Part shown: piece after piece, positions 1-64,000 of the stretch
Numbering within the stretch: position 1 is the stretch's first letter
How the letters are laid out: each line of letters begins with the position of its first letter
Assembly (NCBI GenBank): GCA_949283255.1
Contig: CASDRS010000011.1
Location: 1 to 64,000, forward strand
Reading direction: 5' to 3'
Source of the DNA: an uncultured bacterium
Lineage (GTDB): Bacteria; Cyanobacteriota; Vampirovibrionia; Gastranaerophilales; Gastranaerophilaceae
DNA length: 64,000 bases
The notes under the pieces: model-generated
What the model saw: only the letters and a program-made list of their open reading frames with translations
Told to the model about the DNA's origin: nothing
Database searches by the model: none
Program-made: the position numbers and the translations under genes

Positions 1-112
1 GGCTTTCGGGATTTTTAGAGAATTTTCGATATTAGATTTTAAGAGAATTTTAATTTTTTAGACTCAAATTCTCTTTCTGCAAATATAAAAGGTCCTTTTT
101 ATTGATTTAATG

Positions 113-1483
113 TTATTTAAAGGGTGCAAAGTGCATTTTTATATTGCCACGATAAAGATCTTCAGAAATCTCAATTGTGTTATTTTCTATAGAATTTTTA
201 ATTACAGGTATAGTTGATAGTACAAGTCTGATTAAACGAATTGATTTATATGCTTCATTAATTGTATGTCTGTATTCCTTAAAAATATTGACATCGTAAA
301 TATCGTCTACAAATGAATGAGATATTTTATTACGATAGTCATGTATTGTTGTTTTCCAAATATTAATAATTTCATCACCTAAGTTATTACCATTGAATGA
401 TTTAAATCCTTTATTAAATAATTCTTGTAATAATGACATTGAACCTTTTTTGTCTGTATCTAATTCAATGCCTATTTCTTTTGCAAATTCACTTATTGCA
501 TTTTTATCAAGTTGATCAATAAATAGCCTATATAAAGTTCTACAGAAATTATGATACATTGTTTTAGTTGGCATTAAAAAAGGATGAAAATATTCAGGAC
601 GATTTTGTTGAGTAAATTCAAATATATTTTTTATCAAATTTTTTGCACATATTGTATTAAACATTTTATTGATTAATTTCATTTCTTCAAAAAATGCAGA
701 AAAAATAGATAGTCCTTCTGAAAACTCTCCCATAATATTTTGATAGTATGATATATCTGGGATAAAATCTTCTTGGTTATCAAATAAATAAGAGTAAAAA
801 TAATATTGATGCTTAAGAGATAACTTTGCTAGATCATGAGGGAATATTGTTATTACATTTTCATTTGTTTTTTTATTATAGGCTAATCCAAAATGACTTA
901 AATAGATATTATTTTCATCATGTTCTTTTTTCATATTATCTACACTATAATATATCGTTCCAGAATAGTCTATATTATAAACGATATATCTTGGATCATA
1001 AATAAATCTATTTAATACATCAATTCTAAAATATAAAAACTTTAAATGTGGTGCGCCTTCTAATAACATTTTATTAAATGGTGCTATATTATTATATTGG
1101 GCTTTATTTTTTATATATTTTTTTATTGTAGCAGGTGTTGGAAATAATGATATTGGAGGTATTTCATCATTACAAGTTATTTGAATACAATTTCCTTCAT
1201 CTATTTTTATATTTTCTATAATTTGTGGGGTATAATTCTTGGGTAAATTATTTATGTAGTCAAATTTCTTTTCTAGGGGGATCTGTAAATCAAAATTTTT
1301 TATATAATCATTTGTTTCACAATAATATAAATCCAATATATTATCTTTTATTAATTCAATAATTATATTTTTGGTATTTTCTATTTCTAAATTTTGCTCA
1401 TACAATTTTGTAATTGGATATAAATTATAATCTTTACTATTTAAATAATACTCTAATACGTCATTTAATAATTTATTTTTCAT
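113..1483 (-). CDS. hypothetical protein with HEPN-like C-terminal motif
   Basis: A 456-aa protein with no family that I recognise. Near residues 380-390 it reads DYRNKISHS, which has the R-x4-H spacing of HEPN ribonuclease motifs, set between predicted helices. The N-terminal two thirds is Asn/Ile/Tyr-rich and looks globular, with no signal peptide or membrane segment. It sits beside a recombinase and a restriction cluster, so a defence role is plausible but inferred. The ATG has no Shine-Dalgarno sequence; a TATAAT ends 6 nt before it. The gene is very AT-rich, which is consistent with acquired DNA. The R-x4-H could be chance in such a protein. Confidence 0.6.
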   Translation of the reverse strand: MKNKLLNDVLEYYLNSKDYNLYPITKLYEQNLEIENTKNIIIELIKDNILDLYYCETNDYIKNFDLQIPLEKKFDYINNLPKNYTPQIIENIKIDEGNCIQITCNDEIPPISLFPTPATIKKYIKNKAQYNNIAPFNKMLLEGAPHLKFLYFRIDVLNRFIYDPRYIVYNIDYSGTIYYSVDNMKKEHDENNIYLSHFGLAYNKKTNENVITIFPHDLAKLSLKHQYYFYSYLFDNQEDFIPDISYYQNIMGEFSEGLSIFSAFFEEMKLINKMFNTICAKNLIKNIFEFTQQNRPEYFHPFLMPTKTMYHNFCRTLYRLFIDQLDKNAISEFAKEIGIELDTDKKGSMSLLQELFNKGFKSFNGNNLGDEIINIWKTTIHDYRNKISHSFVDDIYDVNIFKEYRHTINEAYKSIRLIRLVLSTIPVIKNSIENNTIEISEDLYRGNIKMHFAPFK

Positions 1484-1489
1484 ATCTTT

Positions 1490-1495
1490 ATTATA
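1490..1495 (-). promoter_or_regulatory. -10 box giving a likely leaderless mRNA
   Basis: On the minus strand TATAAT is followed by 6 nt (AAAGAT) and then the ATG at 1483. Transcription would start at or next to the start codon. No SD and no clear -35 are visible. Confidence 0.45.
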
Positions 1496-1551
1496 TTATA
1501 TTTAAATTTTAAAGAAAACCTGATATAAAAAAATAGAATACGAGAAATTTT

Positions 1552-3084
1552 TTACTTGCAACACTTATCCGCCATTGCAATAAGCTTTTTTACATTCAAC
1601 TCCGGATCTTGGGTTCCGTTCATTATGCTTTCTATAACTTCAGGAGGCAGAAATCTTAGTTTGCGCAATCTTTTATTGTTTCCATTTCTAGCTTCTGGCG
1701 GGAGTCGTCTTTCGGCTCCAAGTTTGTTATACCAAAAGCTTTTTACTATTGCCTGAATAAGTTTCATATCATAATTAGCTTTCCCTGGGATAATAATTTT
1801 ATTCTGCTTTTGTGGAGTTAATGATATTCTGACATTTTGTTCTCTTGTGTAAATCTCCTCATCTTCTGTGGTATATGTAAATTTTGCATTAAATGCCAGC
1901 GTTGCAAAATATTGGATTATGTAATGTATATCGTAGCTGATTTTGATTAAATTTAAGTTCAAATCAACGCGTTTCATAACGGTTCTGATAAATATTTTAT
2001 CAGGACAAAATTCGTGCATTGTATTTAAAATGCTAGTTTGTTGTTCGATTGAATAATTCTCTAAATATTTTTGGATAAATAATGTATCTTGCAAAAGTTT
2101 TGTCAAATCATCTTTTACATACTTTTCAATTTCACCTGCTGAAATTTTGGTAATATTACCGCGCTTGTTACCGCTTTTGCTGTAAGTCGGAGACATAAGG
2201 TTCCCCTTATCATCATAAAGCAATCCTGATAACAGAGTGCCAATCTTTGCATTTGTAGTATGTTTACGCTCTGTTGCATTTAAAAGTAGCAGATTTTGAA
2301 CTGCATTAAACAGTTCTTCTGAAACAATCGGAGAATGTTGAGCATCATAGACCTTGTTTTTGTGAGGGATTTTACCTAAATAAACTTTGTTAGCGAGCAT
2401 CCGATACAAATTTGATTTTGGGAATGGTTTTCCTGTTCTTGAAAGTATCCCTTTTTAATTAAGGCTCTCTTTTAGCTTAATAACATTTTTAACCTTGAGA
2501 TATTCTTCAAAAATAAATTTAACGTTATCTGCAAATGGTTGCTGAGGTTGTAGAATGTGGTGTTCATCTTTTGTATAGCCATAAGGTGTAGCACCATTAA
2601 CCCAAAGTCCTTTTTTTCTTGAAGCTTCAAATTTATCTCGAATTCTCTCTCCTGTAACTTCCCTTTCAAATTGCGCAAAGGATAGCAAAATGTTGAGCGT
2701 TAATCGTCCCATTGACGTTGTTGTATTAAAATGTTGAGTTATTGATACAAATGAGGTATTGTGCTTGTCAAATATCTCGATTATCTTTGAAAAATCCATC
2801 AAAGAACGCGTTAACCTATCAACTTTGTAGACTACAACAATATCAATTTCATCATTTTCAATGTCTTTTAGAAGTTGTTTGAATCCCGGCGGGCGATCCA
2901 TTGTTCCGCCTGAATATCCACCATCATCGTATTTTTTAGTTAAAAGACTCCAGCCTTCGTGCTTTTGAGATTTTATATAAGATTCACAGGCTTCTCTTTG
3001 TGCATCGAGGGAGTTGAAATCTTGTTCAAGCCCTTCTTCCGTTGATTTTCTAGTATAAATTGCACATCTGATTTTCTTTGCCAT
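1552..3084 (-). pseudogene. large serine recombinase interrupted by one in-frame TAA
   Basis: Site-specific recombinase of the large serine integrase type. The N-terminal part (209 aa, 3084 to 2455) is a resolvase domain with the nucleophile region YTRKSTEEGL, the RLTRSL segment and the LLSFAQFEREVTGERIRDK helix. The rest (about 300 aa, down to 1552) carries the recombinase domain, with LYRMLANKVYLGKIPHKN typical of its start. Both parts are in the same frame. Only a TAA at 2455-2457 separates KESLN from KGILSRTGKPFPKSNL, so this is a point nonsense change, readthrough or a base error, and not a frameshift. The 5' end overlaps the DUF2924 gene by 1 bp. The usual zinc-ribbon cysteines are not seen. 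Without readthrough the protein would be inactive. Confidence 0.8.
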
Positions 3085-3476
3085 TATGCCACCTCGCTAT
3101 TGTTTGGGCTTGCGCAGTTTTGCCTGTTTAAAGCAGTTTTATTTTTGTTGCACTTTGGATCGATAAGTCCAAAGAATTTCTTACCATTCCAACGAGTTCC
3201 TGTAATTTTATTAGCAACAGCAGAAAGACTTTTATACTTGGAACCGTTGAACTCATAACCGTCTTGTAAAACAAGTACGGTATATCTTCGGCCTTTAAAT
3301 TCTCTGACTAATTTTGTCCCGTCAGTGATTGATAGAACTTTAGAAGCTTTTTCTACTTGTTGAGTTTTGTCATATTGTTCAACAAGCTTGTTAATTTTAC
3401 GAAGAATTTCAGGGGCAAGGGGCGGATATTTTTCATTCCATGCCTTGATACGTTTTTCGAAAATATTCAATGCCAT
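3084..3476 (-). CDS. DUF2924 family protein, partner of serine recombinase
   Basis: A 130-aa DUF2924 protein. Diagnostic stretches are RRYTVLVLQDGYEFNGSKY, the following SLSAVANKITGTRW and then NGKKFFGL. Members are small basic proteins almost always encoded just upstream of, and overlapping, a large serine recombinase; the role is unknown, perhaps a directionality or DNA-binding accessory. Here the stop overlaps the recombinase start by 1 bp, so the two are translationally coupled. An SD (GAGGT) lies about 5 nt before the ATG. It marks the left side of the island as mobile-element DNA. Confidence 0.8.
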   Translation of the reverse strand: MALNIFEKRIKAWNEKYPPLAPEILRKINKLVEQYDKTQQVEKASKVLSITDGTKLVREFKGRRYTVLVLQDGYEFNGSKYKSLSAVANKITGTRWNGKKFFGLIDPKCNKNKTALNRQNCASPNNSEVA

Positions 3477-3524
3477 ACAAATACCTCATTAATACTTGTA
3501 TAAACATCTATCACTCTACTTGCC

Positions 3525-3530
3525 TATAAT
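3525..3530 (+). promoter_or_regulatory. candidate -10 for the hsd operon
   Basis: TATAAT about 118 nt upstream of hsdM, the only consensus -10 on the plus strand in this gap. No convincing -35 at 16-18 bp is seen. A dyad (3543-3558) and a 24-bp inverted repeat (3560-3583) lie just downstream, in the predicted leader. Confidence 0.35.
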
Positions 3531-3542
3531 ATCACCCCAAAA

Positions 3543-3558
3543 GACACAGTTCGTATCA
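3543..3558. promoter_or_regulatory. dyad GACAC-N5-GTATC near the hsdM promoter
   Basis: Half sites GACAC and GTATC are spaced by 5 nt. The arms match those of the sites at 11799 and 16877 but in the opposite order. It may be coincidence, and there is no candidate regulator nearby. Confidence 0.2.
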
Positions 3559-3559
3559 A

Positions 3560-3583
3560 AAGTATTTAATTATTTTAATACTT
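3560..3583. promoter_or_regulatory. inverted repeat upstream of hsdM, possible operator
   Basis: AAGTATT and AATACTT form a 7-bp perfect inverted repeat around an AT-rich centre, 65 nt before the hsdM start. It could be an operator or an AT-rich hairpin. No regulator gene is adjacent. Confidence 0.3.
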
Positions 3584-3647
3584 AACAAATATAGTTGTTT
3601 CATGATATGCTTAATGTAACGTTAAATAAATTAATCTAGGAGTTTTT

Positions 3648-5159
3648 ATGGCTGGTAAAGGTAGTGTAAAACTTGGATTTGAAAAACAAATATGGGATGC
3701 AGCGTGTGTACTTTGGGGACATATACCTGCTGCTGAATATAGAAAAGTCATTATTGGTTTAATCTTTTTAAGGTATATTTCTGCAGCATTTGAGAAAAGA
3801 TATAATGAACTTTTAGCCGAAGGTGATGGGTTTGAAAATGACAAAGATGCTTATACAATGGAAAATATTTTCTATGTTCCAGAGTCTGCTCGATGGTCAA
3901 CTATTGCAGCTGCCGCCCATACTCCTGAAATTGGCAAAGTAATTGATGATGCAATGCGAGCTCTTGAAGCTGAAAACAAAGCTCTCAAAAATGTTTTACC
4001 TAAAAACTATGCAAGTCCGGATTTGGATAAAAGAGTTTTAGGTGAAGTTGTTGACTTATTCACAAACAATATAAAAATGGAAGATATAGGGACTGACAAT
4101 GATTTGTTAGGTCGAACTTATGAATACTGTATAGCACAATTTGCAGCCTATGAAGGTACAAAAGGTGGTGAATTCTATACCCCATCTAGCGTTGTAAGAA
4201 CGATTGTTGAAATTCTAAAACCTTACGAAAACTGTAGAGTTTATGACCCTTGCTGTGGTTCAGGAGGTATGTTTGTACAGTCTGTAAAATTCTTGCAAGC
4301 ACATAGCGGAAATAGAAATAAAATTTCTGTGTATGGTCAAGAATCTAATGCGGATACTTGGAAGATGGCAAAAATGAATATGGCAATTCGTGGTATTGAT
4401 GCTGATTTTGGACCATATCAAGCTGATACATTTTTTAATGATTTGCACCCAAGCCTAAAAGCAGATTTTATTATGGCAAATCCACCATTTAACCTTTCTA
4501 ACTGGGGGCAAGACAAACTTCAAGATGATGTTAGATGGAAATATGGTCTACCACCTAGCGGAAATGCTAACTATGCTTGGATTCAACACATGATCTATCA
4601 CTTAGCGCCAAATGGAAAAATAGGTTTGGTCTTAGCTAATGGTGCTTTATCTACTCAAACAAGTGGTGAAGGTGAAATCAGGAAACGAATTGTTGAAGAT
4701 GATTTGATTGAAGGCATTGTTGCGATGCCAACACAGCTTTTCTACAGCGTAACTATCCCTGTAACTTTGTGGTTTATATCAAGAAACAAAAAACAAAAAG
4801 GCAAAACTCTTTTCATAGATGCTCGAAAAATGGGTTATATGGAAGATAGAAAACACAGAAACTTGTCTGATGAAGATATCAAAAAACTTGCAGATACTTT
4901 TACAGCTTTCCAAGAAGGAATATTGGAAGATAAAAAAGGTTTTTGTGCAGTAGTAACAACAGAAGATATCAAAAAACAAGATTATATCCTAACCCCTGGC
5001 CGTTATGTTGGGATAGAAGAACAAGAAGATGATGGTGAACCGTTTGAAGATAAAATGAAACGTTTGACCTCAGAATTATCTGAAATGTTTGCACAATCAA
5101 ATACATTGCAGGATGAAATCAAAAAGAACCTTGCAAGCATAGGCTTTGAGGTGAAGTAA
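3648..5159 (+). CDS. hsdM: type I restriction-modification methyltransferase subunit HsdM
   Basis: A 503-aa N6-adenine DNA methyltransferase subunit that, with HsdS, methylates the recognition sequence and is part of the restriction complex with HsdR. An HsdM N-terminal helical domain (about 1-150) precedes the catalytic domain. The SAM motif YDPCCGSGGMFV is near residue 200 and the catalytic NPPF (MANPPFNLSNWG) near 280. The length is normal. The SD is TAGGAG before the ATG at 3648. It is the first gene of a six-gene co-directional operon; its TAA is directly followed by the ATG of the Abi-like gene. Confidence 0.95.
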   Translation: MAGKGSVKLGFEKQIWDAACVLWGHIPAAEYRKVIIGLIFLRYISAAFEKRYNELLAEGDGFENDKDAYTMENIFYVPESARWSTIAAAAHTPEIGKVIDDAMRALEAENKALKNVLPKNYASPDLDKRVLGEVVDLFTNNIKMEDIGTDNDLLGRTYEYCIAQFAAYEGTKGGEFYTPSSVVRTIVEILKPYENCRVYDPCCGSGGMFVQSVKFLQAHSGNRNKISVYGQESNADTWKMAKMNMAIRGIDADFGPYQADTFFNDLHPSLKADFIMANPPFNLSNWGQDKLQDDVRWKYGLPPSGNANYAWIQHMIYHLAPNGKIGLVLANGALSTQTSGEGEIRKRIVEDDLIEGIVAMPTQLFYSVTIPVTLWFISRNKKQKGKTLFIDARKMGYMEDRKHRNLSDEDIKKLADTFTAFQEGILEDKKGFCAVVTTEDIKKQDYILTPGRYVGIEEQEDDGEPFEDKMKRLTSELSEMFAQSNTLQDEIKKNLASIGFEVK

Positions 5160-5993
5160 ATGTCAATAACAGAAAAAGAATTAGAAATATATCGTAAAAC
5201 TATCAGTGTAGAACGACTAAAGTCATTTAGTGTTCATAATAAAAACGTTATTACATTTAAAGATTTAAAAGAATATTATATTGCAAATATTATGATATCT
5301 CAGGCTTTTTATCCGATTTTATCAACTATCGAAATTACTTTAAGAAATGCAATTGATACAACTTTCAAGAATTTACTTGGGGATGATTGGTTAGAGCAAG
5401 AATATCAACATAATACTATTTTGCATCCAAAAGATTACGAGAAATTTAAAACATCTTATGAAAAAATTCAGAAGAAATATAAGGATAAATTTACACCCGG
5501 CAAAGTAATAGCAGAATTACATTTTGGCTTTTGGACAACGCTATGTTCAAAACGATATAATGACAGAATTTGGACAAAAAAAGGATTTTTTAAAGGAGTT
5601 TTTGAAAATTATCCAAAATCTAAACAACAGCAAATACACGATGTCTCAGACAAACTTAATAAAATTAGAAATTTCAGAAATAGAATATTTCATTACGAAC
5701 CAATAATAAGAGATGATTACGATATAAGATGTATGTATCTTTTAATTGAAGAAGTTTTAAATTATCTGCCAATAGATAATTTGGAAGTAGTAAATAAGAC
5801 TTCAGAATTTAAAAAGGTATATAATAAACTAAACAAGCGTTTTAAAAGCAAAAAATCTAGAGCACTATATGCAAAATGCATAGGAAGAAACTCTAGACTG
5901 TACATTTCCATTATAACATATATAATTGATTTTGTCAATACAAAAATCAAAAGCAAAAACAGTAGCAAAGCTAGTCAAGGAGGGCAGAGATGA
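5160..5993 (+). CDS. Abi-like HEPN protein nested between hsdM and hsdS
   Basis: A 277-aa protein of the Abi_2 (AbiD/AbiF) type. The N-terminal part has the family's typical opening, with ITFKDLKEYYIANIMIS and then STIEITLRNAIDTTF. Near residues 170-180 is RNFRNRIFHYEP, the HEPN R-x4-6-H ribonuclease motif followed by the common HYEP ending. Abi_2 members cause abortive infection, presumably by RNA cleavage. Here the gene starts at the base after the hsdM stop and overlaps hsdS by 4 bp (ATGA), so it is made together with the methylase and specificity subunits. This supports a coupled last-resort effector, which is inference. Confidence 0.8.
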   Translation: MSITEKELEIYRKTISVERLKSFSVHNKNVITFKDLKEYYIANIMISQAFYPILSTIEITLRNAIDTTFKNLLGDDWLEQEYQHNTILHPKDYEKFKTSYEKIQKKYKDKFTPGKVIAELHFGFWTTLCSKRYNDRIWTKKGFFKGVFENYPKSKQQQIHDVSDKLNKIRNFRNRIFHYEPIIRDDYDIRCMYLLIEEVLNYLPIDNLEVVNKTSEFKKVYNKLNKRFKSKKSRALYAKCIGRNSRLYISIITYIIDFVNTKIKSKNSSKASQGGQR

Positions 5994-7228
5994 CCTCTAA
6001 AGAGTGGAAAATTGGTAAAATAGGGGATTTTGTTGCTATAAAACATGGATATGCCTTCAAGGGTGAACATATTATTTCTGAAGATAATGGGATTGTCCTT
6101 GTTACCCCAGGAAATTTTGCAATAGGTGGAGGTTTCCAAGAATTAAAATGCAAATATTATAATGGAGAATATCCACAAGAGTATATTTTAAGGCATAATG
6201 ATTTAATAGTTACAATGACGGATTTAAGTAAAGATGGAGATACGCTTGGTTATTGTGCTAAAATACCTGATAATAAAAATAAAATTTATCTTCATAACCA
6301 ACGAATAGGATTACTTGAGTTTAAAAGTGATAAAATTATTAAGGATTTTTTGTATTGGTATATGCGCACTAAGCACTATCAAAGGACAGTTGTTAGCAGT
6401 TGTTCTGGGTCAGTAATTAAACATACATCTCCTAGTAGAATTTGTGAAATTGAAATTCCTATTCCACCACTCGAAATCCAAGAGAAGATAGCTCGTGTGT
6501 TGTCGAGTTTGGATGATAAGATTGAGCTGAATAATAAGATTAATCAAAATTTAGAACAGCAAGCCCAAGCAATTTTTGATAAATATATCAAAATACCTTG
6601 CAATTATTTAAAAACTGGAACAATTGGAGATTATTGTAATGTTAAATCTGGATTTGCATTTAAAAGTAGCTGGTGGAAAGATAGTGGTGTTAAAGTTATA
6701 AAAATTAAAACTATTGATAATGAAAGTATTAATTTTTCAGAATGTTCATTTGTTGACAAGGAAAAAATTAGTATAGCAGAAGATTTTATTGTAAAAGGTG
6801 GGGATTTATTAATTGCAATGACAGGGGCAACAATCGGGAAATTTGCAATAGTACCCAAAATAGATGAAGTTTTATTAGTAAACCAACGAGTTGGTAAATT
6901 TTTTCTAGGTATTCATCCTATAAAAAAAACTCCATTTTTATATTGTACTCTAAAACAACAAGATATAATAAATGACATCATAAATAAAGGTCAAGGGAGT
7001 GCACAGCCAAATATAAGTAGTACAGATATTCTTAATACTTCTTGTTATATTTTAGAAAATACAGAACTTGAAAAATTTAATCTTACATGTGAACCAATAT
7101 TTGAAAAAATTATTACAAATAAATATGAAAATGAAAAACTAAAACAACTACGAGACACACTTTTACCAAAACTCATGTCCGGTGAAATTGATGTCGATAA
7201 GGTGGAGGTAGAAGATGTCAGAATATAA
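5990..7228 (+). CDS. hsdS: type I restriction-modification specificity subunit HsdS
   Basis: A 412-aa DNA-recognition subunit. It has two target-recognition domains, about 1-150 and 205-355. Each is followed by a conserved helix: IPIPPLEIQEKIARVLSSLD then a coiled helix near 160-200, and LRDTLLPKLMSGEID near the C-terminus. The start ATG overlaps the stop of the upstream Abi-like gene, and its own 3' end overlaps the next gene by 14 bp. The length is normal. TRD sequences vary quickly, so the target site cannot be read from here. Confidence 0.93.
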   Translation: MTSKEWKIGKIGDFVAIKHGYAFKGEHIISEDNGIVLVTPGNFAIGGGFQELKCKYYNGEYPQEYILRHNDLIVTMTDLSKDGDTLGYCAKIPDNKNKIYLHNQRIGLLEFKSDKIIKDFLYWYMRTKHYQRTVVSSCSGSVIKHTSPSRICEIEIPIPPLEIQEKIARVLSSLDDKIELNNKINQNLEQQAQAIFDKYIKIPCNYLKTGTIGDYCNVKSGFAFKSSWWKDSGVKVIKIKTIDNESINFSECSFVDKEKISIAEDFIVKGGDLLIAMTGATIGKFAIVPKIDEVLLVNQRVGKFFLGIHPIKKTPFLYCTLKQQDIINDIINKGQGSAQPNISSTDILNTSCYILENTELEKFNLTCEPIFEKIITNKYENEKLKQLRDTLLPKLMSGEIDVDKVEVEDVRI

Positions 7229-8015
7229 ATCTATAAAATTTTCAGCATATCAACTTATAATAAATGAAGAATATGCAAATTTAAAACATTTTGAAAATAT
7301 AAATGAAGCTTGGAACCAAGATTTTGAAGATAACAAAACTCATATAATACATAATGTGATATGTAAATTAAAAGATGAAAAGTACTTTTTATTATATGAT
7401 AATTTTGGTTCACCAAATCCTAGACCTAATAAAGTTTATGAGATAAATTCAAAGTCTAAAGTATCAAACCCAAGAAGTGAAACTCAAGTGGAATTAAAAC
7501 GACAACTTTTTTGTTTGTATAACATAGAAACAAAAATCTTATATTTAAATAATAGTAAAAGTATTGGTTTTATTCAAAAATACCTAAGTAAAATAACTTC
7601 TTGTGAAGTTATTATAAAAAGAATTTTTAAAAATATTGACGAATTTGTCAAGACATTATCTAGCATTGAAAAAATAAAATTTATTGCTCACCGTGATATT
7701 TTTACCTCAAATATTCAATCTTTTAAAGAAATTAAAAATATTTTTGGCATTGATGAACCTGAAAGTTTTACATTAGAAGCAAATTACAAAATTTCTGTTG
7801 ATGAACATATTAGACGTGTTATTGAAAAATTCAGAAATGAACAGCTACAAGCTCCAAACTCATGTTTAACTTGTGTTGGAAGAGATGATAATGGAATAGA
7901 ACAAATTTTTTCAGAAAATGCTTTTAGTAAAAGTTTCGATATTATGGTTGCAGAAAATTCAGAACATTTATTTAATGTTGAAGATGTATTTAACGAGTTA
8001 ATAAGGAAAATATAA
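7215..8015 (+). CDS. unknown soluble protein nested between hsdS and hsdR
   Basis: A 266-aa protein that I cannot assign. It starts inside hsdS (14-bp overlap), so it is translationally coupled. Features seen: a beta-rich N-terminal half with KYFLLYDNFG, a middle with KILYLNNSKSIGFIQKYL, and a C-terminal half with helices and IDEPESFTLEANYKISV. No signal peptide or membrane segment. The next gene encodes a 4-TM protein. A soluble sensor of about 270 aa plus a small 4-TM partner resembles the architecture of lambda RexA-RexB and of Kiwa KwaB (DUF4868)-KwaA. I infer a comparable membrane-acting defence pair; homology to either is unproven. Confidence 0.6.
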   Translation: MSEYKSIKFSAYQLIINEEYANLKHFENINEAWNQDFEDNKTHIIHNVICKLKDEKYFLLYDNFGSPNPRPNKVYEINSKSKVSNPRSETQVELKRQLFCLYNIETKILYLNNSKSIGFIQKYLSKITSCEVIIKRIFKNIDEFVKTLSSIEKIKFIAHRDIFTSNIQSFKEIKNIFGIDEPESFTLEANYKISVDEHIRRVIEKFRNEQLQAPNSCLTCVGRDDNGIEQIFSENAFSKSFDIMVAENSEHLFNVEDVFNELIRKI

Positions 8016-8020
8016 AAACA

Positions 8021-8461
8021 ATGGATAGAAAAGATAAATTGATTATTTTAATAATATTATTAATATTAACACCTTTATTTTATTTTTGTAATTTTGATTA
8101 TAAGACAGATTTTTATTCTAATGTTATAACTTTTTTATCAATAATGATTGGATTTACGTTAACTAGTATTTCAGTACTATATAATACGAATTTTAGAAAA
8201 AACTTTTCAAAAATGCCTAATAAAAAAGGGACAAATATTTTATGTGATCTTGGACATTATTATAAGATGCATATTTATTTTTCAGTACTATTAGTAGTAT
8301 TCTATATGCTAGAAGATTTGATTATACAATCTAATAATTTTTTAACTTTTCTTTCTTGTATAAATATTCCTTTATTATTTGTAAATATTTATATTACATA
8401 TATTTTAGTAAAATTTTTTATTAAATTATTTACTAATCCAAGTTATGATGAGGAAGCATAG
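8021..8461 (+). CDS. small four-helix membrane protein, partner of the preceding gene
   Basis: A 146-aa protein with four predicted transmembrane helices near residues 7-25, 33-54, 82-102 and 108-135, and a short polar loop (about 55-80) with KNFSKMPNKKG. It lies 5 nt after the upstream stop, and its TAG is immediately followed by the hsdR ATG. Size and topology match RexB-like ion channels and KwaA-like membrane sensors, though I see no diagnostic motif. The likely role is membrane depolarisation or infection sensing together with the 266-aa protein (inference). Confidence 0.6.
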   Translation: MDRKDKLIILIILLILTPLFYFCNFDYKTDFYSNVITFLSIMIGFTLTSISVLYNTNFRKNFSKMPNKKGTNILCDLGHYYKMHIYFSVLLVVFYMLEDLIIQSNNFLTFLSCINIPLLFVNIYITYILVKFFIKLFTNPSYDEEA

Positions 8462-11400
8462 ATGACAATCACATTCACGGAAGCAAGTTATGAAAATTCT
8501 ATAATTGAACTTTTTCAAGGTATGGGGTACAACCACATCTATGGTCCTGATGTTGAAAGAGATTATACAAGCCCTTTGTATGAGGAGGTTCTTATCGATT
8601 CTCTATATCGTATTAACCCCAAATTATGCGATGATGCTATAAAAGATGCTATTTACAAGCTCAAAAACTTTGAAATAGGTGAGCTTGTACAAAAGAATGA
8701 TGTTTTTATGGATTATCTGCAAAACGGGATTGAGGTTAGGTATCTAAAAGATGGAGAAGAACATTCTGATATTGCTTATCTTGTTGATTATGAGAATATA
8801 GAAAATAATTCATTCATTATTGCTAACCAGTGGACTTTTATCGAAAATTCTGAAAAAAGACCTGATGTAATTCTGTTTTTAAACGGATTACCTGTTGTAA
8901 TAATGGAATTGAAATCACCTTCAAGAGAAGAAACTGACGCATCAGAGGCTTACCGTCAATTAAAGAATTATATGCACGAAATCCCTTCTATGTTTATTTA
9001 TAACGCAATCTGTGTAATGTCTGATCAATTAACCTCAAAAGCCGGAACTATTACATCAGATGAAACTCGTTTTATGGCGTGGAAAACAAAAGATGGAGAT
9101 TATGAGAACACACAATATGCACAGTTTGATACATTCTTTGAAGGAATTTTCCAAAAAGAAAGATTTTTAGACATTATTAAAAACTTTATTTGTTTTTCAA
9201 AAGACGGATTAGATATTTTCAAAATCCTTGCAGGATATCATCAATATTTCGCTGTAAAAAAAGCTATTCAATCAACAAAAAGAGCAGTTGAAACCGATGG
9301 AAAAGGTGGGGTTTTCTGGCATACACAAGGTAGCGGCAAATCTTTATCAATGGTGTTTTATGCCCATCTTTTACAGAAAGCATTGAATAGCCCGACTATT
9401 GTCGTGATTACGGATAGAAATGATTTAGATAATCAATTATACGGACAGTTTGCCAAATGCAAGGATTTTTTAAGACAAGAGCCTGTTCAAGCATCAAGCA
9501 GAGAAAACTTAAAAGAACTTTTGAACGGCAGAGAAGCTAACGGAATAATTTTTACTACAATGCAGAAGTTTGAAGAATCAGCAGAACCATTATCTACTAG
9601 AAGAAATATTATTGTTATGGCTGATGAAGCTCATCGAGGACAGTATGGATTAGCTGAAAAAGTAGATTCTAAAACTGGTGAAATCAAGGTCGGAACTGCA
9701 AGAATTATAAGAGATTGCCTTCCTAATGCGACGTTTATTGGATTTACGGGAACTCCTGTTTCTATAAAAGATAGAAACACAAGAGAAGTTTTTGGTGATT
9801 ATATTGATGTATATGATATGACACAAGCTGTTGAAGATGGTGCAACTCGTCCCGTATATTATGAAAGCAGGGTTGTTAAACTTCAGCTTAATGAGCCAAC
9901 ATTAAGACTTATCGACAAAGAATATGAGCTTATGGCGCACAATGCTGATCCTGAAGTAATCGAAAAAAGCAAACGAGAACTTGGACAAATGGAAGCTATT
10001 TTAGGCAATCCAAGTACTATAAATTCTCTAGTTACGGATATTATTGAACATTACGAAACAAATAGAGCCGATAAGTTGACAGGAAAAGCTATGATTGTCG
10101 CTTATTCAAGACCTATTGCTTTAGATATTTATCATAAAATTCTTGAGTTAAGACCTGATTGGACAGAAAAAGTTAAAGTTGTAATGACAGAAAGTAATAA
10201 TGATCCTGAAGAGTGGCGAAAAATTATCGGAAATAAACATCATCGAGATGAACTGGCAAAAGATTTTAAAAAGAATGATTCAGAATTTAAAATTGTAATT
10301 GTTGTCGATATGTGGCTCACAGGATTTGATGTTCCATCTTTAGCTACAATGTACGTTTATAAGCCAATGTCAGGTTATAATTTGATGCAGGCAATCGCAA
10401 GAGTTAATAGAGTTTTTGAGGATAAAGAAGGCGGGCTTGTTGTTGATTATGTCGGGATAGCTTCTGCTTTAAAACAAGCAATGAATGATTATACTGTAAG
10501 AGATAGAAAAAATTATGGTGATCCGAATATTGAAACTTCTGCTTACCCTAAATTCCTTGAAAAATTAGAAGTTTGCCGCGATATTATGCATGGATTTGAT
10601 TATTCAAAATTCAATAGCGGAACTGATTTAGAAAGAGGAAGACTAATTAGTGGGGGTATGAACTTCTTAATCGGAATAGAAAATGAAAAACTCAAAGAAC
10701 GATTTATAAAAGAAGCTCTACTTCTTCATCAAGCACTTTCTTTGTGTTCATCATTAGTTGCGAGAGATTATAGAATAGAAGCAGCATTTTTTGAAGCTGT
10801 AAGAGTACTTGTTGTTCGTTATATGAATGCAGGTTCTGAAAAGAAAATTTCATTAAAAGAAATGAATCAAAAAATTAATGAATTACTTAAGCAAAGTATT
10901 AAAAGTGATGGAGTTATTAATCTTTTCCAAGACGTGAAAGAAGAGTTTTCTCTTTTTGATCCCAAATTTTTAGATGAAATTTCTAAAATGAAAGAAAAAA
11001 ATGTTGCAGTAGAAATATTAAAAAAATTACTTGCAGAGCAAGTATCAATTTATAAAAGAACTAATTTTGTAAAATCAGAAAAATTTAGTGAAATTATTAA
11101 AGCTGCAATGAATAGATACATAAACGGGATGATAACTAATGAAGAAGTTATTGAAGAGTTATTAAGTATTGCAAAACAAATAGCAAAAGCAAAAGAAGAA
11201 GGAAACGAATTAGGCCTAACTACTGATGAATTAGCATTCTATGATGCTTTAACTAAACCTGCTGCTATTAAGGATTTTTATGAAAACGAAGAATTAGTTG
11301 CTATCACAAAAGAATTAACAGAAACTCTTAGAAAAAATAAAACAATTGATTGGCAGAAAAAGGAATCTGCAAGAGCTAAAATGCGAATGATGATTAAAAA

Positions 11401-11503
11401 GCTTTTGAAAGCCCATAAATATCCACCTGAAGGTATGGATGATGCAGTCCAAACAGTTATGACACAATGTGAACTTTGGACAGATAATGAATTAGAAAAT
11501 TAA
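8462..11503 (+). CDS. hsdR: type I restriction endonuclease subunit HsdR
   Basis: A 1013-aa motor and nuclease subunit. The PD-(D/E)xK nuclease is near residues 130-150 (RPDVILFLNGLP then VVIMELKSP). SF2 translocase motifs follow: Walker A HTQGSGKSLSMV near 290, DEAH in MADEAHRGQYG near 387, and GFTGTP a little later. The helicase C domain has IARVNRVF, and the C-terminus is helical for docking on HsdM. It cuts unmodified DNA after translocation. All key motifs are present, so restriction should be active. It is the last gene of the operon; ATG follows the upstream TAG directly. Confidence 0.95.
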   Translation: MTITFTEASYENSIIELFQGMGYNHIYGPDVERDYTSPLYEEVLIDSLYRINPKLCDDAIKDAIYKLKNFEIGELVQKNDVFMDYLQNGIEVRYLKDGEEHSDIAYLVDYENIENNSFIIANQWTFIENSEKRPDVILFLNGLPVVIMELKSPSREETDASEAYRQLKNYMHEIPSMFIYNAICVMSDQLTSKAGTITSDETRFMAWKTKDGDYENTQYAQFDTFFEGIFQKERFLDIIKNFICFSKDGLDIFKILAGYHQYFAVKKAIQSTKRAVETDGKGGVFWHTQGSGKSLSMVFYAHLLQKALNSPTIVVITDRNDLDNQLYGQFAKCKDFLRQEPVQASSRENLKELLNGREANGIIFTTMQKFEESAEPLSTRRNIIVMADEAHRGQYGLAEKVDSKTGEIKVGTARIIRDCLPNATFIGFTGTPVSIKDRNTREVFGDYIDVYDMTQAVEDGATRPVYYESRVVKLQLNEPTLRLIDKEYELMAHNADPEVIEKSKRELGQMEAILGNPSTINSLVTDIIEHYETNRADKLTGKAMIVAYSRPIALDIYHKILELRPDWTEKVKVVMTESNNDPEEWRKIIGNKHHRDELAKDFKKNDSEFKIVIVVDMWLTGFDVPSLATMYVYKPMSGYNLMQAIARVNRVFEDKEGGLVVDYVGIASALKQAMNDYTVRDRKNYGDPNIETSAYPKFLEKLEVCRDIMHGFDYSKFNSGTDLERGRLISGGMNFLIGIENEKLKERFIKEALLLHQALSLCSSLVARDYRIEAAFFEAVRVLVVRYMNAGSEKKISLKEMNQKINELLKQSIKSDGVINLFQDVKEEFSLFDPKFLDEISKMKEKNVAVEILKKLLAEQVSIYKRTNFVKSEKFSEIIKAAMNRYINGMITNEEVIEELLSIAKQIAKAKEEGNELGLTTDELAFYDALTKPAAIKDFYENEELVAITKELTETLRKNKTIDWQKKESARAKMRMMIKKLLKAHKYPPEGMDDAVQTVMTQCELWTDNELEN

Positions 11504-11532
11504 CTTGATTTAATTTTAACTTTAAGTGATGA

Positions 11533-11560
11533 ATACGACACCTACAAAGGAGGTCGTATG
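11533..11560 (+). promoter_or_regulatory. hairpin sequestering the SD and start codon of a small ORF
   Basis: ATACGAC (11533-11539) pairs perfectly with GTCGTAT (11553-11559), and CCT (11541-11543) with AGG (11548-11550). The enclosed AGGAGG is a near-perfect SD, and the ATG starts at 11558, so both ribosome signals lie inside the stem. This predicts low translation unless the hairpin is opened. Confidence 0.5.
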
Positions 11561-11782
11561 GATAAAGTGATATTTTACCAGATTAAGCAAGAAGATTTTG
11601 AAAAATTAGAAAAGTTAACGGAAAACATTTATAACATGCTTGTTGTAGTTGATTATTTTTGTAAAAATCAAGATGAGATTGAGGAACTCAGAAATATTAC
11701 GCCAATTCTCAAAAATTTACGACGAGAGGCGGATATGTTATGTGTGTTTTTTATAAATTATTCTGATACGTTAGATAAATAA
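11558..11782 (+). CDS. small helical protein downstream of hsdR
   Basis: A 74-aa protein with no recognised family. It is predicted to be almost entirely helical and acidic (QEDFEKLEKLTENIYNML, then EELRNITPILKNLRREAD), with a hydrophobic C-terminal MLCVFFINY. It has a very strong SD (AGGAGG), but this lies within a hairpin. It follows hsdR by 54 nt on the same strand. Size and position would suit a regulator or anti-restriction/antitoxin protein, but nothing in the sequence proves this. Confidence 0.55.
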   Translation: MDKVIFYQIKQEDFEKLEKLTENIYNMLVVVDYFCKNQDEIEELRNITPILKNLRREADMLCVFFINYSDTLDK

Positions 11783-11798
11783 TATAAATTTTACCAAC

Positions 11799-11815
11799 TG
11801 TGTCTGAATGATACA
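11799..11815. promoter_or_regulatory. dyad TGTGTC-N5-GATACA, copy 1
   Basis: TGTGTC and GATACA half sites spaced by 5 nt, 14 of 17 bases identical to the site at 16877. Located in the gap between two small ORFs, upstream of the one at 11887. Confidence 0.3.
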
Positions 11816-11886
11816 TTTTTGATGATTTTGCTTGATATATAAGACGTTTAGAGTGATGAATATTATTACAAAAATATGAGGTGACA

Positions 11887-12090
11887 ATGATTGAATTAGG
11901 CAAAAAATATAAACTTAAAAAAATTAAAGACTTCAAAAATTCAGATATTAATTATTACAAAATAATCAAATTTTATAACTCTGATATTGTGATTTGTGAA
12001 AATGCATATGACGAGAGATTTGTATTTATGAAAGAGTTTTTAATAGACCCAGATAAGCCGGATGAGGTTTATTCAGACTTAAGATTGTAA
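11887..12090 (+). CDS. small hypothetical protein
   Basis: A 67-aa protein. GAGGTG directly before ATG 11887 acts as the SD, so I prefer this start to the GTG six bases earlier. It begins MIELGKKYKLKKIKDF and alternates short beta strands, with FYNSDIVICENAYDERFVFM in the middle; a small SH3-like or Sm-like barrel is conceivable. No family recognised. Its 3' end overlaps the convergent mcrC by 12 bp. Confidence 0.5.
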   Translation: MIELGKKYKLKKIKDFKNSDINYYKIIKFYNSDIVICENAYDERFVFMKEFLIDPDKPDEVYSDLRL

Positions 12091-13380
12091 AATTCTACCC
12101 TCAATGATCTTAGCAATTCTTTTTACATTTCTATTATGTAATTTATGTTTTAGATTAATAGTAAGAAATTTAATTGTATATTTATAATCTATTTTTTCTT
12201 TATTACAAGGATTATTCTCTATAAAGAAAGGACATACTTTCTTATCTATATTTAGCTCATAATTCTTATTTATATTATTATTAAATTTTGGATAAATAAG
12301 TACAGCTTTATTGGTGTTATGCAATAAACAATATGTAATAACTTGGAAAGCATCTTTATTGTCAAAATCTTTTATGCTTTGTAATTCTTTATATTTTGTA
12401 TCAACAACAATTTTTTGAGGTTTTGTTATTAATATATCAACATAAGTATTTCTTATTTTACTATCAACATTTTTTAATAAACGTTTACCTTTTTGTGCAG
12501 ATACACTTAATGAAGTTTGTCTTTTTAGTATTTCATAAACAAATTCTTCAAATAACTTGTTCATGTCCCAAACAAGTGTAATATTTTCAAATTTATTTTT
12601 AGATAAATCAACACTTGTCTGTTCTACAAACATTTTTGCAAGACTGAATGGTTTTTTGAAAAGTTCTTGATTTCTTGTAAGTTTAATTTTTCTGACTTTG
12701 AATTTATCAAATCTGACAAAGGAAATGTCAGAATAATAATTAATAATAAATTTTAGAGTTTTTTTATTGTAGCTGTTGTTAGAAATATTATACAAGCAAG
12801 TTGAAACAAATAAAAACAGTTGGTTTAGAAGATTGTTTTCAGAAAACTCATCATATTCACAATAAAATTTTGCTTTATTGGCACAATTATAACGTATGTT
12901 TTCGCTAAATTTTATCTTACCTTTTAAGTAATTCAAATTTTCTTCTTCTCTAACATATCTTTTAGGTGTTAAGCGTTTCAAAGATTCAAATAAAGAGTTT
13001 GCAAATTCTCTAATCAAAATTTCAATGAATGGATTTTTTTCAGTTGCTAATTTCGCGTTATCATTTGTCTTTATATCAAGATTTTTTGTGTACGAAAGCA
13101 TAAAAATAAGATTTTTTAGGATTATGCTTCGCTCAGCTTCTGAAATTTCGCCATCATTATTAACATTTGCAGAAATCAGTTTTGGCAGAATTTCTAAATG
13201 TAAGTTTTTATATTTGATAACGCCTACCCAAGATTTGGTTTTTATGCCGTGTCTTGTAACTTTTAGAGCTGAATCTAATTTCTGGCATTTCAAATAAGCT
13301 TGCAGTTTATCTAGATTGCAACTTTCAAGCTCATTTTCTTTAATTTCAGAATATTCCTTAATTTGCGTTGCTTGTTTCAT
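12079..13380 (-). CDS. mcrC: McrC nuclease subunit of a McrBC system
   Basis: A 433-aa McrC-type protein. The N-terminal half (about 1-250) is the bridging domain that contacts the McrB hexamer. The C-terminal half holds a PD-(D/E)xK nuclease with NTYVDILITKPQKIVVDTKY (about 335-355), where D and the DTK are catalytic. It lies downstream of mcrB and overlaps it by 23 bp, so the two are coupled. Together they cut DNA containing modified cytosine. The terminal region is Lys/Asn-rich. Confidence 0.88.
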   Translation of the reverse strand: MKQATQIKEYSEIKENELESCNLDKLQAYLKCQKLDSALKVTRHGIKTKSWVGVIKYKNLHLEILPKLISANVNNDGEISEAERSIILKNLIFMLSYTKNLDIKTNDNAKLATEKNPFIEILIREFANSLFESLKRLTPKRYVREEENLNYLKGKIKFSENIRYNCANKAKFYCEYDEFSENNLLNQLFLFVSTCLYNISNNSYNKKTLKFIINYYSDISFVRFDKFKVRKIKLTRNQELFKKPFSLAKMFVEQTSVDLSKNKFENITLVWDMNKLFEEFVYEILKRQTSLSVSAQKGKRLLKNVDSKIRNTYVDILITKPQKIVVDTKYKELQSIKDFDNKDAFQVITYCLLHNTNKAVLIYPKFNNNINKNYELNIDKKVCPFFIENNPCNKEKIDYKYTIKFLTINLKHKLHNRNVKRIAKIIEGRILQS

Positions 13381-16291
13381 TAGATTTTGGCTCTATTAGT
13401 TTTGCATTTTCTAACATTGTTCTAAAATCAGTTTCATTAACATCTTCTTTTTTAACAAAGTTATAATAAAATTCTTCATCACTACAATCTACATTGTATG
13501 CCAAGTCAGGTTTTTTAAGTTTGGTAATAAAGAATTTTTTGTCATCTTTATCGTTATCGTTTTTTCCACCTAAAATGGCTTGTAATTTATCCCAATCTGA
13601 ATAGAAATATTCATTTAGCAAAGGTATAATTTCATCAAACCAAACATCTTTTAATGTTGCCATGTCATATTTGTCCCAGTGCATAAAATAGCTATGACCA
13701 ATTTGATGATCTCTATCTAAAAGATAAGATATTCTTTCATTAATAGTTTTTAATAAGCTTTGCAAATTAATATCATTAACCATTTGTGGCTGATCATTTT
13801 CATCAACAAGTTTTTCAGGTTTTGGCATCATTTCAACGAATTTGAAACGACGACGAAGCGCAATATCAATACTTGCAATAGAACGGTCAGAAGTGTTCAT
13901 TGTGCCAATGATATAGAGATTTGTAGGGACTGTAAAATCATCCTGAGAATATGGCAATTTTACGGATAGAGTTTCTCTTTTATCTTCTTCAATTAGGGTT
14001 ATCAATTCACCAAAGATTTTTGAAATATTCCCTCGATTAATTTCATCAATAACAAGAACTGCATTAGATGATTTTGAATTATTTTTATTATTTATTAAAT
14101 TTAAAAATGTATCCCAATTTATTTTATCATTAAACATCCCTGTAATAGTTGGAGACACAAATTTTGAATTGTAAATACTGTCTGATGAAATATTTATATT
14201 TTTTCTAATCCAATCTACTTTTCTTTGTTGATGTCCATTTTCAATGTCAGAATTATAGAAATAATCACCAGTTATTTTGGCAATACCTTTTATTGTATTC
14301 ATAGATCCTGGAATTACAACAATAACATCTTTACCACTTTTCAAATCATTGTCTATCCATAATTTAAATAAATTTAATTGAGATATACACTGTTTTCGAC
14401 TTTCAAAATCTTCTGGAATTTTAGCTACTATTTCTTCTTGACTGTCACAATCAGAAATATCAATATCATTTCCCCAATTTATTGCAACACAGCCATTTTC
14501 TATACAATATGCAAATAATGATTCATCAGGTATTAATATTTTATACACACTAATGTTGTCTTTATTAAAATTATATGTTACTTTTGTTTCAAGTAATTCC
14601 TTTGCATTATTACATATAGTCTTAAAAATACCATTTTGTAATTTATATCTTAATTCTTTTCCATTTTCTAAATCAGGCTTAATACCTTCAACAAACTCTT
14701 CATATGAATAAGATTGATGGAAGGTAACAAATTCGATTTGACCTTGTTGCTTTAATTTGTCAAATTCCTCTTTTACGACTTCATAGTTTTCGACATTTCC
14801 ACTTTCATCTCTTTGTATCAATTCAGGATTTATTATTTCTATAGCTTTAATAACTGTATTATAAGTTTTTCCAGTTCCTGGAGGTCCATATAAAATTTGG
14901 TTAAGTGGTTGATTTATATTATTTTTCATATTTATATCCTTATTTTGAATTATATCTATAGCTTGAGAGATTTCTTCTCGCAATTTCCACAAATATGTGC
15001 CATCTTTTTTATTTGTAGAAGGTTTTCCCAAATATATGATAGGCCACCATTTCATATTTTCTTCTTGTGCATCTTTATACAATTCACAATTAGTGTAGTT
15101 ATATATTCTCTTTGCAAGACCAAAAGAAGCACCAATATAAAAACTTGGAGTATTTCCATATTTTTCTGCCATTTGTTTACAAGTCGCTCCATTAGCTTCT
15201 TTTTTAAATAATTTAATTATTTTAGTAGAATTACTATCAAATATTGTTTTATTTTTTAATAGTTCTATCCAATTTTCAATGGATAAATTAGGAGAATAAT
15301 CTATAGGCTCCCATTGGCTATCATTATTGTTTTTTTGAATACAGTACTTATCTACAAATCTAATAAAATCTTGAGTATCTAATAATGTATTTTGATAACC
15401 TAAAGTATCATTCATAATTGGAATTAATTTATTTTGGCAGTATTCTTGAAATCTTATATATCTTTTTACTTTATCTGATTTATCTAGCAAATCAGATAAG
15501 TCAAAATGTTTTGCAAAACAATTAAAAGAAGTTTTTGGGTTAAATAGTAAATATTTTTCATAATTGTTAGTGAATAAAAAATAGGATGCATCAACTTCAT
15601 CAGGTAACATATTTTTATTATTCCAATGAACATCATTTTTCAAAAGGTTATGTAGATTATCTAGAAATTCTTTAATTCTGATTTCAAGGTCTTTATTTTC
15701 ATCAAATAAAATCTTTAAACTATTTTTAAATACTTCAATATTATAAGGTTGCATTAAATTATTTAGCCCAGTTCTTTGTAAAAAATATGGCCTAATATTA
15801 TAATTTTCTAAACTCTTTATTTTATTTTCAAAATTATCTAAAGTGTTGAAATTTCCTTGATGTTTTTTAGCATAATCCCACTTATACTCTTCATCATATT
15901 CATCAGATGATTTAAATACTTTATATTGTTTAATATATTCAATTAATTTTTCGGTAGAATTGTTTTCCTGTGGTTGGGCTTCTAAAAATCTTCTATAATT
16001 ATTTAATGGTGTGGATAGCCAACCGCTTTGAGCTTGTCCTGTTTTATTTACAATATCGAAGTTAGGATCATTTTTTAAAATGTTGAAAAACTTGTCATAT
16101 TTATCTAAAGTATCATAGCTATATAAATCTGGATTTAAATTTTTTAATAGGGCGTTATTTGAAAGTCTGATAACTTCGTGAATTTTATCCAATACTCCTT
16201 CTGTGTAAGAAATAAAAGTTGATTCACTAATATTTCTATTTTCTTTTAACCATTTTTTAAATAGATTCTTTTGTATTTGACTCTCACCCAT
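13358..16291 (-). CDS. mcrB: McrB-type AAA+ GTPase with an inserted EVE-like domain
   Basis: A 977-aa motor of the McrBC modified-DNA restriction system. A long N-terminal region (1-450) ends in a module with GATCKQMAEKYGNTPSFYIG and WWPIIYLG, seen in other long McrB homologues. The AAA+ domain has Walker A GPPGTGKT near 470, VTFHQSYSYEEFVEGIKP, Walker B AVLVIDEINRG near 743, and the McrB signature MNTSDRSIASIDIALRRRF near 797. Between Walker A and B (about 570-727) is an extra segment with CVAINWG, KDVIVVIPGS and IAKITGDYFY that looks EVE/PUA-like, a fold that reads modified bases. The SD AAAAGGAG precedes the ATG. Confidence 0.9.
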   Translation of the reverse strand: MGESQIQKNLFKKWLKENRNISESTFISYTEGVLDKIHEVIRLSNNALLKNLNPDLYSYDTLDKYDKFFNILKNDPNFDIVNKTGQAQSGWLSTPLNNYRRFLEAQPQENNSTEKLIEYIKQYKVFKSSDEYDEEYKWDYAKKHQGNFNTLDNFENKIKSLENYNIRPYFLQRTGLNNLMQPYNIEVFKNSLKILFDENKDLEIRIKEFLDNLHNLLKNDVHWNNKNMLPDEVDASYFLFTNNYEKYLLFNPKTSFNCFAKHFDLSDLLDKSDKVKRYIRFQEYCQNKLIPIMNDTLGYQNTLLDTQDFIRFVDKYCIQKNNNDSQWEPIDYSPNLSIENWIELLKNKTIFDSNSTKIIKLFKKEANGATCKQMAEKYGNTPSFYIGASFGLAKRIYNYTNCELYKDAQEENMKWWPIIYLGKPSTNKKDGTYLWKLREEISQAIDIIQNKDINMKNNINQPLNQILYGPPGTGKTYNTVIKAIEIINPELIQRDESGNVENYEVVKEEFDKLKQQGQIEFVTFHQSYSYEEFVEGIKPDLENGKELRYKLQNGIFKTICNNAKELLETKVTYNFNKDNISVYKILIPDESLFAYCIENGCVAINWGNDIDISDCDSQEEIVAKIPEDFESRKQCISQLNLFKLWIDNDLKSGKDVIVVIPGSMNTIKGIAKITGDYFYNSDIENGHQQRKVDWIRKNINISSDSIYNSKFVSPTITGMFNDKINWDTFLNLINNKNNSKSSNAVLVIDEINRGNISKIFGELITLIEEDKRETLSVKLPYSQDDFTVPTNLYIIGTMNTSDRSIASIDIALRRRFKFVEMMPKPEKLVDENDQPQMVNDINLQSLLKTINERISYLLDRDHQIGHSYFMHWDKYDMATLKDVWFDEIIPLLNEYFYSDWDKLQAILGGKNDNDKDDKKFFITKLKKPDLAYNVDCSDEEFYYNFVKKEDVNETDFRTMLENAKLIEPKSNETSNAN

Positions 16292-16330
16292 ACTTAACTC
16301 CTTTTTCTTTAGCGTATCACAAAAAGGGTT

Positions 16331-16831
16331 TTAGGAAAGACTTTTGTATGTTTCGATTATTCTGTCATTGATGTCGATGAAAATGACCTTTTCAAGGCAA
16401 TCATATTTGTTTATAAATTCGGTCACTGTATCATAGGCGATTTTGCATGCTTTATCTATCGGAAAATGATAAACTCCGCAGGATATTGCAGGAAATGCTA
16501 TTGTTTTGATGTTATTTTCTTTTGCAAGATTTAGTGCTGTTGTATAGCAGGATTTCAAAAATTCAGGTTCATTTTTATTGCCACCGTACCAAACAGGGCC
16601 TACCGTATGGATTACATATTTGGCAGGCAGATTATATCCTTTTGTAATTTTAGATTGTCCTGTTTCGCAACCGTTTAGGGTTCTGCATTCAGCAAGCAAT
16701 TCTTTCCCTGCAGCACGATGAATAGCTCCATCAACACCGCCGCCACCAAGTAAGGTTCTATTCGCAGCATTTACGATTGCATCAACGTTCAATCTTGTTA
16801 TATCCCCTTTTAAAATTTCTATTTCTGTCAT
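16331..16831 (-). CDS. macro-domain ADP-ribose/O-acetyl-ADP-ribose hydrolase
   Basis: A 166-aa single-domain MacroD-type protein. Motifs: [19 protein letters not shown] at the N-terminus, [16 protein letters not shown] for diphosphate and ribose binding, [15 protein letters not shown], and [12 protein letters not shown]. The family hydrolyses O-acetyl-ADP-ribose and removes mono-ADP-ribose from proteins or nucleic acids. It has its own SD (AGGGG) and lies 40 bp upstream of mcrB on the same strand. It may be a housekeeping YmdB homologue or the antagonist of an ADP-ribosylating toxin; no partner toxin is adjacent. Confidence 0.93.
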
Positions 16832-16876
16832 AATTTACCCCTCGCTTAATTACCTTTTAGTTTATTTTATCACTTT

Positions 16877-16893
16877 TGTGTCCAATTGATACA
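16877..16893. promoter_or_regulatory. dyad TGTGTC-N5-GATACA, copy 2
   Basis: Part of a 21-bp imperfect palindrome (16875-16895) with arms TTTGT and ACAAA. It lies 46 bp upstream of the macro-domain gene start and so could control it or a rightward promoter. It is similar to the site at 11799. Confidence 0.35.
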
Positions 16894-16973
16894 AATTTAA
16901 ATTAAACAGTTCCAATTGAGGTTAATAAGAGCGATTACTGTAGGTAGGAACAATACTTGATGAGGCAACGTAG

Positions 16974-17108
16974 ATGAAAAAAGATATGACAAACAATACA
17001 ATTGTAATTGGACTTGGCAAAGGTGGCATTAGTGCAATGAACTATTTGTATCCAAAAGCTCAAGAGGATGGTACAGAATTTTTAAGTATTGGATTTATAT
17101 GCCTATAA
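16974..17108 (+). pseudogene. 44-codon remnant, glycine-rich nucleotide-binding N-terminus
   Basis: An ATG ORF that encodes NNTIVIGLGKGGISAMNYL and soon stops. The VIGLGKGG-x3-MNYL pattern recalls the N-terminal glycine-rich loop of FtsZ/tubulin-like or Rossmann proteins, and the hydrophobic SIGFICL would be the next strand. No downstream continuation was found by eye. It is probably a truncated gene end left by recombination; it could also be chance. Confidence 0.3.
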
Positions 17109-17153
17109 AGCATTATAACCTATGTAATATAAGTATTTGCTATTTTATGAAAC

Positions 17154-17196
17154 TTCGTAAATAATGAGACTATGAAACAAAAAGTTATTTTACGAA
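17154..17196. repeat. inverted repeat in non-coding gap
   Basis: TTCGTAAATAA (17154-17164) and TTATTTTACGAA (17185-17196) pair with one bulged T around a 20-nt loop. It has no obvious T-run after it, so it is not a typical terminator. Confidence 0.35.
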
Positions 17197-17400
17197 ATTT
17201 AAAAGATTTCTTTTCTTATGTAAGTATGAGTAATCAATGCTTATGCTTTCTGCAAGGTTGAGTAAGCAAAAAAACTTATAGCAATATTCTCTAAGTATAA
17301 AAAGAATTGTTTACTAACTTGTATGATGTTCAAAAGAAAATTAGTTATCTGGATTTTTTAATAGTTTCGCAATCTCAAGAGAAATTTTGAGGAGGTATAA

Positions 17401-18258
17401 ATGAAACAGATTTTAGACCAAAATTTTGATAAAGAAAGATCTCTATATAACATTAAAAACACTGATGTTATTAACTGTGTTTTTGCAGGTCCTGCTGATG
17501 GAGAATCAGTATTGAAAGAATGCAGAAATATATCGGTCAAAAATTGCAAGTTTTCTTTGAGGTATCCTCTATGGCATGCAAAACGTTTTGAATTAAAAAG
17601 CTCTTCATTGGATGATTTAACAAGGGCTCCGATATGGTATTCAAATAATGGGACAATTGAGGATTGCAAAATTAACGGTGTAAAATGCCTTCGAGAATGC
17701 AAGAATATTACGGTAAATAATTGCGACATTGTATCTCCTGAATTTGGTTGGAGATGTAATGGTTTGCATATTGCAAATTCAAATATCGATTCTATGTATT
17801 TTCTTTTTGAGTCAAAAAATATTGAGATTGAAAATTTGAATATGAGTGGCAAGTATTCTTTTCAATACGTGAAAAATTTGCATATAATAGATTCCAATCT
17901 TGATACAAAAGATGCTTTTTGGCACAGCAAAAATGTTACGGTAGAGAATTCAGTAGTAAAAGGTGAGTATTTGGGCTGGTTTTCGGAAAATCTTACATTG
18001 ATTAACTGCAAAATAATTGGGACTCAGCCGCTTTGTTATTGTAAAAATTTGAAGTTGATAAATTGTATTATGGAAGACACTGATTTGGCGTTTGAATATT
18101 CAGATGTTGATGCAGAGATTGAGGGCGATATTATGTCGGTCAAAAATCCAAAATCCGGAACTATTGTTGCAGATTCCGTAGGGGAAGTAGTTAATGAGGA
18201 TGCTGTAATCAGATGCTGTGGAAAAGTTTTAATCCGAAAAGAAAAAATGTTAGCGTAA
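17401..18258 (+). CDS. DUF3737 family right-handed beta-helix protein
   Basis: A 285-aa DUF3737 protein. It shows the family's repeated 20-residue rungs: CRNISVKNCKF, YPLWHAKRFELKSSSL, CKNITVNNCDI, SKNIEIENLNM, SKNVTVENSVV, SENLTLINCKI. These predict a cytoplasmic parallel beta-helix. The function of the family is unknown. It opens a four-gene operon with a strong SD (GAGGAGG) and is followed after 13 nt by a hydrolase gene. Confidence 0.85.
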   Translation: MKQILDQNFDKERSLYNIKNTDVINCVFAGPADGESVLKECRNISVKNCKFSLRYPLWHAKRFELKSSSLDDLTRAPIWYSNNGTIEDCKINGVKCLRECKNITVNNCDIVSPEFGWRCNGLHIANSNIDSMYFLFESKNIEIENLNMSGKYSFQYVKNLHIIDSNLDTKDAFWHSKNVTVENSVVKGEYLGWFSENLTLINCKIIGTQPLCYCKNLKLINCIMEDTDLAFEYSDVDAEIEGDIMSVKNPKSGTIVADSVGEVVNEDAVIRCCGKVLIRKEKMLA

Positions 18259-18271
18259 AGGAAAATTAAAA

Positions 18272-19144
18272 ATGGAAATAATTAATGTACAAACAAAAAG
18301 AGGAATTGTTCTTCGGACGATAATGTATGAGGCTGAACAGGCTGATACAATTGTTATTTTAATGACAGGTATTTGCTCAAATATATTTAACAATATGCTA
18401 TTACAGACAACTGGAGAAGTCCTTTCTCAAAACGGGATTTCTTATATTGTAGGACAAGCTATGGATGCATTTTCTGTTCTGCATTACTCAAATGTTGTTA
18501 CAAAAACTCAAGAATTAAAAGGGGTTGCTCTGGATGATTTTAGTGTAATTGATGAAGACATTCAGGCTTATATTGATTATGCAAAATCCTTGGGTTATAA
18601 AAATATTATTCTTGGTGGACATTCATTAGGTTCAAACAGGGTTATTCACTATCTCGCTCAAAACGATGATCCTGCAATAAAACACTTTATTATTTCAGGG
18701 CCTGTGGATTTTTCTGATATGCTTAATGTTATGACGACAAAGGAACAATTTGAGACAGCTCAAAAGTTTATTGATGAAGGTCGTGGAGATAATATTCTTC
18801 CGTTTTTGTTTGGAGGTTTTTCACCTATGAGTGCAGAGACTATGATTAATAATTGGGCGGATAATAAAATTTATAAGAATTGTCCGTTTATAAGCAACGA
18901 TGGTGAGACTAACTCGCTTTCAAGTATTAATATAGATGGTTTAATCTTAATCGGCGAAAAAGATAGTTGTGCTGGGGAAAATCCTTATGAGTTTGCAACT
19001 AAGATTAGTAATTGTATGCCTAAATCCGATAGCAATAAGATAGTTATTTTGGATGGTGCGGGGCATATTTTTTATAACAAGCATAATGAATATGCAAACA
19101 CGGTTTTGGAATTTGTTAAGAGTCGAGAACTCGCAGTAGTATAA
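18272..19144 (+). CDS. alpha/beta-fold hydrolase
   Basis: A 290-aa cytoplasmic alpha/beta hydrolase. The nucleophile elbow is GGHSLGSNRVIHYL near residue 112-125, a probable acid Asp is in LILIGEKDSC (about 230) and the catalytic His is in DGAGHIFYN (about 267). The N-terminal strand MEIINVQTKRGIVLRTI and IVILMTGI fit the DUF1749/serine hydrolase group. The substrate is unknown. It is the second gene of the operon, 12 nt before the flavin reductase gene. Confidence 0.85.
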   Translation: MEIINVQTKRGIVLRTIMYEAEQADTIVILMTGICSNIFNNMLLQTTGEVLSQNGISYIVGQAMDAFSVLHYSNVVTKTQELKGVALDDFSVIDEDIQAYIDYAKSLGYKNIILGGHSLGSNRVIHYLAQNDDPAIKHFIISGPVDFSDMLNVMTTKEQFETAQKFIDEGRGDNILPFLFGGFSPMSAETMINNWADNKIYKNCPFISNDGETNSLSSINIDGLILIGEKDSCAGENPYEFATKISNCMPKSDSNKIVILDGAGHIFYNKHNEYANTVLEFVKSRELAVV

Positions 19145-19156
19145 AGGAGAGAAAAT

Positions 19157-19696
19157 ATGGCAAAAAATGTATTGGTAATATCGTCAACGTTAAGAAAAAA
19201 CGGAAATTCCGAAGTATTAGCGAAAGAATTTTTGCGTGGTGCACAAGATAGCGGAAATAATGTTGAATTTGTGACACTTCAAGATAAAGAAATCAAGTTC
19301 TGTAACGGTTGTATGGCTTGTCAGAAACTTCAGACTTGTGTAATTAAAGATGATTCTAATGAGATAGTTGAGAAAATGAAAAAGGCTGATGTAATAGCTT
19401 TTGCAAGTCCTATTTATTATTATGAAATGTCAGGTCAGTTAAAGACATTATTGGATAGAGGTAACCCTTTATATACTTCAGATTACAAATTCAGAGATAT
19501 TTATTTTCTTGCAACTGCTGCAGATACTAGCCCTAATGCTGCTGATATTGCAATTAACGGTATAAGAGGTTGGGTTGCATGTTTTGCAAATGTTCAGCTT
19601 AAAGGTACTGTTCTTGGTGCAGGAGCAGAAGCAGTCGGGGATATTCAGCATAACCCTGCTTTAGCCAAGGCTTATGAACTGGGAAAAGGAGTATAA
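19157..19696 (+). CDS. NADPH-dependent FMN reductase / iron-sulfur flavoprotein-like
   Basis: A 179-aa flavodoxin-fold protein. The phosphate-binding loop is ISSTLRKNGNSEVLAKEF. CNGCMACQKLQTC (about 50-62) has the cysteine pattern of iron-sulfur flavoproteins or of the WrbA/FMN_red group, and PIYYYEMSGQLKTLLDR is the FMN-contact loop. Likely a NAD(P)H:quinone or FMN reductase. SD AAAGGAG. Third gene of the operon, 2 nt before the start of the next. Confidence 0.9.
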   Translation: MAKNVLVISSTLRKNGNSEVLAKEFLRGAQDSGNNVEFVTLQDKEIKFCNGCMACQKLQTCVIKDDSNEIVEKMKKADVIAFASPIYYYEMSGQLKTLLDRGNPLYTSDYKFRDIYFLATAADTSPNAADIAINGIRGWVACFANVQLKGTVLGAGAEAVGDIQHNPALAKAYELGKGV

Positions 19697-19698
19697 AT

Positions 19699-20715
19699 TT
19701 GTTTAAAAAGTTATTATTAGTATTTGTTTTGGTAATTTTTGTTGTTGGAGGCAAAGTTATGGCACAAAGTAATTTAACAGTGAAAGAACAAGATATTGCA
19801 AAGATTGCATCCTATACTGCAAGCGGGGATTTGACAGCGTTGGAAGCTGCTTTGAATAAAGGGCTTGATAATGGGCTTACAGTAAACCAAATTAAAGAAC
19901 TTCTTGTTCAGATGTATGCATATTGCGGATTTCCAAGAAGTTTGAACGGGATAAATACGTTTATCAAAGTTGTTGATGCAAGAAAAGGCTTAACACAGGG
20001 AGATGTTGGCAAGCCTTTGCCTGACGGCACGGATAAAAAAGCTTATGGAAATCAGGTTCAGATAGAGCTTACCGGAGCTCCTACTACTGGAAGATACATC
20101 GAATTTACACCTGCGATTGATACATTTTTGAAAGAACATTTGTTTGCGGATATCTTTGGAAGAGGAGTTTTAACTTATCAAGAAAGAGAAATTGCAACAA
20201 TTGCAGCGCTTTCATCAATTAAGGGTGTTGAACCGCAGTTGAATGCTCATATTCAAATCGGCAAACATATTGGACTTACTGATGCTCAAGTTGAAGAGAT
20301 TTTAAAACTTACATCTGCAGAAAATAAAGCCGGAGAATTTGGGTTGGGGGAAGAGAATAAGCAGTATGAAAAGTATTTCATCGGTAAAAGCTATTTGAAC
20401 CCTTTAACTAATGAAGGAGTTGGTATTGCAAATGTTACATTTGAACCTGGGTGCAGAAATAATTGGCATATCCATCATAAAGGCGGACAAATCCTTCTTG
20501 TTACAAGCGGACGCGGATATTATCAGGAATGGGGCAAGCCTGCTCAGGAACTTAAAGCCGGTGATGTTGTAAATATTCCGCCTGAAGTTAAGCACTGGCA
20601 TGGTGCGGCAAAAGACAGCTGGTTTAGCCATGTTGCAATAGCTGTTCCTGCAGAAGGGGCTTCTAATGAATGGTTAGAGCCTGTAAGTGACGAGGAATAT
20701 AACAGATTAAAATAA
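19699..20715 (+). CDS. secreted carboxymuconolactone decarboxylase-like/cupin fusion
   Basis: A 338-aa fusion. A TTG start is chosen because AAGGAG sits about 8 nt before it and it supplies a signal peptide (KKLLLVFVLVIFVVGGKVMA, cleavage after MA). Two CMD/AhpD-like helical repeats follow (about 30-90 and 155-215, YQEREIATIAAL), then a cupin (about 235-325) with metal ligands in NNWHIHHKGGQ and KHWHG. Known CMD-cupin proteins are periplasmic and tied to redox or aromatic metabolism. It ends the operon with the flavin reductase and hydrolase. Confidence 0.88.
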   Translation: MFKKLLLVFVLVIFVVGGKVMAQSNLTVKEQDIAKIASYTASGDLTALEAALNKGLDNGLTVNQIKELLVQMYAYCGFPRSLNGINTFIKVVDARKGLTQGDVGKPLPDGTDKKAYGNQVQIELTGAPTTGRYIEFTPAIDTFLKEHLFADIFGRGVLTYQEREIATIAALSSIKGVEPQLNAHIQIGKHIGLTDAQVEEILKLTSAENKAGEFGLGEENKQYEKYFIGKSYLNPLTNEGVGIANVTFEPGCRNNWHIHHKGGQILLVTSGRGYYQEWGKPAQELKAGDVVNIPPEVKHWHGAAKDSWFSHVAIAVPAEGASNEWLEPVSDEEYNRLK

Positions 20716-20747
20716 AACAACTATATTTTAATCTTTTCTCTACAAAA

Positions 20748-20773
20748 GCAATCGAGGCATTTGCCTCGGTTGC
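20748..20773. terminator. intrinsic terminator between convergent genes
   Basis: A 12-bp stem GCAATCGAGGCA / TGCCTCGGTTGC with one G-T pair. On the minus strand it is followed by TTTTGT, so it best terminates the cupin gene, and it may act both ways. Confidence 0.75.
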
Positions 20774-21151
20774 TTATACTATTTCTGCATCTGAAAGCCC
20801 GTATTGTGAAAGGGAGTCTTTCTTTCCCTGAATACATATAAATTCAAATTCATTGTCCCCTGTGTTTGCTATTGTGCGGCTTGCTTGCGGGTCGATTTTT
20901 ACGATTGAACCTTCTTTTACTTCGACAGGTTCATTGTCTATTGTCATTTCTCCTCTACCTTTGAGTACAATATAGATTTCTTCATTTTGTTTGTGCTTGT
21001 GATTGAATGGAACTTTAAATCCTTTTGGTACTGTATTAATTGAAATTTCACAGCTTGTTAGCCCTAATAAATCGTGTAAAAATATTTTTCCATTTTCAAG
21101 ATTAATAAGTTCATCTAATTTTCTGATTTCTTTTGTTGTGTAATTTTGCAT
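20774..21151 (-). CDS. small cupin-domain protein
   Basis: A 125-aa single cupin. Metal ligands are visible as NHKHKQNEEIYIVLKGRGEM in motif 1, and motif 2 is GSIVKIDPQASRTIAN, where the usual His is replaced. The C-terminus is FEFICIQGKKDSL. SD AGGAGA. A palindrome almost identical to that before the marR gene lies just upstream, so I infer control by the neighbouring MarR regulator. Substrate unknown. Confidence 0.88.
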   Translation of the reverse strand: MQNYTTKEIRKLDELINLENGKIFLHDLLGLTSCEISINTVPKGFKVPFNHKHKQNEEIYIVLKGRGEMTIDNEPVEVKEGSIVKIDPQASRTIANTGDNEFEFICIQGKKDSLSQYGLSDAEIV

Positions 21152-21166
21152 AATTTCTCCTTTCTT

Positions 21167-21184
21167 TAATTAGATATCTAACTA
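21167..21184. promoter_or_regulatory. MarR-type operator before the cupin gene
   Basis: TAATTAGAT/ATCTAACTA is an 18-bp palindrome with one mismatch. It differs by one base from the site at 21632 and lies 16 bp upstream of the cupin start. Confidence 0.7.
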
Positions 21185-21199
21185 TTATTTAAAAATTTT

Positions 21200-21607
21200 T
21201 TATATCATTTTTTCAAGAAGTTTTTCTAATAAAGTATTTTCTTCTTGTGTTAAATTTTTGTGTAGCATTTGATTAAGTTCACAAGATATTTTTTCAAAAA
21301 TTTTCTTGAAAGATTCTCCTTTGGAAGTGAGTGTTATATATGTAATTCTATTGTCCTCAGAAGATTTTTCTCTTTTGACAAAACCAAGTTTTTCTAATTT
21401 GTCTACAAGTACGGTAACTGTAGGTTTAGTTCTATGAATTTCATCTGCAATATCTTTCATTGTAGATTTGTCGTATTTGTATAGGACTGCTAAAATATCT
21501 CCGTGACTTGGTACAAGACCTTTTATGCCGTTTTTATTAAGTTCTTCAATGATAAAACGGTTCCCTTTTTCTTTTATTTTTGATATCAATGATAGAGTAT
21601 TTTTCAT
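21200..21607 (-). CDS. MarR-family transcriptional regulator
   Basis: A 135-aa winged-helix repressor. The recognition region is MKDIADEIHRTKPTVTVLVD, the wing is KREKSSEDNRITYITLT, and dimerisation helices lie at both ends. Target genes are probably its own and the cupin gene, since both carry the same palindrome. In its own promoter the palindrome overlaps the upstream edge of the -10 TATAAT (21628-21633 on the minus strand), the usual layout of autorepression. The inducing ligand is unknown. Confidence 0.93.
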   Translation of the reverse strand: MKNTLSLISKIKEKGNRFIIEELNKNGIKGLVPSHGDILAVLYKYDKSTMKDIADEIHRTKPTVTVLVDKLEKLGFVKREKSSEDNRITYITLTSKGESFKKIFEKISCELNQMLHKNLTQEENTLLEKLLEKMI

Positions 21608-21631
21608 AACATCAGTGTCCCTCGTTTATTA

Positions 21632-21649
21632 TAGTTAGATATCTAACTA
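21632..21649. promoter_or_regulatory. MarR-type operator before marR
   Basis: A perfect 18-bp palindrome TAGTTAGAT/ATCTAACTA, overlapping the -10 of the marR gene. Matching copy at 21167. Confidence 0.75.
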
Positions 21650-21773
21650 ATGTCAAGTATTTTTATCATCTTATATCCTTGACAGTTTAATTATCTGATA
21701 TGATAATTATATGTAACTTTATTTTTCTAAGTTGACGTTTTTTAGATTAGACTTTCAATTCAGGAGTAAGACT

Positions 21774-23015
21774 ATGCAGGAAATAAAATGCCCAAAGTGC
21801 GGAGAAGTTTTTCAGGTAGATGAATCAGGGTATGCCGCTATCGTAAAGCAGGTGAGGGATAAAGAGTTTGAGAAGGAAATTTCGTCCAGAGAAATTCAGT
21901 TTGCCAGTGAGAAGGAAACTGCAATAAAGCTTGCAAAAGCTGAAACTGAAAATGAGTTGAAAAATATTATTGTGCAAAAAGATAAAGAGTTAAATGATTT
22001 GACCAATCAGAAAGATAGAGAAATTCTTGAGTTGAAGAGCAAAATTGAAACTTATGAAAAGGACAAGGCTCTTGAATTGAACAAGTTTGAAATGGAAAAA
22101 GAGAGGGGTTTAGCTGTGAAAGATCAGCTGATTTCTGAGCTTACTCAAAAAATAGAATTAGGTGAAAAAGAGAGTTTATTAAAAGAGCAGTCTATGAAAG
22201 AAAAATATGAGTCTATGATTAGATTTAAAGATGAAGAAATTGCTCGTTATAAAGATTTTAATGCAAAGCTTTCTACAAAAATGATTGGCGAGAGTCTTGA
22301 AAAGCATTGTGAAGTTGAGTTTAACAAGCTTCGTGCGACAGGGTTTCAGAATGCTTATTTTGAGAAGGATAATGATGTAAAAACAGGCAGTAAAGGTGAT
22401 TACATTTTTAGAGAGTCAACGGATGACGGGATTGAAATTGTCTCAATTATGTTTGAGATGAAAAATGAGATGGATTCTACATCTACAAAGAAAAAGAATG
22501 AGGATTTCTTAAAAGAATTAGACAAGGACAGGTGTGAGAAAAATTGTGAGTATGCAGTATTAGTTTCTATGTTGGAGCCTGAAAATGAGTTGTATAATTC
22601 AGGGATTGTAGATATGTCTCACAAGTATCCGAAGATGTATGTAATTCGTCCGCAATTCTTTATTCCTATGATTACGCTTTTGAGAAATGCTGCTTTAAAT
22701 TCTTTACAGTATAAGCAGGAGCTTGTGGTGATTAGAAATCAGAATATTGATATTTCTCATTTTGAGGAGAATATGAATGAGTTTAAGGAAAAATTCGCAA
22801 GAAATTATGAATTAGCTAGCAGAAAATTTAAGACTGCAATAGATGAAATCGACAAAACGATTGACCATCTTCAAAAGACAAAGGCAGCTTTAATATCTTC
22901 AGAAGACAATTTGCGTCTTGCAAACAAAAAGGCTGAAGATTTGAGTATCAAGAGGCTTACGAAAAACAACCCGACTATGGCTGCAAAGTTTGCAGAACTC
23001 GAGATGAAAAAGTAA
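21774..23015 (+). CDS. DUF2130 coiled-coil protein
   Basis: A 413-aa DUF2130 protein. ATG 21774 is chosen because AGGAG precedes it and translation opens with a zinc-finger-like [17 protein letters not shown]; an upstream TTG adds only an unconserved tail. A long coiled coil spans about 25-170. The conserved DUF2130 core (about 170-320) has [44 protein letters not shown] and [12 protein letters not shown]; the E-x-K and D positions resemble a PD-(D/E)xK-like fold. The role is unknown, though DNA-related functions have been suggested for the family. Confidence 0.88.
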
Positions 23016-23029
23016 GCTGTAATAATATT

Positions 23030-24370
23030 TTATTGCTCGATTAATGTAGAATGAAATCTGTATGCTTCAAAAGTTTTCGAGAAGTAATCAGGACTTAGGC
23101 CTGCTTTTCTTTTTAGAGAGTTTAAAAACTCTTTTTTGTCAGGTAGTTGTTCCCATACCGTCGGAAGATAGACAGCTTGGTAATTACCGTCTTTTATGAT
23201 AATTCCGTCTTCGAAAGGCTTGATTTTATTCAACAAGTCTTCTTCTCCGTCAAACTCTATTGGTGTCGGCTCAGATAAAATTGATACGTCTATGTGAAGT
23301 TGTTCAATTTCTTCTTTTTGTACGGGGTTAAACCTCGGGTCATTGAAGGCAGCATTTTGTGCATTTATTGCTATATCTTCAATTAGGGTTCTATGCGCAA
23401 TAATTGAGCCGATACAGCCTCTTAGTATATTATTTTTTTCTAAAGTTACAAAACTTGCTCCAGGTTCGTTAAAGACTTGCGGAAATTTTAGCTCTATTTC
23501 TTTTGTCTCAAATTTTGATTTTATGCTCAGCTTGCACAAGTTAATAATAAACTTTGAGTAGTATTTTTTTATAAATTCGTTTTTGCTTCCTTCATACAAG
23601 AACCAGCAGCCGTAACCTACGACGCTTGATTTATCTCCTGTTGTTTTTGAGGAGTTTGTCATATTAATGCGGATTAAGGAAAAATGATTTTTATTCGCAA
23701 AGTTGACGAGCCCGATAATTCCTGTGGCACCGCAGGCTTGTTCGTGGCTAAATCTGTTTGTAAGTCCGTTTTCTATCATTTGTGCCGTTATATTGTCGAT
23801 TTTTACTGCATCTTCATTTCTGTGGAAGTGGCTCAAGTCTGATGAAATGATAAATCCGTAATCAGGATTAGGATAGTATTCGGTAATAATTTTTTCTACA
23901 ATTTCAGGGGTTTCTTGTCCTATTAGTATCGGGATTATTTTTACATCCTGAAATGTTTTTTGGATTATTGGAACTTGAATTTCAAGTGCGTGTTCAGGCT
24001 GGATTGCTTCATCATTATACTGGGCATTGAATTTATTTATTAATTCCTGATTTATTTCCTGATTAATTTCTATTTCACCAAAAGGTGTTTGCCATATATC
24101 AAAGCTTGATAAAGCCAATCCTAAAAATCCTACTCTATGAGCAGGCGCAAAGATGAATAAGTTTTTTATATTTTTATCTAATTGGCTTATCCCTTCATAG
24201 GCGAGTTGCCCCGAATATACAAGACCGGCATGTGGTACGATGACGGCGCGGGTTTTGGCTTCATAAGTATTTTTGCTGTTTAAAGCAAACATATCAATTT
24301 GATTTTTTAATTCTGCAGGATCGTTTGTGTAAAATGTGCCTGCTACAGATGGTTGTTTTATTTTTTTCAT
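23030..24370 (-). CDS. AmmeMemoRadiSam system B-A fusion (MEMO1 + AMMECR1)
   Basis: A 446-aa fusion. The MEMO1-like domain (about 1-265) resembles class III extradiol dioxygenases and shows VPHAGLVYSGQLAYEGI and SSDLSHFHRNEDAV. The AMMECR1 domain (about 275-446) shows EPGASFVTLEKNNILRGCIG and FNDPRFNPVQKEE. ATG 24370 is chosen over the longer reading because the conserved KKIKQPSVAGTFY begins there and a TATAAT ends 6 nt upstream. The three AmmeMemoRadiSam proteins are conserved together in prokaryotes, but the reaction is unknown to me. It is divergent from the radical SAM partner. Confidence 0.9.
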   Translation of the reverse strand: MKKIKQPSVAGTFYTNDPAELKNQIDMFALNSKNTYEAKTRAVIVPHAGLVYSGQLAYEGISQLDKNIKNLFIFAPAHRVGFLGLALSSFDIWQTPFGEIEINQEINQELINKFNAQYNDEAIQPEHALEIQVPIIQKTFQDVKIIPILIGQETPEIVEKIITEYYPNPDYGFIISSDLSHFHRNEDAVKIDNITAQMIENGLTNRFSHEQACGATGIIGLVNFANKNHFSLIRINMTNSSKTTGDKSSVVGYGCWFLYEGSKNEFIKKYYSKFIINLCKLSIKSKFETKEIELKFPQVFNEPGASFVTLEKNNILRGCIGSIIAHRTLIEDIAINAQNAAFNDPRFNPVQKEEIEQLHIDVSILSEPTPIEFDGEEDLLNKIKPFEDGIIIKDGNYQAVYLPTVWEQLPDKKEFLNSLKRKAGLSPDYFSKTFEAYRFHSTLIEQ

Positions 24371-24376
24371 AAAAGT

Positions 24377-24384
24377 ATTATAAT
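24377..24384. promoter_or_regulatory. shared palindromic -10 for two divergent leaderless genes
   Basis: ATTATAAT is self-complementary. It gives TATAAT on the plus strand (24379-24384), 7 nt before ATG 24392, and TATAAT on the minus strand (24377-24382), 6 nt before ATG 24370. Neither start has an SD. The two starts are only 21 bp apart. Confidence 0.55.
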
Positions 24385-24391
24385 GCAGTTT

Positions 24392-25393
24392 ATGAAATAT
24401 CAAAACATTCTAACGGATGATAAAGTTCAATGTGTGATTTGTCCGAGAAACTGCATTTTGAGTAATGGTCAGGAAGGCTTTTGCCATGTAAGAAAAAATG
24501 TTAATGGTCAAATTGAGCTTATGACTTATGGTTATAATACGGGGCTTGCTATTGATCCTGTTGAGAAAAAACCTTTGTATCATTTTTACCCGTCAACTCC
24601 GGTTCTGTCTTTTGGGACTTTGGGTTGTAATATGGGATGTCAGTTTTGCCAAAATTGGCAAACTACAAAGAGTCGTGAGGATGTTAGGGAGTTAAACAAA
24701 ACTTCTCCCGAAGAGATTGTGAGTGTTGCAAAAAAATATAACTGCAAAAGTGTTGCTTTTACTTATAATGATCCGATAATATTTTTTGAATATGCTATAG
24801 ATACTGCAAAATTATGTCGGGAAGAAGGTATCAAGACAATAGCCGTAACGTCTGGGTTTATAAATCCTGAGCCCGCAAGAGAATTTTTTGAATATATGGA
24901 TGGCGCAAACATTGATTTGAAAGGGTTTAGTGAGAGATTTTACAAGAAAAATTGTCTGGCTCATCTTTCTCCTGTGCTGGATACGATTAAGTATGTTGTG
25001 AACGAAACAGATTGCTGGGTTGAGTTGACGACGATGTTGATTGAAGGTGAAAATGATGCAGAAGATGAGATTAAGGCTGAGTGCGGCTGGATTTTAGAAA
25101 ATTTGGGAGATAGTGTGCCTTTGCATTTTAGTGCATTTTTCCCTCGGTATAATTTTGCCGATAGAAAGTCGACGGATTTTACTACTCTTTTAAATGCATA
25201 TAAAATAGCGCAAGAGATGGGATTGAAATATGTTTATACGGGGAATTTAGCAAATATTCAAACCTCTACTACTTATTGTAAAAATTGTCATTCCCCTTTG
25301 ATTGTAAGAAACGGTTATGAGCTTGTCGGATATCAGATAGATTCTGAGGGGAAATGTTTGCATTGCGGTACAAAATGTGATGGAATTTTTTAG
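24392..25393 (+). CDS. amrS: AmmeMemoRadiSam system radical SAM protein
   Basis: A 333-aa radical SAM enzyme. An N-terminal cysteine cluster (VQCVICPRNC and GFCHVRKN) precedes the SAM cluster motif TLGCNMGCQFCQNWQ (C-x3-C-x2-C). The core is followed by a C-terminal zinc-like motif with CKNCHSPL and CLHCGTKCDG. This is the AmrS type, related to pyruvate formate-lyase activating enzymes. The start at 24392 (MKYQNIL) is set by the family N-terminus; 24383 is possible. Its divergent neighbour encodes the other two system parts. Confidence 0.9.
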   Translation: MKYQNILTDDKVQCVICPRNCILSNGQEGFCHVRKNVNGQIELMTYGYNTGLAIDPVEKKPLYHFYPSTPVLSFGTLGCNMGCQFCQNWQTTKSREDVRELNKTSPEEIVSVAKKYNCKSVAFTYNDPIIFFEYAIDTAKLCREEGIKTIAVTSGFINPEPAREFFEYMDGANIDLKGFSERFYKKNCLAHLSPVLDTIKYVVNETDCWVELTTMLIEGENDAEDEIKAECGWILENLGDSVPLHFSAFFPRYNFADRKSTDFTTLLNAYKIAQEMGLKYVYTGNLANIQTSTTYCKNCHSPLIVRNGYELVGYQIDSEGKCLHCGTKCDGIF

Positions 25394-25467
25394 GGAAATT
25401 TAGATATTTTTTCTATTAAATATGTTATAATATGAGTAGAGTTTATATGTTTTTGGGAGTTTAAAAT

Positions 25468-26391
25468 ATGATTGATTATGACAATTTATTGAAGAAAATT
25501 CCCAGAGTCAAGAAAATTCTTGACGACGGTTCCGACGAGATAATTTATCATTATACAAAACCTGAAAAATTATTGGGTCTTTTGGAATCTGAAACTCTCA
25601 GATTTTCCAATGCGCTATATTTGAATGATAAGGAAGAGGTAACTTATTCATATAAGCTTATTGTAGATTTGATTGACGGTCGATCTGATTTGAATGAAAA
25701 ATTGTTTTCAAAAATAAGAGAACACTTTTTTAATAAGTACACGAATATTGTTAACGGGAATGACAATTTTAATTACAAGTATGAATATTATACGGTATCC
25801 TTTTCTACGGAGAGTGATAATTTGACATTGTGGAACAATTACGCAAAAGGTCAGAGTTATACAGGTTATAATATTGGATTTTGCAAAAACGAGCTTATCA
25901 AAGATATGATAAAAAAAGGGTTTTCTTCCGTATACGGAAATGTTATTTATGACAGAAAAGTCCAAGTTACTGTTTTAAATCTTATATTTAACAAGTGGAA
26001 TAAAGAGTTTGAGCGGATTTTAAAATTAAAAAAAGTCCAAAAAAATTCTGATGCGGAAGAGCCTTTGAAAGTTTTGTTTGAATTAATCGACATTTTGGGC
26101 ATAATAAGTTTGTTCTTCAAAAATCCGCATTTTAAAGATGAAAAAGAGTATAGAATAATTTTTATTAACAGCTTTGGGACAGATACGTCAAAGCCGACAA
26201 AAATCTGTGAGAAAAACGGTCTGTTTGTTCCGTATATAGAATACAAGTTCCAAAAAAGGACAGTAAATTCAATAAATATTGGCCCTACTTTGGATGAGAA
26301 TATTTTCTATACAAGTACGAGCAGGATGTTATTAAATTTCGGATATGGAAACAAGGCTATAAATAGATCAAAAATCCCTCTGAGATACTAA
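25468..26391 (+). CDS. DUF2971 family protein
   Basis: A 307-aa DUF2971 protein. Typical motifs are IIYHYTKPEKLLGLLES, LRFSNALYLNDKEEV, YTVSFSTESDNLTLWNNYA and the C-terminal DEKEYRIIF. The function is not established. The H-Y-T...W-x-x-Y pattern has been compared with ADP-ribosyltransferase-like folds; I regard that as unproven. SD GGGAG. It is a single gene between amrS and a Xer recombinase gene. Confidence 0.88.
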   Translation: MIDYDNLLKKIPRVKKILDDGSDEIIYHYTKPEKLLGLLESETLRFSNALYLNDKEEVTYSYKLIVDLIDGRSDLNEKLFSKIREHFFNKYTNIVNGNDNFNYKYEYYTVSFSTESDNLTLWNNYAKGQSYTGYNIGFCKNELIKDMIKKGFSSVYGNVIYDRKVQVTVLNLIFNKWNKEFERILKLKKVQKNSDAEEPLKVLFELIDILGIISLFFKNPHFKDEKEYRIIFINSFGTDTSKPTKICEKNGLFVPYIEYKFQKRTVNSINIGPTLDENIFYTSTSRMLLNFGYGNKAINRSKIPLRY

Positions 26392-26433
26392 AAAATAATA
26401 CATTTATATTATTAAATCAGAATTAAAAGATTA

Positions 26434-26439
26434 TATAAT
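26434..26439 (+). promoter_or_regulatory. -10 box giving a likely leaderless mRNA
   Basis: TATAAT, then ATTTGC (6 nt), then ATG 26446. There is no SD. Confidence 0.5.
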
Positions 26440-26445
26440 ATTTGC

Positions 26446-27312
26446 ATGAGTGTGCAAATTTTAGCTGAATATTTGGAATATTTGGAAGTCGAGAAGGGAC
26501 TTTCAACAAACACAATAGATGCATATCGCCGAGATTTGAGCGATTTTTGGGATTTTTGTTCCTCGAAGGGTGTTGAAGATTTAGAAAATGTTGCACGTCA
26601 GGATATAAGCTTATATATTTTAAAATTGCATGATGACAAATATTCTTCCACCAGTATTATGCGCAAGATTGCTTCTATGAGAGGGTTTTTCAAATGGTTG
26701 TGCGCAAATGGCGGTTGCAAAAGTGATCCTACATTGACAATAGAACAGCCAAAATTGCCGAAAAGACTTCCTAAGGTAATATCAGTAAAAGAAATTGAAG
26801 AGATATTGCATCAGGATTTGAACGATACTCAAAAAGTTATTATAGAACTTTTGTATGGTTGCGGTTTAAGAGTCTCTGAGCTTTCCGAATTAGATATTTC
26901 AAATATCAATATTAAGGGCAAATATCTTCAATGTTTGGGGAAAGGATCAAAAGAAAGGATTGTACCGTTGGGAAGTAAGGCTATTGCTGCACTTAAGCGG
27001 TATTTACCAAAGAGAGAGTTTATTATAAACAAGTTTAATTTGAAAGAAAATCATTTGCTTTTGACGGAAGAAGGACGGGAAATTAATCGTCAAGATATAT
27101 ATAATTTTGTTCACGAGCAAGGTAAAAAAATTCATAAAACTATATCACCGCACACTCTAAGACATAGTTTTGCGACACATTTGTTGGAAAACGGTGCTGA
27201 CTTGAGGGTTGTACAAGAGCTCCTCGGGCACAGCGACGTTTCTACAACTCAGTTATACACTCATATAAGCAAAAAACGGCTCAAGGACGTATATTTTGCA
27301 ATAAACAAATAA
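26446..27312 (+). CDS. Xer-type tyrosine recombinase
   Basis: A 288-aa XerC/XerD-like protein. The N-terminal SAM-like domain (LAEYLEYLEVEKGLSTNTID) is followed by the catalytic domain with Arg in YGCGLRVSELSELD, Lys in GKGSKERIVPLG, HTLRHSFATHLLENG (H-x-x-R), GHSDVSTT and the nucleophile Tyr in LYTHISKKRLKDVY. The length and all catalytic residues fit a chromosome-dimer resolvase, not a phage integrase. The following gene starts 21 bp later and may be co-transcribed. Confidence 0.93.
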   Translation: MSVQILAEYLEYLEVEKGLSTNTIDAYRRDLSDFWDFCSSKGVEDLENVARQDISLYILKLHDDKYSSTSIMRKIASMRGFFKWLCANGGCKSDPTLTIEQPKLPKRLPKVISVKEIEEILHQDLNDTQKVIIELLYGCGLRVSELSELDISNINIKGKYLQCLGKGSKERIVPLGSKAIAALKRYLPKREFIINKFNLKENHLLLTEEGREINRQDIYNFVHEQGKKIHKTISPHTLRHSFATHLLENGADLRVVQELLGHSDVSTTQLYTHISKKRLKDVYFAINK

Positions 27313-27333
27313 AACAGGTACGGATAAACTTAG

Positions 27334-28053
27334 ATGTTAGAAGTTTTTTTAACGGGAATAAAGCCTGATTCAGGCGTAACATTTATAACAGGAGGGCTTG
27401 CCGCAACAATGCAGAGCCTCGGTTATTCTACTGCGGTTTATCTTCCTGCTCAGACCGGTACTAGGATTAAAAACGGTTATATTCAGTCTCCTGACTTTTT
27501 GTTTATAAAGCACATGGATAAAAATATAATGACTTTTTGTTCTTACCTTTATAAGAGTAAGTATTTAGGGCTTGATGTATTTGCTGATGAAAAACTGTAT
27601 ATGGACAGAAATGTCATATTTCAGGATTATATGACGGTAGCACAACAGTTTGAGTGTTTGATAGTAAATGGTCACTCAAATATGGATGTGCCTATCGAAA
27701 AGAATTTTACGGAAGAAGAGTTGATTAATGCTATGAATATCCCTCTTATCATAGTTGCTTCTCTTCGAAATACAACGTTGGATGAAATTTTGGAGTATTT
27801 AAACCGTATTCAAACGACACCGCTCCATTTGAGAGGAGTTATTATAAACGAGTGCCCTCTGAGAAGTTTGGATTACGATGTAAGAGAAATCCAAAAGACT
27901 ATAGAACTTCGCACAGGTGTTCCGGTATTAGGTATAATTCCGCGACTTTCTACCCTAAGAGGGTTGAAACCTGAAGATTGGATAGAATATATCCTTGCTT
28001 GTACAGATGTAGAAGCACTCTTTGATATCAAAATCGCAAAGCTTAGCAGTTAA
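27334..28053 (+). CDS. BioD-like protein lacking the Walker A lysine
   Basis: A 239-aa P-loop-fold protein related to dethiobiotin synthetase or the N-terminal domain of phosphotransacetylase/CobQ-like proteins. The N-terminus aligns with BioD (FLTGIKPDSGVTFITGGLA), but the P-loop GKT is GVT. The middle has VNGHSNMDVP, and the C-terminal half shows IPLIIVASLRNTTLDEIL, LRGVIINECP and VPVLGIIPRLSTLRGL, as in BioD and DRTGG proteins. The nucleotide-binding Lys is missing, so kinase-type chemistry is doubtful. bioB is elsewhere in the window. No clear SD, so coupling to the Xer gene is possible. Confidence 0.65.
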   Translation: MLEVFLTGIKPDSGVTFITGGLAATMQSLGYSTAVYLPAQTGTRIKNGYIQSPDFLFIKHMDKNIMTFCSYLYKSKYLGLDVFADEKLYMDRNVIFQDYMTVAQQFECLIVNGHSNMDVPIEKNFTEEELINAMNIPLIIVASLRNTTLDEILEYLNRIQTTPLHLRGVIINECPLRSLDYDVREIQKTIELRTGVPVLGIIPRLSTLRGLKPEDWIEYILACTDVEALFDIKIAKLSS

Positions 28054-28064
28054 AATCTGATTTT

Positions 28065-29120
28065 TTAGCTAAAAGCTTTCTTAATTGATTCATTGTAATT
28101 AGGTCTTAGAATACCAACTTCTGTTATGATACCTGCGATTAATTCGTGCGGTGTTACATCAAATCCCGGATTAATAACGTTAACTTCAGGGGCACAAATA
28201 ATTTTACCATTAATATGTGTAACCTCTTCTCTTGAACGTTCTTCGATAACTATTTCATCACCTGTTTTTATGCTTGTATCAATAGTTGAAAGCGGTGCCG
28301 CAATATAAAAAGGTATATTGTGATATTTTGCGGCTATTGCAACTGTATATGTTCCGATTTTATTTGCTGTATCACCGTTTGCAGCAATTCTGTCCGCACC
28401 TACGACAACCATATCTATCATTTTTTTCTTCATAAAATATGAGCACATACCATCAGTGATAAGTGTTGTCGGAATACCGTCCATAGTGAGTTCCAGAGTT
28501 GTAATCCTTGCCCCCTGTTGTCTTGGCCGTGTTTCATCCGCAAAAACTTGTATTGTATTATCTTTTGCAAATGCAGATCTGACAACCCCAAGTGCAGTTC
28601 CGTATCCTACTGTTGCCAAAGCTCCGGCATTACAGTGTGTAAGGATTGTTGCGCCTTTTGGTACAACTTCAGCACCGTAGTCTCCTATTTTTTTATTGAT
28701 TTTTATATCTTCATTTTCAAGTTTTATGCCGTTTTGTTTTAACTCTTCTATAATTCCGTCAATATCGGATGTGGAATTTTTAATTACTTCTTTTTGCTTT
28801 TCTACTGCCCACATTAAGTTTACGGCTGTCGGGCGGGATGTTGCCATATAATCAGCTTTTTCAAGAAGCTTCTTTATAAATGTATCTCTGGAGAGATTTT
28901 CTTTTTTTAATTCCATAGCGTAAAGAACAACTCCGTGTGCGCCGGCGATACCTATAGCTGGTGCTCCTCTTACAATCATGGTTTTTATTGCGTCAAACAT
29001 TTCCTGACCGCTTTTTATGTCAACATATTTAAATTCGTACGGCACTTTTGTCTGATCAACCATTCTTGAACAGTTATCTACCCATTGTATTGTTCTTATT
29101 TTTGATATAAATTCACTCAT
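28065..29120 (-). CDS. mtnA: S-methyl-5-thioribose-1-phosphate isomerase
   Basis: A 351-aa aldose-ketose isomerase of the methionine salvage pathway (MTR-1-P to MTRu-1-P). Motifs: MIVRGAPAIGIAGAHG, TRPTAVNLMWAV, ILTHCNAGALATVGYG with the catalytic Cys, FADETRPRQQGARIT, and VVGADRIAANGD with the catalytic Asp. ATG 29120 has GGAGAG 7 nt upstream; a GTG 12 nt earlier is less likely. It overlaps or abuts the upstream membrane-protein gene. The eIF2B-like paralogue is excluded by the Cys and Asp motifs. Confidence 0.92.
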   Translation of the reverse strand: MSEFISKIRTIQWVDNCSRMVDQTKVPYEFKYVDIKSGQEMFDAIKTMIVRGAPAIGIAGAHGVVLYAMELKKENLSRDTFIKKLLEKADYMATSRPTAVNLMWAVEKQKEVIKNSTSDIDGIIEELKQNGIKLENEDIKINKKIGDYGAEVVPKGATILTHCNAGALATVGYGTALGVVRSAFAKDNTIQVFADETRPRQQGARITTLELTMDGIPTTLITDGMCSYFMKKKMIDMVVVGADRIAANGDTANKIGTYTVAIAAKYHNIPFYIAAPLSTIDTSIKTGDEIVIEERSREEVTHINGKIICAPEVNVINPGFDVTPHELIAGIITEVGILRPNYNESIKKAFS

Positions 29121-29131
29121 TTTTCTCTCCA

Positions 29132-29581
29132 CTATTGTCTGTTTTGCATATCTTTTATAAGTTCGGATATATAATATGTTAAAAATCCAGTAAACGCGTT
29201 AACTGTTGCGCTTAGGATTGCCAAAAATATTGATATAAATATGATAATCCACAAGCTTGCATTGTTGAGCGCAATTGCAACACCATAGTTTGCATAATAT
29301 TTAAATGCTTTCAACAAAATTATTACAAGCGGCATATATACAATGGAAAATGCCAAAAATGACATAAATCCGATAATCCCGCCAATAGCAATACTTTCCT
29401 GTATAGAATCCAATCTTAAAATTCCAACCTTAATCAAAAATCCCATTTCGATTACTGCTGAAAAGCATATTAAAATGAAAAATATCCATCCTCCAATAAA
29501 CGGGAAAACAGATAATATTCCGGCTAATATTCCGATAAAGCCGCTAATCATTAATATCAACTTAAATAAAGATATGTTCAT
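29132..29581 (-). CDS. hypothetical membrane protein upstream of mtnA
   Basis: A 149-aa protein with four predicted transmembrane helices near 5-25, 28-50, 66-90 and 108-132, and a short polar C-terminus (ISELIKDMQNRQ). No recognised family. It has an AGGTG SD and its stop lies 11 bp before the preferred mtnA start, suggesting an operon. A role in methylthio-compound transport is only a guess from context. Confidence 0.65.
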   Translation of the reverse strand: MNISLFKLILMISGFIGILAGILSVFPFIGGWIFFILICFSAVIEMGFLIKVGILRLDSIQESIAIGGIIGFMSFLAFSIVYMPLVIILLKAFKYYANYGVAIALNNASLWIIIFISIFLAILSATVNAFTGFLTYYISELIKDMQNRQ

Positions 29582-29633
29582 AAAAGCTCACCTGTCTCTT
29601 TCAAAATATTAACACAACAAAAAATATAATGCA

Positions 29634-30653
29634 TTATAATGTTTGTCGTTTAGCAACTTCTGCTCGTAAAGCTTTTACATCAGCAGACTCTCTTGCTTCT
29701 GCTGCAAGATTTTTTAATTCTTCATGATATTGTTTATAGAAATTATTAATACTGTTTGTTTCAAAATCAAGAACTTCGATTTTTTTGTTGCATTCTACGT
29801 AAGAATTTGCCTCGTCAGGGAAAATATCCGTAAGATGTAATGGTTGCATGTGCGTGAAATTTCGTTCTCTGATTGGAAGTTTTATATCAACATCTAACGT
29901 TTGGGCTTCTTTCATTGCTTTGTTAAAATCTTCCAAGGTTTCAAATTTCGTTCTGACAATCTCCATACCTTTATTTTGGTCAAATCTGTATAAATTCTTA
30001 AACGCTTCGATTTCTTCCGGATAACCCTTGTTTATTAATAAATCATTCACAAGTACAATCTTTTTAGCTGCAATTTTCTTTTGCTCTGCAGGGGCTTTAG
30101 AATTAATAAGGTTTATAAAATTCTTCCTTAATTTTCTTAGTTCTACCCATTCGCTATCTTGATTTAATTTTTGGATTTTTTCTTTTAGTAAATTTGATTG
30201 TTGATTTCTATGGGTTATTAGGGATTCTTTTAAAGTATTATTGCGCTGTTCTATTTCTTTAATTTTTTTTGATAACTCTCCAATATTTTTACATTTAATG
30301 TCAATACCGATGTTTCTTAAGTTTTCAAATAATTTTTCAGCATAAGGTTCTCTCTTAGCTTCAAACTCTGTTTTAATTTTGTTTCTCAAACGGATAACTT
30401 CCATGATGTTAACATCTTGTTCTTGAGATTTTTGTACGGCTGCTTTTGCCATACGAGATTTTATCAGGTATGCTGCTGTTCCCAAAACCGCAAGTCCGCC
30501 TAAAGAATAAAGTAAAAGTTTATTTCTGTTATTTTTTTCTTTGTTATCAGGTTGTACTTGCTGCTCGGTTGAATTTTTTGCAGTCGAAACTCCCGGCATT
30601 TGCATGTAGGCATTGCTTTTTACATTAAAAGTTGTCTGTAGTGTGTTATCCAT
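29634..30653 (-). CDS. hypothetical protein with one membrane helix and coiled coils
   Basis: A 339-aa protein that I do not recognise. It has a polar N-terminus (about 1-43), one transmembrane segment (LLLYSLGGLAVLGTAAYLI, about 46-65), then a long helical and coiled region rich in Lys/Glu (NTLKESLITHRNQQSNLLKE and others). This single-TM, low-complexity layout recurs in other hypothetical genes of the window. A TACAAT ends 6 nt before the ATG and there is no SD, so a leaderless mRNA is likely. Confidence 0.6.
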   Translation of the reverse strand: MDNTLQTTFNVKSNAYMQMPGVSTAKNSTEQQVQPDNKEKNNRNKLLLYSLGGLAVLGTAAYLIKSRMAKAAVQKSQEQDVNIMEVIRLRNKIKTEFEAKREPYAEKLFENLRNIGIDIKCKNIGELSKKIKEIEQRNNTLKESLITHRNQQSNLLKEKIQKLNQDSEWVELRKLRKNFINLINSKAPAEQKKIAAKKIVLVNDLLINKGYPEEIEAFKNLYRFDQNKGMEIVRTKFETLEDFNKAMKEAQTLDVDIKLPIRERNFTHMQPLHLTDIFPDEANSYVECNKKIEVLDFETNSINNFYKQYHEELKNLAAEARESADVKALRAEVAKRQTL

Positions 30654-30659
30654 GACGTT

Positions 30660-30665
30660 ATTGTA
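30660..30665 (-). promoter_or_regulatory. -10 box giving a likely leaderless mRNA
   Basis: On the minus strand TACAAT, then AACGTC (6 nt), then ATG at 30653. There is no SD. Confidence 0.45.
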
Positions 30666-30693
30666 AAAACCTGTGAATGTTTTTTTTTGCGTG

Positions 30694-32244
30694 TTATTTA
30701 TTTATAGAAAATTTGTCCAAAATTAAGACTTGAATTTCTCCTCCAGCCAAGTCTGTTGTTATTTTCCCTTTGCCAAGTAAAGGAACATTGTTCATAACTA
30801 CAGGAATAACTGCTGTGGTGCTAGTTAGTCTCGGTACGGAAATTTTCACATCATGTAATGTCTGACGGAAATTAAGATTACCAATTACGACAACTGTTTG
30901 CAGTTTATTAGATGATGCGTAAGCAAATACAGAAGGTGCAGATGTTTTTAAAAATCTGAAAGAACCATCTTTTAATATACTTTTTACAATTAGTTTACAC
31001 TGGTTTGCTCTGATAAATTCTTCTTTCAATTCCAAATCGCTTCCGCCAGGTTTTCTTGAGAAATTGAAGATATCGATTTTACCCCTGTGAGCAAAATAAT
31101 ATTCATCATCAGTGTATGTCTTAGGTGCTTTTTTGTTAGCCCAGAAATAAATGTATCGGTCTCCGGTTTCAAAGCCATCTACAAAATATGAGTTGATAGG
31201 CAATGTTGCGTTTAACCACATAATCATACGGCTGTAATCTCTCCCTTTTTCAAGGATAGGACTCAGTTCGTCGTGTGTCGTAAAGCTTCCTATAACACTT
31301 TTAGGTTCCCCTATTTCTTTTTCTAAAGAAAGATTCAATTTAACTTGATTTTCAAGTTCTTTTGCGGTTTTCCAATTCTTCAAGTTGAAGAAACTTCCGT
31401 AATATCCGTCAAAACCGGCTTCCAATAGCTTGTCATACGGTGTAAATACGGCTTTTGCTGTTACCGGTTCTTTCCAAGAATCAGAAGATTCTGCCAGCCA
31501 TAAGAATTCCTTATCTTTTGTTCTTGAATAATCAATCAATTCTTTCCAGAATTTTGCTGGCTTACAGTGAGCAACATCGGCTCTAATCCCGTCAACACCC
31601 AAATCCATCATTAAGTCAACATATTTTTTGTAAGCTCTCAATACATCTTGATTAACCTGATTTTCATTTCCGGCATCTAATAACCTTACATCGGTCCAGT
31701 CTGCTGGGATAATCGGTTGTCCTGCTTCATCTTTTACAAAAAGTTCCGGGCTTTGAAGAAATAAATCGTATGATCCGCAAGCTGGTACATCTACGATAAC
31801 TGCAATTCCTCTATCGTGAGCGGCTTGTATGAATTTTCTTGCTTGATCTTCTAAAGATAACCCTGATTTGTTGTTTTTAAGTTGAGGGTTCAAAGAGTCA
31901 AACCCTGCTGCTGCATATAATGAGCCTGCTGTTCCGAGGGCTTTTGTCTTGCCGACTGGGGTTATCGGAAGAACATGTATTGCGGTTACTCCTTCTGCTT
32001 GCAATTCGTTGAGTCTGTCTATAGCGTTTATGAAATTCCCGCTTTCTTCTCCTGCGTCAAAGTCAATAATGCCGTTCCCGTCTTTGTCTTTGGCGTTAAA
32101 TGTGCGGATGTTTATTTCATATATTACGGACGAGTTGTTCAAAAAATCGCTGCGTAAATTATTAATCCAAACTTCTTTTGCATCAACCTGTATAGAGGTA
32201 AACAATAATAATGAAGCAATAACCAAAAATCTTTTCATACACAT
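30694..32244 (-). CDS. secreted GH13 alpha-amylase family glycosidase
   Basis: A 516-aa protein with a signal peptide (MKRFLVIASLLLFTSIQVDA) that acts outside the cytoplasmic membrane. The GH13 barrel has IHVLPITP (region I-like), GIRADVAHCKP with the nucleophile Asp, LWLAESSD with the acid/base Glu, and SFTTHDE in place of the NHD motif. A beta-sandwich C-domain follows (about 440-516). It probably cleaves alpha-glucans. The SD GGAAGG is spaced best for the GTG/ATG at 32244, giving two extra residues. It is divergent from hemW. Confidence 0.88.
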   Translation of the reverse strand: MCMKRFLVIASLLLFTSIQVDAKEVWINNLRSDFLNNSSVIYEINIRTFNAKDKDGNGIIDFDAGEESGNFINAIDRLNELQAEGVTAIHVLPITPVGKTKALGTAGSLYAAAGFDSLNPQLKNNKSGLSLEDQARKFIQAAHDRGIAVIVDVPACGSYDLFLQSPELFVKDEAGQPIIPADWTDVRLLDAGNENQVNQDVLRAYKKYVDLMMDLGVDGIRADVAHCKPAKFWKELIDYSRTKDKEFLWLAESSDSWKEPVTAKAVFTPYDKLLEAGFDGYYGSFFNLKNWKTAKELENQVKLNLSLEKEIGEPKSVIGSFTTHDELSPILEKGRDYSRMIMWLNATLPINSYFVDGFETGDRYIYFWANKKAPKTYTDDEYYFAHRGKIDIFNFSRKPGGSDLELKEEFIRANQCKLIVKSILKDGSFRFLKTSAPSVFAYASSNKLQTVVVIGNLNFRQTLHDVKISVPRLTSTTAVIPVVMNNVPLLGKGKITTDLAGGEIQVLILDKFSINK

Positions 32245-32300
32245 TCCTTCCCTTTTGCCACTATAATATCAGATAAAATGGTCATTGGCAAGTTATATGA

Positions 32301-32306
32301 TATAAT
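32301..32306 (+). promoter_or_regulatory. -10 box giving a likely leaderless mRNA
   Basis: TATAAT, then TTAAGC (6 nt), then ATG 32313. There is no SD. Confidence 0.5.
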
Positions 32307-32312
32307 TTAAGC

Positions 32313-33401
32313 ATGGTTCAAAATGCTTATATTCACATACCTTTTTGTCGTCAAAAGTGTAATTATTGTTCTTTTGTTTCTTATCCCGAATTGGAGAAAA
32401 AAGACAGTTACATAAAAGCTTTGCTGTTTGAAATAAGTGAGAGGTATGAGGGTGAATATTTAAAGACAATTTATTTTGGCGGGGGCACTCCGTCTTTGTT
32501 GGAGATAAAAGATTTTGAAAATATTTTAGGTTTGTTAAAATTTGATGGTAATAGTGAGGTTACCGTTGAGCTTAATCCTGAATCTGTAGGAAGAGGATAT
32601 TTAAGAAAGTTAAAGGAGCTTGGAGTTAACAGGTTAAGTTTTGGGTGCCAGACTTTTGACGAGAATATTTTGAAAATTATTGGGCGTAAGCACAAGCCTT
32701 ATCAGGTTGTAGAATGTGTTAAGGAAGCTCAAAATGTTGGATATAATAATGTAAGTTTGGATTTTATTTACGGTTTGCCTGCTCAGTCAGTTGAAGGTTT
32801 TGAGGCTGATTTAAAAAAGGCGGTTGATTTGAATATTCAGCATGTCTCGCTTTATGGGCTAAAAATAGATAGCGGGTGTTATTTTTATTCTCATAGACCT
32901 GATAATCTTCCTGATGAAGATTTGCAGGCAGATATGTATTTGACGGCTTTGAATGTTATGAGAGAAAACGGCTTTAATCATTATGAGATAAGCAACTTTG
33001 CAAAAGCAGGGTTTGAATCTAAACATAATCTTAATTACTGGGATAATAATTCTTATTACGGATTTGGAGTAGGAGCTCACGGGTACACAGGTGCCGTAAG
33101 ATATTCAAACAAAGTCAGTGTCAATGATTATATTGATAATCCTAATGAGCATATAACTGAAGAAGTCCCTTCTCAAGCAGAAAAATTGGAAGAGGAGATA
33201 TTTTTAGGTTTTCGTAAGATGTCTGGGATTAATGTTGAGCAAATTAACAGGAAATTTTCTATAGACTTTGACAATGAATATAAAAATATTCTGAAAAAAT
33301 ATGTGGATTACGGTTATTTAGAAAAAACAAAAATAGGTTATCGGCTTACTGATAGCGGAATACTTGTAAGTAATGTGATTCTGGCGGATTTTTTGAACTA
33401 A
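32313..33401 (+). CDS. hemW: HemW-type radical SAM protein (heme chaperone)
   Basis: A 362-aa radical SAM protein with YIHIPFCRQKCNYCSF (C-x3-C-x2-C), TIYFGGGTPSLLE, RLSFGCQTFDENIL, VSLDFIYGLPAQS and HYEISNFAKAG. It lacks the N-terminal arm of true HemN, so it belongs to the HemW group, which binds heme and delivers it to membrane proteins. The length is typical. It is alone on its transcript and ends in a clear terminator. Whether this organism uses heme fits with hemA/hemC at the other end of the window. Confidence 0.9.
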   Translation: MVQNAYIHIPFCRQKCNYCSFVSYPELEKKDSYIKALLFEISERYEGEYLKTIYFGGGTPSLLEIKDFENILGLLKFDGNSEVTVELNPESVGRGYLRKLKELGVNRLSFGCQTFDENILKIIGRKHKPYQVVECVKEAQNVGYNNVSLDFIYGLPAQSVEGFEADLKKAVDLNIQHVSLYGLKIDSGCYFYSHRPDNLPDEDLQADMYLTALNVMRENGFNHYEISNFAKAGFESKHNLNYWDNNSYYGFGVGAHGYTGAVRYSNKVSVNDYIDNPNEHITEEVPSQAEKLEEEIFLGFRKMSGINVEQINRKFSIDFDNEYKNILKKYVDYGYLEKTKIGYRLTDSGILVSNVILADFLN

Positions 33402-33430
33402 AAAAGCCCTCTTTTAAAGAGAGCTTTTTT
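33400..33430 (+). terminator. intrinsic terminator after hemW
   Basis: GCCCTCTTT and AAAGAGAGC form a 9-bp stem with one mismatch, flanked by an A-run and a T-run, so it can work in both directions between hemW and the convergent 136-aa gene. Confidence 0.8.
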
Positions 33431-33472
33431 ATAAATATATTTTATGGTTTCAGCTGTCTAGCCTGCAACTTC

Positions 33473-33883
33473 TTAAGCAACTTCTTCAGCAGCTTCTGTT
33501 GCAGCTTTTGCACCTTTACTTGTGAATTTTGAAATCAAATGAGTGTCAAGAAATTCGCCAGGTTTGATAAGAGCTTTTTTAACACCTGCTAAGAAACCTT
33601 TAGCTTCCGGCAACAACCATTTATCACCTTTCCATTTGTAAAGTCCGAATGATGCACCCGCAAGTACAACTAAACCGCCAACTACCTTACCGATAGTTTT
33701 TAAAACGCTACCTTTTTTCTCAGCTTTATCTGCAACTTTGTTTTCAGGGCTGATATCTACTTTATCAGGTTCGTCAGCCGGTGCTGAATATTTACCTGGA
33801 GCGCCGATAATATCAGCTTTATTATCAGTTTCGCCTCTAAACGATACTCTAGGATTACTAAACGAAATTGGACTTAAACTCAT
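33473..33883 (-). CDS. small membrane-anchored hypothetical with FRG motif
   Basis: A 136-aa protein. The N-terminus is ISFSNPRVSFRGETDNK, with the short 'SFRG' motif also seen in other hypotheticals here. An acidic linker and one hydrophobic helix (TIGKVVGGLVVLAGASFGLY, about 66-85) follow, then an amphipathic Ala/Lys-rich tail. No family known to me. Good SD (AAGGAGG). Probably lineage-specific; the function is unknown. Confidence 0.65.
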   Translation of the reverse strand: MSLSPISFSNPRVSFRGETDNKADIIGAPGKYSAPADEPDKVDISPENKVADKAEKKGSVLKTIGKVVGGLVVLAGASFGLYKWKGDKWLLPEAKGFLAGVKKALIKPGEFLDTHLISKFTSKGAKAATEAAEEVA

Positions 33884-34053
33884 AGGAAAAACCTCCTTTT
33901 AATTACACACCTTATACCTAATGAAAAACGACTTATGTTATAATTTTGTCTAAAAAATGATTAAAATACAATTTTTGTTACAAAAATTTACATTAATTTT
34001 GGAATAATTTTAAACTATGTGTACTCTATATTATTGGAAGGAGAAATAGGAAC

Positions 34054-37000
34054 ATGGAAAATTCTAATATTATAGCGATTGAAGAGAAGGAAAAAGAGGA
34101 TGCAAGAGCCCTCACGCAAAGTTTTGCAAGAAGCGATGTAAAGAGCAGAGCATATATAAACGCTCTGGGTGCTGAAATTCTTCTTAAGTATTTTGAGAAA
34201 GAAAATATTATCAAAGAACGCACTTATAATTTACATAATATTAGAAAAATTTTAGAAGAATTTGATATTTCTGATGTGAAGCTTTCTAACATCCATATAG
34301 ATGTCAGAGTAGTATTTGATGAAAATCAAATTTTTATTCCTAAGTCTCATTTTGAATACGACCTCCTTCCTGATATTTATGTTGTGTTTAAATTGGCAAA
34401 AGATCACAGCAATGTTGAATTTTTAGGATTTTTTGAACCGAAATTAATTAACAAAAATAATGCTAACGATAAATACTATTTCATAGAAAAAGAAAAATTA
34501 TCTTCTCCGGTTGACCTAAAATCATTTGTTGAAAATTTTAAAGGAGATAGGGCAAAGGATTATTCTCAAGAAGAATTAGATAATGCTGAATTTTTAATGT
34601 TATCAATGACTGATCACGATGTAAGCGATGAAGATAAAAGAAAATTACTTAATTATTTGTCTCATAGTGAAGTGTTAAGAGATGAGTTTATTGAATATGA
34701 AAACTTTGAAATGATTTCTTATCAGGCTGCAAATATTGTAGGACTTGAATTACCTGTAAATCCTAGCGATGTAAATATTGCAGAAATTCCGACAGAAGAT
34801 ATGCCATCTGATATTGCAGATGAGATAATGCCGGAATCGTCTGAACCTGAAATCGTCGAGGAGTCTAATAGTGATAATAACGGTGGTGTATCAGGCTTGG
34901 TTGAAGGTGCTGTAACATTGGGTGCAGAAATTGCAGGAACTGCAATGGCAAGTGCAGCTTTAGCAGGAACTGAAGAAGCTGTTGATACTACAGCAAATAT
35001 TGTTAATGCTGCAGCAAATGTAGCAAATGTTACATCAGATGCTATTGATATGGCAAACAGCATTCAAAACATGGCGGCGCAAGTTTTCTCAGATGATAAT
35101 GCTCAAGAGACAACTCAAGATTTGGAAAATCTGAATTTGGATAATCTTGCGAATGAAGTTGATTTTTCAAATGTAGAAAACTCTTTAAGTGATGATGCAG
35201 CACAGAGTGTAACTGATACTGTTGCTGAGCCAAATTGGCAAGATGTCCAGTCTGATGTTGCTTCTGATAATTCAGAAGATGTTCAGAGTGAATCTCAGGT
35301 TGAGGATACTGTTGCTGAAGCTCAAGACTCTTCCGACAGCGATAATATGAATGGAAGTTTGGACGAGTTATTTGCTGATTACGGCAATGATAGCTCTGAT
35401 GAGAGTAATACTTCAGAACAAAATAATGATGATTATGAAGATGATTATGAAGATGATTATGAAGATGATTATGTAGAAAATAGTTTTTCAGGTAGTGATT
35501 TACCTTCATCTAGGGGTAGTTTGGTCGATTCTATTGCACGCGGGCTTCATACTCCTATTAGTGAAGCGACAGAATTAACTTCTTTAGAAGATATTCAATC
35601 AGGAAATATCCCTAAAGCTTCTGCTCCGGCTAATACCGGAGATATTATGGAAACAATGGAGATGGATGAGTTTCATAACCTTGTAAATAATTATGTTCCG
35701 CAAGAAATAAAAGATGAATCTGAAACTGTTGCTTTTGATAATGTAGGGGGTTCTTCAGCAATTCCGATTTCGGCGAATAAAGAGGAACAAGCAGAAGATG
35801 CTTCAGAATTGTCAACAATGGATGATATAGCCTCAGAAACGACTAACAATGATGGATCTAATATCAACGATCGTTGGGCAGGTGCTGCTGAAGGCGTAGG
35901 TTCTGTTTTGCCTAAAGCTGAAGGTGAAGAGTTAACTTCAGATGCATTTGTAGAGGATTTATCTGATATTCAGAATACATCAGATATAAGCAAGCCTGCG
36001 GATGAGTCTGATGTAGTGGCTGAAACTGTTGAAAATGCGGAGAATATTTCTGATACACAGGATTTGTCTCATGTGTTGGATCATGCTGACGAATTAACCT
36101 CTGATGATTTTGTGCAGAATATGCCTGATGTGCAGGATTTGTCTCATGTGTTGGATCATGCTGACGAATTAACCTCTGATGATTTTGTGCAGAATATGCC
36201 TGATGTGCAAGATTTGTCAAATGTGTTAGATCATGCAGATGAATTGACTTCAGACGATTTTGTACAGAATATGCCTGAAGAGCAAGATTTGTCAAATGCG
36301 TTAGACCATGCAGATGAATTAACGTCAGATGATTTTGTACAGAATATGCCTGAAGAACAAGATTTGTCAAATGCGTTAGACCATGCAGATGAATTAACAA
36401 CAGATGATTTGGTAGAAGATTTATCTGAAATGCAGAATGTTACTGGTACAGCTGATCTCAATGATAGTGCTAATATTGCTGATAATACAGCTCACACTGA
36501 AGATACTGATTTAGATGAAGGATTTTTGAGCCAATTAGATTCTATCGGTTTGGGTGAGCTACCTGAAGAAAATACTTCTTCTGATGAGATTCCTGATGAT
36601 CAAATTTCAGATTTGATATCAGGAGAAAGTTCACCAAATGATGAAGAAAAAAGCGTTTCTGGTCTTGAAGTAAGTGATGAGACAGCTGAAATTACAGATT
36701 CTGAAAAAGAACAGGATGATGAAAAATTGCATGTTCTTTATGACGGATCTACAGCTGATAATATAGAATCTTTGGAATCTGAGCCGAATGAAAATCAGGA
36801 AGAAGAAAATTATGATTTCAGACCTGATAACAAGTTTGGAAAGTTAATGCCTGTATTTGCAATTCTTGCAGCTATCATTATCGCGGGTTCTGTTGTAGGA
36901 TTTTTGATTAAGAGCAAAAACAGCGTGGATGCTGATACTCTTATTCAGACTACCGAAGAAAATGAAATGCTGGCATCTCCTGAAGTTGATAATTCAAATA

Positions 37001-37557
37001 TCTTAGGAAACAATGGCCCAATTCCGACTGCAAATATTCCAAAAGATGGTGAAACGGCTGCTCCTCAAGCTCAGACTAAAGCACCGTCTAACCAACCTGC
37101 AGCTTCAACTCCTGCTCCGGCAAAAGCTACTGATAAAAAAGAAGTTAAGCCTGCAGCGCAGAAGGCTCCTGTTGTAAGACAAGTAACTCCGACAAAACCT
37201 CTCAACAGCAGCAAAACAATTACTCTAAGAAAGCTTGCTTGGCAAGTACCTGATTATCTTTCATATAGCGACAATATGAAGAGATATTTACAAACAGCAG
37301 GAAAGAGTATAAAACTTACACTTTCAAGTGATCTTTTGCTTACGAATGATTATATTTATTCAAATCAGGTTAAGGTTGATTTGAAACTTAACAAAAATGG
37401 AGATATAATTAGTTCTAAGATAGCAAAATCAAGCGGTTCTGAACAAGTTGATAAAATTGTGTTACGAACTGTTAAAGATACACTAAATGTGGTGAAACCT
37501 GCTCAGGGAGAGGTTCCTACACCTAATTATAATTTGGCTCTTATCATTTATCTATAA
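34054..37557 (+). CDS. giant DUF1822-like/TonB-like transmembrane protein
   Basis: A 1167-aa protein. The N-terminal domain (about 1-235) with AYINALGAEILLKYFEKENI, PDIYVVFKLAKD and VEFLGFFEP resembles the cyanobacterial DUF1822 domain. Then come about 700 acidic, low-complexity residues, including DDYE repeats and five 25-residue tandem repeats (about 669-793). A single transmembrane helix (about 930-952), a Pro/Ala/Lys-rich spacer and a TonB/TolA-like C-terminal domain (about 1075-1167, SGSEQVDKIVLRTVKDTL) follow. By charge the N-terminal 930 residues should be cytoplasmic and the C-terminus periplasmic. The SD is GGAAGGAG. It heads a unit with a sigma factor and an ATPase; an anti-sigma or envelope-signalling role is inferred. 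Confidence 0.75.
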   Translation: MENSNIIAIEEKEKEDARALTQSFARSDVKSRAYINALGAEILLKYFEKENIIKERTYNLHNIRKILEEFDISDVKLSNIHIDVRVVFDENQIFIPKSHFEYDLLPDIYVVFKLAKDHSNVEFLGFFEPKLINKNNANDKYYFIEKEKLSSPVDLKSFVENFKGDRAKDYSQEELDNAEFLMLSMTDHDVSDEDKRKLLNYLSHSEVLRDEFIEYENFEMISYQAANIVGLELPVNPSDVNIAEIPTEDMPSDIADEIMPESSEPEIVEESNSDNNGGVSGLVEGAVTLGAEIAGTAMASAALAGTEEAVDTTANIVNAAANVANVTSDAIDMANSIQNMAAQVFSDDNAQETTQDLENLNLDNLANEVDFSNVENSLSDDAAQSVTDTVAEPNWQDVQSDVASDNSEDVQSESQVEDTVAEAQDSSDSDNMNGSLDELFADYGNDSSDESNTSEQNNDDYEDDYEDDYEDDYVENSFSGSDLPSSRGSLVDSIARGLHTPISEATELTSLEDIQSGNIPKASAPANTGDIMETMEMDEFHNLVNNYVPQEIKDESETVAFDNVGGSSAIPISANKEEQAEDASELSTMDDIASETTNNDGSNINDRWAGAAEGVGSVLPKAEGEELTSDAFVEDLSDIQNTSDISKPADESDVVAETVENAENISDTQDLSHVLDHADELTSDDFVQNMPDVQDLSHVLDHADELTSDDFVQNMPDVQDLSNVLDHADELTSDDFVQNMPEEQDLSNALDHADELTSDDFVQNMPEEQDLSNALDHADELTTDDLVEDLSEMQNVTGTADLNDSANIADNTAHTEDTDLDEGFLSQLDSIGLGELPEENTSSDEIPDDQISDLISGESSPNDEEKSVSGLEVSDETAEITDSEKEQDDEKLHVLYDGSTADNIESLESEPNENQEEENYDFRPDNKFGKLMPVFAILAAIIIAGSVVGFLIKSKNSVDADTLIQTTEENEMLASPEVDNSNILGNNGPIPTANIPKDGETAAPQAQTKAPSNQPAASTPAPAKATDKKEVKPAAQKAPVVRQVTPTKPLNSSKTITLRKLAWQVPDYLSYSDNMKRYLQTAGKSIKLTLSSDLLLTNDYIYSNQVKVDLKLNKNGDIISSKIAKSSGSEQVDKIVLRTVKDTLNVVKPAQGEVPTPNYNLALIIYL
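36058..36432 (+). repeat. five 75-bp in-frame tandem repeats
   Basis: Units start at 36058, 36133, 36208, 36283 and 36358. Each encodes a 25-residue acidic repeat with core LDHADELTSDDFVQNMP. Units 1 and 2 are virtually identical at the DNA level, so the array was expanded recently; unit 5 is diverged. Confidence 0.9.
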
Positions 37558-37591
37558 TTGTGTTACAATGATATAAAGTAGGGGAATTCAA

Positions 37592-38158
37592 GTGGAATTA
37601 GCACAGGATAAAATAAATCTAATTGAAAAGTTAATTAGAAGTAACAGAAAGTTTGTTAATAACGAAGATTTGTATGATGATTTCTTTAATGAAACTTGTA
37701 AACGTTCTTTGCCGATTATAAGCACGATTACTTCTGATGCAACTTTGGAAGTGTATTTGAGAAAGGTTGCGACTTCGAGTATATTGAATGTACTTAAAGA
37801 TTCCGGCAGGTTGAGAAGAACTCGTGAAAGTTATGAGCCGGTAAAAGAAGTTTCGCTAAATGACACCGCTTCCTACTCAAATGTATATGCAAATGTAGTT
37901 ATTGAATACGAACCTATAGATTTTGATAACGGGCCTGAGGATGTAGCCGTTAAAAATGAAGTTTTACAAATGGTTATTGATTCAATTCATCAGATAAATA
38001 ATGCAGAGCCTGAAAAACAGTATCTCGAGTTGTACAAATTGAGATTTCAAGAAGGCATGACTCAGAGTGAGATTGCAAATGAGCTTAATCTGTCTCAGTC
38101 CGAAGTCTCAAAAAGATTATTTAAACTGATGAAAAAGGTAAAAAAAGCCTTTAACTAA
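37592..38158 (+). CDS. sigma-70 family RNA polymerase sigma factor-like protein
   Basis: A 188-aa protein read from a GTG with AGGGGAA upstream. The N-terminal part is helical, with LEVYLRKVATSSILNVLKD like a region-2 remnant. The C-terminal region 4 is clear: LYKLRFQEGMTQSEIANELNLSQSEVSKRLFKLMKK, a helix-turn-helix for -35 recognition. The size fits an ECF-type factor, though region 2 is divergent. It lies 34 bp after the transmembrane protein gene and 14 bp before the ATPase gene. Confidence 0.78.
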   Translation: MELAQDKINLIEKLIRSNRKFVNNEDLYDDFFNETCKRSLPIISTITSDATLEVYLRKVATSSILNVLKDSGRLRRTRESYEPVKEVSLNDTASYSNVYANVVIEYEPIDFDNGPEDVAVKNEVLQMVIDSIHQINNAEPEKQYLELYKLRFQEGMTQSEIANELNLSQSEVSKRLFKLMKKVKKAFN

Positions 38159-38172
38159 TCGAGATTTTTAAT

Positions 38173-41151
38173 ATGAAATGTCCAATTTGTAAAAAAACAA
38201 TACCGGATGATTCCATTAGGTGTCCGTATTGTAATACCCGAACCGGTTTAATTTGTAAAAATTGTCACACAGTCAATACGGTTTTTGATATTGTTTGCAG
38301 GAATTGCGGAGAAGAGATTTTGAAGCTTTGCCCTGAGTGCGGTTGTGTAAATTTCCCTAATGCTAAAGTTTGCAGAAAATGCGGGTATGAACTTAAAGAG
38401 CCTGTTAAAATTGATAAAATTAAGCCAAAAGCTTCACTTAATGACTCGGCAAAATCAAACAAACGTATTGTAAATCAGGAGATTGCTAAGCAACTTTTAG
38501 AAAAGGCGATTTTATCTAAGGATAAGAAAATTATTTCGCTGAGTGGTGTGCGTGGTGTGGGCAAGAGCCATGTTTTGGCAAAGGTAATCCAGAGTTTGCA
38601 GGAACAAGCTTATGTTTGGTTTTACGGCAAGTGTACTCCTATTACTCAGTTAACTCCCGGCGGTTATTTGCAGGACGTATTGTTTAATCTTTTTAATTTG
38701 CCTAATTTTTGTATAAATAGCTTGAAGTTTAAAAAAGATGCTACAAAATTATTCCAAAATAAATTCCCTTACCTTGATAATAAAGAAATTGCGGACTTTT
38801 TAAACTTTTTGTATCCTTCTGAGTTCGGCAAATTTGAGGATTTACATAAAAATAAAACAAAGACTTTTAATTTATTAAACAAGATTTTTGATAAAATTAT
38901 TCAATATTCTAAATTCGTCATCGTTGTAGACAATTTTGAGACTATTGACGGTTTTTCTTATGAGTTTTTGCATAATTATATTAAAAAGGATTCTGTTTAT
39001 AAGGATTTGAAATTACTCCTTTTATATTCTGAGCCACGTCCTTGCAAGGGGTATTTTAATTTGCCTTTAGAAGAGAATGAGGATATATATTTTGATTTAA
39101 CACTTGAGCCTTTTGATGCTGACCAAATGGTCAAGTTTATAGCCAAAAAAGAAGAAAAAAATTCTGATTTCCCTGCGATAACTGATAGCGAGAATACATT
39201 AATTATGACTCAGTGCGGTGGTATTCCTGCATATATCGAGCAGGCGCTTGGCTTAAGGTTGGATTCTCAGGTTGCGGATTGTGAATTCGAACTGCCGGAA
39301 AAGTATGCAGATCTTGTTGCAAAGAGAATATTTATTTTGGGCGAAATTAATAAAGAAGCTTATACTTTGCTTATGGGCTGTGCAATTTTGGGTGATAAAA
39401 TTAATTTGAATTTAATACAGCAGATTTTTGATTATGATGATAAAGTTTTTGGAGATATTATCACTTATTTGAATAAAATGAATTTTATTGTTCCTTTAAA
39501 TGATATTTTTTACCAGTTTAAGGATCTTCTTTTGTGGGAGACAATTCTGAATGTTGCGAAAACCGATGAGCAATACATAGCATTAAATACTCGTATATGT
39601 AATGCGCTTGTGAACTTTACTCCAAATTCTAATGCGATTTTTGGTATTATTGCCCAAAATATTAAGAACCCGAGTTTGGCGCTTGATATATGGACTCGAA
39701 ATACTCGTTTGGCTTCATATATAGGCGATATCGGTTTGTATTCAATATCTCAAAAGCAGTGTCTTGCGCTAATAAATGAATTGGATGAAACTAAAACTTT
39801 AAGAATACGTTATAATATTTCTGAAAGATTGGGCAAATTATTGTCGGATTACAACCCGAAAGAGGCTATGGATTATTTGCCTGACGCTATTGCAAATGCG
39901 GAAGCGTTAGAAGATGTTCCAAAAGAGATAGAGCTTTTGGCTTATTTGACATATTGCTGTAGTAAGACAGGGACTTATTTCGGGAATGTTGAATGCGTTG
40001 ACAGCGTGTTGAGTAAAATTCCGCAAGACAAAAAGTTGGAAATAGCTCTGGTGAAGAGTGCAAAACTGAAAGCGCTTCTTGCAATAGGAAATTGCGGGCA
40101 GGTTGTTAATATGATTGACAACGAGATTATGCCTGTTTTTGATGAGATTTTAAAGACAAATTATACAAGGGTTGATATTCCGTCAAGTATCGTTCTCGAA
40201 ACTTGGTTTAATACGTATTTAGTGTTGGCGGAAGCTCTTACTATGCAAGGAAATGACAGGTCGTTCGAAGTTTTGACAATTCTTTTCGAAATTTTGGAGC
40301 GTAACAACATTCAGGATGTTTCGTATATTTGTAAGTGCAAACTCATATTAGCTCAAGCTAATACTATGAAAGGCGATTACACAACAAGTGAAAAGTTGTT
40401 AGAAGATATTATGAAACAGTATCAAGACAAAAATCTTGATGATGAAGCCATAATAAAATGGAATACTATCAATATTATAAATAATTTTATGCGCAAAAAA
40501 TACAAGGATATGCAGGACGATTTGTTCCAGATTGTAACTTTTGCAAATAATTGCGGAGATGTGTTTACAAAAAACATGATGAAAACTTTGCTGGGTAAGT
40601 TATTTAATGATACTGATAAGACCAAAGAGGCTATGAAGATTTATCAAGACCAGATAACTTATTTCTCAAAAGAAAAGATGGCTCTTGGAGCATTGCTTAC
40701 TTGGTATTTAATTGCAGAAGCTACAATTACAACTGATGGACCTTATGAGGCAAGAGAAATAGCTTCTCAGGCAATCAAAGTTGCGCAAAACCCTAAGATA
40801 GAAAACTATTTCTTCTCTGTTCTTCTGGATATTATTATTGCAAAATCATTTATGGTAACATCTGATTATGATTCCGCAAAAATTCATATAGAATCTGCTA
40901 TTGAGATTGCTAAAAAATATAATATGAATGATTTGTTATCCCGTTTATACCTGTTGTATGGCAGATATTTTAATGAAATCGGACTTGTTAAATCTGATGA
41001 ACAAAAAGATTATCTTGAAGGTTCTAAAAAGATGTATGAACTTGCTTCAAATCTTGTTAAACAGACAAGAAATAACCATGTTTATGTCGAAATTGAAAAA
41101 GCAAAAAGTGTGTTGAAATCTTTTGTTGAAGTCAACGGAATTAAGTTATAA
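38173..41151 (+). CDS. zinc-ribbon, STAND-type ATPase with TPR-like C-terminus
   Basis: A 992-aa protein. Three N-terminal zinc ribbons (about 2-76: CPICKKTIP, CPYC, CKNC, CRNC, CPECG, CRKCGYEL) are followed by a P-loop ATPase (Walker A GVRGVGKSHVL near 127; Walker B FVIVVDNFET near 250). A winged-helix-like region comes next, then about 500 helical residues with TPR-like repeats. This layout matches STAND signalling ATPases and adenylate-cyclase-associated ATPases. No effector domain is visible. It is the third gene of the unit; bioB starts 22 bp downstream. Confidence 0.8.
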   Translation: MKCPICKKTIPDDSIRCPYCNTRTGLICKNCHTVNTVFDIVCRNCGEEILKLCPECGCVNFPNAKVCRKCGYELKEPVKIDKIKPKASLNDSAKSNKRIVNQEIAKQLLEKAILSKDKKIISLSGVRGVGKSHVLAKVIQSLQEQAYVWFYGKCTPITQLTPGGYLQDVLFNLFNLPNFCINSLKFKKDATKLFQNKFPYLDNKEIADFLNFLYPSEFGKFEDLHKNKTKTFNLLNKIFDKIIQYSKFVIVVDNFETIDGFSYEFLHNYIKKDSVYKDLKLLLLYSEPRPCKGYFNLPLEENEDIYFDLTLEPFDADQMVKFIAKKEEKNSDFPAITDSENTLIMTQCGGIPAYIEQALGLRLDSQVADCEFELPEKYADLVAKRIFILGEINKEAYTLLMGCAILGDKINLNLIQQIFDYDDKVFGDIITYLNKMNFIVPLNDIFYQFKDLLLWETILNVAKTDEQYIALNTRICNALVNFTPNSNAIFGIIAQNIKNPSLALDIWTRNTRLASYIGDIGLYSISQKQCLALINELDETKTLRIRYNISERLGKLLSDYNPKEAMDYLPDAIANAEALEDVPKEIELLAYLTYCCSKTGTYFGNVECVDSVLSKIPQDKKLEIALVKSAKLKALLAIGNCGQVVNMIDNEIMPVFDEILKTNYTRVDIPSSIVLETWFNTYLVLAEALTMQGNDRSFEVLTILFEILERNNIQDVSYICKCKLILAQANTMKGDYTTSEKLLEDIMKQYQDKNLDDEAIIKWNTINIINNFMRKKYKDMQDDLFQIVTFANNCGDVFTKNMMKTLLGKLFNDTDKTKEAMKIYQDQITYFSKEKMALGALLTWYLIAEATITTDGPYEAREIASQAIKVAQNPKIENYFFSVLLDIIIAKSFMVTSDYDSAKIHIESAIEIAKKYNMNDLLSRLYLLYGRYFNEIGLVKSDEQKDYLEGSKKMYELASNLVKQTRNNHVYVEIEKAKSVLKSFVEVNGIKL

Positions 41152-41173
41152 ATATTGAAACTAAGGAAAATTT

Positions 41174-42088
41174 ATGAATACCCTGTCAAAAGAAGAATTA
41201 CTAAAACTATATCATCTTGATTTAAAAGAGTTGCTTGAAATATCAGCTAAGTATGTAAAAAATGAAGTAAGTTTTTGTTCGCTGGTAAATGCAAGAAATG
41301 GCAAATGTTCGCAAAACTGTAAGTATTGTGCTCAAAGCTCATATTACCGTACGGATATTGAAAGTTATCCGCTCATAAGTTTGGATGAAGTTCGAGTTTC
41401 AGCACTTGATGCAAAGAAAAATCACGCATCAAAGTTTGCAATTGTTACTTCCGGAAAAACTCCAGACGAGAGTGATTTTGATACCATACTTGAGATGATA
41501 GAAGAAGTGAACAAAATAGACGGTCTGAGAAGCTGTGCTTCTATCGGAATCTTGACAGAGGAGCAAGCTGAAAAATTGGCTTCGGTCGGACTAAAAAGAT
41601 TTCATCATAATATAAACACTTGTAGATCTTATTATCCTGAAGTTTGCACTACTCACAGTTGGGAAGACAGATATAATACTTGTAAGCTTGTAAAAAAATA
41701 CGGCATGGAGCTTTGCTGTGGTGTAATACTCGGTATGGGGGAGAGTGTTGAGCAGAGAATTGAGATGGCTTTGGAACTTAGAGAAATAGAGCCTGACAGT
41801 ATTCCTATAAATATTCTTATGCCAATTCCAAGTACTCCTTTTGAGAACTACTTAGACAAAATAGATGAAGAAAATGTCTTAAGGACTTTGGCTGTTTTTA
41901 AAATTGCAAACCCTAATTCTATTTTGCGTTTTTGCGGCGGAAGAATGAGGCTGTCCGATGAAAACCAAAAACTCGCCCTTACCAGTTGTGTAGAGGGTAT
42001 TCTTATAGGAAACTATTTGACAACAGTCGGTAAAAATCCTCAAGAAGATTATGAGATGGTAACTAAACTCGGTAAAAAAATAGTTTAG
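41174..42088 (+). CDS. bioB: biotin synthase
   Basis: A 304-aa radical SAM enzyme that inserts sulfur into dethiobiotin. The motif NGKCSQNCKYCAQSSYY gives the 4Fe-4S ligands. SCASIGILTEEQAEKL, HNINTCRSYYPEVCTTHSWEDR and RFCGGRMRLSDENQ are BioB hallmarks, and the Arg in the last one coordinates the 2Fe-2S cluster. SD AAGGAAA. It follows the ATPase gene closely and may be read through from that unit. The usual bioD/F/A partners are not adjacent. Confidence 0.95.
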   Translation: MNTLSKEELLKLYHLDLKELLEISAKYVKNEVSFCSLVNARNGKCSQNCKYCAQSSYYRTDIESYPLISLDEVRVSALDAKKNHASKFAIVTSGKTPDESDFDTILEMIEEVNKIDGLRSCASIGILTEEQAEKLASVGLKRFHHNINTCRSYYPEVCTTHSWEDRYNTCKLVKKYGMELCCGVILGMGESVEQRIEMALELREIEPDSIPINILMPIPSTPFENYLDKIDEENVLRTLAVFKIANPNSILRFCGGRMRLSDENQKLALTSCVEGILIGNYLTTVGKNPQEDYEMVTKLGKKIV

Positions 42089-42105
42089 AAAATATAAAAA
42101 GCATT

Positions 42106-43398
42106 TTATTCAAAAACTTTTTTATAAATTACATCTATATTTTTTAAGAAAGCTTTTTTATCAAACAACTCTTCAATCTCATTTTTGCTGAGTCTTGAAG
42201 TAACATCGTTGTCATCAAGAAGATTTGCTTTGAAATTGCCGTCATTTTCAAACGCTTCAAGAGCATTTCTTTGTACAACTCGGTATGCTTCTTCTCTGGT
42301 TAAGCCTTTTTCTATCAATTTTAATAGTACTTTTTGTGAAAATACTATCCCGCCGAATTTGTCGGTATTTTTAAGCATATTGTCCTTATGTACAACCAGA
42401 TTTTCCAAAATGTTGTTAAATCTTGCAAGCATAAAGTCCACAAGTGTAAGACTATCAGGGAAAATTATACGCTCAGCTGAACTGTGTGAAATATCTCGTT
42501 CATGCCATAGCGGAATATCCTCGAGTGCTACTATAGAATTTGCACGAACAACTCTTGCTAACCCGCATAAATTTTCGCTTAAAATTGGGTTTTTCTTATG
42601 CGGCATTGCAGAGGACCCCTTTTGGTTCTGATCAAATCCTTCTTCTACTTCAAGAACTTCGGTTCTTTGCAGGTGTCTTATTTCTGTTGCAAATTGCTCA
42701 ATTACACTTGCAATAAGTGCCAGAGATTGCATAAAGTATGCGTGATAATCTCTTGCGATAATTTGTGTTGAAATTTTGACAGGTTTAAGTCCAAGATTTG
42801 CGCAAGTGAGTTCTTCCACTTCCGGCGGAATATTGCTGTAAGTCCCGACAGGTCCTGAAACTTGGCCTACACGAATTTGCTCAAGTGCGTTTCTAAAATT
42901 GTTTCTTTGACGGTTTAAAATATCAATCCACGAGCAAAGCTTGACTCCAAAAGTCATTATTTCTGCGTGTACCCCGTGAGAACGTCCGATACATAAAGTG
43001 TCTCTATGTTTTTCTGCGAGGATTTTTAGTGTATTTATAACCGTATTCAAATCGTTCAGAATTATCTTGCCGCTGTCTTGAATTTGAAGCGAGAATGCTG
43101 TATCTATGACATCAGAACTTGTCATTCCAACGTGCATATATTTTGCCAAATCTCCAAGACTTTCGTTAACACTCGTTAAAAACGCAATAACGTCGTGTTT
43201 GACCTCTCGTTCAATTTCTTCAATACGCTTAAGATCAAATTTTGCGTTGTTTTTTAATTCTTCTATATCTTCTTTAGGGAAGATGCCCAATTCGGCGTAC
43301 GCTTCACAGACTGCAATTTCTACATTTAAGTAATATGAAAACTTAGATTGCAGTGACCATATATTTTTAATTTCATCACGAGAATATCTATCAATCAT
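42106..43398 (-). CDS. purB: adenylosuccinate lyase
   Basis: A 430-aa fumarase/aspartase-superfamily enzyme of purine synthesis (SAICAR and adenylosuccinate cleavage). Motifs: KYMHVGMTSSDVIDTA, IGRSHGVHAEIMTFG and the signature GSSAMPHKKNPILSEN. ATG 43398 (MIDRYSRDEI) is the family start, and a TATAAT ends 6 nt before it with no SD; the longer reading has no support. Stand-alone gene, convergent with bioB. Confidence 0.95.
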   Translation of the reverse strand: MIDRYSRDEIKNIWSLQSKFSYYLNVEIAVCEAYAELGIFPKEDIEELKNNAKFDLKRIEEIEREVKHDVIAFLTSVNESLGDLAKYMHVGMTSSDVIDTAFSLQIQDSGKIILNDLNTVINTLKILAEKHRDTLCIGRSHGVHAEIMTFGVKLCSWIDILNRQRNNFRNALEQIRVGQVSGPVGTYSNIPPEVEELTCANLGLKPVKISTQIIARDYHAYFMQSLALIASVIEQFATEIRHLQRTEVLEVEEGFDQNQKGSSAMPHKKNPILSENLCGLARVVRANSIVALEDIPLWHERDISHSSAERIIFPDSLTLVDFMLARFNNILENLVVHKDNMLKNTDKFGGIVFSQKVLLKLIEKGLTREEAYRVVQRNALEAFENDGNFKANLLDDNDVTSRLSKNEIEELFDKKAFLKNIDVIYKKVFE

Positions 43399-43404
43399 AA
43401 ATTG

Positions 43405-43410
43405 ATTATA
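43405..43410 (-). promoter_or_regulatory. -10 box giving a likely leaderless purB mRNA
   Basis: On the minus strand TATAAT, then CAATTT (6 nt), then ATG at 43398. There is no SD. Confidence 0.5.
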
Positions 43411-43458
43411 GCACAAAATTTCTAATATAAAACCACTGCAAAAAGTTAAGTTTTTGTT

Positions 43459-45255
43459 TTATGCAGAATACATCTTCAAGGTTCTTTCCATGTTTTTGCT
43501 TATGACAGATTTGACTGAATCATATTCTGTTTGAAGTGCGCTGTGTTCAGTATCAAGAAGTTTTAGCATGCTGTCATATTGCTTGTCTTTGGATTCTATA
43601 TCTTTTGTTTTTGCTTCATATTCTGCTTCTGCTTTTGCGATAGCAGCTTCATCAGTTTCTGATGAAATATCAAGTGCATTTGTATAGATAATAGATGTCC
43701 ATGCTCCGTCTTGCAGGCCTGTACCTTCTTCTGTAGGGTTTTGATAATTTACTCTCTCTAATGTAATTGAACCGCTCTCAAGTGAATATTTAAGCCATTC
43801 TGCACTGTTCATAAGTCCATCTTCAAGAATATCGTATCTCATTGATGTCGTATCTGTTTTGTTGACAACAATGTTTCCGTTTTCATCAAGAGTTGTGTCA
43901 ATGGTTGTATTTGTTTGAGTACCATCTTTTTCATCGCTAGGGCCGTTCATTCTGTGCCATAGATTTACGTACCATTGTGCTTTATCTTTGTCATCGTATT
44001 CATAGATTGGTTTGTCTATTGTGTAAGGTACATCTTTCATTTGAGGTTCTTGTGCTTCCCAATCTGATAAATCTTTTTCATATAGGTCACTGTCAAATAC
44101 GTTTTTAGTAAACGCAAGGCTCATATCTTCTTGGAAGGTTTTGATCATATCAACAAGTACTGTATTATAATCAATTCCTAAGTCACCGCTATGATCTACT
44201 GCATAATATAAATCTATACATTTTTGATAAAGAGTTTTTTGTTCTATTCCTGTAATATTGCCGTCTGCATCGTAGGTATAGCAATAGTTACTCAAAAGTT
44301 GTTGGACTTCTGTTGGTGTTGTACCGTTTTCTAAAGCTTCTTTAAGATAATAATCACTGATTAATTTATCTGATTCTTTTGCGCTCGCATCAAGATTTTC
44401 TGATGGGTGTTCTGCAGCATATACTGTTTCTCCGTTCCAGCCATCTCTTATGGCATCAGAGACTTTTAACATTGCTTCTGTTGCTCTTTCACCATTGCTT
44501 AATTTTGAGCCACTTATTGCACTATAGTTTATACCTTTACTACTACTAGCTGAAGCAATTATTTCAATTTGCTTGCCTGTAGTTGTGTCTTTATATTTTG
44601 GATATTTACTTTCGTCTGCTGTACCGTTTCCTGTTGTTTCAAGATCTATCATATGGGCAAGTACGTGCAGGTAACATCTGCTTGTACCTCCTGTAGCTGC
44701 ATTAAAACAACTGGAAGAAGCTTCTTTAAATATGTTATATAATTCGCTGTCTGTGCCTGATACTTCTGTCCAATATTTTTCGTTTGTTGCGTCAGGTTTA
44801 CCTTTTTGCCATTCTTCGTATTCCTTTTGCCACTTTTCATATTCGGTTTTGTATTCAGGGTTTTCTATGGTTTCAACTTCACCTGTGTCTATTGCTTTTA
44901 CGCCATATTTTTCCAAAAATTCGTTGATTGTTGTACTGTTTTCATAATTGTCTGCGTCAAGTTCTGATACTAGAATTTGACCTTTGTTGTTTATTAGACC
45001 ATATTGGTTTTTCAATGGGGCATATTGCGACAATTGTGTGCCTGTTAAATCAACGTATGATTTGTTTCCGTTTAGGTCATACGTTGAATATATAAGGTTC
45101 GTTGCGTTTAGAGCATCAATATATTCTCTGCTAGCTTCCGTTGTTCTGTTCGCTAATGCCATTTTTGCACTCGTTATTGTCTGTGAGCGCAATTCGTTAT
45201 CCGAAAGTCTTGCAGTTATACTTAGTAATTTAGCTTGTGATGCTGATAATCCCAT
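43459..45255 (-). CDS. hypothetical surface or appendage-like protein
   Basis: A 598-aa protein without signal peptide or membrane helix. The N-terminus MGLSASQAKLLSITARLSDN then a helix (SQTITSAKMALANR) looks like the start of flagellar/type III-type exported proteins; the C-terminus is a long coiled coil ending KNMERTLKMYSA. The middle is Asp/Asn/Thr-rich and beta-prone with few conserved residues. Amphipathic helices at both ends with a variable centre recall hook/filament architecture. No homology is claimed. SD is weak (AGGAAA). Confidence 0.6.
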   Translation of the reverse strand: MGLSASQAKLLSITARLSDNELRSQTITSAKMALANRTTEASREYIDALNATNLIYSTYDLNGNKSYVDLTGTQLSQYAPLKNQYGLINNKGQILVSELDADNYENSTTINEFLEKYGVKAIDTGEVETIENPEYKTEYEKWQKEYEEWQKGKPDATNEKYWTEVSGTDSELYNIFKEASSSCFNAATGGTSRCYLHVLAHMIDLETTGNGTADESKYPKYKDTTTGKQIEIIASASSSKGINYSAISGSKLSNGERATEAMLKVSDAIRDGWNGETVYAAEHPSENLDASAKESDKLISDYYLKEALENGTTPTEVQQLLSNYCYTYDADGNITGIEQKTLYQKCIDLYYAVDHSGDLGIDYNTVLVDMIKTFQEDMSLAFTKNVFDSDLYEKDLSDWEAQEPQMKDVPYTIDKPIYEYDDKDKAQWYVNLWHRMNGPSDEKDGTQTNTTIDTTLDENGNIVVNKTDTTSMRYDILEDGLMNSAEWLKYSLESGSITLERVNYQNPTEEGTGLQDGAWTSIIYTNALDISSETDEAAIAKAEAEYEAKTKDIESKDKQYDSMLKLLDTEHSALQTEYDSVKSVISKNMERTLKMYSA

Positions 45256-45375
45256 TTTTGACGAAATTTTCCTTTCTGTTCTTTTTCTTTGTCGGCATTG
45301 TATATTGTTTTCTTTAATTCTTTTTACAAAACTTTACATCATTTTTTTTTAGATTTTTTCATCCTTTTTACGTGC

Positions 45376-45381
45376 TAAAAT
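45376..45381 (+). promoter_or_regulatory. -10 box giving a likely leaderless mRNA
   Basis: TAAAAT, then 7 nt (TATATTT), then ATG 45389. There is no SD. Confidence 0.35.
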
Positions 45382-45388
45382 TATATTT

Positions 45389-46990
45389 ATGAATTTGGAT
45401 GTGGCTGTGGAGCAGAATAAATCTAAAAAAAATATTCCGTTATGGTTGATAGCGTTTACTATTTTATTACCTACTGCTTTTGCTATGTTTGCTACATCTG
45501 AAACTAACGTTGCGATACCTTATATTGCAGGGTTTTACGGATCTACTTTGGATGAGGCTAACTGGATTATTACAAGTTATATGATTGCAAATGCTATTAC
45601 TCTCCCAATGACGGCTTGGTTTGAAAACCTTATGGGGCGTACTAATTTTCTTAAAGTTTTTATCGGACTGTTTACTTTGGGTTCTTTGTTATGCGCTGTT
45701 GCTCCAAGTTTAAATATGATGATTTTAGGCCGTTTAATTCAAGGTATCGGAGGCGGACCTCTGCAACCTATATCACAAGCTATTTTGTTTGCCTGTTTCC
45801 CGTTTGAAAAACGTGGTCAGGCTATGGCTCTGTTTGCTCTGTCTGTCATGGTTTCTTCTATTATGGGGCCTACTATTGGCGGGTTTATTGTTGAACATCT
45901 CAGTTGGAAGTGGATATATTTGATGAATATTCCTGTGGGTATAATTTCTTGCTTCCTTGTTCAATTTTTTATCCCTGAACCGGAGGAAAGACATAAACCT
46001 AAAAAAGTTGATTATGTCGGATTTTCACTGCTTGTAATTTGGCTTATGACTATGCAGGTTGTGCTTGATAAAGGTGAGCAGTATAACTGGTTTGATACGA
46101 CTTGGGTTGTTTGGTTGAGCGGAATTTCGTTCTTCTCGTTTGTCTTTTTTGTCGTTTGGGAAATCGAAAATAAGGAACCAATGGTTAACTTGAGAATTTT
46201 AAAGGATAGAAATTTCGCAATTGGTACATATTTGGCTGCTTTTGTTAATATGATTATTTATGTTACTATTGTGCTTTTGCCAAAGTATTTGCAAAGTATT
46301 ATCGGATATACGGCATACTTGAGCGGGCTGTCTTTGGCACCGAGGGTTGTTTCTTGTCTTATTATGCTTACTTTTGTCGACAGGCTTGTTGCAAAGATTG
46401 ATAACAGAATTCTTGTTGCTATCGGGTTTTTCTTTATCGGCCTGTCAACTTATTATTATACCAATTTAACCTTAATGACATCTTTTGGGTATTTGGTTTT
46501 GCCGAATATGATTTTGGGTGTCGGGGTAATTTTAACAACGGTGCCTTTGTCGGCGCTTGCGCTTGGAACTTTGCCTAAATCAGAACTATCTAACGGTGCC
46601 GGTTTGCATAGTTTGGCAAAAAGTGTTGCGACAGTAACAAGTATTTCTTTATCTTCTACGATGGTTGCAAGGTTGTCTCAGGCTCATCAAACTCATTTGG
46701 TCGGAAACTTGGCTATGACTAATCCTGTATTTTTCCATAAATTCGGGGTCATGAGTCATAAGTTTATGTCCAGCCTGCCTATGTATTCCGCTCAAATAAA
46801 GGCTAATGCATTATATTATAAACAGCTCATTGTACAGTCTAAGATTTTTGCTTACGTAGACGTATTTGCACTTTTTGCAATCGTTTCGTTCTTTATGATT
46901 CCTCTTGCATTTGCTCTTAATGTTGATTTCAAAAAGAAAATCAGTGAGGAAAAATTGAAAATGCCAGTTAAGCAGGAAGAATCCGCTTAA
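45389..46990 (+). CDS. DHA2-family (EmrB/QacA-like) MFS drug exporter
   Basis: A 533-aa inner-membrane proton antiporter with 14 predicted helices. Motifs: ETNVAIPYIAG (motif D1-like), WIITSYMIANAITLPMTAWFENLMGR (motif A), LGRLIQGIGGGPLQPISQA (motif B) and GPTIGGFIVEHLSWKWIYLMNIPVG (motif C), all of the EmrB type. EmrB normally works with an EmrA adaptor, which is not adjacent. The 3' end overlaps the convergent GNAT gene by 4 bp. Confidence 0.92.
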   Translation: MNLDVAVEQNKSKKNIPLWLIAFTILLPTAFAMFATSETNVAIPYIAGFYGSTLDEANWIITSYMIANAITLPMTAWFENLMGRTNFLKVFIGLFTLGSLLCAVAPSLNMMILGRLIQGIGGGPLQPISQAILFACFPFEKRGQAMALFALSVMVSSIMGPTIGGFIVEHLSWKWIYLMNIPVGIISCFLVQFFIPEPEERHKPKKVDYVGFSLLVIWLMTMQVVLDKGEQYNWFDTTWVVWLSGISFFSFVFFVVWEIENKEPMVNLRILKDRNFAIGTYLAAFVNMIIYVTIVLLPKYLQSIIGYTAYLSGLSLAPRVVSCLIMLTFVDRLVAKIDNRILVAIGFFFIGLSTYYYTNLTLMTSFGYLVLPNMILGVGVILTTVPLSALALGTLPKSELSNGAGLHSLAKSVATVTSISLSSTMVARLSQAHQTHLVGNLAMTNPVFFHKFGVMSHKFMSSLPMYSAQIKANALYYKQLIVQSKIFAYVDVFALFAIVSFFMIPLAFALNVDFKKKISEEKLKMPVKQEESA

Positions 46991-47973
46991 TTCTTGATTG
47001 GCAAATATGATTGCGGGTAATTGTAATCTTCTTTAAAGCCTATGTGTCTGTACATTTTCAGCGCTTGGAAATTATTTGTTTCTGTTGTTGTATTAACTTC
47101 CGTAATCGGGTAAACGCTGTTGTCGCAAAGTTCAATAAGCTTGTTAACTGAATTTTTTAATAAATGCTTTGACAATCCTTTGCCTTGATGTTCTCTTGTC
47201 AGTCCAAAAATAGGAATGTTCGCAATACTGTTATCAGTTAAGTTCATGAAACATAATCCTACAGGCTCATCATTATATAGCAATACTGTTGTTGCTTCAG
47301 GCAAGAATTTTGCGTAAACATCTCCTGTAATCTTTGTTAAGATGTCTCTTACACCTTCGTCAGTCTTAAATCTCGGATCGAAAAGGGCATCTGCACTGTT
47401 CTCGAAGGCTTCGTGTATAATATGTACGGCATCTCCGTAAAAATCATCATTCCATTCAGCCATACTATAGCCTTCAGGTAATGGCCCTAAATCAGCCATC
47501 TCAAGTATTTCTCTGGAGTTTGTTCCGTTCATCATAAATCTTAATACTACAATTCCGACAAACTTAAAGCCGAATTGTGCTATTTCATTTATTAATATCT
47601 TTTGTGCGCCCAACATTGGGTAGCATACAACCATATTCTGGCGTTCCTGCTTTGTTTCTGCCATAAATTCGTCAATAAGATATCTGCTTCGTTCTTGTGT
47701 GTTTTCCATTTTGTATGAGTGGATAATATTTAATTCTACAGCTTCTGAAATTGATGTTGTATAAATCAAAAATGCTGTAGGTAAACTGTTTTCAAACAGC
47801 ACAATACATTTTATTAAATCTTTTTCAATTGCGTTTATAAATCCCTTATAGTCAAGCGGGGGTAATTCAAATTTATATTCTTCGATTGCTCTGTCTTTAA
47901 AATCGTTATATATTGCCTCAAAAGACGAATAATCTTCTCTTCTTATTAATCGTGCTTCAAATACAGTTTTCAT
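46987..47973 (-). CDS. GNAT-family N-acetyltransferase
   Basis: A 328-aa protein with two tandem GNAT-like halves. The C-terminal half is the better one: TTVLLYNDEPVGLCFMNL, then the acetyl-CoA loop REHQGKGLSKHLLKN (Q-x-x-G-x-G/A) and ITEVNTTTETNNFQALKMYRHIGF. The N-terminal half is degenerate. The acceptor is unknown. An SD (AAGGAA) lies before the ATG and a TATAAT about 25 bp upstream, just after the ribBA end. Confidence 0.85.
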   Translation of the reverse strand: MKTVFEARLIRREDYSSFEAIYNDFKDRAIEEYKFELPPLDYKGFINAIEKDLIKCIVLFENSLPTAFLIYTTSISEAVELNIIHSYKMENTQERSRYLIDEFMAETKQERQNMVVCYPMLGAQKILINEIAQFGFKFVGIVVLRFMMNGTNSREILEMADLGPLPEGYSMAEWNDDFYGDAVHIIHEAFENSADALFDPRFKTDEGVRDILTKITGDVYAKFLPEATTVLLYNDEPVGLCFMNLTDNSIANIPIFGLTREHQGKGLSKHLLKNSVNKLIELCDNSVYPITEVNTTTETNNFQALKMYRHIGFKEDYNYPQSYLPIKN

Positions 47974-47999
47974 ACATTAATTCCTTACTCTTTTTCATA

Positions 48000-49208
48000 T
48001 TATAGCATATGATGCATTTTTTCTTTTTTAGTGTCCAAATAATATTTATTATATGTTGTCACTTCAGAGTCTACTTTCACTATATCATTTACAGTTAATC
48101 CGTAACCCTTCAAACCTATGATTTTTTTAGGATTGTTAGTGATTAGGTTGAATTTTGTAAACCCTATGTCTCGAATGATTTGGGCGCCTATTCCGTAATC
48201 TCTAAGATCTGCTTTAAATCCGAGCGAAATATTTGCTTCAATCGTATCTTGTCCCTCTTCTTGCAATTTATATGCTTTGATTTTATTTACAAGTCCTATA
48301 CCTCTGCCTTCTTGACCTCTCATATAGACTAATGCACCTTTTCCGTATTTTTCTATCATTCTTAGTGCACCGTGCAATTGAGAATTGCAATCGCATTTAA
48401 GGCTGTGGAATATATCTCCGGTCAGGCACTCGCTGTGTACTCTGATAAGCGGTATTTTATCGCTGCCATCGTCTTTTACCAATGCTACGTGTTCTTCGCC
48501 GGTTAATTTGTTTACGTATCCGTATATTTTAAAATGCCCATATTTAGTAGGTAAATCGGCTTCTGCTTCTCTTGATACGAGATTTTCTGATTTAAGTCTG
48601 TATGCAATTAACTCTGCTACGGAAATAAATTTTATACCGTGTTCATCTGCAAACTGTCTCAAATAATCTCTTCTTGCCATGTGCCCGTCTTTGGTCATAA
48701 TCTCGCACATAGGACCAGCCTGAACATGTCCGCATAACCTTGCCAAATCGACAACAGCTTCTGTGTGACCTGTTCTTTGCAAAACACCGCCTTTTCTTGC
48801 TACACAAGGAAACAGGTGCCCGGGTCTTCTTAAATCTGACGGAACTGCATCAGGAGCTATTGCAACTTCTATGGTTTTTGCTCTGTCGTATGCTGATATC
48901 CCTGTAGTTACTCCAAATTTTTCGGCTGCATCTATGCTTACGGTGAAGGCTGTTTTCATGCTTTCACTGTTTTGCTCTACCATTTGCGGGAGTTCAAGTT
49001 TCTCGGCTATCTCATTTGAGATTGCTAAGCATACGAGCCCGCCTGCTTCTCTTGCCATAAAATTTATTACATCGGGAGTTGTCATTTGTGCGGAACAGAT
49101 TAGGTCGCCTTCATTTTCTCGGTCTTCATCATCTGCGACAATTAACATTTTCCCGTTTTTAAAGTCTTCGATTGCTTCTTCTATATTATCAAATCTAAAA
49201 TTATCCAT
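48000..49208 (-). CDS. ribBA: bifunctional DHBP synthase / GTP cyclohydrolase II
   Basis: A 402-aa fusion. RibB (about 1-200) has ADDEDRENEGDLICSAQ, GHLFPCVARKGGVLQRTGH and HVQAGPMCEIM. RibA (about 205-402) has VHSECLTGDIFHSLKCDCNS with the zinc cysteines and RGQEGRGIGLVNKIKAYKLQ. It makes the two precursors of riboflavin. The start overlaps the ribE stop by one base (TAATG), so it is coupled to ribE. The zinc ligands and active-site residues are present. Confidence 0.95.
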   Translation of the reverse strand: MDNFRFDNIEEAIEDFKNGKMLIVADDEDRENEGDLICSAQMTTPDVINFMAREAGGLVCLAISNEIAEKLELPQMVEQNSESMKTAFTVSIDAAEKFGVTTGISAYDRAKTIEVAIAPDAVPSDLRRPGHLFPCVARKGGVLQRTGHTEAVVDLARLCGHVQAGPMCEIMTKDGHMARRDYLRQFADEHGIKFISVAELIAYRLKSENLVSREAEADLPTKYGHFKIYGYVNKLTGEEHVALVKDDGSDKIPLIRVHSECLTGDIFHSLKCDCNSQLHGALRMIEKYGKGALVYMRGQEGRGIGLVNKIKAYKLQEEGQDTIEANISLGFKADLRDYGIGAQIIRDIGFTKFNLITNNPKKIIGLKGYGLTVNDIVKVDSEVTTYNKYYLDTKKEKMHHML

Positions 49209-49846
49209 TACACAAACCCATTCTCTCGTAAAAAATTTTCGTCTATCCTATTATTATTATTTACTGATAAAAATTTTTCAATGTATCGACCTAATATATC
49301 AGTTTCTATATTCACATTATAACCCGATTTCAGGTCTTTAAGTGTAGTATTTTGCCAAGTATGAGGAATTACTGCAACTTTTATTACTGATCCGTTAATA
49401 TCGGCTACAGTTAAGCTTATCCCATTAATTGCGATAGAACCTTTTTTGACTATGTACTTGGTTTCTGTTTCAGGTACAGTAAATGTTAAATTATAAAAGT
49501 CTGTAAGACGTTCATAGCCTAAAAATTTCCCGACACAGTCAATATGACCTTGTACAATATGCCCGCCCATTCGACTGTTTGGGGTTAGAGCTCTTTCTAA
49601 ATTGACTTCGTCTCCAGTGTGAATTTCTTTGAATGTCGTAACCCTAAGCGTTTCATCACTTACATCGGCAGAAAATGTTGTATTTGTTAAGTCAGTTACG
49701 GTCTGACAGCAGCCGTTTATCGCAATACTGTCTCCGATTTTGGTGCCTTCGAGTATGTTTTTGCACTCGACAGTAATTCGAGCTCCATTGGCTTTTTTAG
49801 AAAAATCCTTTATTTTACCGATTTCTTCCACAATCCCTGTAAACAT
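49208..49846 (-). CDS. ribE: riboflavin synthase alpha chain
   Basis: A 212-aa enzyme that dismutates two lumazines to riboflavin. It has the duplicated lumazine-binding fold: MFTGIVEEIGKI, DSIAINGCCQTVTDL and VNLERALTPNSRMGGHIVQGHID in the first repeat, then GSIAINGISLTVADI and VNIETDILGRYIEKF in the second. It heads a two-gene riboflavin operon; lumazine synthase (ribH) and ribD are not in the window. No FMN riboswitch is possible here because the -10 lies 6 nt from the ATG. Confidence 0.95.
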   Translation of the reverse strand: MFTGIVEEIGKIKDFSKKANGARITVECKNILEGTKIGDSIAINGCCQTVTDLTNTTFSADVSDETLRVTTFKEIHTGDEVNLERALTPNSRMGGHIVQGHIDCVGKFLGYERLTDFYNLTFTVPETETKYIVKKGSIAINGISLTVADINGSVIKVAVIPHTWQNTTLKDLKSGYNVNIETDILGRYIEKFLSVNNNNRIDENFLRENGFV

Positions 49847-49852
49847 ATCTTC

Positions 49853-49858
49853 ATTTTA
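49853..49858 (-). promoter_or_regulatory. -10 box giving a likely leaderless ribE mRNA
   Basis: On the minus strand TAAAAT, then GAAGAT (6 nt), then ATG at 49846. There is no SD. Confidence 0.4.
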
Positions 49859-49872
49859 TCACAAAAATATGT

Positions 49873-49878
49873 TATAAT
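49873..49878 (+). promoter_or_regulatory. -10 box giving a likely leaderless mRNA with GTG start
   Basis: TATAAT, then CTTTTC (6 nt), then GTG 49885. A weak -35 TTCATT lies 17 bp upstream. It is divergent from ribE within a 38-bp gap. Confidence 0.45.
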
Positions 49879-49884
49879 CTTTTC

Positions 49885-51354
49885 GTGGAGAAAGAGCTTA
49901 GAAAAGAGTATTTTGATAAGGCATTCAGGCTTCATTCTGCCGGAAAGGTTGTGGAGGCTGTAAATTTTTATAACAAAATCCTTAAGGAAATTCCTGAGGA
50001 TTCCGAGGTGTTGAATTTGCTCGGGATTAGTCAGATGCAGCTTAAAAATTTTGATAAGGCTGAAAAGTTTGTGACAAGAGCTCTTTCGGTTAGAAAAAAT
50101 AAATATTTTTATGAAACATTAGCACAGATTTATTTTCAACAAAAGTTGTATGATAAAGAACTTGCTGTCAGATTGGAAGAAGAAAAGCTTTTTGGTTTGA
50201 GTTTTGAACTGGCCTTCAGCATTGGGCTTAATTACAAAAATCTTTTGGATTTTGAAAATTCCGAAAAATATTATCTTGAAGCTTTAAAATTTAATCCAAA
50301 GTCTCGTGATACCTATTTTAATCTGGCTAACTTGTATACATTGTTTCACCAACCTGAAAAGGCTAAGGAAAATTATCTGAAATGTATTGAGATAAATCCT
50401 AATGACAGAGAGTCAAAATATTTTCTTTCTTTAAATTATTTCAGGTTAAAGGATTATGAGCACGGTCTGCCTTATTTTGAGACAAGGCTTTGCCGTGAGA
50501 CGGCTATTAATACGGAAATTGTTACTTATCCTAATTTAATTCCGAATTCCAAAATCTGGAGAGGGGAAGATATTTCCGACAAAACGCTTTATGCTTATTA
50601 TGAGGCAGGTTTTGGCGATATGATTATGTTTGCTCGCTATATTCCTTTGCTTCTGAAGCGTTGTAAAAAATTGATTTTAAAACCTCAAGTTGAGTTGTAT
50701 CAGCTGTTTAAAGAAAATTTCCCTGAAGTAGAAGTTATGGATTATTTTTGGGAAGAAAAAGATTTGAAGTTTGATGTTCATATCCCATTTTTGAGTGTTC
50801 CTTATGTTTTGGGATTGAAGACTGATGAGATGTTTGTCGGAAGGGACGGTTATCTTAAAGCTGATAAAGTTAAGGTTGATGAATATAAAAAGCAATTTTT
50901 TGATAACGACAAGTTCAAAATAGGTATAAAATGGCAGGGCAATACGTATTATGAAACAGGACGTGTAATCAATGTGGATGCTTTTTCGGGGTTGTTTGAT
51001 TTAGATCATGTTCAAGTTTATTCCGCTCAGACTTTTGAAGGGGCGGAAGAGTTTCAGAAGCTTGCTGAAAAATATGACATTATAGATTTGAGTAAAAGTT
51101 TTAAGGACTTTTCTTATACTGCCGCCGCTGTTGAAAATTTGGATCTTGTTATTTGTAATGATACATCCCTTGCACATCTTGCAGGCGCGATGAAAAAGCC
51201 TTGCGCGGTTTTATTGCCATATAATTATAACTGGAGATGGCATACTGATTTGTCATACTGTGATTGGTATGAAAGTGTAAAATTATATCCTGCATCTAAG
51301 CTTGAGAGCTGGAATGATGTTATGCAAAGAGTTATTAAAGATATTAATTTTTAA
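49885..51354 (+). CDS. TPR protein with glycosyltransferase-9-like C-terminus
   Basis: A 489-aa protein with a GTG start. Four to six TPR units (about 1-190; for example FDKAEKFVTRALSV and PEKAKENYLKCIEINPNDRE) precede a domain like ADP-heptose:LPS heptosyltransferases. The latter shows YYEAGFGDMIMFARYIPLL, FKIGIKWQGN and NLDLVICNDTSLAHLAGAMK with a nucleotide-sugar-type site. TPR-GT9 fusions in other bacteria are linked with protein or flagellin glycosylation. The donor and acceptor are unknown. Its 3' end overlaps the convergent gene by 11 bp. Confidence 0.82.
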   Translation: MEKELRKEYFDKAFRLHSAGKVVEAVNFYNKILKEIPEDSEVLNLLGISQMQLKNFDKAEKFVTRALSVRKNKYFYETLAQIYFQQKLYDKELAVRLEEEKLFGLSFELAFSIGLNYKNLLDFENSEKYYLEALKFNPKSRDTYFNLANLYTLFHQPEKAKENYLKCIEINPNDRESKYFLSLNYFRLKDYEHGLPYFETRLCRETAINTEIVTYPNLIPNSKIWRGEDISDKTLYAYYEAGFGDMIMFARYIPLLLKRCKKLILKPQVELYQLFKENFPEVEVMDYFWEEKDLKFDVHIPFLSVPYVLGLKTDEMFVGRDGYLKADKVKVDEYKKQFFDNDKFKIGIKWQGNTYYETGRVINVDAFSGLFDLDHVQVYSAQTFEGAEEFQKLAEKYDIIDLSKSFKDFSYTAAAVENLDLVICNDTSLAHLAGAMKKPCAVLLPYNYNWRWHTDLSYCDWYESVKLYPASKLESWNDVMQRVIKDINF

Positions 51355-52045
51355 TATCGATATGTTTTTTCTTGGTGTCATCGAAAATTTTGGATTTAAT
51401 TTTGTTTACGTAATTGTTTAAGCTCTTTAAAAACCTTTGGTTTCTGGCTTTTGTTTGTTTTGGAGATTTTAGCATACCCCAAGTTTCGCCTGCTGAGAGG
51501 TGAGCTTTGTTTTCAAGATTACAGGTATCTTTTAACATTATGAAGTAGCCTTTTGCATAATCTAACTGCTTTTCTCTCGGAAGTTTTAAATATTCTTTCA
51601 TTGAAATATTTTTCTTAAGCCTTAATTCTTTCGAATATTTTTCCGTAACTGTTTTTAATGATGTAGGATTCATTTGAATAATCCCACCATACAATATTCT
51701 TCCATTTTTATCTTTTGATGTAATTGCCGGATTCCAGCCTGCTGATTCTTGATACATTATTGCAAGCAGGTCTTCCGGGTTACATTTGATATCGGCTGCT
51801 AAAAGAACAACTTTTTCTAGAAATTCATCCGATACTTTTGGGACTCCCGGTTTTAGTTTGTCTTTGATTTCTTTAACTTTACGTTCAATACTTGCAGAAT
51901 TTGAGTTGCTGGATTTGTTAGTGTAATTGAATGCACCAAATGGTAAAATCATTTCTGATTCCGATTTTGTCCAATCTACGCTCGCTAAGTCATTGTTGCT
52001 GGTTGCTTTGAACGGAATTTGAATTGATGGAATTTGATCTGACAT
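51344..52045 (-). CDS. lysozyme-fold (lytic transglycosylase-like) protein
   Basis: A 233-aa protein. The domain (about 85-180) has CNPEDLLAIMYQESAGWNPAI with a catalytic-type Glu, then GGIIQMNPTSL, typical of SLT/goose-lysozyme folds. The N-terminus has IPSIQIPFKATSN, similar to the short FxG-like motif of other proteins here, and no signal peptide. ATG 52045 is preferred because AGGTG is correctly spaced before it; a GTG 9 nt earlier overlaps that SD. It may be exported by a non-Sec route. Confidence 0.75.
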   Translation of the reverse strand: MSDQIPSIQIPFKATSNNDLASVDWTKSESEMILPFGAFNYTNKSSNSNSASIERKVKEIKDKLKPGVPKVSDEFLEKVVLLAADIKCNPEDLLAIMYQESAGWNPAITSKDKNGRILYGGIIQMNPTSLKTVTEKYSKELRLKKNISMKEYLKLPREKQLDYAKGYFIMLKDTCNLENKAHLSAGETWGMLKSPKQTKARNQRFLKSLNNYVNKIKSKIFDDTKKKHIDIKN

Positions 52046-52206
52046 AATTATCACCTTTCTACACGCATTTTTACGGCAATATTTTTGAAAACTTTAATTT
52101 TTTTATTAAATTGTTAAGTTTTGGTTAAAAAAGGAAGTTTTTATAACAATCAGAGTTATAACATAGGTGTAGAGAAAATAAATAGATTTTGAAAGGAGTG
52201 TTGATT

Positions 52207-52662
52207 ATGAAATTTTTAGTTAAGAAAGCACCGGAAAGTTTTATTAGAACTGTAAATGATGAAATCAGCTCTTTATTAAATAGACATTTTGATAGTTACT
52301 TCCCTGAAGCAGCTTATTGGGAAGATACAGATAAATTTTCAATGCCTGTAGAAATTACTGATAAGGGCAGAGATTATGAAATTAAGGCTGAATTGCCTGG
52401 AGTTAAAAAAGAAGATTTAGATATTGATATCGATAAAAACTATATGACAATCAATGCTAAAAAAGTTGAGGAAAATAAGGTTGATGAAAAATCTTACAAG
52501 AAATCTGAATTCAGATATGGTGAATTTTCAAGAACAGTTTATTTCCCTGAAGAAGTTAATGTCGATAAAGCAGAAGCTAAATTGGAACATGGTGTTTTGA
52601 AGATTGATGTACCTAAGAAATATTCAGAAAATGAAGCTAAGAAAAAATTAACTGTTAAATAA
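52207..52662 (+). CDS. small heat-shock protein, Hsp20 family
   Basis: A 151-aa alpha-crystallin-type chaperone that holds unfolded proteins. The core has MPVEITDKGRDYEIKAELPG, VKKEDLDIDID, YGEFSRTVYFPEEVN and LEHGVLKIDVPK (the A-x-x-x-GVL signature). ATG 52207 follows GAAAGGAG at good spacing. A CIRCE element was looked for and not seen. The repeated TATAAC stretches around 52142-52160 may hold the promoter. Confidence 0.95.
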   Translation: MKFLVKKAPESFIRTVNDEISSLLNRHFDSYFPEAAYWEDTDKFSMPVEITDKGRDYEIKAELPGVKKEDLDIDIDKNYMTINAKKVEENKVDEKSYKKSEFRYGEFSRTVYFPEEVNVDKAEAKLEHGVLKIDVPKKYSENEAKKKLTVK

Positions 52663-52702
52663 TCTGTCACAAGCAGATTGTTCCCTGTTATATTTTAAAA
52701 TT

Positions 52703-52738
52703 AAAGCCAAAACCTTAATACAGGTTTTGGCTTTTTTT
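52703..52738 (+). terminator. intrinsic terminator after hsp20
   Basis: AAAGCCAAAACCT and AGGTTTTGGCTTT form a 13-bp perfect stem with a 6-nt loop, followed by a T-run. Confidence 0.92.
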
Positions 52739-52844
52739 GCGTTTATTGTCTTAAAAATCCTACTTTAGGCTAAGTCGCAATATAAACTTATAATCCAAAA
52801 GGATGGTTATATTATAAAGGTTTTTATCATAAAATAGATCTTGA

Positions 52845-52850
52845 TATAGT
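52845..52850 (+). promoter_or_regulatory. -10 box giving a possible leaderless mRNA
   Basis: TATAGT, then 7 nt, then ATG 52858. There is no SD. A second ATG at 52870 also lacks an SD. Confidence 0.3.
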
Positions 52851-52857
52851 GTAATTT

Positions 52858-53736
52858 ATGGAGAAGTTTATGAAGACTATTAGTATTGATAAGGAAAAAT
52901 GTATTCATTGCGGGCTTTGTATCGGAGATTGTGTTTCGGGCTGTATAGATTTTGATGAGGAAAAATTTCCTGTGATGAAGGATGAGGCAAGATGTATAGC
53001 TTGTCAGCACTGTTTGGCGGTTTGTCCTGTCGGGGCATTATCTTTTTGCGATAAAAATCCTGAAAATTCTCAGGAAGCTAATTATGATGATATTTTGGGG
53101 CTTATCAAGTCAAGGCGAAGTGTTAGACAGTATAAAGAAGAAGAAATTTCTTCCGATATTATGCAAAAGCTAAAGGAAATGTTACCTTATATCCCGACAG
53201 GCTGCAATTCGCATTCTCTGCATTTTTCAATCGTTGAAAAGAAAGAGGCTATGGATGTTATAAGAGAAAAGGTTAGAAAGTTGTTATTAAAAACAATGTC
53301 TTATAAAGCTTTGTCTCCTATTATGAATAAGTTTTCAAGATATAAGGATGCTTTTTTGAACGGCGAGGACGTGATTTTTAGAGATGCGCCTCATATTGTG
53401 GTTGTTTCGTCCCCTCTGACGGCACCTTGCGCTAATGTTGATCCTATTATTGCATTGAGTTATTTTGAATTGTATGCTCAACATTTGGGAGTTGGAACTT
53501 GTTGGTGCGGGTTTGCGCAGGCATGTTTGAAGATTTTCCCTGAGTTATGTGAAATGTTGGAAATTCCTGCAGGATACAAGCCTGTTTATGTAATGTTGTT
53601 CGGTTATCCAAAGGTAAAATATCAGCGTACGACTCAGCCTGAACCTTATAAGATTGCAGAGATTAAGGAAATCAGGGAAAAAGACGCTTGTATTTTCTGC
53701 AGAATAAAGCGTTTGGTAACAAACTTTTTGCGATAA
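52858..53736 (+). CDS. nitroreductase with N-terminal 2x[4Fe-4S] ferredoxin
   Basis: A 292-aa flavoprotein. The N-terminal ferredoxin domain (about 5-65) has CIHCGLCIGDC and CIACQHCLAVCPVGAL, so two 4Fe-4S clusters. The nitroreductase domain (about 78-260) has SRRSVRQYKEEEIS, GCNSHSLHFSIVE and GVGTCWCGFAQ, with the FMN-binding arginines. A short Cys-containing tail (CIFCRIKRL) follows. It probably reduces small electrophiles with ferredoxin-level electrons. It is a single gene, ended by the terminator at 53769. Confidence 0.92.
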   Translation: MEKFMKTISIDKEKCIHCGLCIGDCVSGCIDFDEEKFPVMKDEARCIACQHCLAVCPVGALSFCDKNPENSQEANYDDILGLIKSRRSVRQYKEEEISSDIMQKLKEMLPYIPTGCNSHSLHFSIVEKKEAMDVIREKVRKLLLKTMSYKALSPIMNKFSRYKDAFLNGEDVIFRDAPHIVVVSSPLTAPCANVDPIIALSYFELYAQHLGVGTCWCGFAQACLKIFPELCEMLEIPAGYKPVYVMLFGYPKVKYQRTTQPEPYKIAEIKEIREKDACIFCRIKRLVTNFLR

Positions 53737-53768
53737 GAAAATATAAGAATAGTAAAAGATATACAAAG

Positions 53769-53792
53769 GCGCCGACCTTTTAAGGTCGGCGC
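53769..53792. terminator. strong GC-rich hairpin between convergent genes
   Basis: An 11-bp stem GCGCCGACCTT / AAGGTCGGCGC with a TT loop, unusually GC-rich for this window. The T-run is weak. It sits between the nitroreductase gene and the convergent sulfur-fusion gene, so it may act for both. Confidence 0.75.
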
Positions 53793-53838
53793 TTCTGTTA
53801 CTCAAGTCTTTTTATCCGATTTAATTCAGCGGTATTCT

Positions 53839-56214
53839 TTAGATGAATAAGTTTGAATTTGAATTATTACTTTCGGCGATATATTTCGCAACTCCTGCAA
53901 TTTCTACGCCGTCAATTAATTCTTCTTGTTTTATTCCCATTACATCCATACTCATTTGACATGCTATAAATTTAATTCCTTGTTTTTGGGCTTGTTCAAT
54001 CAGTTCTTTTAGAGTTGAGATGTTTTTGTGTTTCATTACTTGTTTCATCATAAACGTTCCCAATCCGCCCATATTCAATTTAGATAGGGTTAGTTTATCC
54101 GCCCCTTTTGGCATCATCATACCAAACATTTTGTCGATAAAAGATTTTTTGATATTTATATTATCTTTTCTCAAAATGTTTAGTCCCCAAAATGTGAAAA
54201 ATAACGTTACGTCATATCCGCTTGCTTTTGCTCCGTTTGCTATTATAAAGGCTGCCAGAGCTTTATCCAAATCGTTTGAAAATACAACTATTGTTTTTGC
54301 GTTGTGTACATTTTGTGGTTGGGTTTGTGGTTGAAGTTTCCCTTTTTGGATTGTTGCGGTTATTTTTTTGTCTTTGCTATCCAAATTTAACAAAGTGTTT
54401 CCTGTAGAGTTGCACCAAGCTTCTACATCTGAATAAAACCCTTTATCTGTTGCGGTTATTTCAAGAACTTCTCCGTCATTAATGTTTGAGATGTTTTCTG
54501 CTAACTTCATTATTGGCCCCGGACAAGATAGTCCGCAGGCATCAACTTTCAGGCTGCCTGTTGCTACTGCTGTCAAGGGTGCTTCCTGGTGCTTTTTGGT
54601 AACCTTGTTTTGTTTATCTTTCTGGAGTTCTTTATAAAGTTTCATACCACCCATAAATGAATATACATTGTTATAGCCTTTCTGAATTAGTATTCTGGAG
54701 GCAAGATAGCTTGTGTATCCTGAATCACAAACTAAAATAACTTTTTTATCTTTTGGAATTTCGTCTACTCTTGTTCTTAATTGCGCTAATGGGATGTTGA
54801 TTGCGCCTTCCATAGTTTTGGTTCTGTAGCTGTCAGGTATTCTTACATCTACAATGTATGAGCCTTCTATATCCTCGTAAAATGCAGGTTTTACAAAACC
54901 TCTTAGCACGTTATCAGCACACATCCCTAAGATATTTACAGGATCTTTTGCTGATGAATATGGCGGCGCATAGCATAGTTCGCTATCCAATAACTCTTGT
55001 ATTGTTCCGTTGTTTCGCATAATTGATGCGATTACATCAATTCTTTTTTCAACTCCTTCCTGACCCACAGCTTGTGCTCCATATATTTTGCCGTTTTTGT
55101 CAAAAAGCAATTTGTATAAAGTTGATGTCGCATCAGGGTAATATCCTGCGTGTGAGTTGCCGAATGCAAGAATTTTCCAATACGGGATGTTTGAGCGTTT
55201 TAGCTGTTTTTCATTATATCCTGTGCAGGCTACTGTATAATCAAAAACTTTTAAGACTGATGTGCCTTGCGATTTTTTATATGTCGAATTTATTCCGCAC
55301 AAGTTGTCTGCAATAATTCTTCCTTGTCTGTTTGCCGGACCTGCAAGAGGAATTAGAACATCTTCATCTGTTATAAAGCTTTTTATTTCGACACTGTCTC
55401 CTCCAGCAAAAATATCAGGATCAGTTGTTTGCATTTTATCATTAACTTTAATTCCTCTATTTGTATCCAACCCGCAATCTTTTGCAAGTGTTATTTCAGG
55501 TCTTACTCCTATTGATAAAATCGCGATATCGTATGAGATTTTTTTGCCTGACGATAATTCGATTTCGTTTTTAGAAAAACTTTTAACTCCATCTGATAAG
55601 ATTAGCTCAATTCCGTTTGCTCGCATTTCATTTTGCGCAAAGCTTGCTATTTCATAATCTACTGGAGTCAAAATTTGATCTGACATTTCAACTACTTTTG
55701 TTTCAATATTAAGGTGCGCAAGGTTCTCTGCCATCTCAATCCCGATAAAACCTCCGCCAACTACAACGGCTGTTTTTACATTATTTTGTGAGATATATTC
55801 TTTAATTTTGTCTGCATCTGATAAGGTTCTAACAGTAAAGATATTGTCTGTTGTATCAAGCCCTTCCAATTTCGGCACTATAGGATTTGCGCCTTGTGCC
55901 AAAACTAATTTGTCATAGTAGTATTTTTCGTTGTTATTTGTTGTAACAAATTTTTCTTTTCTGTTGATTGCGGTAACTTCGCAGTTTAGTTTTACGTTAA
56001 TGTTAAACATATTTTGGAAACGTGCGGGAGTGGATACAAGAATTTTTTCTCTCTCGCTTATTACGCCTGAGCAATAATACGGGAGTCCGCAATTGGCTAT
56101 AGAAACTTCTCCTGTGCGCTCCAAAATCGTTATTTCACAATTTTCGTCCAGTCTTCTTAATCTTGCAGCACAACTTGCTCCGCAAGCTCCACCGCCTATT
56201 ATAACTACTTTCAT
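53839..56214 (-). CDS. CoA-disulfide reductase-like/rhodanese/TusA/DsrE fusion
   Basis: A 791-aa four-domain sulfur-transfer enzyme. The FAD/NAD(P) disulfide reductase (about 1-440) has GGGACGASCAARL and the redox Cys in ANCGLPYYCSG. The rhodanese (about 445-540) has the active Cys in VILVCDSGYTS. The TusA-like domain (about 555-630) has GLSCPGPIMKLAE. A DsrE-like domain (about 640-791) has IVVFSNDLDKALAAF and FIACQMSMDVMGI. Such fusions reduce CoA persulfides/polysulfides and relay sulfane sulfur. It lies upstream of and divergent to the sulfite reductase/siroheme region. SD GAGGT. Confidence 0.9.
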   Translation of the reverse strand: MKVVIIGGGACGASCAARLRRLDENCEITILERTGEVSIANCGLPYYCSGVISEREKILVSTPARFQNMFNINVKLNCEVTAINRKEKFVTTNNNEKYYYDKLVLAQGANPIVPKLEGLDTTDNIFTVRTLSDADKIKEYISQNNVKTAVVVGGGFIGIEMAENLAHLNIETKVVEMSDQILTPVDYEIASFAQNEMRANGIELILSDGVKSFSKNEIELSSGKKISYDIAILSIGVRPEITLAKDCGLDTNRGIKVNDKMQTTDPDIFAGGDSVEIKSFITDEDVLIPLAGPANRQGRIIADNLCGINSTYKKSQGTSVLKVFDYTVACTGYNEKQLKRSNIPYWKILAFGNSHAGYYPDATSTLYKLLFDKNGKIYGAQAVGQEGVEKRIDVIASIMRNNGTIQELLDSELCYAPPYSSAKDPVNILGMCADNVLRGFVKPAFYEDIEGSYIVDVRIPDSYRTKTMEGAINIPLAQLRTRVDEIPKDKKVILVCDSGYTSYLASRILIQKGYNNVYSFMGGMKLYKELQKDKQNKVTKKHQEAPLTAVATGSLKVDACGLSCPGPIMKLAENISNINDGEVLEITATDKGFYSDVEAWCNSTGNTLLNLDSKDKKITATIQKGKLQPQTQPQNVHNAKTIVVFSNDLDKALAAFIIANGAKASGYDVTLFFTFWGLNILRKDNINIKKSFIDKMFGMMMPKGADKLTLSKLNMGGLGTFMMKQVMKHKNISTLKELIEQAQKQGIKFIACQMSMDVMGIKQEELIDGVEIAGVAKYIAESNNSNSNLFI

Positions 56215-56345
56215 ATTAACCTCGCATTTTATCAGTATATTCGTCTAATATGTTTATATTATCAAATTTTTCTATATCATAGCAAACTTTTAAATAATTA
56301 AAATGTAATTTTCATTTGAAAAATCATAATTGCCAAATTTGGTTA

Positions 56346-56375
56346 TTGACAAAAAATAAAGTTTTGTTTTATACT
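56346..56375 (+). promoter_or_regulatory. consensus sigma-70 promoter of the leader
   Basis: -35 TTGACA (56346-56351), 18-bp spacer, -10 TATACT (56370-56375). It is the best -35/-10 pair that I found in the window. The palindrome CCAAATTTGG ends 3 bp upstream of the -35 and may be an activator or repressor site. Confidence 0.7.
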
Positions 56376-56392
56376 ACGGGTGTAGGAAAAAT

Positions 56393-56476
56393 ATGATAAA
56401 TTTATTTACTGTAAAATCTAATAACTCGTCATCCTCATCCAAGTACTCCGGGACTTGTATGAATTTTGGCGTTTAG
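56393..56476 (+). CDS. 27-aa Ser-rich leader peptide
   Basis: ATG with AGGA at 5-nt spacing. It encodes a peptide with seven serines, five of them consecutive (TCG TCA TCC TCA TCC), and residues VKSNNSSSSSKYSGTCMNF. Its last third covers the 5' arm of the antiterminator helix (56449-56456). The layout is that of amino-acid-responsive attenuators; expression is not shown. Confidence 0.45.
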   Translation: MINLFTVKSNNSSSSSKYSGTCMNFGV

Positions 56477-56544
56477 ATTTTTTAAGCAGTGAAATTTATG
56501 ATAAATATTTAAGTCCCGCTATAGTAGTTTAGGCGGGATTTTTT
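56449..56544 (+). promoter_or_regulatory. mutually exclusive antiterminator and terminator helices
   Basis: Antiterminator: CGGGACTT (56449-56456) pairs perfectly with AAGTCCCG (56511-56518). Terminator: the same AAGTCCCGCT (56511-56520) pairs with AGGCGGGATT (56531-56540) and is followed by a T-run (56539-56544). Only one helix can form at a time. Terminator readthrough would feed the gene at 56571. Confidence 0.6.
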
Positions 56545-56570
56545 AGTATGTAAAAATATAAGGGGAACAA

Positions 56571-58124
56571 ATGAGATTAACTATTGAGAATTATGATGTC
56601 AAACGTAGACCACAAAGTTTTAAAGGTGTATTGGATGGTGCTTTAACAAGCAGTTTAAAGTTTCTTGATACTAACGAAATGGCAAATGCAGTTTTGATAG
56701 ATGTAGGTGCTATGGTAACTCCCCGAACTTATTACGATACTAAAGCCAGAAACAAATATGCAGGTGCAGAAACATTTTTTAGAGAAATAAGCGGAACATT
56801 TATTAATTGTTTATCTGCAGGTTTGTTGAGTATAGGAATTGCTAAAATTGCAAATCATTATGTTATGCCTGAAGTGAAGATTGATTCTAATACTTGGTTT
56901 TCAAAAGATTCTATTGGAGTTTTGAAGGCTGCTTGGGATAATGCAGATAATAATGTTGGACAATATATAAGAAATGTTTTTGATAATTTAGGCGGACGTG
57001 ATTATAAAGATATAAGATATTTTAAAGATATTGATTGGGCTAATGTGGATTGGCAAGATTCAAAAGGTTGGGAAAAAATCCATTGGGATAATGCCGGCTT
57101 TGCAGGTCTTGCGGAGAGATTGAAAACCAAAGACGGTATGATTTCAGCGATGACCAATTTAATTAATTCTAAAAATATAACCAATAATGATAGAAAAAAT
57201 GCATTGAAACTAATGCAGGCAAGAATTGTAAACGCGTTAGGTGCTGAGAGAGATATTCACGTAAAAATTGGCGGAAAAGACTTGTCTGCGACTCTTGATA
57301 ATGTACTTCGTGATACTTATGATATGGGTAAAAAAGTTTTCGCGAATAGTGGTGTTGACGTAAATCTTGCATTGAAAAAGATTGCAAGAGTTAATAATAT
57401 CAAAATATTTGGAGCATTGGCCGGTGCTTCTGCTTTGGGGCTTACTAATCAATATATAAATAGAAAAATTACAGAAAAGAGAACTGGCAAAAAAGGTTTT
57501 GTAGGTGATGTTGATTATGCTAACAAAGCTAAAGCGAGCGAGGAGCAGCCGCAGAAAGTTAATCAAAAATCATTGTGGTTGAAAAAAATATTGGCAAGTG
57601 CAGGCATGATTGCAATGGTAGTTACTGTTATGAGAGTTAAAAACTTCAAAGATTTTGTTAAAAAATTAGAATTTACCGGTCCTGTTACAAGTGGAAATGC
57701 TATCAAGACTGTATATGCTTCAACTATAGTGGGTCGATTCCTTGCTGCTGATAACGATACTGAATTGAGGGAGTCTGTAACCCGTGATTATTTCGGATTC
57801 TTAAACTGGCTTGTGTTTGGCGGATTTGCTGCCAAAGGTGTTGCTAATATGTTAGATAAAGATTGTAAGAATTTATTTAATATAAAGAAAAACGGAAAAG
57901 GGCTTAAACATTGGTTAAATGACCTAAGCTTAAAAACACATGCTGAAATTGCTTCAAAGGGTACTAATTTTGCAAAGAAAAACTTATGGAAACTTAATGC
58001 AGCACATATTGGAGGGCTTGCATATTCTGCAGTTACACTTGGGTTTATCTTGCCTATGATTAATGATAAAATGACAAGATACAAAACTCAAAAACAGCAG
58101 GCAGCACAGGAAAAAACTGCTTAA
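56571..58124 (+). CDS. hypothetical membrane protein with FKG motif
   Basis: A 517-aa protein of unknown function. The N-terminus reads VKRRPQSFKGVLDGALTSSL, containing the short 'SFKG' motif. Predicted hydrophobic segments lie near 85-105, 275-295, 340-360, 400-425 and 480-500, with a large polar insert (about 110-270) bearing DIDWANVDWQDSKGWEKIHW. Clear SD (AGGGG). It lies after an attenuator-like leader and before the sulfite reductase gene. Probably lineage-specific; no pathway can be named. Confidence 0.6.
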   Translation: MRLTIENYDVKRRPQSFKGVLDGALTSSLKFLDTNEMANAVLIDVGAMVTPRTYYDTKARNKYAGAETFFREISGTFINCLSAGLLSIGIAKIANHYVMPEVKIDSNTWFSKDSIGVLKAAWDNADNNVGQYIRNVFDNLGGRDYKDIRYFKDIDWANVDWQDSKGWEKIHWDNAGFAGLAERLKTKDGMISAMTNLINSKNITNNDRKNALKLMQARIVNALGAERDIHVKIGGKDLSATLDNVLRDTYDMGKKVFANSGVDVNLALKKIARVNNIKIFGALAGASALGLTNQYINRKITEKRTGKKGFVGDVDYANKAKASEEQPQKVNQKSLWLKKILASAGMIAMVVTVMRVKNFKDFVKKLEFTGPVTSGNAIKTVYASTIVGRFLAADNDTELRESVTRDYFGFLNWLVFGGFAAKGVANMLDKDCKNLFNIKKNGKGLKHWLNDLSLKTHAEIASKGTNFAKKNLWKLNAAHIGGLAYSAVTLGFILPMINDKMTRYKTQKQQAAQEKTA

Positions 58125-58174
58125 AATGGAATTTAGCAAATATTGTCTCTAATTTGTTCGCGGTAATATCCCAT

Positions 58175-58254
58175 AACTCATAGGGGTTTGTTAAATATTC
58201 AGCTAATACGATTCTTTTAATCTTTAGAAATATTTAATATAAAACGTATGAGTT
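58175..58254. promoter_or_regulatory. long imperfect inverted repeat before the siroheme operon
   Basis: AACTCATA (58175-58182) pairs with TATGAGTT (58247-58254); GTTT (58186-58189) with AAAC (58242-58245); and TTAAATATT (58191-58199) with AATATTTAA (58229-58237). About 21 paired bases and small bulges form a stem around a 29-nt loop. It ends 41 bp before the reductase ATG and could be an RNA leader structure or an operator overlapping the promoter. Confidence 0.4.
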
Positions 58255-58295
58255 TGAGCTAAAATAATATTATGTGTTAACAATGGAGAATAAGG

Positions 58296-59858
58296 ATGAA
58301 TACTGTGCTTGATAAAAATATTGATACGCAAGAACGAAGAGAAAAAATTCAGGCTTTTGCTGAAACTTGCAAAAAATATTATAATGGTGAACTATCGATC
58401 CCTGAATACAAATCTATATCAGGCGGTTTTGGAACATATTCAGAACGCGGTCATAAAACAGGTATGCTTAGATTGAGGGTTCCTGGCGGAATTTTAGGTG
58501 TTGATAAATTCAAATTTATCGTAGACAGTATTGAAAAATATAATATTGAAAAAATTCATTTTACAACCAATCAGTCGATACAGTGTCATCATTTGAAACC
58601 TGATGTAATTCCAAAATTAATGTTGGAGACATTTGACGCTGGGATATTAACCTTAGGCGGCGGCGGTGATAATCCGAGAAATGTTATATGTTCTCCTTTG
58701 TCAGGTGTTGAAAAGGGAGAGTTCTTTGATGTTGGACCTTATGCGGTCAAGGTTTCTGAATTCTTGACCGGATTAATCGGGAAAATAAAACTGCCTAGAA
58801 AGTTAAAAGTTAGTTTTTCAAATACTCCTGAAAATATTGTACACGCTACATATCGAGATATGGGGTTTGTTGCAAAAGCAAACGGAAAATTCGACTTGTT
58901 TACGGCAGGCGGGTTGGGTGTTAATCCTGAGTTTGGGATTAAGACTGCTGAAGATATTGAACCTGAGGATGTTTTATATTACGTAATGGCGATGGTTCAA
59001 GTGTTTATGAAGTATGGTAATTACGAGAACAGAGCTAAAGCCAGAACAAGATATATCCCAAGAACAATTGGAATAGAAAAATATTTATTTGAGTTTAGAC
59101 GAATTGTTGGTGAGTTGAAAGAGTTAGAAGATTTGACTTTGAATATTCAGCCTAATGTGGTTTCAAAACAAGGTAACGGCTCTGTCGCAAAAGTTTCGAG
59201 AAATATTTTAGAGCAAAAGCAGGAAGGACTTTACGCGGTAAAATATCATCCTGCACTTGGTAATCCGTCTTTAGACGTCTTAAAGAAATTGTACAACGCT
59301 GTTTCTAAAATAGACAGTGTAGGTGTAAGACTTTCAACAAGAGAAGAAATGTTTATAATCAACTTGAACGGCGATGAGGCTAATGAAATTGCCGATATAA
59401 TTGAAGCCGATAATTCTCATACCAGATTACAAGATTCCGTAAGTTGTGTCGGAGCTACTATTTGTCAGCAAGGTATTGCAAATTCAAGCGGATTGTTGCA
59501 AAAGATTATTAAAGTAGATAGAGAAGAAAATTTTGCAGATGGTGTGTTGCCAAAATTATGTATTTCAGGATGTCAGTCTTCTTGTGCGGCGCATGAGACT
59601 GCAAAATTCGGCTTTAAGGGCGGAAAGAAAAAAGTTGACGGCGAACTTGTTGATACATTTGATCTTTACTACGGTGGATCAGAATTTCAGGGGGATGAGC
59701 GTTTTGGAGAAGTTCTTGGAACTTTTGCTGCTAATCGTATCCCTGAGATGTTCAGAAAATTAGGTTGCGAAATCCAGTCTGCCGGTATGACTTTTGACAG
59801 TTGGATAGTTGATAACAAAAATCGTTTCTTGGAGATTATCAAGGAGTATGCGATTTGA
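58296..59858 (+). CDS. siroheme-dependent ferredoxin-sulfite/nitrite reductase
   Basis: A 520-aa NirA/Sir-type enzyme that carries out a six-electron reduction of sulfite or nitrite. It has the duplicated ferrodoxin-like repeat and siroheme/4Fe-4S cysteines as SCVGATICQQGI (C-x5-C, near 383) and LCISGCQSSCAAHE (near 425). TLGGGGDNPRNVICSPLSG is the family's siroheme-contact loop. I cannot decide between sulfite and nitrite; the sulfur-transfer fusion nearby favours sulfite. SD GGAGAATAAGG. It is coupled to hemA: its TGA overlaps the next start. Confidence 0.9.
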   Translation: MNTVLDKNIDTQERREKIQAFAETCKKYYNGELSIPEYKSISGGFGTYSERGHKTGMLRLRVPGGILGVDKFKFIVDSIEKYNIEKIHFTTNQSIQCHHLKPDVIPKLMLETFDAGILTLGGGGDNPRNVICSPLSGVEKGEFFDVGPYAVKVSEFLTGLIGKIKLPRKLKVSFSNTPENIVHATYRDMGFVAKANGKFDLFTAGGLGVNPEFGIKTAEDIEPEDVLYYVMAMVQVFMKYGNYENRAKARTRYIPRTIGIEKYLFEFRRIVGELKELEDLTLNIQPNVVSKQGNGSVAKVSRNILEQKQEGLYAVKYHPALGNPSLDVLKKLYNAVSKIDSVGVRLSTREEMFIINLNGDEANEIADIIEADNSHTRLQDSVSCVGATICQQGIANSSGLLQKIIKVDREENFADGVLPKLCISGCQSSCAAHETAKFGFKGGKKKVDGELVDTFDLYYGGSEFQGDERFGEVLGTFAANRIPEMFRKLGCEIQSAGMTFDSWIVDNKNRFLEIIKEYAI

Positions 59859-61012
59859 GATGTATAAGTGTTAGTTTCAAGACTGCTCCTGAGAATATTA
59901 GAAATAAATTTGCTTTTACAAGTTCCGAAAAAGAAAATTTTATATCAGGATTGGGCGAGTTTTTGGAGGATGTTAAATGCATAATCCTTGCAACTTGCAA
60001 TCGTATGGAGATATATGTTGAGTCAACTAAGGGCGTTTTTTCTGTGCTTGAAAACTTATTGTCCCAAAAAACTGGGCTAACTGTGAGTGAAATAAGAAAA
60101 TATGCAAGATATTATGAAGCTCAAAGTGCTATAGAACATTTGTTCAGAGTTACTTGCGGATTAGAGTCAATGATTGTCGGAGAGAATGAAATACTTGCTC
60201 AAGTTAAGCAAACGTTCTTTGAAGCCCAGCAGTCAGGACGAACAGGTTATGAGCTGAATACTGCTTTTTTGAGCGCTTTATCTTGTGCTAAAAAAATAAA
60301 AACTCAAACAGAAATTTCAAAATCTGCACTTTCGTTTGCGACATTAGCTTGTAATGAAATTAAAAGTTTTATATCGGAAAACAAAATTTCAGCACCATCT
60401 ATTATGGTAATCGGTGGAAGCGGAAAAATCGGGTCAGGGATTATTCGCAATCTTTTAAACAAAAATCCTGATTTGAAAATTTATGCGACTCAAAGAGCTC
60501 ACGGGTGTGCAGTTGATTATTCCGAGCAGGTGGAAGTTGTCGATTATATGCAAAGATATAAATATTTGAAGAATATTGATATAGTTGTTTCTGCAACAAA
60601 AAGCCCTCATTATACAATAAATTACGATGATACCGTATCAAATATATCGTCAAAAAATATGCTATTTATAGATTTGGCGTCTCCTTATGATATTGACAGA
60701 GAGATTGCAAAAATTAGTAATTGTAAACTTGTTACGATTGATTATTTCAAAGCACTTGTAAAAAATAATAATATTAAAAAAGAAAAAGCTGTCGATGATG
60801 CTTATGATATTTTAAATCAAGAATTGCAAAAGATTTATAAAAACATGATTTATCATAGCGCATTAAGTAAAATTCAGTTTGAAAACGGAAAGTTTAAAGA
60901 TTTTACTTTGGAAACATTTTTATACTATTTAAAAGACAAGCTGGATTCTGAATCGTTCGCAAATGTTATTAATCTTATTGAACAGGAGCAAGAAGGGAGT
61001 TGTGTTGTATAA
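59855..61012 (+). CDS. hemA: glutamyl-tRNA reductase
   Basis: A 385-aa enzyme that makes glutamate-1-semialdehyde, the first step of C5 tetrapyrrole synthesis. It starts at a TTG that overlaps the preceding TGA (TTGA), with AAGGAG about 10 nt upstream. The active-site Cys is in LATCNRMEIYVES; GLESMIVGENEILAQVKQ is the tRNA and catalytic-domain signature; NADPH-binding VIGGSGKIGSGI is near 185. The C-terminal dimerisation domain is short. TAATG overlap with the next gene. Confidence 0.93.
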   Translation: MRCISVSFKTAPENIRNKFAFTSSEKENFISGLGEFLEDVKCIILATCNRMEIYVESTKGVFSVLENLLSQKTGLTVSEIRKYARYYEAQSAIEHLFRVTCGLESMIVGENEILAQVKQTFFEAQQSGRTGYELNTAFLSALSCAKKIKTQTEISKSALSFATLACNEIKSFISENKISAPSIMVIGGSGKIGSGIIRNLLNKNPDLKIYATQRAHGCAVDYSEQVEVVDYMQRYKYLKNIDIVVSATKSPHYTINYDDTVSNISSKNMLFIDLASPYDIDREIAKISNCKLVTIDYFKALVKNNNIKKEKAVDDAYDILNQELQKIYKNMIYHSALSKIQFENGKFKDFTLETFLYYLKDKLDSESFANVINLIEQEQEGSCVV

Positions 61013-61656
61013 TGGCATATTTTCCCTTATTTGTTGATTTAAAAGATAAGAATGTATTAATTGTCGGGGGCGGAAGGGTTGCTTGTCGCAAAGTGTTAAA
61101 AATTATTCCTTTTGAGTCAAAAATAACGGTCGTTGCTCCTGATATTTGTGACGAGATGAGTGAGATTTTGAGTAGTAACAAATTCATAATATATAAAAAG
61201 AAGCGGGTTGAGTGTGAAGATATAAAAGAGGCTTTTATTGTAATTTCTGCGACTAATGATAGTTCCGTAAACTGTGAAGTTGCAAATATTTGTAAGAGAT
61301 ATGGAATTTTGGTAAATTCTGTAGATGATATTGAGAATTGCTCGTTTATATTTCCGGCTTTGATAAAAAAATCAGACTTTGTTGTTGGTTTGTCTACTAG
61401 CGGAAAGGCTCCTGATGTTACGGCGCATTTGAGAAGTTTGATTGAGAAGGCTTTGCCGAGTGATGTTGAGACAATTACTAATAATATTGGGTTGTTAAGA
61501 CAAAAATTGAAGCTCATTGTCGGTGAACAGAAAATTCGTGCAAAAATTATTCATTCGCTTCTACAATATTATGAGGATTCTGATTTCAAGCTGAGTTATG
61601 GTGAATTAGAAAGTTTGATGAATAATTTAGTGGAAGATATTAGTGTAAAGGGTTAA
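61012..61656 (+). CDS. precorrin-2 dehydrogenase / sirohydrochlorin ferrochelatase
   Basis: A 214-aa SirC/Met8/CysG-B-like protein. The NAD site is NVLIVGGGRVACRKVLKI; SATNDSSVNCEVANICKRYG and LVNSVDDIENCSFIFPALI are typical, and GLSTSGKAPDVTAHLR closes the domain. It oxidises precorrin-2 and probably inserts iron to give siroheme for the reductase two genes upstream. ATG at 61012 shares a base with the hemA stop; the upstream frame start (MCC) has no support. Confidence 0.93.
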   Translation: MAYFPLFVDLKDKNVLIVGGGRVACRKVLKIIPFESKITVVAPDICDEMSEILSSNKFIIYKKKRVECEDIKEAFIVISATNDSSVNCEVANICKRYGILVNSVDDIENCSFIFPALIKKSDFVVGLSTSGKAPDVTAHLRSLIEKALPSDVETITNNIGLLRQKLKLIVGEQKIRAKIIHSLLQYYEDSDFKLSYGELESLMNNLVEDISVKG

Positions 61657-61678
61657 CAAAAAACAGAGCGGGTATTTA

Positions 61679-62545
61679 ATGAAAAATTTAAGGATAGGAA
61701 CACGCGGCAGTAAATTGGCAGTTGCACAAACCAAAATTGTAGAAGAGGCTTTAAGAGAAAAGTTTCCTGATTTGGATGTTGAAATTGTTATTATAAAAAC
61801 AAAAGGAGATAAAATTTTAGACAAGCCTCTTAGTGATATCGGAGATAAGGGTTTATTTATTAATGAATTTGAAAATGCTCTATTGAATAATGAAATAGAT
61901 ATTGCTGTTCATAGTGCAAAAGATTTGCCATCAGAATTAATGCAAGGTTTGGAGATTGTTTGTACTCCCAAGAGAGCTGATATGCGTGATGTGTTAATTA
62001 AATTAAAAAAATCCGGGTCGCTTTCAATTGTGGGAACGGGAAGTCCAAGGAGAGGATTTTATATTAATAAATATTTTCCATCAGCAGAGACAAAGTTGAT
62101 TAGGGGAAATATTGATACCAGATTAAAAAAGTTAGAGAAGAACGAATATGACGGAATTGTTTTGGCAAAAGCGGGATTGGATAGGCTACATATATTTGAG
62201 TCGGTTAGTGAAAAGTTTGATGTAGAAGTTTTTGATGCGGACAAATTAATCCCTGCTGCTTGTCAGGGGATAATTGCAGTTGAGGCAAGAGAAGACTTTG
62301 AGTATAAAAATGAGATTTTGCAAATTAATGATTATCAAACATTCAGGCAATACAAAATTGAACGAGAGGTTTTAAAATGTTTGCAGGTTGGCTGTAACGA
62401 AATTAATGGCGTGTATAGCAGATTTTTGGATGAAAATAATATAGAACTTGTTTTGATGTATAAGGGTAAAACAATAAAAACACAGGGCGATTATTCAAAA
62501 ATATTCAAAGAAATTCCAACGATGGTAACTCAAATAAAATCATAA
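61679..62545 (+). CDS. hemC: porphobilinogen deaminase (hydroxymethylbilane synthase)
   Basis: A 288-aa enzyme that links four porphobilinogens. Motifs: RIGTRGSKLAVAQTKIV, GDKILDKPLSDIGDKGLF, IDIAVHSAKDLPSE with the catalytic Asp, GTGSPRRGFYI, IRGNIDTRLKKL and LIPAACQGIIAVE. The dipyrromethane-cofactor Cys is probably in LQVGCNEINGVYSR. The C-terminal domain is shorter than usual (about 300-310 aa in many homologues). It is in the operon, 22 bp after the dehydrogenase. Confidence 0.95.
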   Translation: MKNLRIGTRGSKLAVAQTKIVEEALREKFPDLDVEIVIIKTKGDKILDKPLSDIGDKGLFINEFENALLNNEIDIAVHSAKDLPSELMQGLEIVCTPKRADMRDVLIKLKKSGSLSIVGTGSPRRGFYINKYFPSAETKLIRGNIDTRLKKLEKNEYDGIVLAKAGLDRLHIFESVSEKFDVEVFDADKLIPAACQGIIAVEAREDFEYKNEILQINDYQTFRQYKIEREVLKCLQVGCNEINGVYSRFLDENNIELVLMYKGKTIKTQGDYSKIFKEIPTMVTQIKS

Positions 62546-62555
62546 GGATCAGACA

Positions 62556-64000
62556 ATGACGGGAAAAGTTTATTTAATTGGTGCAGGCTGTGGTGAAGCT
62601 GATTTGATTACTCTAAAAGGTTTGAAAAAACTTTTAGAAGCAGATGTGGTTTTGTATGATTCTTTGGTTGATGAAGAGTTGATAAATAGTATTCCGTCAA
62701 ATGTGGAAAAAGTTTCTGTCGGTAAAAGATATCACCAAAAATCAATGCCGCAGGAGGAAATAAATAAATTAATTGTCCAATATGCAAAGTGTGATAAAGT
62801 TGTTGCACGTTTGAAGGGCGGGGATCCTTATGTGTTTGGAAGAGGCTCTGAAGAGGCTCAAATGCTGGAAAAAGAGAATATTCAGTATGAAGTTATCCCT
62901 GGGGTTTCTTCGGCGATAGCAGTTCCTGAGCTTGCAGGAATACCTGTAACACATAGGCAGGTAAGTCGTAGTTTTGTTGTTTTGACAGGTTCGTCTGCTG
63001 GTGCTGATAATAGAGAAAATCTTACTCCTATTGATTATGAAGCTTTGACAAAATTTGGCGGTACTATCGTTTTTTTGATGGGATATCATCATATTGAGGA
63101 AATTGTGGAGAATTTTAAAAAGGCAGGCATGAGAGGTGATATGCCTTGCGCAATAATATCGAAGGGGTGCACTAAAGAACAAAAGGTTATTAGAGGATGT
63201 ATCTCAAATATTATTTCTGAAATTTCAAATATAAAGGTTATGGCTCCTGTTGTTATTGTTATAGGTGAGTGTGTCGGTTTAAATTTGGGTGAGGGAATCT
63301 CTATCGCGTTTGATGAAAACGCTAAAAAGAAAATTGATTTTGGTAGTTTAAAAATCGGGGTTGTTGGGAGTGAAAATTTTGTCCATAAATTTTCTTCCAA
63401 AATAAGTGATAGAAATTGTAAAATTGTTGATTTGAGTTTTTTGGATATTGTGTGTAGTAAAGATGATTTGCCTGAACTTAAAAATTTTGAGTGGATAATC
63501 TTTACAAGTCAAAACGGGATAGAACAATTTTTTAGAAAACTCAAAAGAGAACATAAAGATATAAGGTTATTGTCAAATCTAAAGATTGCCGTAATCGGTT
63601 CAGGTACTGCAGAAAAACTCTTAGAGTATGGGATTTATGCTGACTTGATACCTTATAAATTTGATTCGGAAACTTTGACGAAAGAATTGTTGTCAGCGTT
63701 GAAAAAGAATGAAAGAGTTTTAATTATAAAAGCAAAAGATGGTAGTGATGTATTATCAAATAGTTTGAGAGAAGGGGGTTACGAGTTTGAGGATTTTTCT
63801 ATTTACGAATTGAGAGAAAATTCGGAAAAGAAAAGTATCATATCGGCTTTAAATAAAAATTCTTTTGATGTAGATTATTTAGTGTTTGGCAGCGCAAAAG
63901 GCGTTACTACATTCTTTGATAGTTTTATAACTCGATTAAATAAAGATACAAAAATAGTATGTATCGGCCAAAAATGTGCTCAGGCTTTAGAGCCTTATTC
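62556..64000 (+). CDS. uroporphyrinogen-III methyltransferase/synthase fusion (partial)
   Basis: At least 481 aa; the reading frame is still open at the window end. The N-terminal CobA/SUMT domain (about 1-250) has VYLIGAGCGEADLITLKGLK, VARLKGGDPYVFGRGSEEA and VIPGVSSAIAVPELAGIPVTHR, and makes precorrin-2. The C-terminal HemD domain (about 270 onward) has WIIFTSQNGIEQFF, KIAVIGSGTAEKL and VFGSAKGVTTFFD, and closes uroporphyrinogen III. CobA-HemD fusions are common in Firmicutes and related bacteria. SD AAGGAT. The C-terminus lies outside the window. Confidence 0.93.
   Translation, partial: MTGKVYLIGAGCGEADLITLKGLKKLLEADVVLYDSLVDEELINSIPSNVEKVSVGKRYHQKSMPQEEINKLIVQYAKCDKVVARLKGGDPYVFGRGSEEAQMLEKENIQYEVIPGVSSAIAVPELAGIPVTHRQVSRSFVVLTGSSAGADNRENLTPIDYEALTKFGGTIVFLMGYHHIEEIVENFKKAGMRGDMPCAIISKGCTKEQKVIRGCISNIISEISNIKVMAPVVIVIGECVGLNLGEGISIAFDENAKKKIDFGSLKIGVVGSENFVHKFSSKISDRNCKIVDLSFLDIVCSKDDLPELKNFEWIIFTSQNGIEQFFRKLKREHKDIRLLSNLKIAVIGSGTAEKLLEYGIYADLIPYKFDSETLTKELLSALKKNERVLIIKAKDGSDVLSNSLREGGYEFEDFSIYELRENSEKKSIISALNKNSFDVDYLVFGSAKGVTTFFDSFITRLNKDTKIVCIGQKCAQALEPY

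Follow-up and report, generated by a model that had tools for sequence, protein, structure and literature searches.

A putative serine-sensing transcription attenuator with cysteine and histidine counterparts upstream of uncharacterised membrane protein genes in Gastranaerophilales

A short leader ORF with a run of UCN serine codons overlaps three mutually exclusive hairpins (a putative 1:2, and 2:3 and 3:4) 5' of a gene for a 517-aa uncharacterised protein in the window, the 64,000-nucleotide stretch of DNA analysed here, whose host genome groups with Candidatus Gastranaerophilales, gut relatives of the cyanobacteria. Judged from sequence, this leader is very probably (about 0.86) a ribosome-mediated transcription attenuator that senses charged tRNA-Ser(UCN), and the 517-aa protein would be made under serine shortage. 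The mechanism is of a known kind; the sensing of serine, the class of target and a change of specificity among relatives look new. The parts of the element are as follows.

56346-56375, + strand: sigma-70-type promoter, TTGACA (56346-56351), 18-nt spacer and TATACT (56370-56375), 11 of 12 matches
56392-56503, + strand: long-range helix P1, early leader codons (about 56392-56420) paired with the region past the stop codon (about 56472-56503)
56393-56476, + strand: leader ORF of 27 codons, MINLFTVKSNNSSSSSKYSGTCMNFGV and a stop codon; ATG at 56393 with an AGGA Shine-Dalgarno-like element just 5'
56426-56440, + strand: regulatory run of five UCN Ser codons, codons 12-16 (TCG TCA TCC TCA TCC)
56441-56444, + strand: arm 1 (AAGU), pairing with arm 2 as the putative anti-antiterminator hairpin adjoining the Ser run
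56449-56456, + strand: arm 2 (CGGGACTT; RNA CGGGACUU), antiterminator 5' arm, perfect complement of arm 3
56511-56518, + strand: arm 3 (AAGTCCCG; RNA AAGUCCCG), antiterminator 3' arm and terminator 5' arm
56511-56544, + strand: intrinsic terminator (arms 3 and 4) with U-tract, GTCCCGC...GCGGGAT followed by a T run, end at about 56544
56571-58124, + strand: target gene for the 517-aa uncharacterised protein, ATG at 56571, about six TM-like segments

An earlier note on this DNA had described a consensus promoter, a 27-codon ORF with five consecutive Ser codons and a perfect 8-bp antiterminator helix whose 3' arm is also used by a terminator; all were found at the positions listed, and the antiterminator 5' arm does lie inside the leader ORF, as that note had said. 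Arm 1 can pair with ACUU at 56453-56456 in a short hairpin right behind the Ser run; neither this hairpin nor P1 figures in that note. A TTGAC element stands upstream of nearly all orthologous leaders. The 166-nt leader has a folding energy of -44.1 kcal/mol (z = -3.95 against 200 shuffles). In 864 kb of the genome (47%), a scan for short run-bearing ORFs that have a terminator and then a gene behind them gave a run of five at two loci only, this Ser leader and a His leader described below. The leaders matched no curated Rfam family at the gathering score, the T-box riboswitch included.

In the proposed mechanism, charged tRNA-Ser(UCN) would let the ribosome reach the stop codon; arm 2 would then be either masked or returned to arm 1, and formation of the terminator (3:4) would end transcription. 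With serine short, the ribosome would stall on the Ser run and cover arm 1, arm 2 would pair with arm 3, and the 517-aa gene would be transcribed. Helix P1 would be expected to favour the terminator when the leader is untranslated. We infer stalling, antitermination and induction by serine shortage from the arrangement of these elements and from simulated folding, in which a ribosome of assumed footprint size was taken to block the RNA that it covers and the rest was folded. When the A site is placed at any of Ser1-Ser4, before synthesis of the terminator 3' arm, the antiterminator hairpin forms in the simulation (about -21 to -22 kcal/mol); the terminator forms if the ribosome is absent or is placed at the stop codon.

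The leader is widely kept among relatives. Among 120 genes homologous to that for the 517-aa protein, 116 carry a leader ORF with a run (112 located by script and four read by eye). The remaining four are L093 (G369:C66), where the promoter is retained and the run lost, L153 (G342:C33), where a stop codon immediately 5' of the Cys run amounts to a natural loss of the switch, and two order-level relatives. The run is Ser in 65 of the 116 leaders and Cys in the other 51. Ser-leader genes form a single clade (support 99) of the protein tree, nested among Cys-leader genes, so that a single Cys-to-Ser switch suffices, and the leader would thus have evolved from a cysteine-sensing form; L093 was counted as Ser by assumption in the tree and in the composition counts below, but it lies inside the Ser clade and the conclusions are independent of it. 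One Ser-type and one Cys-type gene occur together in five genomes.

Conservation of the residue of the run is apparent from the codons. Ser-run codons in relatives are TCC (200), TCA (124), TCT (24), TCG (2) and AGY (10), about 97% TCN, and in the last four run codons synonymous differences between relatives (2571) exceed non-synonymous ones (1550). As to conservation of the Ser codons, suggested by the earlier note as a check, the residue of the run is kept while its codons vary synonymously; relatives outside the Ser clade carry a Cys run instead. Some Ser runs include a Cys (SSSSCK). Outside the run the leader peptides differ widely, although close relatives have in common a C-terminal stretch, GTCMNFGV. 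A covariance model of the Ser leaders searched against 191 genomes returned no further convincing Ser leader; the weaker matches inspected were mostly plain terminators, and two were His leaders.

Arms 1-4 were located in 107 of the 112 script-located leaders, and covariation of the pairings was assessed with 52 distinct sets of arms, aligned in register. Pairing stands at 98.1% for the antiterminator (2:3) and 97.3% for the terminator (3:4); doubly changed cells number 30 and 48, where shuffles give 7.9 and 13.3. Complementarity was one ground on which the arms were picked, so these percentages are inflated; neither the doubly changed cells nor an own-versus-chimera test depends solely on that choice. 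Sliding the partner by one base lowers pairing to 58-68%. In the own-versus-chimera test, the arm 2 region of each leader was set against the downstream region of distant relatives, and each leader's own alternative pairing was supported. Hairpin 1:2 (AAGU/ACUU) is 89.6% paired, with no covariation beyond shuffles. Helix P1 is supported by this test among leaders of the Ser clade, whose own pairing exceeds that of chimeras, but not among Cys-type leaders. Both helices for which the earlier note had sought covariation thus show it. Relatives lacking the ORF or the alternative pairing would have spoken against that note's reading of the layout as amino-acid attenuation; in the event both are kept, with compensatory changes, and the reading is supported. 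Additions to that note are the Cys-run leaders and, described below, the cysteine operon behind a Cys leader, the avoidance of the residue presumed to be sensed, and the His version.

The composition of the target genes follows the run. In Ser-leader target genes, TCN codons make up 2.62% against 4.45% in flanking genes and are lower in 60 of 62, with AGY at 1.63% against 1.62%, that is, not depleted; Cys-leader genes, at 5.38% TCN, are not TCN-depleted. The depletion of TCN and not AGY matches leader runs that are themselves about 97% TCN, and a family with about 40% fewer TCN Ser codons than its neighbouring genes would be suited to expression during serine shortage. In Cys-leader proteins the Cys total is 27 against an expectation of 327, 25 of the 51 are free of Cys, and the average is 0.7 Cys per protein against 3 in the Ser clade; the Ser/Cys contrast counts as one evolutionary event, and the His case below as a separate instance. 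Because TCN but not AGY is depleted in Ser-type genes and Cys is nearly absent from Cys-type proteins, the protein avoids what its leader is predicted to sense, down to codon class.

Histidine provides that separate instance. The Ser-leader covariance model search uncovered a second family of membrane proteins (415-480 aa), whose leaders have His runs, for example MIISNVIKFHHHHHCNLKRL (L427), together with a terminator; L427 belongs to the same genome as the window (contig C2, G000:C2:92674-94011), and the His-leader loci fall within L417-L441. The 22 proteins from these loci hold 9 His where 145 are expected, and 16 are His-free; the counts in three distant homologs that lack a His leader are 2, 4 and 5. 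Profile comparison gave no reliable homology between this family and that of the 517-aa protein. A search for hisG was negative in 32 of 34 genomes, among them that of the window, but positive in 13 of 14 control genomes, so the genomes without a detected hisG probably depend on external histidine. Outgroup homologs of the His family (L444, L445 and L446) have no His run and share a conserved short ORF ending in WGL and a stop codon, followed by AATCCCTTGAGTTATGGAG, which is possibly a different control element.

The Cys form of the leader also occurs away from the membrane protein. An exact pattern search located a Cys-type leader before an operon of a Cys_Met_Meta_PP PLP enzyme and a cysteine-synthase-type PALP enzyme (G036 and G041) and, in G196, before both enzymes and a methyltransferase-like gene. 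Pfam and NCBIfam were run on the G036 and G196 genes, and the best NCBIfam model for the PLP enzyme was cystathionine gamma-lyase/homocysteine desulfhydrase, with a score below cut-off. The position of the leader before a cysteine-metabolism operon ties this leader class to cysteine independently of the uncharacterised protein. An SGNH-hydrolase-like gene lies 3' of the Cys-leader cysteine operon in L333 and L334; a similar gene, and a DtxR-like regulator with a cysteine-rich C-terminal tail, recur beside Cys-type membrane genes (L122, L138, L147, L162 and others).

The earlier note had placed the target outside known serine pathways and called it uncharacterised, which is borne out: the 517-aa protein has no convincing Pfam, NCBIfam or PDB sequence match. 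Its AlphaFold2 model, a confident one (pLDDT 82, pTM 0.82), gave no PDB or viral match worth naming in fold comparison, and no transporter fold was matched. Neighbouring genes vary between genomes and are often sulfur-related, both in Cys-type loci and at the 517-aa locus, where they include a sulfite/nitrite reductase by Pfam and genes that we take to be MnmA-like and BioB-like. An operon with the downstream sulfite/nitrite reductase was considered and rejected; the arrangement is not conserved, and an opposite-strand gene intervenes in the nearest relative. Divergent from the leader, a 791-aa fusion of pyridine nucleotide-disulfide oxidoreductase, rhodanese, TusA and DsrE-like domains is encoded at 53839-56214 (- strand) of the window. 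Distant paralogs of the 517-aa protein stand in tandem at about 14095-17310 of G000:C7 (L181 and L185), with equivalents in other genomes; no leader or attenuator was seen at them, and they have in common an unusual upstream region, TTTACATT...GTAGTGTTGTTATAAT. A link of the Ser leader to serine auxotrophy was likewise set aside as unsupported, the presence of a full-length serine-biosynthesis dehydrogenase (SerA) showing no clear difference between Ser-leader and other genomes and not following leader type. The 517-aa protein most likely acquires or spares the scarce amino acid, a role that its composition and predicted regulation suggest and that we propose with low confidence.

Two other accounts of the leader itself were weighed. 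The region could instead produce a free-standing small RNA, stable and with its 3' end at the terminator, in which case the ORF would be incidental and the gene read by leak-through; the unusually good fold of the whole leader (z = -3.95), the long P1 that encloses the ORF and the possession of its own promoter and terminator all suit such an RNA. It would be highly improbable nonetheless, given that Ser and Cys runs are kept at residue level through synonymous changes, that P1 is unsupported in Cys-type leaders, that the alternative pairing covaries and that the codon content of the target tracks the run. Still harder to credit is arrest by the nascent leader peptide in response to a small molecule or protein, in place of the sensing of tRNA charging: the GTCMNFGV terminus common to close relatives would fit, but the peptides diverge outside the run, the run itself was swapped from Cys to Ser, the downstream proteins avoid its amino acid, and a Cys leader heads a cysteine-metabolism operon.

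Attenuation by Ser codons being preferred, what the signal means and what the protein does can each be read in another way. Cysteine is commonly made from serine, and so the leader might report cysteine or general starvation via serine and not serine itself. The ancestral leaders, which have Cys runs, and the Cys held within some Ser runs would agree with this, as would the finding that ribosomes become denser at Cys as well as Ser codons in Bacillus subtilis starved of serine (PMC3862929); it is unlikely, since, compared with Cys-leader proteins, those of the Ser clade have more Cys per protein (3 against 0.7) and are encoded with fewer TCN Ser codons. A good deal closer to even odds, though short of them, is that the attenuator works as described and the membrane protein, in place of acquiring serine, is a starvation-response factor (of the cell surface, of sulfur/redox or of storage) whose expression a shortage of Ser, Cys or His happens to time. 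The protein matched no transporter family or fold, the neighbours differ between genomes and are in part sulfur-related, and leaderless homologs occur as a tandem pair, all of which would suit a factor of this kind; against it, a Cys leader elsewhere heads a biosynthesis-type operon, and the failure to find hisG in most genomes with the His version makes a biosynthetic role unlikely there and acquisition a natural need.

Taking serine attenuation together with its Cys and His counterparts, we tentatively suggest, as an idea with somewhat less than an even chance, that gut Gastranaerophilales hold several apparently unrelated membrane protein families, each under an attenuator for one amino acid (Ser, Cys or His) and each stripped of that residue or of its starvation-sensitive codons. 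These would constitute a new class of starvation-induced acquisition proteins in bacteria unable to make all amino acids, with a sensor that can be re-set and a target whose composition follows. The locus would be a natural example of a one-step change of sensor, cysteine giving way to serine and the target codons following, and it offers a handle on the role of an uncharacterised membrane family, since a single amino acid is indicated both by its predicted expression condition and by its composition. For other uncharacterised genes, the amino acid sensed could be recognised by a simple rule, that the leader run names the residue which the protein lacks.

Like trp- and his-type attenuators, the element combines a leader ORF with a regulatory codon run, alternative 2:3 and 3:4 hairpins, a putative 1:2 hairpin and an intrinsic terminator before the gene; unlike them, it would sense serine (Cys or His in relatives), its targets are uncharacterised membrane proteins, and its hosts are Gastranaerophilales. 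Transcription attenuation would thereby be brought to a lineage with none reliably reported before. In mycobacteria, the poly-cysteine leader ORFs of Canestrari et al. 2020 are reportedly leaderless. According to a 2016 survey, reliable data for attenuation in cyanobacteria did not exist (PMC4833913). Short ORFs with a Cys run precede cys or cbs genes in Mycobacterium, P. acnes and B. longum, and no conserved terminator hairpins were reported for the Mycobacterium leaders (PMC1262725). The short Cys-run ORF is also seen in the Gastranaerophilales Cys form, which differs from the mycobacterial type in its Shine-Dalgarno-like AGGA, its covarying intrinsic terminator and the switch of one clade to Ser. 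During serine starvation of B. subtilis, ribosomes slow at UCN codons while AGC/AGU codons show no slowing (PMC3862929); a general reason for such codon choice lies in the selective charging of tRNA isoacceptors (PMC1183508). In sinR, as predicted here, UCN are the starvation-sensitive Ser codons and AGC/AGU are not, but there the codons lie inside the regulated coding sequence with no dedicated RNA, whereas here they lie in an attenuator leader and the target avoids them. Amino-acid biosynthetic enzymes show a low cognate bias, and starvation proteins hold less of the missing amino acid (PMC4209129); in the proteins described here the avoidance is near total for Cys and His and codon-class specific for Ser, and the proteins are uncharacterised.
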